Below, one piece after another: positions 1 to 25,950 of a DNA stretch of 25,950 bases. The DNA comes from a virus. The number at the start of each line of letters is the position of its first letter. Positions within the stretch are counted from its first letter, which is position 1. The notes under the pieces are model-generated. The model saw only the letters and a list, made by a program, of their open reading frames with translations. It was not told where the DNA came from and made no database searches. The position numbers were made by a program, and so were the translations under genes. The DNA lies in the IMG/VR virus record IMGVR_UViG_3300029982_000061, positions 1 through 25,950 of that record, one strand, 5' to 3'.

Positions 1-2
1 GC

Positions 3-611
3 CGAATCACGCTGTTCTCTCGCTCGCAGGCTGGCCTTGCGCCGGTTGTGACCAGCACCACGATTGCCCAGGCGCTCATTACCAATGGGTGCTTTTTCTA
101 TGGCATTTATTCAAACCCCGGCAATTCGTTCGTGCTGGGTAATCCCGGCGCGATCAGCGGCCCGTTTGCGTGGTGGGATTCCTACATTAACGCGGCATGG
201 CTTAACAACAATCTCCAAACCACCGCGATCCAGACTATGCAGGCGAATGGCAACATCCCTTATAACGCTAAGGGATACTCGATCATCCGCACGTCGCTGA
301 CCGGCGGAAATCCTGGCGCCAACACCACCGGATCACAGCCCCAGACTGTAGCACCAGGGCCGATTCAGCAAGCCGTGAACTTCGGCGCGATCAATTCGGG
401 AGTGTTGCTTTCCGCCACCCAGCAGGCTGCGCTTGTGGCTTTCTTTGGGGCGAACGTGTCCGGGCCACTATGGCAGACTGGCTATTACCTACAGGTCAAA
501 GACCCTGGCCCGACCGTGCGCGCAGCGCGGGGTTCGCCAATCATCAATCTGGCGTACATGGATGGAGGCTCCGTCCAGTATATCAGCATTTCTTCCCTGA
601 ATATCCAATAA
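3..611 (+). CDS. DUF3383 family tail sheath-like protein, C-terminal part (5' cut by window edge)
   Basis: The reading frame is open from the first complete codon at 3, so the true start lies upstream; the GTG at 48 is internal. The protein has the late-domain features I associate with DUF3383 phage proteins: a stretch with FFYGIYSNPGN, then WWDSYINAAWLNNN, YNAKGYSIIR, and near the C-terminus GYYLQVKDP, RGSP and DGGSVQYISI. In contractile phages of this gene order the DUF3383 protein forms the tail sheath around the tube. It is followed 12 bases later by the tube gene. Family assignment is from recalled sequence pattern; the sheath role is family knowledge plus position. Confidence 0.8.
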   Translation, partial: RITLFSRSQAGLAPVVTSTTIAQALITNGCFFYGIYSNPGNSFVLGNPGAISGPFAWWDSYINAAWLNNNLQTTAIQTMQANGNIPYNAKGYSIIRTSLTGGNPGANTTGSQPQTVAPGPIQQAVNFGAINSGVLLSATQQAALVAFFGANVSGPLWQTGYYLQVKDPGPTVRAARGSPIINLAYMDGGSVQYISISSLNIQ

Positions 612-623
612 GGAACACGGAAA

Positions 624-1055
624 ATGGCTCTAACACTTACCTCCGCAAATACCGTGTTTACGCTCGCCGTCCCAGGTTTGCTGCCTCCCACCTCGTTTTC
701 GGGCTTCGCGCCGGAGGAAATCTACGAGGTGGAGGACATCGACAATACGGAAATCCAGATGGGCATGGATGGCAAATTGTCGGCCGGCTGGGTTCCAAAA
801 GCGGTGGCGATTCGGTTCACTCTGCAAGTTAACTCACCGTTTAATGGATTTTTCGATACGTGGGCGCAATCGCAGGCTCAGGTTCAGGATGTTTATCCGT
901 CCTACGGCGAAATCGTCCAGCCTTCGATTGGGTTGGCGTGGGCGCTGGCGAACGGTTTTCTCGGCCCCCGATCGCCTCTTGCTAGTGCCGGCCGCGTCTT
1001 GAAGGTTCGGAATTACACAGTGCATTTTGAATCGGCCCCTCTGTTTCCGGTGTAA
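624..1055 (+). CDS. Phage tail tube protein (DUF3277-like)
   Basis: A 143-residue protein directly after the sheath gene, where contractile phages keep the tail tube. The N-terminal MALTLTSANTVFTLAVPGL and the central pattern VEDIDNTEIQMGMDGKLSAG, followed by a rule-like block (FTLQVNSPFNGFFDTWAQ), fit small beta-rich tube subunits that stack into hexameric rings inside the sheath. It would form the DNA and tape-measure channel. The start is the ATG at 624, after a purine-rich AAGGAACACGGAAA leader. No membrane segment or signal is seen. The DUF3277 label rests on position and general pattern, so the tube role is more certain than the family number. Confidence 0.7.
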   Translation: MALTLTSANTVFTLAVPGLLPPTSFSGFAPEEIYEVEDIDNTEIQMGMDGKLSAGWVPKAVAIRFTLQVNSPFNGFFDTWAQSQAQVQDVYPSYGEIVQPSIGLAWALANGFLGPRSPLASAGRVLKVRNYTVHFESAPLFPV

Positions 1056-1056
1056 T

Positions 1057-1542
1057 ATGAGAAAAAAAATTGACGTTGTAATTGATAGCGGGCGCGATCT
1101 CGGAAAACGCTTTCACATTACCGAAATGGATTCCTGGAAATGGGCGCGGTGGATGGACCGCGCCATTTTTGCAATTAGCAAGAATGGCGGCTCGATCTCG
1201 CCAGAGGTCATGGATGATGGGCTACAGGGTTTGATCGTTTTTGGCCTTCAGTCCCTCACCTGTATGGATTTCGAGCAGGCTGAACCGCTGATTAAGGAAT
1301 TGATGGAGTGCGTTCAGATAAAGCCAGATCCCACGCGCATTGATTTCGTGCGTCCCGGCGGCTTACTGGACGGCGATATCGAGGACTACAAAACCTATTG
1401 GCGGCTGCGTCGGGAGGTTTTAGAAGTTCACCTGGGTTTTTCCATCGCAGACGAATGGTTAAAATTCCAAACCATGCGTCTGACGGGCGAGAAAATCTTA
1501 TCGAATACGCCAACGTCAATCGATGGATTGGCCGTGCAATAA
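1057..1542 (+). CDS. Tail assembly chaperone (short product)
   Basis: The ATG at 1057 lies one base after the tube stop codon. Starting there gives 161 residues beginning MRKKIDVVID; an upstream in-frame TTG at 1027 would run into the tube gene and is less likely. The acidic, mixed-charge protein sits between tube and tape measure, the position of lambda G/GT-type tail assembly chaperones that coat the tape measure before tube polymerisation. It contains WKWARWMDRAIFAISK and DEWLKFQTM segments. A canonical slippery heptamer at 1434-1440 and an open -1 frame to 1670 suggest a second, longer product. The chaperone call is by position and the two-frame arrangement, not by a recognised catalytic motif. 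Confidence 0.65.
   Translation: MRKKIDVVIDSGRDLGKRFHITEMDSWKWARWMDRAIFAISKNGGSISPEVMDDGLQGLIVFGLQSLTCMDFEQAEPLIKELMECVQIKPDPTRIDFVRPGGLLDGDIEDYKTYWRLRREVLEVHLGFSIADEWLKFQTMRLTGEKILSNTPTSIDGLAVQ
1434..1440 (+). other. Candidate -1 ribosomal frameshift site GGGTTTT
   Basis: The sequence reads G GGT TTT in the frame of the chaperone gene (Gly127, Phe128), an exact X XXY YYZ slippery heptamer, and a further T follows. The -1 frame after it is open to 1670. I found no other heptamer of this type in the overlap of the two frames. No downstream stem-loop or pseudoknot was worked out. Confidence 0.55.
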
Positions 1543-1670
1543 GCTCCGGGTGCGCAACGCTGCACGAAATGCAAACGGTTTTGTCGTTTGAGGACGTGTT
1601 TGACCTACTCGAAATCGTAGCTGTCGATAACTATAACCGGAGGGTTTTACATGACAAAAAGCCCGGCTGA
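1440..1670 (+). CDS. Frameshift extension of the tail assembly chaperone (GT-like)
   Basis: The -1 frame adds 76 residues after the slippery site, giving a predicted fusion of about 204 residues. The extension contains NRWIGRAISSGCATLHEMQ and FEDVFDLLEIVAVDNY, which look like real folded helical sequence rather than a shadow, and it fills the gap up to the tape measure gene. In lambda-like phages the extended form (GT) binds the tape measure while the short form (G) multimerises. An in-frame ATG at 1569 could give a separate 33-residue product, but it has no good ribosome binding site. I therefore prefer frameshifting, without direct proof. Confidence 0.55.
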   Translation, partial: FHRRRMVKIPNHASDGRENLIEYANVNRWIGRAISSGCATLHEMQTVLSFEDVFDLLEIVAVDNYNRRVLHDKKPG

Positions 1671-1679
1671 GGCGGTGTA

Positions 1680-3500
1680 ATGCCCGCTACTATAATCGAC
1701 AGCCTGGTCGTAACGCTGGGCTTGGACCCCAAGCAGTATGGGACCGAAGCACTGGCTGCGCAAAAGCGGCTGGATAAGTTTGATGCCACGGTAAAAAAAC
1801 TCGGCATCGACGAAAAAAAACTGACCGATGTTCAGCGCACGCAAATCAAAGCGCTGCGCGAAATGCAGTTGCAGAGCGACAAGGCCGGAAAGTCTCTCTC
1901 GTTCACGTCCAAAATTGGCGGCGAAATGTGGGGCGTTCTGGAAAAGGGCGCGCTTGGCTTTGGTGCCGCGCTGGGGCTAATGTCTCTCGCGCGCACGGCA
2001 GAGAACGCGGTGACTTTTTCCGCCGGCATCGGGCGATCGGCGGCGTTTCTTGGGCAGGCCACGAAAGAGGCTGATGCTTTTGGGAAAGCGATTTACGAAA
2101 TCGGCGGCAACGCTGACGAAGCTATTTCCACCCTTCGCGGATTGAATTCGATAATCCAGGGGCGTCAGTATGGCGATCTTACTTCGCTGGCACTGGCTCG
2201 GGCGGCCTCTCTGCTTGGCGGCCGCACCGGGCGGGCGATCGATCTAAATGGGGCTAATGGGCAGCCGTTGGGACCGCAGCAGACGCTATTGGCGTTTGCG
2301 GATGCGGTGAAAACCCTGGGTGTGCAGCAGGCCGCCGTGGCGTTTGATCAGGCCGGGATGCATCTACCCGATGCGGTGGTGGCATTGCTCGCCAAGGGGC
2401 GCGGTGGGGCTGAGGCGGCTATCTCGGCTGCTGGGGCTAGTGCTGTTGATGATACTCAGGCACAGGCGGCGCAGGAATTGTTGCACGGCGCGCGTGGCCT
2501 TGATGACGCCGTTTCAAAATTTCAGGTTGTCGCAACGCTACTTGCGGCACCGGCTTTCGTGCATGGGTTGCAGATTTTAACAGCCCAATTTCAATATTGG
2601 ATGAGTAATAAAACTGACGCTGATAAGGCTGCACGCGATGCCGCAATACGTGCATCAGATATTCAATTCTCCGGCCAATCCACTGTTGATGCGCGAAACG
2701 CTGAAGATGCGCTAAATGATGCGGGGGTTAAAAATCCAGGGCATTACGAAACACACGGGAAATTCACATTCTGGAAAGATGACGATGGTGGATGGACTAA
2801 AGACCAGATGATTTCCCGCGCGACTCATTTGATCGCATCAGGTGAAACACCACAAAACGCGGCGGCTATTGTGCAGCAAGAAGTTGCCAATGGAGGGTCG
2901 CCCACAATTTCGATTACCCGGCCCCTCGGCGGTGACACGTCAACATCCTTCGATGATCTCGAAAAACAATACGGGCTCCCCGTCGGACTTTTGGGCTCCA
3001 TCCGCCACGTTGAAAGCGCGGACGGCACGAATACAGGCCCATCAAGCTCCGGGGCGGTCGGTGATTTTCAATTTCTACCTAGCACAGCGGCGGATTTGGG
3101 AATTGACCCCAATGACCCCAAGCAGGCGGCAAAGGGCGCGGCAGTTTATCTCGCGCAGCTGATCCGAAAATATGGCAGCGTCGCCAAGGGGATTGCTGCC
3201 TATAATTGGGGCGCCGGGCATCTTGACCAGGATATTTTGGCTCACGGCGATCAGTGGGGCAACTTCCTGCCCAATGAAACATCGCAGTATTTGCAGAAAA
3301 TGGCCTCGTCTCTCGGGCACGGCGCCCGCACACACAGCGCCACTATAAATCACAACGGCGCAATCAATGTGACTGCTACATCCCCCCACGCATCCGATAT
3401 CGCGCATGCCGTCAAAACCTCGGTCTATGGTGTATGGGATGACCATCTCAATAAAATGGGGCCGTTTTTAGTAGGCCAAGCCCAATCGGGGCAGCATTAA
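1680..3500 (+). CDS. Tail tape measure protein with C-terminal lytic transglycosylase domain
   Basis: A 606-residue protein at the tape-measure position. Residues 1-75 are charged and helical. Around residues 80-105 there is a Gly/Ala/Leu-rich segment (GALGFGAALGLMSLARTA) that could insert in membrane. Ala-rich helical sequence follows to about 330. Residues about 430-550 match the soluble lytic transglycosylase (SLT) fold: LPVGLLGSIRHVESADG with the catalytic Glu at 445, then SSGAVGDFQFLPSTAADLG, and AAYNWGAG later. It would set tail length and open peptidoglycan during DNA entry. It is short for a tape measure, implying a short tail. The start ATG overlaps an out-of-frame TAA. SLT call strong; tape measure by position and architecture. 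Confidence 0.85.
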   Translation: MPATIIDSLVVTLGLDPKQYGTEALAAQKRLDKFDATVKKLGIDEKKLTDVQRTQIKALREMQLQSDKAGKSLSFTSKIGGEMWGVLEKGALGFGAALGLMSLARTAENAVTFSAGIGRSAAFLGQATKEADAFGKAIYEIGGNADEAISTLRGLNSIIQGRQYGDLTSLALARAASLLGGRTGRAIDLNGANGQPLGPQQTLLAFADAVKTLGVQQAAVAFDQAGMHLPDAVVALLAKGRGGAEAAISAAGASAVDDTQAQAAQELLHGARGLDDAVSKFQVVATLLAAPAFVHGLQILTAQFQYWMSNKTDADKAARDAAIRASDIQFSGQSTVDARNAEDALNDAGVKNPGHYETHGKFTFWKDDDGGWTKDQMISRATHLIASGETPQNAAAIVQQEVANGGSPTISITRPLGGDTSTSFDDLEKQYGLPVGLLGSIRHVESADGTNTGPSSSGAVGDFQFLPSTAADLGIDPNDPKQAAKGAAVYLAQLIRKYGSVAKGIAAYNWGAGHLDQDILAHGDQWGNFLPNETSQYLQKMASSLGHGARTHSATINHNGAINVTATSPHASDIAHAVKTSVYGVWDDHLNKMGPFLVGQAQSGQH

Positions 3501-4205
3501 ATGAGTGGTTTTATCGGTGGACTGCCGCTACTCCCCGCCTATGTTGGTGCTGTAGTGCGGTCTCATATTCAACAGCAGGCAACTCAGCAATATCCGTCTA
3601 ATCTGCCGCAGACGCATTTGAAGTGGGGTATTTTCACCTCCCTCACGCCGTCCAAGACGCCAACAGTTAGTCCCAACGGCGCACCAAGCGCGGCACCGAC
3701 TGAGGTGCTGACCGGCTACAATACCGTGGTGGGATTCGATTTCAGCGTGGATGCGCAGTTGCCGACCTACCCTGTGGAGCAGGGAGGGTTCTCATCTTAC
3801 AACAAGGTGCAGTTGCCTTTCGGGGCGCGGTTGCAATACGCGGTCAGCGGCGGCGCGATCAAGGTCAACCAGTTTTTACTCAAAGCGCTGTCTCTCGAAA
3901 AAGATACAAATCTTTATACGGTTCTGACTCCTGTTCAAACGCTGCAAAACGTCAATGTAAAGCATGTGGATTACAAACAGACCTCACGCGCTGGAATCAC
4001 CCTTTTAACCGTCAATGTGTGGCTTGATGAGATACGACAAACCGCGACTTCCACAACACCCATATCCACGACCGGAAACCAGATTTCCGCCACACAGACA
4101 CGCACGCCGAGCGCCCAAGCGCAGACACAATCCGGTGTGGTGCAGACGCAGGCTGCGATTTCGCAATTAGATTCACTGGCCCCGGCTAAGGGTTCGGTAC
4201 CATGA
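3501..4205 (+). CDS. Dit-like baseplate/distal tail protein
   Basis: 234 residues, starting immediately after the tape measure stop. The middle carries VVGFDFSVDAQLPTYPVEQGG and SSYNKVQLPFG, which resemble the N-terminal Dit-like domain of phage tail proteins that join tube to baseplate. A beta-rich stretch follows (VNVKHVDYKQTSRAGITLLTVNVWLDEI). The last 50 residues are Thr/Gln/Ser rich and probably unstructured. It lies ahead of the plug and hub genes, as in simple contractile baseplates. Next gene overlaps by four bases. No enzyme motif is seen. Confidence 0.6.
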   Translation: MSGFIGGLPLLPAYVGAVVRSHIQQQATQQYPSNLPQTHLKWGIFTSLTPSKTPTVSPNGAPSAAPTEVLTGYNTVVGFDFSVDAQLPTYPVEQGGFSSYNKVQLPFGARLQYAVSGGAIKVNQFLLKALSLEKDTNLYTVLTPVQTLQNVNVKHVDYKQTSRAGITLLTVNVWLDEIRQTATSTTPISTTGNQISATQTRTPSAQAQTQSGVVQTQAAISQLDSLAPAKGSVP

Positions 4206-4504
4206 GTGGGACTGCAATTCAGATTGTTCCGTTACAGGCCGTTGCATCGCAGCAAATAAGCGCCACGCTGTCTAACCAATCGGTGACGTTGAATGTATAT
4301 CAGCTTAACTCTGGCGTTTACATGGATGTGATTTTATCGGGCGCGATCTTCCTTGCTGGTGTCTCGTGTCAAAACGGGCGGCCTATGATCTTAGGTAAGC
4401 CAGGCTTTGCGGGTGAATTCATATTCTGGGACCAAACAGGATCGAGTGATCCGTATTACACTGGTTTGGGCACGCGCTATTTGCTGTGCTACTATGCGAC
4501 ATGA
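4202..4504 (+). CDS. Baseplate plug protein (Pam3 gp18-like)
   Basis: A 100-residue protein starting in an ATGA overlap. The pattern of a short beta-strand protein with IVPLQAVASQQISATLSNQSVTL, DVILSGAIFLAGVSC, GRPMILG and, at the end, YYTGLGTRYLLCYY matches my recollection of small plug domains that close the tube at the baseplate centre in Pam3-type contractile phages. It is encoded between the Dit-like and hub genes, as expected for a central baseplate component. No signal peptide or membrane segment. The family name is from memory of the motif spacing. Confidence 0.6.
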   Translation: MSGTAIQIVPLQAVASQQISATLSNQSVTLNVYQLNSGVYMDVILSGAIFLAGVSCQNGRPMILGKPGFAGEFIFWDQTGSSDPYYTGLGTRYLLCYYAT

Positions 4505-5394
4505 CCTTTTCCACTAAGATAATCTCTGTTACATTCACCCTGGCCAATGGACAGTTTCAGGGCACTGGGTCTAATACGCTGACAGTTTCAGGGCGGCGAG
4601 TGCTTTTTCACATGGAGCAGCAAGGCATATTTTCAAAAGATTACGTTGTCACCTCGATCTACGGCATGACGCAATCTCAGATGAATCAACTTTCGACCTA
4701 TGCCGCATATCCCTACCAGGGAAACGAAAACACGATTTCCGTTTCTGCTGGCGACGCGAGTGGGATGGCGCTGGTTTTCCAAGGCAACATTTTCCAGGCC
4801 AACGCCGATTATAATGCCATGCCGAATGTGCCTTTCGTTTTAACTGCGTTTCAGAGTTCATTCGATTCCGTGGTTGTCACGCCGCCAACGAGCTATTCTG
4901 GCCCCACCGATGTGGCCTCAATTCTCACCGCGATGGGAGCGCAGTATTCGAGTGGGCCGCTGCGGGTTGAAAATAACGGCGTTGACGTGAAACTGGCCTC
5001 ACCGTATTTCTCCGGGTCACTTGGGGATCAGGTCAACGCATGCGTCAAAGCGGCAAATATTGATTGCCGGGTTTCGACCGTGGAAGGTGTGATTGCGATT
5101 TGGCCGAAAGGTCAATCTCGGCAGGGGCAGGCGGTTACGATTTCACCCACAACGGGATTGATCGGTTACCCCACATTCAATCTCAACCAAATCCGGTTTC
5201 GCTGCGAGTTCAATCCGAATATCCGCTTTGGCGTGCCTGTGACCATTCAAAGCTCTTTGCAGCCAGCATGCGGAAACTGGACGCCCACAACCATCTCGTA
5301 TGATCTCCAATCCGAGACACCTGACGGCGCGTGGTGGCAGACGATACAGGCGTTTACGAATTTTAACGGATCGCCTTCGGGTGTCTTGCAATGA
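4501..5394 (+). CDS. Baseplate hub protein
   Basis: The ATG at 4501 overlaps the plug stop codon (ATGA), which decides the start over an in-frame GTG at 4486. The 297-residue product begins MTFSTKIISVTFTLANGQF and has LTVSGRRVLFHMEQQG, VTSIYGMTQSQMNQLSTYA and repeated beta strands. This is the pattern of hub proteins (gpD/gp27-like fold) that sit between tube and spike. It is followed at once by the spike gene, to which the hub trimer normally binds. Role from position and fold-like pattern; no single diagnostic residue. Confidence 0.65.
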   Translation: MTFSTKIISVTFTLANGQFQGTGSNTLTVSGRRVLFHMEQQGIFSKDYVVTSIYGMTQSQMNQLSTYAAYPYQGNENTISVSAGDASGMALVFQGNIFQANADYNAMPNVPFVLTAFQSSFDSVVVTPPTSYSGPTDVASILTAMGAQYSSGPLRVENNGVDVKLASPYFSGSLGDQVNACVKAANIDCRVSTVEGVIAIWPKGQSRQGQAVTISPTTGLIGYPTFNLNQIRFRCEFNPNIRFGVPVTIQSSLQPACGNWTPTTISYDLQSETPDGAWWQTIQAFTNFNGSPSGVLQ

Positions 5395-6041
5395 ATCCTT
5401 TCAGTGATGCCGACCTAAACAGCGCCAGCGGGCCATTCAATTCGATCAATTATCTCATTGATCAGGCTCTAGCGCGGATCGAAACCGTGTGCCGCGCTAA
5501 AGTAATTTCTTGCTCCAATTCGGGCAGTCTTTCGCCTATCGGCACAGTCGTAGTGCAACCTATGGTGTCCGTCCAGAATGGGGCTGGGGTGGCGTCACCT
5601 CACGGCTATATCAACAACGTAGTTTATTCTCGGTGGACCGGCGGCGCGAACGCAATCATCATGGACCCGGTAGCCGGCGATGTGGGGCTTTTACTGGTTT
5701 GCTCACGCGACACATCGGCGGTCAATGCGACCGGCGCGCCTGCAAATCCGGGGTCATTTAGGAAGTTTGATCGGGCGGACGGGGTTTTCTTTCCGGCGGG
5801 GCTTTCGGGCGTTCCTACTCAGTGGGTGCAGTTTATCGGGAATAAACTCACCGCCAATGCCGTCACGGAATTGGATTTGCAGATTGGCGGCATGACCATT
5901 CTGGCGGTCACGGGCGCAGGCGTAAATATCACTGGAACTCTGACGGTTTCGGGTGATGCCCATATCTCTGGCCGTGATTTCTTGACGCATGAGCATACCG
6001 GGGTGCAATCGGGCAGCAGCAACACGGGAGGCGTCGTTTGA
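5391..6041 (+). CDS. Membrane-puncturing spike protein (Gp138-like) with HxH tip
   Basis: 216 residues. The N-terminal half looks like the OB-fold of Gp138-type spikes (GTVVVQPMVSVQNG, then GDVGLLLVCSRDTSAV and FDRADGVFFPAG). The second half turns into short beta repeats (ITGTLTVSGDAHISG), then DFLTHEHTGVQSGSSNTGG at the end. The two histidines at about 200 and 202 form the HxH motif that binds iron at the apex of P2 gpV-type spikes, where three chains meet. It would pierce the outer membrane at the start of infection. Start ATG overlaps the hub stop (ATGA). Confidence 0.8.
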   Translation: MNPFSDADLNSASGPFNSINYLIDQALARIETVCRAKVISCSNSGSLSPIGTVVVQPMVSVQNGAGVASPHGYINNVVYSRWTGGANAIIMDPVAGDVGLLLVCSRDTSAVNATGAPANPGSFRKFDRADGVFFPAGLSGVPTQWVQFIGNKLTANAVTELDLQIGGMTILAVTGAGVNITGTLTVSGDAHISGRDFLTHEHTGVQSGSSNTGGVV

Positions 6042-6391
6042 TCACTTGGTTTCTAAACCCCGACACATGGGATTCCTGCTTGGACATCAATGGCAATCCT
6101 GCTGTGGCGAGCGCGCCATATCAGCCTAGCCAGGATGTCGCCAGCGCAATCAAACTTTTTCAGGGAGAACTCTGGTATAACACCACGGCCGGCGTGCCCT
6201 ATTTCGAGGATATTCTCGGCGCGACATCGCCTCCTTTATCGCTGATCTCTGGACTAATCTCGACTGCGGCGCTTACAGTACCGGAGGTGGTGACGGCTAA
6301 CACTGTGATCACCAGCGTGCAAAACCGGACCGTTTCAGGTCAGGTGCAGTTTTCGACTTCAACGGGGGTAACCGCTAGTGTCGGGTTCTAA
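6038..6391 (+). CDS. Baseplate wedge protein, gp25/GpW-like
   Basis: 117 residues with a TTG start overlapping the spike stop (TTGA). SQDVASAIKLFQGELWYNTTAGVPYFEDILG follows the usual layout of gp25-like wedge proteins: a QDV-AI helix, then a strand with W/Y-NT-x-GVPY-x-x-x-ILG. The C-terminal third is beta (VQNRTVSGQVQFST). It would start the wedge that joins the hub to the sheath. It lies directly before baseplate J, as in most contractile phages. The TTG is the only start that suits the spacing. Confidence 0.75.
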   Translation: MITWFLNPDTWDSCLDINGNPAVASAPYQPSQDVASAIKLFQGELWYNTTAGVPYFEDILGATSPPLSLISGLISTAALTVPEVVTANTVITSVQNRTVSGQVQFSTSTGVTASVGF

Positions 6392-7598
6392 TGTTCCGCC
6401 TCCCACTTTCACCAACGCGGGATTTGTTATCACGCCCGAGTCTGAGATTTTGGGCGGCGTGCAGGCAGATTGGGCGCAGTCCTATTCCTCTCTCGGAACG
6501 ATCAACACCGCCCTAGAAACGCCGCAGGGCCAGGTTATTTCATCGGAAGCGGCGATCATCGGCAACGCGCAAAGTCAGTTTGTGGCGCTCGCCAACGGGG
6601 TTGACCCCGCACTTTCCACCGGGCGCATGCAGGATGCCATCGGGCGGATTTACTTCATTACTCGGCTTCCGGCTGAACCCACTACGGTCGCGTGTGTCTG
6701 CTCAGGATCGCCGGGAGTGGTGATTCCATCGACGGCGCTTTTGCAAGATCCCTACGGCAATACGTTTGTGGCATCCTCTGCGGCCACGATCTCGGGGGGT
6801 GGCACCGTGGCGCTGTCGTTTAGCGCGACCACTACAGGCCCCCTTGCCGTGGCGTCCAATAGCCTCTCGATTTATCAGACCATCCCCGGCTGGGATTCCG
6901 TTAGTAACTCGGCCGGAGTGCTGGGGCAGAATGTTGAAACCGCATCGGAATTTGAAACCCGGCGCGAGGCTACGATCGCCAATCAATCGAACGGCTCCGA
7001 TGGGGCTATTCTCGGTAATATCCTGAATTTGCCGGTGAGTGAAATCCCACTTGATGCCTACGTGGTCAGCAATGACGCGGGCACGTCCACCGCATACGGG
7101 ACTGTCACACTTTCGGCCAATGCGGTTTATGTGGGTTATTCTGGCGGGAATCCCGCTGCTATCGCCTTCGCCGCATGGCAAAAGAAAGCCCCTGGCGCGC
7201 CATGGTTTTCAGGGAATGGCACCTATACGATTATTGATCCCAATCCTTACTACGACGGCTCAGGGCCTTCCTACACGGTCAAAATCAACTCCGCCACGTC
7301 AACGCCAGTTAACACGGCGGTCAATCTTAAAAACTCCCCCGCCGTGCCATCTAATGCTCTCGCACTCGTCACTGCCGCGATCAATGCGGCTTACGCCGGA
7401 ACGGATGGCTTGCCGCGCGCATCGCGCATTGGACAAACGGTTTACGCATCCCGCTTTTATCCCGGCATCGCTGCGGCGCTTCCGGGTGTGAATATCATTG
7501 ACATTCTAATCGGCACCGGGTCGCCGTCATCTTATTCCCAAACTATCGAGATCGATCAGATTTCAACTTCCGGCTACGTGACGTTGACGCTGACATGA
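6378..7598 (+). CDS. Baseplate J-like wedge protein
   Basis: 406 residues with a GTG start that overlaps the gp25-like gene by 14 bases. Features of baseplate J are present: an N-terminal helix near [24 protein letters not shown], a beta domain with [18 protein letters not shown], the motif [28 protein letters not shown]-type strands, and a C-terminal helix-strand part with [11 protein letters not shown] and [18 protein letters not shown] proteins link gp25-like and the last wedge protein and hold the fibres. No oddities seen. Confidence 0.85.
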
Positions 7599-9697
7599 GC
7601 GGTGGATTTACTCACACTTTAGCATCGGCTGTTGAGGCTTATGTTTGGACCGGCGACGGGTCGCAGCTTGGTCTTGAGGGGCTTTCGGAAAGCATCACAG
7701 GGACTATCCCTGCGACTGGAATTAGCGGGTTCAACACTGGCCTTTTTGCAGGCTATTCATCGACTATTTTCAATCCCTTGACCGCTGGATTCCAAGGCAC
7801 GCAGATTCTATTTGGCGGCATCGGCGATCCCACTGACGGCTATTATCCATACGATGTCACCACCTTAAACGGCACTGTGATAGTCGGCCCGTCAAGTAAC
7901 ACCTACATGGGCACGCTCGTAACGGCGGTTCATCAGGTTTACAGCTCTGGCACGCTTACCGCGTCCACCGATCCGAGTGTAACGATTCCCACTGTGGGCA
8001 GCTTCACAACATCAATTAACGACGCCTATGAATTCGTAGTCCCGACACCCGTTCCGTCGGATTTTATGTGGCCCAAATCGACCGCTCACACCGCCACGGT
8101 TCTTACTCAAATCACGAATCCAGATTATAGCGGAAAGCCTGTCGGGACCGTAATCGTATATTTTAATGGCTATACTTACACGTTTGAAAATGTGTTGGTG
8201 ACGAATGTAAGCGGGTCGAATTGGAACGCGCTTGGTGCAATCAGTATTGGTAACATCTATACTTCCATCTTTGATGCCTACGCATCTATAGTGGGTTATT
8301 CCCAATATACAGGTTCCGGGCCGCTGCCTCCGCTAGAGGGAATTTACCTCGGCAATCCCGGTGCGGTCTCGACTTTCCCGGTGGCGATCAGCGGCACCAA
8401 CGTCGGCACACTTGCCGCATTTATTAATTATCAACTCGGCACGATCACAGGGACCGTTACAACATTGGGGCCGTGGCTTCCTGTGGCCTCTTTTGAGAAT
8501 GGGAATTCATGGAGTGGCTTTGTCGATTCGTATTTTCCAACCGGGCAGTACACGCTTCAGGTTGAGGATGCGATCACTTTTGTTCCGTCCAACATTGTCA
8601 CATTCACCACGGGTTCTATCGAACAGGTGCATGCTCAACCGGCGGGGGCTTATTTCGGGTATCCGATCCAGTTAAACGGTGCGGTATATAATGGCCCAGC
8701 GACCGGCATGGAAATCCTTTGGAATGGCGAGTGGATTGAGGTTCAAAATTTCACATACTCAAACAACTCCACCTATTCGCAGTGGCAGGGCCTCGGGCCG
8801 ATTGTCACAGTTCCATCCAGCTATTTCGTGCGGGATCGTTCGCAGCCATTGGTTGTGTCAAATCAATCATTTTTTGAAGTTGATATCGGTGACCAGTCGA
8901 TTATTTCGCAGTATGCCAATTCGTCGGTAATCACCGGGCTTGTTGATACTTTCCAAGCCGCGTGCGATCCGTGGGATTGGATCAACGGATGGTATGATGC
9001 GGTATGGAATTTAGGGCCATACCCAAAAGTTCCGAATACCGCGCATAGCTATGGCCTCGATGTGTGGGGCCGAATCGTGGTCGTGTCGCGCATCGTTACT
9101 GTGGTGAGTGGGTCGTATCTGGGATTTTCCGATCAAACCGCCAACGCAGGGGTGACGGGTTCGATCTCGGGGACCACGCTTACGGTAAGCGCGGTCTCAG
9201 CGGGGACCGTGCATAACGGCGCTTCAATCGCCGGCCTATCCGCACCCACATGGATTACGGGACTAGGGACGGGCACGGGCGGCACGGGGACATATTTCGT
9301 ATTGCCATCCCAGACCGTGGCGTCTGGCACCCTCACCATCGTAAATCCGGGCTCAGGGGATGCGTTTAACCAGCAGGCGTTTAACTACGGAGCGTCAAAT
9401 ACGAATAACGTGGCGCTCACTGATTCGGCATATCAACAGTTGATTTACGCCAAAGCGGCATTCAACCTCTGGGATGGATCGATCGCGGGGATTAACCAAA
9501 TTCTCATGTTCCAGTTTGGCGCAGGGAACGGCTCAGGTCCGCCATCGCAGCCCGCCGCCTACTGCACGGATGGGGGCGATATGACCATGACCTACACTTT
9601 TTCTTTCACTCCAACGCCTTTACAGTTATCTATTATCCTGAATAGCGGCGTGTTGCCGCATCCTACCGGCGTGGCCGTAACAGTGGTGCATCCATAA
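7595..9697 (+). CDS. DUF2612 baseplate wedge protein with long N-terminal extension and an inserted domain
   Basis: 700 residues. The DUF2612 core occupies about 430-700: [47 protein letters not shown], then after a break [37 protein letters not shown] and MTMTYTFSF near the end. The usual family size is much smaller. The first 430 residues are beta-rich and low in charge (many Gly, Thr, Ser, Tyr) and could form a host-contact arm. Around residues 515-590 a Gly/Thr-rich block interrupts the core between VVSRI and AFNYG. In this gene order the DUF2612 protein is the third wedge subunit. Overlap with the J gene is ATGA. Confidence 0.7.
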
Positions 9698-10461
9698 TGA
9701 CCGCAGCATCTAATATCCCGGTGAAGATCCCAACACCGTTTGCACAAAGCGCAGCGGGGTCTTTGGTCAATACAATCCCGAGCTCCACCGGCACGGCAAC
9801 AGGTCTCGCTTCGTGGGAGTATGGGTTTCAGCAAATCAATATGACGCCGATCAGTGCTGGTGGGATCGCGCCGTTTGGGGAGGATGTCAACGGGATTTTT
9901 CAGCTCACGAGTAGCTGGGATCAGTGGTTTTCGATGGGAGGGCCAGTTCCGTTCGATGGCACGTTTCAGACCACGATTGGGGGCTACCCAAAGGGCGCAT
10001 TGCTTGCGACATCAACGCCCGGAACCTATGTGACATCGTTAATCGATAACAATGTTCAGGCTACATCCGTCGGAACCGCGTGGCTTACCTGCCATCTTAT
10101 TCCTGCCATTCCTGCGCCGCAGACCGCCCAATCAGCCCACGGAGTGTCTGTAGGGCCTTCTTATTCTGGGTCGCTTGCATTAACTGCCGTGGCACCATGC
10201 GCGGGTTATTTTTCAACGCAAGGAAATATCAATCTTAATGGCTCAGTGGGCGCCGGCGGCGCCATTGAAATAACTTTGATAAACTCTCTGACGGGCACTT
10301 TAGCAAGTGAATCCACCACGCTTCCGATGGTTATTTCTGGAATAGTATCAGCGACCGCCGGGCAAAGCTGCGCGGTGACATTCCAAGTTTCATCCTCCGG
10401 CACGGGCTGGACTGCGTTGGATGCGTCATACTACTTATCGTTGGCGTTTTCTCCATCATGA
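9697..10461 (+). CDS. Tail fibre protein
   Basis: 254 residues. The N-terminal third contains IPTPFAQSA, then NTIP, ASWEYGFQQINMTPISAGG and IAPFGEDVNGIFQLTSS, then FDGTFQTTIGGYPKGALL. This set is characteristic of a group of short phage tail fibres, where it likely forms the attachment end. The rest is beta-rich with Ala/Thr/Ser. It lies after the last wedge gene and ahead of a small adaptor candidate. Its target on the host is unknown. Start ATG overlaps the previous stop by one base (TAATG). Confidence 0.7.
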   Translation: MTAASNIPVKIPTPFAQSAAGSLVNTIPSSTGTATGLASWEYGFQQINMTPISAGGIAPFGEDVNGIFQLTSSWDQWFSMGGPVPFDGTFQTTIGGYPKGALLATSTPGTYVTSLIDNNVQATSVGTAWLTCHLIPAIPAPQTAQSAHGVSVGPSYSGSLALTAVAPCAGYFSTQGNINLNGSVGAGGAIEITLINSLTGTLASESTTLPMVISGIVSATAGQSCAVTFQVSSSGTGWTALDASYYLSLAFSPS

Positions 10462-10829
10462 CCACGTCACTCGCCCGCACCGTCTATCTAGTCCCGCCCC
10501 AGACGGTAAACGAAATCCCTGTGGGTTTTCCAATCTCGACTTCCGGTTTGGCGTGGCCTCCTAAAGACCCCACCGATACGCTCGATTTCACGCTCGATGC
10601 GGAGTGGTTTTTGAATGATATAACGGATACGATAAACACGGGCGACGTCACTATTGCCGTGACACCAGAAGGCATCACCTCGGCTAATCCTGTTTTCACT
10701 ACATCGGCGCTCACCTGGGATTTTTCGGGCGGCACGAGTGGGGTGATTTATACCGCATCCATCACTTTTCAAACGATTGGCGGCCTTACCGTGCATCGGA
10801 CCGTTAACCTTCCTGTGGCTACCCTTTAG
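10458..10829 (+). CDS. Possible fibre-tail adaptor protein
   Basis: 123 residues in an ATGA overlap with the fibre gene. WPPKDPTDTLDFTLDAEWFLNDITDTI in the middle resembles the KDP-x-D-x-LDY-x-x-D-x-x-x-WL pattern of small phage proteins that join fibres to the baseplate (Gp77-like). The remainder is beta-strand rich with an immunoglobulin-like look (GVIYTASITFQTIGGLTVHRTVNL). No signal peptide. It is last in the uninterrupted tail operon before two genes with signal peptides. Function is inferred from motif and location. Confidence 0.5.
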   Translation: MTTSLARTVYLVPPQTVNEIPVGFPISTSGLAWPPKDPTDTLDFTLDAEWFLNDITDTINTGDVTIAVTPEGITSANPVFTTSALTWDFSGGTSGVIYTASITFQTIGGLTVHRTVNLPVATL

Positions 10830-10839
10830 GGGAATGAGT

Positions 10840-11349
10840 ATGAAACGCTCTTGGTTATTACTCGCTTGTCTGTTGTTTCCGGGGCTGGCTTCGGCGCAAA
10901 CCGTATCCAATCCCCCGCCCAAGGTTTTAAGCCCGCTGGCTATCTTTTGTGCGACCGCAACGTCTACCGGGTCCGCATATATCGTGTGTCCTGGCAGTTC
11001 GGCGGCTAATCCGATTTATACGTCTAGTGGATCATCCGTTGGTGGGCTGCCTTTAATTACATCCACCGCCGTTGAAACCTCTCATGTGTTTGCTGTCATT
11101 GGCACGACGCTGCATCAAATTACAGTGAACACCGGGGCCGTTTCTGGGTGGGTGCAATTACTTGATGCAGTATCCGACCCAGGAAATGCTATCACAAATA
11201 TTTGGCGCGCACAGGTCGGTGCCAATCAGTCAATTGCTATTTCGTTCAATCCGCCGATTACAACCACAACGGGCGCAGTATGGGTTTTTTCCACTACCGG
11301 CCCGTTCATCGAAACGCAATCCGCCACCGCCACTTTTTCGGGAAATTAG
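10840..11349 (+). CDS. Unknown protein with Sec signal peptide, in tail-fibre region
   Basis: The ATG at 10840 is chosen because an AGGGG lies seven bases upstream and because it opens a clean signal peptide: MKRSWLLLACLLFPGLASAQ, with likely cleavage after ASA. An ATG six bases earlier is possible. The mature part (about 150 residues) is Thr/Ser/Val rich and beta-like, with two cysteine-containing segments (FCATATSTGS, IVCPGSS). I do not recognise a family. A signal peptide is unusual for a tail protein; the product may be sent to the host envelope, or the N-terminus may play a different part. The following gene also has one. Confidence 0.6.
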   Translation: MKRSWLLLACLLFPGLASAQTVSNPPPKVLSPLAIFCATATSTGSAYIVCPGSSAANPIYTSSGSSVGGLPLITSTAVETSHVFAVIGTTLHQITVNTGAVSGWVQLLDAVSDPGNAITNIWRAQVGANQSIAISFNPPITTTTGAVWVFSTTGPFIETQSATATFSGN

Positions 11350-11352
11350 ATT

Positions 11353-13689
11353 ATGAACCGTATTGCGTTACTAGCGGGAGTTAGCGCGCTTTCTATCGGG
11401 GCCGCGTTTGGGCAACAGGTTACGACCAGTCCATCTTGCGCTAACACTGACGCATCTAGCTGCACCGTTGAGCCATCCGGGGCCACAATCCCAGGCCGCA
11501 CCGAATCTGCCCGCGCAGCCGATGTGATCAATGTCAAAGACCCACAAGGGAGCGTGCCGGGCGCGCTTGGCACAGCGGAATACTCCACCGGCTGCACGAT
11601 TTCTGTTGCTGGCACAACGGTTATCTGCACCGGATTAACGCTTCCTGCATCGGCCACACCAATCACCCCCGCATCTGGGTGGCTTTTTTATCTCGAAGGC
11701 GCCAACACTAGCGGCGCGCCATTACTCGGTACGGTTGTGAGTGCGTCATTGAGCGGAAGCACCTTAACCGCCAATCTTTCGATTGCTGATGTGGTTGCAA
11801 CGCCGCAATGGCAAGTCTGGTCAACGGCGCGAAACAAATGGAGCTTGTTGAGCGCTGGCAGCGGTTGCAGCAACGGCGAAGTGTTGACATTAACTGGCAC
11901 TGGCACGCCTGCTCAGATAACGGTTGACACCACAACTACCGGCGCGATCACCACTTGGCACGTTTCCACAAACGGGGTTTACAACCCTTCGCCTGGCGGC
12001 ACGCTTTCGATTGCGTCTAGCACTGGCTCTTGCACGGGCGCGCAATTCAAAGGTGTTCCATGGCAGGCTGGCGGAAGGGGCATTTTTTGCCCGGATGATA
12101 CCGCCGCGATTGAAACCGCGCTTGCTACCGGAACAGGAAAAAAGGTTTATATGCCAGCGGGCGGTTATTGTGTTAATTCCGCACGCGGCACCATCAGCCT
12201 TCAAAATCTCACACTATATGGCGATGGCGGCAAATCATACGGTTGGCCTTTCTTCCAAACCGGCTCGTGGTTTTTAGACTTTGACCAAACCGACGCGCTG
12301 TTCTCGCTTAATGGCGGTGTGCGCGGCGAGGGTTTTGGCGTGTTTGATGTTTTTCAGGATAACACGCAAGCCACACCAGTAACATCCGGCCCGATTTTTC
12401 AGTTTACTTCAAACGCTGATTATCGTTTCGATCACCTTTCTTTGGTGAACGCTTTTGATTGCTTTTACTCCCCTTACAACGGCAATCCTGGCCGCGTCTA
12501 TATTAACAATTCATGGTTCTACTGCGCGCGCTACGGCAGCGATATGCTCAATGGCGCGGCTGACGTGTTTGTGTGGGGTGCCAATAATTATTACGCATCG
12601 GGCGCAAACGATGGGCTTGCAATTACCGGCCCTGCGATGCTGGATCAATACACAACCGCCAATGGCGAGTTTTTTCATTTTGATGGCACTAACGCAACTT
12701 ATACGCATTTTGATGGCGCCGTATTTGATCATCCGAATATGAACGGTTTGCGCTACGCTTTCCATTTGATTAACAACGCTTATATGTATGCTATGGATGT
12801 TTCTGCATTGAGCGCGGATGGTGTGCAAACCGATTTGCAAACTGAAAGCGGAGCGTATCTTTCCTCTGCTTCTTTTGAAATTCATCACGCTAACGGCATT
12901 GATGCTTACGATACCACTCAAACAAACCCGCTGATTTATTTGAGCGGAGGCGGCTCAGACAATATACTTTTCCCTGATATTCGCGTGCAGTTTACGCAAG
13001 GAAATGTGGTTAAAGTCGCAAACAATGCGGAATATTTAACCTTTAATGGCGGGCAGTTTTTTAATTTCGCTCGCACCACAAACGCAACACCGACTCTTTT
13101 CTATGGATTTGATTTCTCGGCGGCACAAAGCGGTATTATCAATATCCATGGAATTGATTTTAATTGCAATAAATCGGCGCTCGCTTCCGGCATTACTGCA
13201 AATGGTATTTTTGGTGATGTTGCGACAAACGGGGTAACTACCATTAACGGTAACACGTTTTACAGTTGCACACGCGCGCTCACCTTCCAAGGCTCTGCCG
13301 GTGGTCAATATCTGATTACGGCGAATGAATCTCACAACTCTAACGCTAATAATTCGGATAGCTCTACTGGATCAAATAGCGTCATTTACGGTAATAACAA
13401 TTGGGACACTTTGCCGAACTACCGCGCGCCAACTATTTCTTGTAGCTCGGGAACGGCAACGTCCATTTCTGGCAATAGTCAAAACTTTAGTTTTGTCGCT
13501 CCCGCGACAGCAACAACATGCACTGCCACCCTCACCACGCCACTGCCTTACGTTCCGGTTACCGCGCAAGCCGCATCATCTACACCGGTTATTACCGCGT
13601 CAGTGACGGCAAAAAGTGCAACGTCGATCACTATTTCATTGAGTGCAAGCACTGGCGGGGAGACAATTTCATTGTCGGCTGGTTTGTAA
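11353..13689 (+). CDS. Right-handed beta-helix (tailspike-like) protein with signal peptide
   Basis: 778 residues. The N-terminus MNRIALLAGVSALSIGAAFG reads as a signal peptide. Residues about 20-235 are Thr/Gly rich and beta-like. At about 245-275 the sequence DDTAAIETALATGTGKKVYM then PAGGYCV is the usual opening of pectate-lyase/GH28-type beta-helices. The helix seems to run to about 680, with many short N/G/F-rich coils. The last 90 residues form a separate beta domain (APTISCSSGTATSISG onward). Such proteins bind or cut cell-surface polysaccharide. No catalytic residues could be assigned. The helix-coding part is visibly more A/T rich than the tail genes, a hint of separate origin. Confidence 0.7.
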   Translation: MNRIALLAGVSALSIGAAFGQQVTTSPSCANTDASSCTVEPSGATIPGRTESARAADVINVKDPQGSVPGALGTAEYSTGCTISVAGTTVICTGLTLPASATPITPASGWLFYLEGANTSGAPLLGTVVSASLSGSTLTANLSIADVVATPQWQVWSTARNKWSLLSAGSGCSNGEVLTLTGTGTPAQITVDTTTTGAITTWHVSTNGVYNPSPGGTLSIASSTGSCTGAQFKGVPWQAGGRGIFCPDDTAAIETALATGTGKKVYMPAGGYCVNSARGTISLQNLTLYGDGGKSYGWPFFQTGSWFLDFDQTDALFSLNGGVRGEGFGVFDVFQDNTQATPVTSGPIFQFTSNADYRFDHLSLVNAFDCFYSPYNGNPGRVYINNSWFYCARYGSDMLNGAADVFVWGANNYYASGANDGLAITGPAMLDQYTTANGEFFHFDGTNATYTHFDGAVFDHPNMNGLRYAFHLINNAYMYAMDVSALSADGVQTDLQTESGAYLSSASFEIHHANGIDAYDTTQTNPLIYLSGGGSDNILFPDIRVQFTQGNVVKVANNAEYLTFNGGQFFNFARTTNATPTLFYGFDFSAAQSGIINIHGIDFNCNKSALASGITANGIFGDVATNGVTTINGNTFYSCTRALTFQGSAGGQYLITANESHNSNANNSDSSTGSNSVIYGNNNWDTLPNYRAPTISCSSGTATSISGNSQNFSFVAPATATTCTATLTTPLPYVPVTAQAASSTPVITASVTAKSATSITISLSASTGGETISLSAGL

Positions 13690-13757
13690 TTTCCTTTCCC
13701 CACCCCACGCCCATGTGTTAGAACGACCGCAGACCGCAACCAATGGAGGGCCGTTTT

Positions 13758-14078
13758 ATGGGGGATGACCCGCCGTTCGATAGACGCCACGAGGCCAGGA
13801 TTGTCCGCCTTGAGGATGAGCAGAGCAAAATTCGCACCGCGATCACGGCGGTTGAAAAAGTTATAGCGCAAGGGACACATCAGCAATGGGAATCACCACT
13901 CCCCCGCGAGATTACAGACATGGCAGCGAAGGGGCTGTGGCATGCCGTTTGGTCGGACCTAAATATCCCTCGCCCATGGAAGGTTTTTGCGCTGATTATT
14001 CTTGTGATCGTAGGACTGGATGGGGGGAAGAACACCCTTCAAATCTTGCAATTTCTGATCGAACAGGTGCCAAAATGA
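13758..14078 (+). CDS. Small membrane protein of unknown function (lysis-region gene 1)
   Basis: The ATG at 13758 follows a good GGAGGG seven bases upstream; the ATG at 13743 lies ahead of that site and is less likely. The 106-residue product has a charged helical N-terminus (RRHEARIVRLEDEQSKIRTAI), then a probable single membrane helix around residues 74-88 (WKVFALIILVIVGL). It opens a chain of small overlapping genes that ends in the endolysin, so a lysis role (holin or helper) is possible. I cannot name it. Confidence 0.55.
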   Translation: MGDDPPFDRRHEARIVRLEDEQSKIRTAITAVEKVIAQGTHQQWESPLPREITDMAAKGLWHAVWSDLNIPRPWKVFALIILVIVGLDGGKNTLQILQFLIEQVPK

Positions 14079-14329
14079 TATTCCGGGCGCTTAACACATT
14101 ACCTCGCAACGTGGCTGCGGTGGCGTTTTTGCTGTCATTCGCGTTCGGAATGGTGTTTCAATGGATAGCGCCTGGGCCATCTTCGGTGGCTACTCAGATG
14201 GCTCCGGCCCCGTATTATGAGCCTGCGCAGAGTCCTGGGCATGAGAATATCAAACGAAATTCCGTGCCGTTCCGCGACATTCTTGATATAACCTCGAAAC
14301 GCTATCGTGAATGGAGAGACCGTAAATGA
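14075..14329 (+). CDS. Small membrane protein of unknown function (lysis-region gene 2)
   Basis: 84 residues from the ATG in an ATGA overlap at 14075; an upstream reading of the same frame overlaps the previous gene and is rejected. The N-terminus has a membrane helix at about 12-31 (NVAAVAFLLSFAFGMVFQWI). The rest is soluble, Pro-rich and then basic, ending in ITSKRYREWRDRK. The layout (N-terminal anchor plus soluble domain) resembles inner-membrane spanins or pinholin partners, but it is too short for a typical Rz. Function unknown. Confidence 0.5.
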   Translation: MIFRALNTLPRNVAAVAFLLSFAFGMVFQWIAPGPSSVATQMAPAPYYEPAQSPGHENIKRNSVPFRDILDITSKRYREWRDRK

Positions 14330-14706
14330 GCGATAACCCACCGCCTACCATCAATCAGTGCCGCCTACTCGGTATCTGCCACAGCGCGGTGAACATCGTT
14401 CGCCAGCCCACAACCCTGATTGGAATAGCTGTCGTTTTCGGCGCTACCGGACTTTCATATTTCGGCTATATCCCTTCCGGCGTGGCTGCGATCCTCGATA
14501 CGGCCTGCTTGCCACTAATTGGCATCAATGACCATACGGCGGATTATGCGAAAGTGTTGGCGGACATTGCCACGCGATCGCCCACCCTCACGCTGGATGT
14601 TGAGAGGGCGGTTACCGATGCCACCGCTTCGGCACCGGCCACCACCACGACAACCACGACCGCGACGATTACGCCGGCGGCCGCAACGGAGAAACCCACG
14701 CCATGA
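14326..14706 (+). CDS. Putative holin-like membrane protein with Thr-rich tail
   Basis: 126 residues in an ATGA overlap. A hydrophobic region at about 28-65 (LIGIAVVFGATGLSYFGYIP, then VAAILDTACLPLIGI) can form one or two membrane helices. A charged region follows, then a low-complexity C-terminus coded by ACC/ACG-rich repeats (seven consecutive Thr, then Ala/Pro). Position just before the lipoprotein and endolysin makes it the best holin candidate in the window, though no holin family is recognised. Confidence 0.45.
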   Translation: MSDNPPPTINQCRLLGICHSAVNIVRQPTTLIGIAVVFGATGLSYFGYIPSGVAAILDTACLPLIGINDHTADYAKVLADIATRSPTLTLDVERAVTDATASAPATTTTTTTATITPAAATEKPTP

Positions 14707-14981
14707 ATACCGATGACTGGCCGTTATATGATTGTCACAAGATCGTTCGGGCACTTCCCATCGTGAGCATCGGCGAGGAAACCGGCGCAGGGACAGCGCG
14801 AGTTCTGTTTGTGGCTCCGGGAGGTTACTCAGAACCGTTCGCTCCTGCATCTAATGACATGCGGGATAGGGCGGCTGTTGGAGATTACGCCGTTGTTTAT
14901 GCTGATGGCTATAAATCCATTTCTCCCAAGGTTGTTTTTGAAACTGGCTATACTCTCAAAGAAAAGGAATCTTTACCATGA
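14703..14981 (+). CDS. Conserved-looking phage protein of unknown function
   Basis: 92 residues in an ATGA overlap. It reads as a small soluble beta protein: HKIVRALPIVSIGEETG, VLFVAPGGYSEPF, then VGDYAVVYADGYKSISPKVV and FETGYTLK. I recall the pattern GDY-x-VVY-x-DGY-x-S-x-SP-x-x-x-FE-x-GYT from other phage proteins, often without assigned function. No membrane segment. It is embedded in the small-gene chain between a holin-like gene and a lipoprotein. Confidence 0.55.
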   Translation: MNTDDWPLYDCHKIVRALPIVSIGEETGAGTARVLFVAPGGYSEPFAPASNDMRDRAAVGDYAVVYADGYKSISPKVVFETGYTLKEKESLP

Positions 14982-15325
14982 ATCGCTTAATCCCCCTCGC
15001 ACTCCTGGCCTCGCTGGCCGGGTGCGCCGGTCAACCCGTGACCCCGGCCAGCATATCCTCCCAAGCCAATACCGGCGTGGCAAATGCGGCCACAACCCTC
15101 GCCAAGCTCGAAACCGACTTTGACGCCAACGTGGTTCAGCCGTGCAAATCAACGCCCCAGCAAGCGATCTGCGGGGCTGGTGACATGGCTGCGGTATCGA
15201 AGGCAGCGGCGGCGGCTGACAAAGCCATCGACCAAGCCTATCTTGGTACCGGCAGCCTCACGACCGCGCTTGGGCTGATTGCAACTTTTGAAACGGCGCT
15301 CGCGCCATTTGGGATTAAAGGATAA
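14978..15325 (+). CDS. Phage lipoprotein
   Basis: 115 residues in an ATGA overlap. MNRLIPLALLASLAGC is a lipoprotein signal peptide with lipobox LAGC and Cys16 as the lipid-bearing residue. The mature part is Ala/Thr rich and helical (ANAATTLAKLETDFDANVVQ), with two further Cys (CKSTPQQAIC). In a lysis region a lipoprotein may be an outer-membrane spanin (Rz1-like), but this one is longer than most and lacks a Pro-rich stretch. Superinfection exclusion is another option. Confidence 0.55.
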   Translation: MNRLIPLALLASLAGCAGQPVTPASISSQANTGVANAATTLAKLETDFDANVVQPCKSTPQQAICGAGDMAAVSKAAAAADKAIDQAYLGTGSLTTALGLIATFETALAPFGIKG

Positions 15326-15329
15326 AGCC

Positions 15330-15563
15330 ATGTCAGGGATTCTCGCCGCCGAAGGCATCATCACACTAGCCACGGAAGCCGCGCCTCTGGTTGAGGATGT
15401 GGTTGCGGGGGTTACCACCGAGGTTACCGACTTGACATCGGGCACCACGGTCACCCCCGCAGAGGAAGGCGCTGCGGTTACCGCGCTAGATACTGAAACG
15501 GCCACGCTGGAAGCCGATATTGCCGCGATCCCAAACGGGAGTCCGATCCCGTCGGGGGAGTAG
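15330..15563 (+). CDS. Small acidic protein of unknown function
   Basis: 77 residues from the ATG at 15330, four bases after the lipoprotein stop. Strongly acidic and Ala/Thr/Val rich (LATEAAPLVEDVVAGVTTEV, LDTETATLEADIAAIP), with no membrane segment, no Cys and no recognised motif. The stop codon overlaps the GTG start of the endolysin (TAGTG), so the two are probably co-translated. I cannot assign a role. Confidence 0.5.
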   Translation: MSGILAAEGIITLATEAAPLVEDVVAGVTTEVTDLTSGTTVTPAEEGAAVTALDTETATLEADIAAIPNGSPIPSGE

Positions 15564-16090
15564 TGTCCGCCTTCCGCGACTGCCTGGCGTTCACTTGGCT
15601 GCCTCAAAATGACGGGCAGCCATATCACGTAACGCCGGGCGATCCTGGCGGCGGCACTGCCTGGGGCGTCACGCAGCACACATGGGCGGCTTGGGCTGCA
15701 TCCCATGACGGCATGCCCGCTTCTGTTGGTGACGCCACCCAGGACGATCTGGCCCAGCTCTACCAGGCGCAGTTTTGGAATGCGGTTTCCGGGGATCTTC
15801 TGCCGAAGCCGGTCGCGCTAATGGTGTTTGATTTCGGGGTTGTTTCCGGGCCTGGAATGGCTCGGATGCACCTGCAAAGCGCGGTTGGGGTTCATGTTGA
15901 CGGCGACATTGGACCGGCCACGTTGGCGGCCGTGGCGGCTGAGGATGTGTCATCGATGGTCACGCAGCTGTGGCTCGATGCTGGGGCGTTCTATGATTCT
16001 CTGACCAGCGAGGCGCAGTTTGATCGTGGCTGGCATAGTCGGAATGATGCGCGGCGGGAATTGGCTGCCGCCTTGTTAATATCCCAATAG
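15563..16090 (+). CDS. GH108-type endolysin with non-canonical active-site motif
   Basis: 175 residues with a GTG start coupled to the previous stop. The pattern DPGGGTAWGVTQHTW (27-41), then LYQAQFWNAVSGDLLPKPVA, FDFGVVSGPGMARMHLQ, VDGDIGPATLAAVA and a C-terminal helix matches glycoside hydrolase family 108 (N-acetylmuramidase) with the peptidoglycan-binding region that usually follows. The family's EGGY segment with its catalytic Glu should lie just before DPGG, but here the sequence is PQNDGQPYHVTPGDPGG: no Glu, with Asp17 nearby. It cuts the cell wall at lysis. The last gene of the + strand block; no terminator was found after it. Confidence 0.75.
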   Translation: MSAFRDCLAFTWLPQNDGQPYHVTPGDPGGGTAWGVTQHTWAAWAASHDGMPASVGDATQDDLAQLYQAQFWNAVSGDLLPKPVALMVFDFGVVSGPGMARMHLQSAVGVHVDGDIGPATLAAVAAEDVSSMVTQLWLDAGAFYDSLTSEAQFDRGWHSRNDARRELAAALLISQ

Positions 16091-16111
16091 CGCCGCTCCT
16101 CCACGTCGTCC

Positions 16112-16119
16112 CGGAAATC
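16112..16119. repeat. Left copy of 8-bp target site duplication CGGAAATC
   Basis: CGGAAATC lies directly outside the left inverted repeat. The same eight bases occur in the same orientation directly outside the right inverted repeat at 16939-16946. This is what a DDE transposase leaves on insertion. Confidence 0.8.
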
Positions 16120-16139
16120 GGTAGTGTCTCAGTTTGAAA
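16120..16139 (+). repeat. Left terminal inverted repeat
   Basis: Twenty bases, GGTAGTGTCTCAGTTTGAAA, perfectly complementary to 16919-16938. After one mismatch the next four bases (TCTC) also match. The stop codon of the ORF at 16245-16129 lies in this repeat. Confidence 0.85.
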
Positions 16140-16245
16140 TTCTCTGTTTATAGACGGTGGGCCGCACCGGCTTAGCTGCCCGCGCGTCAATTAGCGCAGC
16201 CACGTCTTCCATGCTCCAAAGCGTCGTGCTCAGCTTAGCCGCCAT
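16129..16245 (-). pseudogene. 38-codon ORF, probable transposase C-terminal remnant
   Basis: ATG at 16245, with GGAG nine bases upstream, gives 38 residues beginning [20 protein letters not shown] and ending YKQRISN. The TGA stop lies in the element's left inverted repeat, as the transposase stop does in many compact insertion sequences. The pattern AMAA-x-L-x-x-x-LWSMEDV-x-x-LI followed by a basic tail resembles, from memory, the C-terminal ends of IS1-family transposases. The frame stays open some 33 codons further upstream but through the repeat array, which looks unrelated to protein coding. It could instead be a live micro-gene; I favour a remnant. Confidence 0.4.
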
Positions 16246-16258
16246 GGCTACACACTCC

Positions 16259-16386
16259 GCAGGTTTGTGACTGCAGGTGTAGTGTACTTTATGCAGGTGG
16301 TCAAGTATTTTGCAGGTCTTGTACTTTAATGCAGGCCAAACGGTTTATTGCAGGCATGTCTTATAATTGCAGGCTATAATGTAACC
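16259..16386. repeat. Iteron-like array of seven GCAGG cores, mostly 19 bp apart
   Basis: GCAGG cores begin at 16259, 16273, 16293, 16312, 16331, 16350 and 16369, so the spacings are 14, 20, 19, 19, 19 and 19. Six of the seven read TGCAGG(T/C). The 12-13 bases between cores are A/T rich and only loosely alike (several contain GTACTTTA or GTATTTT). A 19-bp period is not a multiple of three, so this is not coding repetition. Such spacing suits a row of protein binding sites (replication iterons, a repressor array or transposase sites). It fills the gap between the passenger genes and the transposase remnant. Confidence 0.75.
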
Positions 16387-16610
16387 TATTGTTTTTCCCA
16401 CCTTTTAGCGGCCGCGTTCTTAGCAATCTCAGCCCGCCGCTCTGGCGTCATATTCCTGGCACGCGCCTGACCGCCTAACTTGCCCAGCGTCGCCCCAGCG
16501 CTGGCGGCCGTTACAACATCCTCTTCCTCGCCGGTAGCAATCCGCATTACCTTCACGGCGTTGCCGATCACGTCGGCGGGGCGCTTCTCGCCTTTGGGGC
16601 CGCGCGGCAT
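16386..16610 (-). CDS. Small basic passenger protein of unknown function
   Basis: 74 residues starting MPRGPKGEKRPADVIGNAVK; this ATG has a GAGGA eight bases upstream, while an ATG nine bases earlier abuts that site too closely. The middle is acidic (TGEEEDVV) and the C-terminus is LGKLGGQARARNMTPERRAE then IAKNAAAKRW, a Gly/Lys/Arg-rich pattern I recall from many small alphaproteobacterial proteins of mobile DNA, sometimes labelled as nucleic-acid binding. It follows the 75-residue gene by one base, so they form an operon. No enzymatic motif. Confidence 0.65.
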   Translation of the reverse strand: MPRGPKGEKRPADVIGNAVKVMRIATGEEEDVVTAASAGATLGKLGGQARARNMTPERRAEIAKNAAAKRWEKQ

Positions 16611-16611
16611 C

Positions 16612-16839
16612 TCAGTCATCCTCAGAAAACAACGGCTTGGCCAACTCCTGCCGCAAAATCTCGGCCCCTATCGTTTTCAGGAATATCAGTTCCTTGATTA
16701 GATAATCCACATGGGCCTCAAACTCAGGTACGCCCGCAGCGCCTGGGAAGAACGCATTCCGAGAATCTTCCACCGTGTGGGGATGGATATAAATCTGCCT
16801 ATTAAGAATACTCACATTGAAGGTGGTGAGCTTGCCCAT
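16612..16839 (-). CDS. Small passenger protein of unknown function
   Basis: 75 residues beginning MGKLTTFNVSILNRQIYIHP, with a good GGAG seven bases before the ATG. The protein is mixed alpha/beta with a helical, Leu/Ile-rich second half (AHVDYLIKELIFLKTIGAEI), and no Cys, signal or membrane segment. I do not recognise it. It is first in a two-gene unit with the MPRGPKGEKRP protein inside the transposable element. A 9-bp inverted repeat sits 8 bases upstream of the start, so expression may be controlled by binding there. Confidence 0.6.
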   Translation of the reverse strand: MGKLTTFNVSILNRQIYIHPHTVEDSRNAFFPGAAGVPEFEAHVDYLIKELIFLKTIGAEILRQELAKPLFSEDD

Positions 16840-16847
16840 GGTAGTCT

Positions 16848-16871
16848 CCTATGCTTTCCGCTAAGCATAGG
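16848..16871 (-). promoter_or_regulatory. Inverted repeat (possible operator) before the passenger operon
   Basis: CCTATGCTT at 16848-16856 pairs with AAGCATAGG at 16863-16871 across six bases (TCCGCT). It lies between the right end of the element and the ATG at 16839 and partly overlaps the ribosome binding region. It could be a protein binding site, or an RNA hairpin near the start codon. Confidence 0.45.
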
Positions 16872-16918
16872 GCAATCTAGACTCAATAGCTAGTTTCAGT
16901 CCGTATCAATCTTGAGAT

Positions 16919-16938
16919 TTTCAAACTGAGACACTACC
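16919..16938 (-). repeat. Right terminal inverted repeat
   Basis: Exact complement of 16120-16139. Reading inward, one base differs and then TCTC matches again. Confidence 0.85.
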
Positions 16939-16946
16939 CGGAAATC
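16939..16946. repeat. Right copy of 8-bp target site duplication CGGAAATC
   Basis: Same eight bases and orientation as 16112-16119, immediately outside the right inverted repeat. On the minus strand it encodes part of DFR in the interrupted gene. Confidence 0.8.
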
Positions 16947-17142
16947 AAAGACCATTTGAATAGGCTGTTGGTCACTTTTCATGGCGTTATACGCCTCGAC
17001 GTCAGGGATGCGGATCATTCCAAGGGAGACGCCCCATTGAACAGCCTCACGAGGCAACGAAGGGACATGCCCATGCTTCTCTTCGAACAGGTGCCATATC
17101 CTTTGTAACTGCTCATTGTATGTCGCCACGTCAAAAAACTCC

Positions 17143-18930
17143 TTAGAGCGATGCTGGCGCCGGCACGCCCCAACCATCAACAACACTTGCCGGGGCGACA
17201 AATTGGCGAACCTTGACTTTGTATCTCGCCAACCAATCGTATCTTCCCATCTTCCGTTGCAATTGCCCTACTACAATCCCAGGATGCCGCTGTATTCGGC
17301 GAGCAAATCCGAGGGTATCTTTTTCAGAAATGAACGGGGATTTTCTCAGATAAAATGAGTTTAGTTCACTTCTAGGAGCGCAAAAATCAGCAGCAGCATT
17401 ATTTGCAATACGCTCCTCGTCTGGAACGCCATCATCTTCAAGATCATTGCACTCTAAGTCCGTGTCAACAGACTCCGCACTAAGCGTCTGTCCTCGACCA
17501 TGCTTTTGCAACACATGCTCAAGCTCGTGCCTTAACACAAACCAAAAATTATCAATTCTGTCTTGCCTGATTGTCATTCCAACAACGGGGGAATCGCCCA
17601 ACCAAAAGCAAACGCCATCTATATTTGCTTTTGGTAGGGTCTCCACGATAAGAAAACGAACTCCGCATTCCGATAACATTCTCGGAACGTGACGAACCTC
17701 TTCTGGGTCAATCATATAACGGGGAAACTCTGCAATTAACTTTTTTAATTTGATTTCAGAATAGATCGGAACGATCATTTCGGCGGCCAACTGGCGGACG
17801 CGGAATAGCCACGCTAATTGAGAGGGGGTTGTCTCTGCATAATCAGATTTCTTGGCTGCATGAGCCAAATATAGGATATCAGAAAGATCGTTCTTACAAA
17901 AAAATCGCATCATTTGCGCTTCAAGTAATCCGATATCACCATCTTCAAGCCACCCTCTACGAATCATCTCGCGAACGGGGTAAGTGCCCTGCAAAACTGC
18001 CCTGCGTTCGATCCCTGGGTCGGGCCTTCGAGCATTCGCCATTTCGTAAGATTGCTGAATATTGGCCCAGTATTCAGCAGATACATCGAATGCCTTACCA
18101 AAAGCTAACGCCATTTCGGGACTAATACCTCGCTTGCCAGCGATTATCATATTAACCGCTTGCTCAGGAGCATTGAGAATGTAAGACAGGTCACGTTGGG
18201 ACCATCCCCGAGCCTCCAATTCGTCTCGGACGAATTCTCCGGGATGAGGAATATCGGCAAGCCTTGATGCAATGGACATGATTTCCCCCGCTTCCATCTG
18301 TTCGGCGCGGTTGGAGGCCTTTTTCTTTGCAGCATTGATAACATTGTGTGAGGCTGCGGCATCGCGGCGACAAAAAATCGTGATCCCCCGGAAGCGGTGG
18401 TTCGTAGATTTCCACATTCCTATCGCGGCCTCTTGTTCAAATGCATCTTTTCGGTACATCGGGAGCACCTGGTCGAGCCAAACTATGTGCGCGCCAATTG
18501 GAAGTCTTTGGAGCGCGCGCATAACGACATTTCGTTTTACCATTGTAGTTTGATAATGCTCTGCATCCTCGACGCTGTATGGCGGATCAGCCAGCACCAG
18601 ATCATATTGTTGCAGAGGCACGCGCGTTAGAGTTTGAGCATCATCTACATAGGTGGGTTTTAGGGACTCGTTTATATCGACTGTATCCCCCGGAAAGGTG
18701 GAGAGATCGACTTGACCGCTAAAAAGATGCAGTACATGCTTTTTATCGGGAAAAAGCGCCTTTACTCGCCGCAGGTAGCCCGCCGGGTAACCACCATAAT
18801 AAGTCGATTTGACACGGTAATCATTGCCCATAATCCAAGTGCCGACCGCTCTGCCATCCGGCCCAACAAAAAGACATTTGGGAAAACCGGTTTCTTTGGC
18901 ATAATTTTCAATTCTCTCGTCCCACTGCAT
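17143..18930 (-). CDS. Fusion protein: DPPY DNA methyltransferase, HigA-like HTH, ImmA/IrrE-type metalloprotease
   Basis: Start at 18930: AAGGAGG lies seven bases before this ATG, giving 595 residues; an ATG 39 bases upstream lacks such a site. Residues 1-205 form a methyltransferase-like domain with HLFSGQ (68-73, SAM-binding loop position) and ADPPYS (114-119, catalytic motif IV of amino-methyltransferases). Residues about 225-300 match HigA-type XRE HTH proteins (HPGEFVRDELEARGWSQRDL, AGKRGISPEMALAFGKAF, YWANIQ). Residues about 375-530 match ImmA/IrrE peptidases, with zinc motif HELEH at 468-472 and a later Glu-rich helix (DEERIANNAAADF). HTH plus ImmA is a known pairing; the added methyltransferase is unusual. 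A second start is possible at Met218 (18279), preceded by GGGGGA, so a separate HTH-protease may also be made. Confidence 0.85.
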   Translation of the reverse strand: MQWDERIENYAKETGFPKCLFVGPDGRAVGTWIMGNDYRVKSTYYGGYPAGYLRRVKALFPDKKHVLHLFSGQVDLSTFPGDTVDINESLKPTYVDDAQTLTRVPLQQYDLVLADPPYSVEDAEHYQTTMVKRNVVMRALQRLPIGAHIVWLDQVLPMYRKDAFEQEAAIGMWKSTNHRFRGITIFCRRDAAASHNVINAAKKKASNRAEQMEAGEIMSIASRLADIPHPGEFVRDELEARGWSQRDLSYILNAPEQAVNMIIAGKRGISPEMALAFGKAFDVSAEYWANIQQSYEMANARRPDPGIERRAVLQGTYPVREMIRRGWLEDGDIGLLEAQMMRFFCKNDLSDILYLAHAAKKSDYAETTPSQLAWLFRVRQLAAEMIVPIYSEIKLKKLIAEFPRYMIDPEEVRHVPRMLSECGVRFLIVETLPKANIDGVCFWLGDSPVVGMTIRQDRIDNFWFVLRHELEHVLQKHGRGQTLSAESVDTDLECNDLEDDGVPDEERIANNAAADFCAPRSELNSFYLRKSPFISEKDTLGFARRIQRHPGIVVGQLQRKMGRYDWLARYKVKVRQFVAPASVVDGWGVPAPASL

Positions 18931-18963
18931 CGTTGCCTCCTTGACATGGAAACAGCACAGTGG

Positions 18964-18985
18964 AATCATTACGTGATTTGTACAA
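18964..18985. promoter_or_regulatory. Palindromes in the divergent promoter region (possible operator)
   Basis: AATCA-TTACG-TGATT at 18964-18978 and the perfect palindrome TTGTACAA at 18978-18985 lie end to end, 34-55 bases upstream of the start of the fusion gene and facing a short + strand ORF. The gene encodes an HTH protein, so self-control through these sites is a reasonable guess. I could not place convincing -35 and -10 boxes. Confidence 0.35.
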
Positions 18986-19029
18986 GTCTTTTTTTTGAAA
19001 TACGATAAAAATGTTATAGGGGGCGCGTT

Positions 19030-19161
19030 TTGTTAATTACTCTCAATCAAACCGAAATTGATAGATTGCTGACTCAGAACCCAGACACTGAAAAGGACGG
19101 CGGCTTGATACGGAGCGCGGGAGTAATGTATATAACATGCCTATCCGGTTTTCACCCATGA
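19030..19161 (+). pseudogene. 43-codon fragment of a phage gene
   Basis: A TTG start at 19030 with AGGGGG six bases upstream opens a 43-codon frame: LITLNQTEIDRLLTQNPDTE, then KDGG, then unrelated LIRSAGVMYITCL. The first part matches, from memory, the N-terminus of a phage protein with the pattern LT-x-x-EID-x-LL-x-QDP-x-T-x-x-DGGFQ, normally more than 100 residues. The match stops at DGG and the frame soon ends, so this looks like a stump left by recombination. The left arm of a 16-bp inverted repeat lies in its 3' end. Confidence 0.45.
19135..19150 (+). repeat. Left arm of 16-bp inverted repeat
   Basis: ACATGCCTATCCGGTT, exactly complementary to 19601-19616. The pair encloses two small + strand genes. 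No target site duplication is visible outside the arms. Confidence 0.7.
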
Positions 19162-19194
19162 CCACAAAATCTTGAAGCACAGGAGCAAACCAAG

Positions 19195-19404
19195 ATGACC
19201 ATCAGCATCAACGTCAGCGTGAACGGCAACTACAAGGTACCAGTCACGACGAAGTATGGCGACAACGAGCCGACCACGGAAGTGATCACCGGGCGCGGCC
19301 ACGACGGGCCGTTCGTGAAGAATATCCCCTACTACCACGGTTCCAACCCGAGCAACGTGGTCACCGTCACGGTTGGGCCGGAAGAGCAGGACACTGGCGC
19401 ATGA
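19195..19404 (+). CDS. Small protein of unknown function
   Basis: 69 residues, ATG at 19195 with AGGAG about ten bases upstream. Beta-rich and soluble (MTISINVSVNGNYKVPVTTK, VVTVTVGPEEQD). No family recognised; no Cys, signal or membrane segment. It overlaps the next gene by ATGA, and both lie inside a 16-bp inverted repeat, so they look like a two-gene cassette. It is oriented like the late genes and opposite to the genes on either side. Confidence 0.6.
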   Translation: MTISINVSVNGNYKVPVTTKYGDNEPTTEVITGRGHDGPFVKNIPYYHGSNPSNVVTVTVGPEEQDTGA

Positions 19405-19574
19405 AGCCTGTGTTTCCCGACCCCGTGCGCCTCTCGCGCGAACGGCAGGAGAGGCGCAAGAAGTTGGCTGGGCTTCGGCCCGGCTGGCTTTGTCCGAAGT
19501 GCGGGAGCGCTCACGGACCGAATGTCGAGACGTGCCCTGAGGGTCGCACGCCGCATCGGGACATCATCCGATGA
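19401..19574 (+). CDS. Small zinc-binding-like protein
   Basis: 57 residues in an ATGA overlap with the preceding gene. A basic N-terminal half (LSRERQERRKKLAGLRPGW) is followed by CPKCGSAHGPNVETC: Cys31, Cys34, His38 and Cys45, a likely zinc site of knuckle or ribbon type. Such proteins often bind nucleic acid. It ends at 19574 within another ATGA, opening a 21-codon frame that runs into the right arm of the inverted repeat and is probably not a gene. Confidence 0.55.
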   Translation: MKPVFPDPVRLSRERQERRKKLAGLRPGWLCPKCGSAHGPNVETCPEGRTPHRDIIR

Positions 19575-19600
19575 CCCAACATCTCGCCCCCGTGGGCGCT

Positions 19601-19616
19601 AACCGGATAGGCATGT
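19601..19616 (-). repeat. Right arm of 16-bp inverted repeat
   Basis: AACCGGATAGGCATGT, exact complement of 19135-19150. About 450 bases separate the arms. Confidence 0.7.
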
Positions 19617-19652
19617 GTCAAACTAGCGGCTGTTAAATATCCGTGGGTTATT

Positions 19653-19835
19653 TCAGCCATTATCGTCAGCCTTTATAGGTTCGTCTGCTTCCAAATTAGC
19701 CTCGACATTGTGTTCGATTTCCAAGTGTTCTTCCAATTTGGCGAAACCATCATAACGAACGCCTTTGTGAACTCGCCAGCGTTTAAAACGGCGGCCACAT
19801 ATTCTGCATTTGATTATCGCCGAGTTATTTTCCAT
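19653..19835 (-). CDS. Small C2H2-like zinc finger protein
   Basis: 60 residues from the ATG at 19835 (a longer reading to 19895 begins with sequence unlike the rest). IIKCRICGRRFKRWRVHKG and LEEHLEIEH place Cys10, Cys13, His37 and His42 in a C-x2-C ... H-x4-H arrangement, a single zinc finger with a long loop. The C-terminal 18 residues are acidic. The basic finger suggests nucleic-acid binding. It is on the early strand, downstream of the 109-residue gene and beyond the operon terminator. Confidence 0.6.
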   Translation of the reverse strand: MENNSAIIKCRICGRRFKRWRVHKGVRYDGFAKLEEHLEIEHNVEANLEADEPIKADDNG

Positions 19836-19911
19836 GTTTAATAACCCAAACCACGATTGCCAACATTGCAACAAGCGGCCCGTGAAAGCTTGCAAATCAC
19901 ACAGGTATGGA

Positions 19912-20241
19912 TCATGCGCTACCTCGCGTTGGCATGTGTTTTGCCGAATAATCGGCGATGAAGGACTGCAATTCCTTATCGATACTATTCATGCGACGAA
20001 GATCACGCTCTGTCGGCTCGCTGTTCGGGTCGAGCATTGTCATGATGCTGCTGAAAAGATGCTGCGCTCCGGCAAAGAAGGCTTGGTGCATCTCGTCCAG
20101 TTGGATTTGAGGTGCGTCCTTCGGGATTGCTTGAACCCGCAGCAATAGCCAGCCCAATTCTATTATTTTACCCTCATCGGCCGCATTATCCGTGATGGTT
20201 TTTACGACCTGTTCGAGTTTACGGCGCTTCGCTTCACCCAT
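19912..20241 (-). CDS. Phage protein of unknown function (MGEAKRRK start)
   Basis: 109 residues, mostly helical: MGEAKRRKLEQVVKTITDNA, IELGWLLLRVQAIP, LDEMHQAFFAGAQHLFSSIM, DLRRMNSIDKELQSFIADYS. GGAG lies eight to nine bases before the ATG. The MGEAKRRK opening is frequent in small phage and bacterial proteins, but I cannot tie this one to a function. It begins 30 bases beyond a strong terminator for the upstream operon, so it needs read-through or its own promoter, which I could not locate. Confidence 0.55.
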   Translation of the reverse strand: MGEAKRRKLEQVVKTITDNAADEGKIIELGWLLLRVQAIPKDAPQIQLDEMHQAFFAGAQHLFSSIMTMLDPNSEPTERDLRRMNSIDKELQSFIADYSAKHMPTRGSA

Positions 20242-20270
20242 GTTTTATCTCCGACCTGCAGAAAATAAGC

Positions 20271-20301
20271 AAAAAGAAAAAAAGTGACGGTTGTCCGTCA
20301 C
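20271..20301 (-). terminator. Intrinsic terminator of the early operon
   Basis: On the minus strand GTGACGG, a four-base loop (ACAA) and CCGTCAC are followed by TTTTTTTCTTTTT: a 7-bp perfect stem with a long T tract. The TGA stop codon of the upstream gene lies within the first arm of the stem. Confidence 0.9.
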
Positions 20302-21470
20302 TGCATCGCAGCCAGCGCCTTTTCAGCCATTTCGCTGATTTCACCGGCATAGCCAGCAAAATCTCCGCCCAAGGCTTCCATTTCTACCCACACAGGTCTG
20401 TTGAGATCGACCAGTTCACGGAGGGCCAGAACGCGGCCGGCGCCCTGCATTTTGGAGATTTCCTTGGTCCACCACGACAGCCAATCATCGCTGATTGGTA
20501 CGTTGGTATCTGGCTTATTTGGTGTCTTGATCAGCCAGCGGGACGGCACCGCAGTTTTGGCTATCTTGGTGGCTTCGGTTTTAGCAACCTCCCTTTCAAG
20601 CCGATCCATCTTCGATCCAATTTCTTCCTGAGCGCCGAAGAAATCAGAAGCCTTGGCGCCATCTTTGAGTTGCGTGTAAATCCCGCGCAATGTCACTAGA
20701 TGATCTGGCGTCATCGTATCCAGTGATGCGCCAATATGCCTCACCAAAGCCTTGTCGTTGATGCCGAATTCTTGACTGAACGCCATCACCATTTTGCGCA
20801 CCCGATCACCAAACGGCTCCTTGCCGCCGCTGATCATGGTTTTGCGACATTGTGCCACCGCATCATCGACTAAATCGCCCGGCAGAACGGCCAGGATACG
20901 GGCACGTAGGCGGCGCGCGCCTTGGTTGGCGGTTACTTCGTAAATATCACGCTCGCCCGTCAGGACGATGTTGCCGCCCTTTTTGTCGCGCACATGGGTG
21001 ACCGTGAATTTCTGGCTTGATCTGGCATTTGTTTCCAAATCCCAGGCATACGCTTCCATTTCCGATAGACCGGCAACGGTCGCTGTGCCTGGTTTGCGGC
21101 TCAATTCTGCCGTGCCAAACTCGATATTTCCCCAAATCCTGGCGAGTTCTTCGGCGAGGCGAATGCTCGGACCCTCCACCTTCTCGCCGCGATTGTAGGT
21201 GTAGATCGCGCTCTCGGCGAGGCCAAGGCGCTGGCATGCCTCCATCGCCCGTGCATAAGCCACTTGAGGATCGCGCGGGAAGCGCTTGGCGATAACCATG
21301 CGGCTTTGAACTTCGGCTGTGGCGCGCTGGCTCTCGATCGCCACCGCGCCGGCGTGGGTGCGATCATCGGTCTGGCGCTCAAACGGATTGTGATGGCTGG
21401 ATACCGGCAATCTGGTATCCTGCACAATTACATCGCCCTCATGGGGATCGTGGTTTGGCATGTCGTTCAT
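20298..21470 (-). CDS. Candidate phage single-strand annealing/recombination protein
   Basis: 390 residues. The core (about 55-235) reads VIAKRFPRDPQVAYARAMEA, YTYNRGEKVEGPSIRLAEEL, IWGNIEFGTAELSR, AYAWDLETN, DIYEVTANQGARRLRARILA and VLPGDLVDDAVAQCRKT. I recall this pattern from phage proteins next to recombination nucleases, usually unnamed. It is the last gene of an operon with a YqaJ-type exonuclease and a DnaQ-like exonuclease. Two-component phage recombination pairs a 5'-3' exonuclease with an annealing protein, so that role is inferred. It has none of the sequence motifs I know for RecT or Erf. The C-terminal third is helical and charged. Confidence 0.55.
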   Translation of the reverse strand: MNDMPNHDPHEGDVIVQDTRLPVSSHHNPFERQTDDRTHAGAVAIESQRATAEVQSRMVIAKRFPRDPQVAYARAMEACQRLGLAESAIYTYNRGEKVEGPSIRLAEELARIWGNIEFGTAELSRKPGTATVAGLSEMEAYAWDLETNARSSQKFTVTHVRDKKGGNIVLTGERDIYEVTANQGARRLRARILAVLPGDLVDDAVAQCRKTMISGGKEPFGDRVRKMVMAFSQEFGINDKALVRHIGASLDTMTPDHLVTLRGIYTQLKDGAKASDFFGAQEEIGSKMDRLEREVAKTEATKIAKTAVPSRWLIKTPNKPDTNVPISDDWLSWWTKEISKMQGAGRVLALRELVDLNRPVWVEMEALGGDFAGYAGEISEMAEKALAAMQ

Positions 21471-21504
21471 GGTCTTTGCTTTCTTTGGCTGTGGCGTTGA
21501 AGGG

Positions 21505-22107
21505 TTAGGCGGCCTTTTTCAAGGCTTGAAGGTGCTGGAAGATTCTGGCGCAACCGCGAGCGTCCTTCATGGCGTCGTGCGCGCCTTCGAGTTCTTCGTT
21601 GAAAAAGAAGCGGTAAGCCTCAACCAACTTTGGCGGTTTGGCACTAAACCGGCCAGCGGCCATCATTGCATCGGTGGGCGCCATGGAGATAATTTCCCGC
21701 GATTGGTTCATGGTGCAGAAGCCGCGCACAGTGTCGATCTCTTCACATTGCTCGCGCGTCATGCCATAGCGCAGCATTGCAATACGCATGATGCGGCGGT
21801 CAAAATTGAGGCTGTGAGCAACATGGCGCTGGCACCTGGCGTGAAAGGCAAGAAACAATTGCACCGCCAAAGCCTCGGGGATACCGGCAAGCTCTGCCTT
21901 TTCCTGGCTGATGCCGTGAATGGCCGTCACCTCGGGCGGGATGGTCCAGCCCTCGGGCTTGATCAGCACATTAACGGCGGCCTGCTCATTGCCGGCAGCA
22001 TCGGTCAGAATCATTGCCAACTGCACGATATGCGGTTGCTGCGGCGCATCTGATGGGCTCTTGAAATCCGGCAGCCCGGTTGTCTCAGTATCAAAAATGA
22101 GGTTCAT
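21505..22107 (-). CDS. DnaQ-like 3'-5' exonuclease
   Basis: 200 residues with all DEDDh exonuclease motifs: DTETTGL (Asp6, Glu8), HSLNFDRRIM (Asp103) and HDAMKDA (His177, Asp182). These bind two metal ions and cut DNA or RNA from the 3' end. It starts in an ATGA overlap with the YqaJ-type gene and precedes the annealing-protein candidate, so it probably works in phage recombination or replication repair rather than as a polymerase subunit. Length is normal for free-standing DnaQ-like proteins. Confidence 0.9.
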   Translation of the reverse strand: MNLIFDTETTGLPDFKSPSDAPQQPHIVQLAMILTDAAGNEQAAVNVLIKPEGWTIPPEVTAIHGISQEKAELAGIPEALAVQLFLAFHARCQRHVAHSLNFDRRIMRIAMLRYGMTREQCEEIDTVRGFCTMNQSREIISMAPTDAMMAAGRFSAKPPKLVEAYRFFFNEELEGAHDAMKDARGCARIFQHLQALKKAA

Positions 22108-23060
22108 AGCATTGTTTCCTTAACTGTGTATCTCGGACCGCCAGCGCGCCCCTTGATGATTTCGCCTGGTTTTGCTGGGCGATCTGGTGTGTCGGCGGTC
22201 ACGCTGCGGCTGACCGAATAGCCGGCGCCCCAGCCTCGGGCATGATTACCCATCAGGTTTGCGATGTGGGCGCGCGCCTCGGCTTTATTGGTGGCAGCGG
22301 CTTTCTCGCGCGCGGATGCCTCGACATACTGTGCGCAGAAAACAGCCCACTCGTTATTGGTGGAGAAATCAACGCTATCGTCGATTTTATCCGGGAATAA
22401 TTCGGCCAGGACGTGCACCGCACTTGCTGAACTATCCGGTGCCGGCGGATCGCTTTCACGCACTCTGCGCCAAAATTCATGGACCAGATCGCGCATCTTT
22501 TGGATTAACGCAGGCCGGCGGAAGAAGCGGTACACCTCTATGTGGTTACCACCCACCAATGCCACCACAGCGCCCCACTGACAGCCGGTGCAAGCCAACT
22601 GAGATTGCAGTTGCAACATGATCGGAAGCGGTGGCTCATCATTGGTCCACTTGGCACGGTGAATCAACCAATCAACATTTTTACATTCAAGCACGCCTGG
22701 GCCAATGCAACCAAACTCAATGTCTTTCGGGGCAGGTTCGAGAATGAGGTGATCGAGACTGGCACCCAGGCCATGGCACTCATCATCTTCGTAATAGGCG
22801 CCCTTCTCGATTTTCCAATTCTCGCGCTTGGCGGCTGCCTTGGCAATAATGTCCTCAAGGAAAAGGCCGGCGTCGATGCGCTCCCCTTCTACCGGCGGCG
22901 CCTTTACGCCGCGTTTAATGTGATAAAGAGCAAACTCCGAATTGGCATAAGCCTGGATGGCTTCGAGGCCAAAAAGCGCAGCAACCTCGCTGCTACCTAC
23001 GTGTTTCGCTCTGGTGGCGTGCCACTCCGGGCTGTCGTGGATGTATGTTCCTATAAGCAT
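22104..23060 (-). CDS. YqaJ-like viral recombinase (lambda-type exonuclease)
   Basis: 318 residues; GAGGTG lies before the ATG. The nuclease core has SPEWHATRAKHVGSSEVAAL near the start, GLGASLDHLI with Asp103, and GPGVLECKNVD with the Glu125-x-Lys127 pair, then MLQLQSQLACTG. This is the D...E-x-K layout of the PD-(D/E)XK fold in YqaJ/lambda exonucleases. It would resect double-stranded DNA to expose single strands for annealing. C-terminal third is more variable and basic. It overlaps the DnaQ-like gene by four bases. Confidence 0.85.
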   Translation of the reverse strand: MLIGTYIHDSPEWHATRAKHVGSSEVAALFGLEAIQAYANSEFALYHIKRGVKAPPVEGERIDAGLFLEDIIAKAAAKRENWKIEKGAYYEDDECHGLGASLDHLILEPAPKDIEFGCIGPGVLECKNVDWLIHRAKWTNDEPPLPIMLQLQSQLACTGCQWGAVVALVGGNHIEVYRFFRRPALIQKMRDLVHEFWRRVRESDPPAPDSSASAVHVLAELFPDKIDDSVDFSTNNEWAVFCAQYVEASAREKAAATNKAEARAHIANLMGNHARGWGAGYSVSRSVTADTPDRPAKPGEIIKGRAGGPRYTVKETML

Positions 23061-23068
23061 GGTTCACC

Positions 23069-24241
23069 TCAATAAGAAATTGAAACGTGTGGCACAGCGC
23101 CTTTCGCAATCGCGGTGATGATCTCCACCGCTTTCTCCTGATCAACACCCAAGGCTTCGATTGCATCACAAGCAGCGCGGTTGATCTTTCTGCGGTGGGC
23201 TTGATTGGCGGCGCGCAACTCATCGGCTTTGCGTTGGGCTTCGCGCTCATCCGCAACCCGCCGGCGCTCGGCCTCGATTGCCGCATCCTGATCGCGCTGC
23301 GCCTTTTTAGCAGCCGCAATTCTGTCTAATTCCGCTTTCTCGGCGGCGGCGATGCGGTCAGCCTCAGCTTTTGCTGCGGCCTTGCGAGCCGCTTCAGCCG
23401 CATCTTGGGCATCGCGCTCGCGCTGCGCCGCCGCCTGACGTTCGGCCTCCGCTTTAGTCTCAGCGGCCAGACGCTCGGCCTCCACCCTAGTCGCCTCTGC
23501 CGCAGCCTCCTTGGCCGCCCGCGTTTCCGCTTCTTCACGGGCACGCTGGGCGGCTTGAGCCGCAATTTCGGCCTCACGATCCTGGCGCTGGCGCTCTGCT
23601 TCTTCTGCCTCACGCCTCTCATTCTCGGCGCGTAGCCGGTCTAATTCGGCGGCATCGGCTTCACGTTTTTGGGCAGTGACCAGCAAGCCGCGCATCCGTG
23701 AGATTTCGGCCGCAAGAGTGGCTGCGGCCCGGTCAGCAAATTCCCGCCAATCGCGGCCCGGATAATCTTGGAGCCATTCAATCCGCGCCTCGATCTCGGC
23801 AGCGGTCTCACTCAAGCCATAATGCGGCCCCTCGACCATTACGGCGATTGCTTGCTCATGGCTGGCGATGCGCGATTCTTCGGCTGCCTCAAAGGTAGTC
23901 AGCTCTGCGCGTATCTCGATCTTCAGGGCGTCCAAACGCTCACGGATAATACGGCGCTCGGCATTCACGCGGTTAATGCGTAAACGATCTTCCTCCGTCA
24001 TATCCTTTCCGAGATCGTCAAGCCACACCTTGCGGCGCGCGATCTGTGCAGCCAAAGAAGCGATCCTTTTGCGGCCGACATCAGTGGAAATATCGCGCGG
24101 AATAGCGCGGACCTCGCGTTCTATCCGTTCGAGCAAACTAAGCACCGCCTCTGGTGCGAAAATTTGCACCGCTGTCATACTTTCAATCGGCATAACACTG
24201 GTAGATGGTTGTTCTTCGATTTGATTCAGTAAATCACTCAC
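23069..24241 (-). CDS. Long coiled-coil protein of the recombination operon
   Basis: I prefer the GTG at 24241 (GGAGG eight bases upstream, 390 residues) over the ATG at 24256, in whose first codons that GGAGG lies. Residues about 190-345 are an almost unbroken Ala/Glu/Arg/Lys heptad region (for example AAEATRVEAERLAAETKAEA), a very long coiled coil. The N-terminal half is helical with a KDMTEEDRLRINRVNAERR segment. The C-terminus RKINRAACDAIEALGVDQEK then IAKGAVPHVSISY looks like a small conserved end domain I recall from phage proteins beside recombination nucleases. A scaffold or partner of the exonuclease is possible; no catalytic motif is seen. Confidence 0.65.
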   Translation of the reverse strand: MSDLLNQIEEQPSTSVMPIESMTAVQIFAPEAVLSLLERIEREVRAIPRDISTDVGRKRIASLAAQIARRKVWLDDLGKDMTEEDRLRINRVNAERRIIRERLDALKIEIRAELTTFEAAEESRIASHEQAIAVMVEGPHYGLSETAAEIEARIEWLQDYPGRDWREFADRAAATLAAEISRMRGLLVTAQKREADAAELDRLRAENERREAEEAERQRQDREAEIAAQAAQRAREEAETRAAKEAAAEATRVEAERLAAETKAEAERQAAAQRERDAQDAAEAARKAAAKAEADRIAAAEKAELDRIAAAKKAQRDQDAAIEAERRRVADEREAQRKADELRAANQAHRRKINRAACDAIEALGVDQEKAVEIITAIAKGAVPHVSISY

Positions 24242-24287
24242 GGCCAAAGCCTCCATTTGAAATTCCGAGTTTCACAGTTATCGCCCA

Positions 24288-24551
24288 TCAGCCGGAGCCG
24301 GAGCCGTCGCCGTAGCCGGAGCCGTCGCCGGAGCCGGAGCCGTCGCCGGAGCCGTAGCCGTAGCCGTAGCCGGAGCCGTCGCCGTCGCCGTAGCCGTAGC
24401 CGTCGCCGGAGCCGTAGCCGGAGCCGTAGTCGTCGCCGTAGCCGTAGCCGGAGCCGGAGCCGGAGCCGTAGCCGGAGCCGTCGCCGTAGCCGGAGCCGTC
24501 GCCGGAGCCGTAGCCGGAGCCGTGATGTTTATTTTTCAATGAAAGCGACAT
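24288..24551 (-). CDS. Gly-X repeat protein (GSGYGDG type)
   Basis: 87 residues; GGAGA lies seven bases before the ATG at 24551. After MSLSLKNKHH the remaining 77 residues alternate Gly with Ser, Tyr or Asp, with one break (GDDY). The opposite strand is also open over the repeat but would encode Arg/Ser repeats without a good start, so the minus strand is preferred by start site, operon direction and position. The gene overlaps the DUF6948 gene by 23 bases. Similar Gly/Tyr/Asp-rich small proteins occur in some phages; their role is not known to me. Confidence 0.6.
   Translation of the reverse strand: MSLSLKNKHHGSGYGSGDGSGYGDGSGYGSGSGSGYGYGDDYGSGYGSGDGYGYGDGDGSGYGYGYGSGDGSGSGDGSGYGDGSGSG
24291..24521. 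repeat. Hexanucleotide repeat tract (GCCGNN)
   Basis: 231 bases built almost wholly of three hexamers on the + strand: GCCGGA, GCCGTA and GCCGTC, in irregular order. On the minus strand these are GGC followed by TCC, TAC or GAC. All the variation is in two of the six bases. Gain or loss of units keeps the reading frame. Confidence 0.9.
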
Positions 24552-24897
24552 AAGATTTCTCCGCAGATTCTGTCGTTGGAATGTATTCGATTGCGTTTGT
24601 CAACATAACTTGACCGGTTGCATTCAAGCGCGATCCCTTGCCGATTCCGGTTTGCGCGACAGCAGAAAGCGACAGTGCACCACCATCCCACTTCCACAAA
24701 CGTAGAGCATTATCGAGTTTACACTCCATTGCATTTTGCGGGTTGATCCATACCACATCACCAATATGCACCCCCGCGCTGTAGGTCCGCACAAGGCATC
24801 TTTCCCCTAACATTGGGTGGATGACGGTTTCGGTTTCTTTACCGAATAGTGCAGCTAATTGTTTTGCCTCACCGATAGTCAGATCATCTATTTTCAT
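24529..24897 (-). CDS. DUF6948-like phage protein
   Basis: 122 residues from the ATG at 24897, which has GGAGAG upstream; an in-frame start further out (24927) lacks one. The sequence MLGERCLVRTYSAGVHIGDVV, ALRLWKWDGGALSLSAVAQ and GQVMLTNAIEYIP fits my memory of the DUF6948 domain of phage proteins: a VRTYSAGVH strand, an RLW-x-W turn and an LT-x-A-x-E-x-IP end. Family function is unknown. An extra N-terminal helical segment (LTIGEAKQLAALFGKE) precedes the domain. Located in the early operon. Confidence 0.7.
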   Translation of the reverse strand: MKIDDLTIGEAKQLAALFGKETETVIHPMLGERCLVRTYSAGVHIGDVVWINPQNAMECKLDNALRLWKWDGGALSLSAVAQTGIGKGSRLNATGQVMLTNAIEYIPTTESAEKSYVAFIEK

Positions 24898-24917
24898 TTT
24901 ACTCTCCATTGTTAAAA

Positions 24918-25043
24918 TTAAGGCCAATATTTTCCAAGTGAACGACTTTCACAAGTCCCCGCCGGGATCAACACCGCGTCGAGTCGGCGCAGGATGGCGA
25001 GAGCGCGGGTTAGGTGGTGGCGCACCAATTCCACCGCGCTCAT
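24918..25043 (-). CDS. Small protein of unknown function (41 residues)
   Basis: The ATG at 25043 overlaps the stop of the previous gene (ATGA), with a GGTGGGG just upstream, and the frame runs to a TAA at 24918. The product, MSAVELVRHHLTRALAILRR onward, looks like a basic amphipathic helix followed by a short tail. It fills the gap between two genes that would otherwise be 143 bases apart. Translational coupling supports it; no family is recognised. Confidence 0.45.
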   Translation of the reverse strand: MSAVELVRHHLTRALAILRRLDAVLIPAGTCESRSLGKYWP

Positions 25044-25396
25044 TCCCCACCCCCTTCGATGCGGCGGAAGCGGGCGCCGCGATAGAAAAAATTCTCGTTT
25101 CTCTTGTCATCGCAATACACCGTCACCATGACTCCACTCGCATTAGAAAGAGGCTTAATCATGTATTTCTTGCCTTTTGTAAGATCTGAAACACCGAGAG
25201 TTTCGATGCACTCAGCTTCGTAATATCCCTCCGGCAGTTCGGCTTCTCGCGCCTTGACAAGTCCGCCCCCGTCAAGCGATTCCAGCACCGGCCCCACATC
25301 CTCGGTGAGAAACTGAACAGCACGATCATATCGCTGCGCCTCGATCATTTTGAGCGCGGTGGCGAGCGAGGCTCGGGCGGTGGTGATGTCGGTCAC
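25040..25396 (-). CDS. Phage protein of unknown function
   Basis: 118 residues with a GTG start at 25396 that overlaps the previous stop (GTGA); longer readings run back through the upstream gene. The N-terminal 45 residues are helical (LATALKMIEAQRYDRAVQFL). The rest is a small beta domain, ELPEGYYEAECIETLGVSD, KGKKYMIKPLS, VMVTVYCDDKR, FFYRGARFRRIE, of the kind seen in short phage proteins that mimic SH3-like folds. No catalytic residues are seen. It lies in the same operon as the genes on both sides. Confidence 0.55.
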   Translation of the reverse strand: MTDITTARASLATALKMIEAQRYDRAVQFLTEDVGPVLESLDGGGLVKAREAELPEGYYEAECIETLGVSDLTKGKKYMIKPLSNASGVMVTVYCDDKRNENFFYRGARFRRIEGGGE

Positions 25397-25950
25397 GGCG
25401 CGTCTCCTTCGGTTGCTGGCTGGTCGTTCCACGTAGGGAAAGCCCGGTGTTCTACGCCATCGAGTAGGGCGCCGGAAACCTTTTTTCCTGCGCGCACCAT
25501 TTGACAACTATCGAATAAATCTATGCTGCGCGCTCGCACCCCCGTAGAGATATCAAATCCGCTACCGTCATAAACGCTGACCGCCCGTCGATTGCAGTTG
25601 ATAGCGCCATATGATGGCGCCCATTCTCCCCACTGCTTGAAAAAGAACGGGACACCGGCAGAGGCACACTGATTACGCAGCGAGCGCGCCCAATCGGGGT
25701 GCATAGGGCGCGCATGGGGGCCGCTTTCGCCGCCGCAAATTACCCAATCAACACCGGGTAGCCAGGATATTAGATTGATTTTGCCGAGCAGAGGCTCGCA
25801 CGAAAGAAACCGCTTAACCGCCGGCACCGCCAGCAAGTGCGGAATACGCCGATCGGCTTCTTCCTGGTTCTCCACCGTGGTGCCCAGCCACACATTCTTC
25901 CATCCCTCACCCCACGCCGGCGCGCCGATATCGGGGCTGGGCAGCATCTT
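25393..25950 (-). CDS. Phage Gp37/Gp68 (DUF5131) family protein, C-terminal part (5' cut by window edge)
   Basis: The frame is open to the window edge, so the start lies outside. The visible 185 residues contain NVWLGTTVENQEEADRRIPH, VKRFLSCEPLLGKINL, VDWVICGGESGPHARPMHPD, LRNQCASAGVPFFFKQWGEW and, near the end, AGKKVSGALLDGVEH. This series is characteristic of DUF5131/Gp37-Gp68 phage proteins. The N-terminal half of the family, with its conserved cysteines, is not in view. Function of the family is not settled. It is the first visible gene of the leftward early operon. Confidence 0.85.
   Translation of the reverse strand, partial: KMLPSPDIGAPAWGEGWKNVWLGTTVENQEEADRRIPHLLAVPAVKRFLSCEPLLGKINLISWLPGVDWVICGGESGPHARPMHPDWARSLRNQCASAGVPFFFKQWGEWAPSYGAINCNRRAVSVYDGSGFDISTGVRARSIDLFDSCQMVRAGKKVSGALLDGVEHRAFPTWNDQPATEGDAP

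Follow-up and report, generated by a model that had tools for sequence, protein, structure and literature searches.

Inverted repeats bounding a short stretch of phage DNA raise the question of whether that stretch is a transposon and, where no intact transposase is encoded, of which family it belongs to and what the genes left inside it do. We addressed this for positions 16112-16946 of the window, which is the whole stretch of DNA analysed and covers an IMG/VR virus record of 25,950 bases. Overall, the evidence points to a non-autonomous, internally deleted member of a widespread IS1-family transposon group at 16120-16938, a reading to which we assign a probability of about 0.85 and which draws on the ends, the duplication, a transposase remnant, homology to a full-length relative and insertion at the 3' end of a gene. 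The core of this group is a transposase and, upstream on the same strand, a small gene that we call KARA, a label coined from a KARA motif in its protein; the cargo is variable.

Ends and target of the window element

An earlier note on this DNA had described exact 20-bp ends (25 bp with one mismatch) that bound 819 bp within a perfect 8-bp duplication, and this was confirmed by repeat comparison and by the sequence itself. Specifically, the two arms are 25 nt long and 96% complementary with one mismatch, their outer 20 bp being exact. The features of the locus are as follows.

16112-16119, no strand: left copy of the duplication, CGGAAATC, read from the sequence and from the joined flanks described below
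16120-16144, plus strand: left terminal inverted repeat, the transposase-side end, carrying the last residues and stop codon of the transposase frame
16129-16290, minus strand: C-terminal remnant of an IS1-family transposase, about 46 codons, located by tblastn with the L030 transposase and by DNA similarity to the L183 element
16250-16396, no strand: 147 bp without similarity to the L183 element, replacing its RosmerTA-like cargo and most of its transposase gene
16386-16610, minus strand: KARA gene for a 74-aa basic protein, in the ORF 16386-16619; a core gene of the transposon group
16612-16839, minus strand: gene B for a 75-aa acidic protein, in a hypervariable slot between the end and KARA
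16849-16870, no strand: palindrome CTATGCTTTCCGCTAAGCATAG, operator-like and intact, immediately before the ribosome binding site that serves the gene B/KARA operon
16914-16938, minus strand: right terminal inverted repeat, the KARA-side end, from the repeat comparison
16939-16946, no strand: right copy of the duplication, CGGAAATC, read from the sequence
16939-17201, minus strand: interrupted target gene, the 'third gene' of a PD-Lambda-2-like module; the present ORF, 16896-17201, ends inside the element

In a simple random-sequence estimate the window is expected to hold about 2e-6 such repeat pairs by chance, or about 3e-11 when the duplication is included. Given this expectation and the dozens of other elements that share these ends, the idea that the inverted repeat is a chance pairing in phage DNA is already refuted. 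The ends do not occur again in the 25,950-base record, and an Rfam search gave no match. From the perfect repeats and duplication, the insertion may be recent. Elsewhere in the window, the two strands of a repeat-rich stretch (24257-24553) encode peptides rich in SR or in GSG/YGS.

The element sits at the 3' end of a minus-strand gene whose homologues run past the insertion point. When the flanks are joined at a single copy of the duplication, the translation reads IQMVFDFRDDVEERR, which aligns with IQLVLDFADDVAERR of the homologue on a Methylocapsa plasmid (L219; 69% over 29 residues) and thereby restores the conserved C-terminus. Compared with its homologues, the interrupted gene is also missing some 68 internal residues, a deletion that is independent of the transposon.

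A transposon group with two core genes and variable cargo

The earlier note had made its reading depend on the ends occurring together elsewhere, and we found them together, each pair with an 8-bp duplication, at dozens of further sites. The exact 20-bp end GGTAGTGTCTCAGTTTGAAA is present in more than 119 stretches of bacterial genomes, a lower bound, with hosts that by record title include Alpha-, Beta-, Gamma- and Deltaproteobacteria, Bacteroidota, Acidobacteria, Planctomycetes and others, and it is also present in 92 stretches of viral contigs. Within the loci that we fetched, which were picked by the DNA end or, for two plasmid loci (L215 and L217), by KARA, and in no case by the transposase, 71 elements including that of the window consist of two inverted ends with an 8-bp duplication, exact in 68. 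Their sizes are 42-4236 bp (1365-4236 bp for those with a full-length transposase), and the duplications have no strong consensus, base use being only mildly uneven. A stretch at L219:852-3976 has variant ends (GGTAGCGGGTCAGTTTGAAA) that possibly define a sister group; it carries KARA, HigA/IrrE and the third gene, and has no matching duplication. The element at L215:7339-8177, on an Acidiphilium plasmid, is located at the 3' end of a RES-domain gene; this gene and its antitoxin gene are beside the element and mostly outside it.

Full-length relatives encode the transposase in a single ORF of 266-300 aa (n=35). The L030 transposase matches the Pfam model DDE_Tnp_IS1 (PF03400) with 29.1 bits, above the cut-off of 24.1, and scores 67.5 with the NCBIfam IS1 model, for which 100 is required, indicating that the group is divergent. 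Relatives in L215 and L217, on an Acidiphilium and a Hoeflea plasmid, are annotated 'IS1 family transposase'. The motifs DEIW, TDG and YVERxN are conserved among the transposases and would fit a DDE enzyme, with a putative assignment of the catalytic residues. Ends beginning with GG and an 8-bp duplication are likewise as in the IS1 family, where duplications are 8-9 bp; the classical two-ORF insA/insB frameshift arrangement was not found, and since all 35 relatives are single-ORF the group is not classical IS1. Of the two families proposed in the earlier note, IS1-like is therefore upheld by the Pfam match, and IS1595 is dropped, there being no IS1595 model among the Pfam or NCBIfam matches of the L030 transposase. 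Taken in its wide sense, the IS1 family includes the window element as a non-autonomous member.

What is left of the transposase in the window is the C-terminal remnant that had been listed as possible, and it is similar to residues 245-290 of the L030 transposase (48% over 50 columns, E 1e-7, tblastn). Its frame closes at a stop codon inside the left inverted repeat, in the manner of 16 of 35 full relatives, whose transposase stop codon lies within the repeat and begins exactly 12 bp from the end. The statement that no transposase is left inside hence holds for an intact gene and fails for this remnant, and the view of the element as a real, clean-ended, non-autonomous transposon is supported.

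The two co-directed small genes described earlier are real as minus-strand ORFs (16612-16839 and 16386-16619), and it is the passenger status of KARA that does not stand. All 38 elements with a full-length transposase contain KARA, always on the same strand, upstream of the transposase and near the opposite end, and KARA is thus a core gene of the group and not a passenger. In a set of 240 genomes from one class that had been selected without reference to the ends, a hand count places 15 of 17 strong KARA matches (at least 75 bits) upstream of a transposase match that shares their contig and strand. In addition, the distance matrices of the two proteins are correlated (Mantel r 0.62, none of 5000 permutations as high; 35 elements, shared ancestry included in the value), as would be expected of genes that travel together. 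The KARA genes of the window and of the L183 element differ with a dN of 0.07 and a dS of 0.87 over 73 codons, which indicates purifying selection.

The KARA protein has a pI of 10.3 and probably starts at the second ATG of its ORF (16610), as M4 is the conserved first residue of the family. Residues G46, G49, R53, R62 and A66 are invariant in 55 sequences. Three helices are predicted (mean pLDDT 84, pTM 0.36), and comparison of the fold with solved structures gave no match; one homologue is annotated 'RNA-binding protein'.

Cargo of the group was examined in 89 ORFs, in which the frequent Pfam families are HTH_3, IrrE-type peptidase M78, P63C, SocA/Panacea antitoxin and HigB-like toxin, and the rarer ones include Fic, DNA methylases, STAND-type NTPases and SDH-type proteases. 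PADLOC matched RmrA (RosmerTA) in about ten proteins, PD-Lambda-2_B in about ten, and also SoFic; RmrT matched in three elements. Counted by families of our own choosing, 19 of the 38 full elements have toxin-antitoxin- or Fic-like cargo and 29 have some recognised family. Judged by these matches, the cargo often appears to be toxin-antitoxin- or defence-like. In four elements (L035, L037, L041 and L173) the N-terminal region of P63C-domain cargo resembles the C-terminal KARA motif (GG.ARA..LSPEERSAIARRAA).

Homologues of the gene interrupted in the window are themselves cargo of this group, located next to a HigA/IrrE protein. The neighbouring minus-strand ORF 17143-18969 is 45-58% identical to those HigA/IrrE proteins and its protein (17146-18969) matches PADLOC PD-Lambda-2_B (HTH-IrrE protein B) with an E value of 1e-35; the interrupted-gene protein (16899-17201) has no PADLOC match, and the 4-kb flanks of the element contain no HigB-like match. 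In the same ORF a phage-type DNA methyltransferase is fused in frame to the PD-Lambda-2_B-like protein, and the methyltransferase part is a separate gene of about 210 codons, with 77% identity, in virus contigs L221 and L222. These similarities indicate that a module of the transposon-cargo type lies immediately outside the element and forms a fusion with a phage methyltransferase gene. The window element does not include this module, which is oriented differently to KARA than in full elements and has no further ends nearby; it is possible that the module arrived with an older element of the same group. A general habit of inserting beside cargo-type modules is not supported, the window being the only one of 71 elements with a tested cargo family within 4 kb outside.

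Origin of the deletion derivative and the place of gene B

Virus contig L183 contains the closest full-length relative, an element of 3344 bp. With positions numbered from the right-hand end of the window copy, the homologous blocks are 1-93 (84%), 311-542 (81%, KARA) and 690-819 (75%, transposase C-terminus and end), the last of which pairs with 3215-3344 of the L183 element. Gene B occupies the spot of a different, 98-aa gene in L183.

Two histories would produce such an element, in that an IS1-type transposase supplied in trans moved it in its present form, or the element moved whole and then lost its interior. A second copy of the 819-bp derivative was not found in searches that included phage records and viral contigs, and the deletion could have followed insertion, so that mobilisation in trans is plausible only. 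The competing account, in which an autonomous element of full length first inserted in the gene and then underwent deletion in situ with no mobilisation in trans, has in our judgement a little less than an even chance. It agrees with blocks that match L183 from both ends inward, with missing parts that are cargo and most of the transposase, and with the single copy. Nothing decisive speaks against it: transposase-less elements are many, an uninterrupted long transposase match being absent from 33 of 71, and the sole form found in more than one locus (L137, L167, L184 and L193) has the identical duplication each time, which means that these four share one and the same site.

Flanking sequence was also used in the search for relatives of the locus. 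For an empty site in related phages, phage records yielded no match, no related loci were found for the endolysin, the interrupted gene or gene B, and no contig was found with the exact left flank of the element. Relatives of the baseplate were found in 31 loci, only one of which has an endolysin relative. In one virus contig with a baseplate relative (L223), positions 1035-8951 are 99.9% identical to window positions 1-7917, and this contig ends before the element.

Gene B lies in the slot between the end and KARA, where about twenty other elements have differing small ORFs and others have none, and it is probably cargo. Searches for relatives of gene B in plasmids, phages and viral contigs, and in 299 genomes belonging to one family (this last search without a positive control), gave none, and the fold model of its protein is poor, with low confidence (mean pLDDT 65.5). 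The KARA ATG (16610) follows the gene B stop codon by 1 nt, a spacing that makes translational coupling of the two genes likely. Gene B would thus be a cargo gene of the variable slot that is translated together with KARA. One could instead view the pair as a toxin-antitoxin system that stabilises the element, given two small adjacent genes in an operon behind a palindromic operator and a group whose cargo is rich in such modules; this we consider improbable, for KARA is conserved while the slot gene varies between elements or is absent, and neither protein matches a known toxin or antitoxin model.

A candidate operator and comparison with known systems

The palindrome upstream of the KARA operon has the form ATGCTT-N6-AAGCAT, and many elements have a second copy ahead of the transposase gene, at a distance from the gene start of exactly 22 bp in 11 elements and of 23-28 bp in a further 4. 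Matches with up to two arm mismatches occur at 0.32 per kb, relative to 0.033 in shuffled sequence. In L037 the palindrome core is inverted between unchanged arms, which would suit a dimer that reads the site as double-stranded DNA. The recurrence of the KARA operon palindrome about 22 bp before many transposase genes suggests that KARA is probably a regulator. In the specific form of this proposal, which is the simplest interpretation of the sites, KARA would bind the palindromes before its own operon and before the transposase gene and repress both, and the transposase-less copy in the window would still supply a trans-acting regulator. We hold this form to be possible, at slightly under even odds, and what counts against it is that the palindrome lies within 420 bp upstream of only 37 of the 57 window-type KARA genes and that the KARA fold matches no solved structure. 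An accessory role in transposition, with KARA as a nucleoid-like or RNA-binding protein and the palindromes bound by the transposase or a host factor, is a somewhat weaker possibility. It would account for the strict linkage of KARA to the transposase, for a basic protein with three predicted helices, for the annotation of the one homologue and for the resemblance of P63C cargo to the KARA C-terminal motif. Against it, the palindrome precedes KARA much more often in the window's type (37 of 57) than in the other (7 of 36), a comparison in which host and transposase type differ too.

If KARA is indeed the regulator, the group would have an undescribed architecture, in which an IS1-type transposase is joined by a small DNA-binding regulator that is obligatory and acts at two palindromic operators, exchangeable toxin-antitoxin and anti-phage modules are carried through plasmids, phages and bacteria of several phyla, and deletion derivatives are shed that retain the regulator and may repress relatives in trans. 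This composite picture is tentative, and we rate it as distinctly less than an even bet. The spread of defence and toxin-antitoxin modules among bacteria, plasmids and phages would be easier to understand if small transposons carry them as cargo. The 20-bp end makes the elements easy to delimit exactly, which opens their cargo slots to a search for unknown defence genes, and the conserved second gene and its candidate operator are a directly testable pair.

With single-ORF insertion sequences of the IS1 family the group shares an IS1-type DDE transposase, ends beginning with GG and the 8-bp duplication. It differs from IS1 in its one transposase ORF without an InsA/InsB frameshift, in its size of 1.4-4.2 kb, in its conserved extra gene and cargo, and in scores below the NCBIfam IS1 cut-off. 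The ISMhu11 subgroup of IS1 in ISfinder comprises single-ORF, longer members; the papers searched did not mention this subgroup. Nor did the literature searched, which included few subscription papers and left ISfinder outside the comparison, give an account of IS1-type elements with KARA or RosmerTA cargo. The group is thus apparently undescribed, a novelty that is provisional given that coverage.

Like mobile insertion cassettes and MITE-like IS derivatives, the window element has the ends and duplication of an autonomous relative and other genes inside in place of a functional transposase, but it differs from them in retaining the parental core gene KARA, an operator-like site and a transposase remnant. 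Tn3-family transposons carry toxin-antitoxin modules between or beside their transposition genes (PMC7157771), a trait that the present group shares, although it has a transposase of another family, no resolvase that we could see and more varied cargo, and Tn3 has no counterpart of KARA. Tn7-like transposons similarly combine a transposition core with changing defence cargo (PMC8649781), in contrast with which the present elements are much smaller and have a single IS1-type transposase. The nearest published parallels are therefore the toxin-antitoxin pairs of the Tn3 family and the defence cargo of Tn7-like transposons.

Follow-up and report, generated by a model that had tools for sequence, protein, structure and literature searches.

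In ImmR/ImmA, DdrO/IrrE and CapH/CapP, the peptidase cuts a separate repressor. Xre-COG2856 fusions share operons with RelE or PIN toxins and are often found in phages (Makarova 2009, PMC2701414). ImmA-type antitoxins are partner-swapping hubs, present in phage defence and in phage-borne systems (PMC10440598). PD-λ-2 was found in E. coli as an anti-phage defence system and consists of a HigB-like A, a HigA-peptidase B, and C. B alone is toxic, A neutralises B, and C is required for defence (PMC9519451).

The locus compared with these systems lies in a virus record from IMG/VR that is 25,950 bases long, the whole of which was analysed and is called the window. The source contig is an uncultivated myovirus-like phage. 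Its left half comprises contractile-tail genes on the plus strand, namely sheath, tail assembly chaperone, baseplate wedge, and lytic tail protein, and on its right side a block of minus-strand genes encodes a YqaJ/RecE-like exonuclease, an RNase_T-type exonuclease, and a DUF5131 protein. The DUF5131 / phrog_2045 gene at 25393-25947 is partial and is cut off by the contig end.

The fusion gene (17143-18930, minus strand) consists of a methyltransferase, a HigA-type helix-turn-helix (HTH), and an ImmA/IrrE-like peptidase. The minus-strand frame from 18969 to 17143 contains no stops and comprises 608 amino acids from the ATG at 18969 or 595 from the ATG at 18930; residue numbers of the domain matches follow the 608-residue frame. 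The ATG at 18930 follows a strong ribosome site (AAGGAGG, 18942-18936) and is thus the likelier start. This site also backs the start at 18930 given in a preliminary description of this DNA, and the strand, unstated there, is minus. The same description had claimed three domains in one chain, and matches to phrog_3816, TIGR02607, and PD-Lambda-2_B are indeed found in one open frame. The domain search and structure prediction that it proposed recovered three known domains, and an IrrE-type fold was matched by Foldseek. The three-domain frame is confirmed as real and is not a product of chance. The internal ATG at 18279 is the HTH-ImmA part's own start and has only a weak GGGGG upstream. The HTH-ImmA part could also initiate at this ATG, and the covalent link would then be less important.

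The methyltransferase domain (18340-18930, minus strand) has the motifs LHLFSG and ADPPYS and is assigned from a profile match, conserved columns, and the structural model. The profile phrog_3816, 'DNA methyltransferase', is matched at residues 12-202 (E 2.7e-40; profile positions 6-203 of 203), and ADPPYS at 18591-18574 is invariant or nearly so among relatives. The native C-terminal tail (18283-18339, minus strand) is recognised from the relatives' C-termini, is helical in the model, and ends ..EQMEAGE. No Pfam family was above its cut-off for this half. The AlphaFold models of the two halves, which were modelled apart, have pLDDT values of 83 and 84; a joint alignment of both relative sets came out misaligned. 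Foldseek assigns the methyltransferase half to the SAM-methyltransferase fold, with no close solved relative. Its plausible but weak matches are enzymes of the Trm11 / RlmLK type, which act on RNA, and the matches among viral models include both RNA and DNA methylases. The 'DNA' specificity is thus a prediction that comes from the PHROG annotation, and either DNA or RNA may be the substrate. In the same phrog_3816-type family, a viral-contig methyltransferase (L066:2110-3438) carries an apparent intein, which begins with C, ends with HN, and has a GGIIDGEG motif and a weak Intein_splicing match. This intein sits within the conserved YYGG/YPAGY loop, and its position there points to a functionally essential loop.

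The HigA-type XRE HTH domain (18025-18249, minus strand) matches the TIGR02607 HigA antitoxin model at residues 241-315 (E 2.5e-15), with 56.1 bits against a curated cut-off of 47.7. In Foldseek it resembles the operator-bound Pseudomonas HigA PA4674, with 42% identity and 0.9 Å across 72 columns. The region that follows (17146-18024, minus strand) is PD-lambda-2_B-like and ImmA/IrrE-like. The PADLOC model PD-Lambda-2_B (PDLC03982) is matched at residues 239-589 (E 1.1e-35); the match begins at profile position 56, and the first ~55 positions are absent in this HTH-ImmA family. HELEH is found at 17529-17515, and a downstream glutamate, E519, is the candidate third ligand; the H, E, and H of HExxH and this E are conserved. 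The C-terminal model is matched in Foldseek by IrrE (3dte), PprI (8sln), and CapP (7t5t), with E-values of ~0.006-0.009 and probabilities of 0.99-1.0; for IrrE the probability is 1.0, and the E-value of 0.006 is modest. Pfam Peptidase_M78 gives no match to the window protein but does match close relatives, such as L070 at 1.6e-5, above the cut-off. The HELEH motif, the downstream glutamate, and the zincin fold of the model lead to the prediction that the C-terminal part is an ImmA/IrrE-like metallopeptidase.

Relatives were collected by IMG/VR profile searches with each half, by GTDB contig searches, and by searches of phage and plasmid records. The sets comprise about 60 methyltransferase loci and 58 good HTH-ImmA loci, including some near-duplicates across samples. 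The methyltransferase relatives come from loci of viruses and of Acetobacteraceae, and every one of them is a stand-alone gene; their frames stop 0-53 residues past the domain, and none carries an HTH or a peptidase. The HTH-ImmA relatives are likewise separate genes (58/58), never beside a methyltransferase and usually in a HigB–HigA/ImmA–X operon. No locus among the two sets has both genes within the flanks fetched. Over the domain, the closest methyltransferases are L004 (91%), L005 (90%), and L006 (89%), from Acetobacteraceae or proteobacterial MAGs, and the closest HTH-ImmA proteins are from the viral contigs L117 (73%) and L070 (69%). The Acetobacteraceae genome G001 has both genes, on different contigs.

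A second fusion was not found in IMG/VR, in phage and plasmid records, or in 1,091 genomes. Genomes from the family (299), class (385), and phylum (398) of the Acetobacteraceae MAG with L004 contain no fusion, and no phage or plasmid record reached 80% query coverage in tblastn. A degenerate junction pattern scanned across viral contigs gave no match, and all hits of window peptides in genome contigs were stand-alone relatives. No syntenic relative was found through the neighbour genes at 20298-21470 and 15563-16090. The combination of three domains, earlier called unusual, is rare indeed, with a single occurrence in everything searched. Homologues as two separate genes, which the preliminary description had held against its proposal, did appear; they make the fusion peculiar to one contig, and it is not thereby unreal. 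Because of the single occurrence, conservation cannot support a function of the fusion, and nothing general can be claimed for a family with these three domains.

The junction (18277-18282, minus strand) comprises ATC at the position of the methyltransferase stop, followed by ATG, the native HTH-ImmA start. It reads GGG GAA ATC ATG TCC ATT GCA (MSIA..). The L117 counterpart reads HigB-TGA GGGAGGCCGAA ATG ACG ATT GCA (MTIA..), the HTH-ImmA gene starting eleven bases past the HigB stop. Methyltransferases of relatives end with ..RLEAAE-stop (L142) and ..NRAGRREA-stop (L006), and L141 has ..HQMEAAEQ. The ..EQMEAGE and MSIA.. of the window match the C-terminus and the start of relatives, so both genes were joined complete and the stop was replaced. 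In L141, near position 2150 of an Acetobacteraceae-family genome, the stop of a stand-alone methyltransferase was lost independently (TAG to CAG). All three positions of ATC differ from those of every stop codon, and the two alternative frames run through the junction without a stop; therefore no single-base error restores two genes. A frame-splitting indel near 18290, named beforehand as a refuting result, is unlikely: the alternative frames have no stop at the junction, and the reading frame of the methyltransferase holds through the final residue of its C-terminus. An indel artefact at the junction was also considered and is ruled out, as neither alternative frame stops there. The GC3 is 0.48 in the methyltransferase half and 0.43 in the HTH-ImmA half, and the nearest relatives have higher values of 0.60-0.79 and 0.52-0.62. 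Similar values in both halves, below those of the nearest relatives, fit a long joint residence in one genome. As judged from these comparisons, the fusion is a single-lineage read-through joining of two complete genes; the parts are known, and within the searched collections their combination has no precedent.

The surroundings of the HTH-ImmA part differ from those of its relatives. HigB is present in 30/58 of the relatives' loci, directly upstream where checked, and gene X in 52/58; the HigB of L117 matches PF05015. No HigB match occurs within the window, in line with the earlier view that the methyltransferase takes the place of HigB. The phage contig L070 (2900-3001) has an intact HTH-ImmA gene and, upstream, only scraps that resemble the start and end of HigB. 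The loss of HigB with HTH-ImmA kept thus has a parallel. Directly after the fusion lies a shortened third gene X (16896-17129, minus strand; GTG start at 17129) of 77 amino acids, recognised by alignment to the relatives' X. Its ribosome site, AAGGAG, is intact and overlaps the stop codon of the fusion. The window X aligns with the first ~45 and the last ~35 residues of the ~155-residue X of relatives, which indicates that about half of the protein was lost by an internal deletion that keeps the frame. PADLOC models gave no match to the HigB and X proteins of relatives, save a weak unrelated one to the X of L010, and none matched the shortened X of the window. The small protein MPRGPKGEKRPAD.. 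(16386-16619, minus strand) is a recurrent neighbour of HTH-ImmA-X modules and is also found at L117:4614-4829 and in L072, L078, L009, L170, L171, L173, and L006. Its orientation is mostly convergent to the modules, and in L006 it lies directly after the stand-alone methyltransferase.

All 87 methyltransferase columns with at least 90% conservation in relatives are kept in the window, as are 45/49 such columns of the HTH-ImmA part, where the substitutions are A>S, L>F, L>I, and L>F. The HTH-ImmA part comprises 378 codons without stops and keeps all invariant columns, including HExxH and the downstream E. Measured against L071, a relative common to all three, dN is 0.323 in the window, 0.326 in L070, and 0.296 in L117; the window is thus not evolving unusually fast when compared to stand-alone relatives. 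Synonymous changes between the window and its relatives are saturated, and dN/dS is not computable. The conserved columns and dN values show that both halves were constrained over most of their history; constraint after the fusion is not proven thereby.

Relatives have a palindrome ~40-60 bases upstream of higB, for example L010, L071, L080, and L119. Of 28 distinct upstream regions, 15 contain a palindrome with at least 8/9 paired arm positions, whereas shuffled sequences would give 1.6. The half-sites form the groups TTTACAC..GTGTAAA, TTAACG..CGTTAA, and AATTGACT..AGTCAATT, and the window's nearest relatives mostly have the TTAACG type, some imperfect. In the window, the operator type TTAACG-N5-CGTTAA is nowhere above chance, and the strongest palindrome in front of the fusion gene scores no better than chance. 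With the inherited operator absent from the window, simple autoregulation is not supported.

The best explanation, put forward tentatively and short of an even chance, is a single-lineage fusion that acts as a host-takeover or counter-defence protein aimed at host HigB-type modules. Early in infection, the phage would make one polypeptide with both activities. The N-terminal part would methylate nucleic acid, for protection from restriction or for host takeover. The C-terminal part, an orphan antitoxin-protease, would bind or repress putative host HigB-type modules of the same family, which would result in counter-defence. The covalent link would fix co-expression, and the HigA-type HTH may carry the methyltransferase to DNA. 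PD-λ-2B alone is toxic in E. coli, and so an orphan B-like half need not act as an antitoxin. A related and more doubtful reading is that a HigA-ImmA hub swapped its toxin for a covalently attached methyltransferase, and that methylation, operator binding, and proteolysis are coupled in a single-chain phage device, for example in counter-defence. Such a device could, for example, neutralise or silence host HigB-type defence modules while shielding phage DNA. ImmA-type HTH proteins pair with many toxins, and a methyltransferase as the fused partner would, if true, be a natural partner swap by gene fusion. The fusion would then connect, in a way open to test, the modification of nucleic acids with defence based on toxin-antitoxin modules.

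The strongest rivals to a counter-defence protein are a methyltransferase that restrains a toxic B-like half and a translated remnant tail. In the first, which is unlikely, the methyltransferase domain replaces the HigB-like subunit A and restrains the B-like half. The product would be a self-contained abortive-infection or superinfection-exclusion device, in which a trigger releases the protease-HTH activity. Overexpression of PD-λ-2B by itself is toxic, and A relieves the toxicity (PMC9519451); ImmA-type antitoxins change partners (PMC10440598). A is missing here and the methyltransferase occupies its place, but PD-λ-2 cannot defend without C, and the window has only a truncated third gene. 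Furthermore, the PADLOC models of A and C are unmatched by the window's HTH-ImmA module family, and the contact between the halves that this reading calls for is hypothetical.

The second rival is improbable as well. It holds that only the methyltransferase works and that HTH-ImmA-X, left over from a toxin-antitoxin module captured earlier, is decaying and is translated as a tail after neutral read-through. Against decay, the 378-codon domain is free of stops, all its invariant columns and 45/49 conserved columns are kept, and its dN to L071 (0.323) does not exceed the value for L070 (0.326), which is a stand-alone gene. The single occurrence of the fusion, the loss of HigB, the internal deletion of X, and the absence of the ancestral operator from the window would all agree with a remnant, as would the L141 methyltransferase, which also lost its stop and gained a short tail.

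A regulatory methyltransferase of the M.SsoII kind is quite unlikely. Here an operator-bound HTH would toggle the protein between methylation and repression and so control its own gene or a phage switch, and the peptidase would remove the repressor. The M.SsoII and Ecl18kI methyltransferases have an N-terminal regulatory region (PMC3978073, PMC6100179, PMC3695355), and HTH-ImmA relatives carry the palindromes upstream of higB (15/28 against 1.6 expected). However, neither the TTAACG-N5-CGTTAA type of the nearest relatives nor any palindrome 5' of the fusion is above chance in the window, and M.SsoII is a cytosine-C5 enzyme with its regulatory part at the N-terminus and no peptidase.

The contig is metagenomic and has no independent copy, but an assembly chimera or sequencing error that joined two unrelated genes is highly improbable: the join runs in frame exactly from last sense codon to start codon, no single indel yields a stop there, ATC is three bases away from every stop codon, X follows with its own ribosome site, and GC3 is alike in both halves.

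When compared to known systems, the fusion shares parts with several of them. Like the Xre-COG2856/RelE loci (PMC2701414) and RmrA of RosmerTA (PMC10440598), it has an HTH and an ImmA-type peptidase, a combination that is often beside a RelE/HigB toxin and common in phages. In contrast, the partners named by these papers are RelE, PIN, and other toxins, and their relevant passages contain no methyltransferase fusion (PMC2701414, PMC10440598). The orphan methyltransferases of phrog_3816, which are common in Acetobacteraceae chromosomes and uncultivated phages, match over the whole domain, but these relatives lack the HTH and peptidase that the window enzyme has. ImmR/ImmA, DdrO/IrrE, and CapH/CapP are similar in combining an XRE repressor with an ImmA-type metallopeptidase, and the fold of the fusion matches IrrE and CapP; none of them is known to have a fused methyltransferase. 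M.SsoII and M.Ecl18kI also have a methyltransferase and a DNA-binding regulator in one chain, whereas they are cytosine-C5 enzymes of restriction-modification systems with a short N-terminal regulatory region and no peptidase. PD-λ-2 differs in that the window has no A gene, a truncated third gene, and a methyltransferase fused to the B-like half; its A and C models are unmatched by the window's module family, and the first ~55 positions of the B profile are missing. It is similar in that the C-terminal 350 residues of the fusion match the B model and the relatives form an operon of HigB, HTH-ImmA, and a third gene. These relatives provide well-defined HigB–HigA/ImmA–X operons whose operators are clear, and they are candidates for PD-λ-2-like defence.
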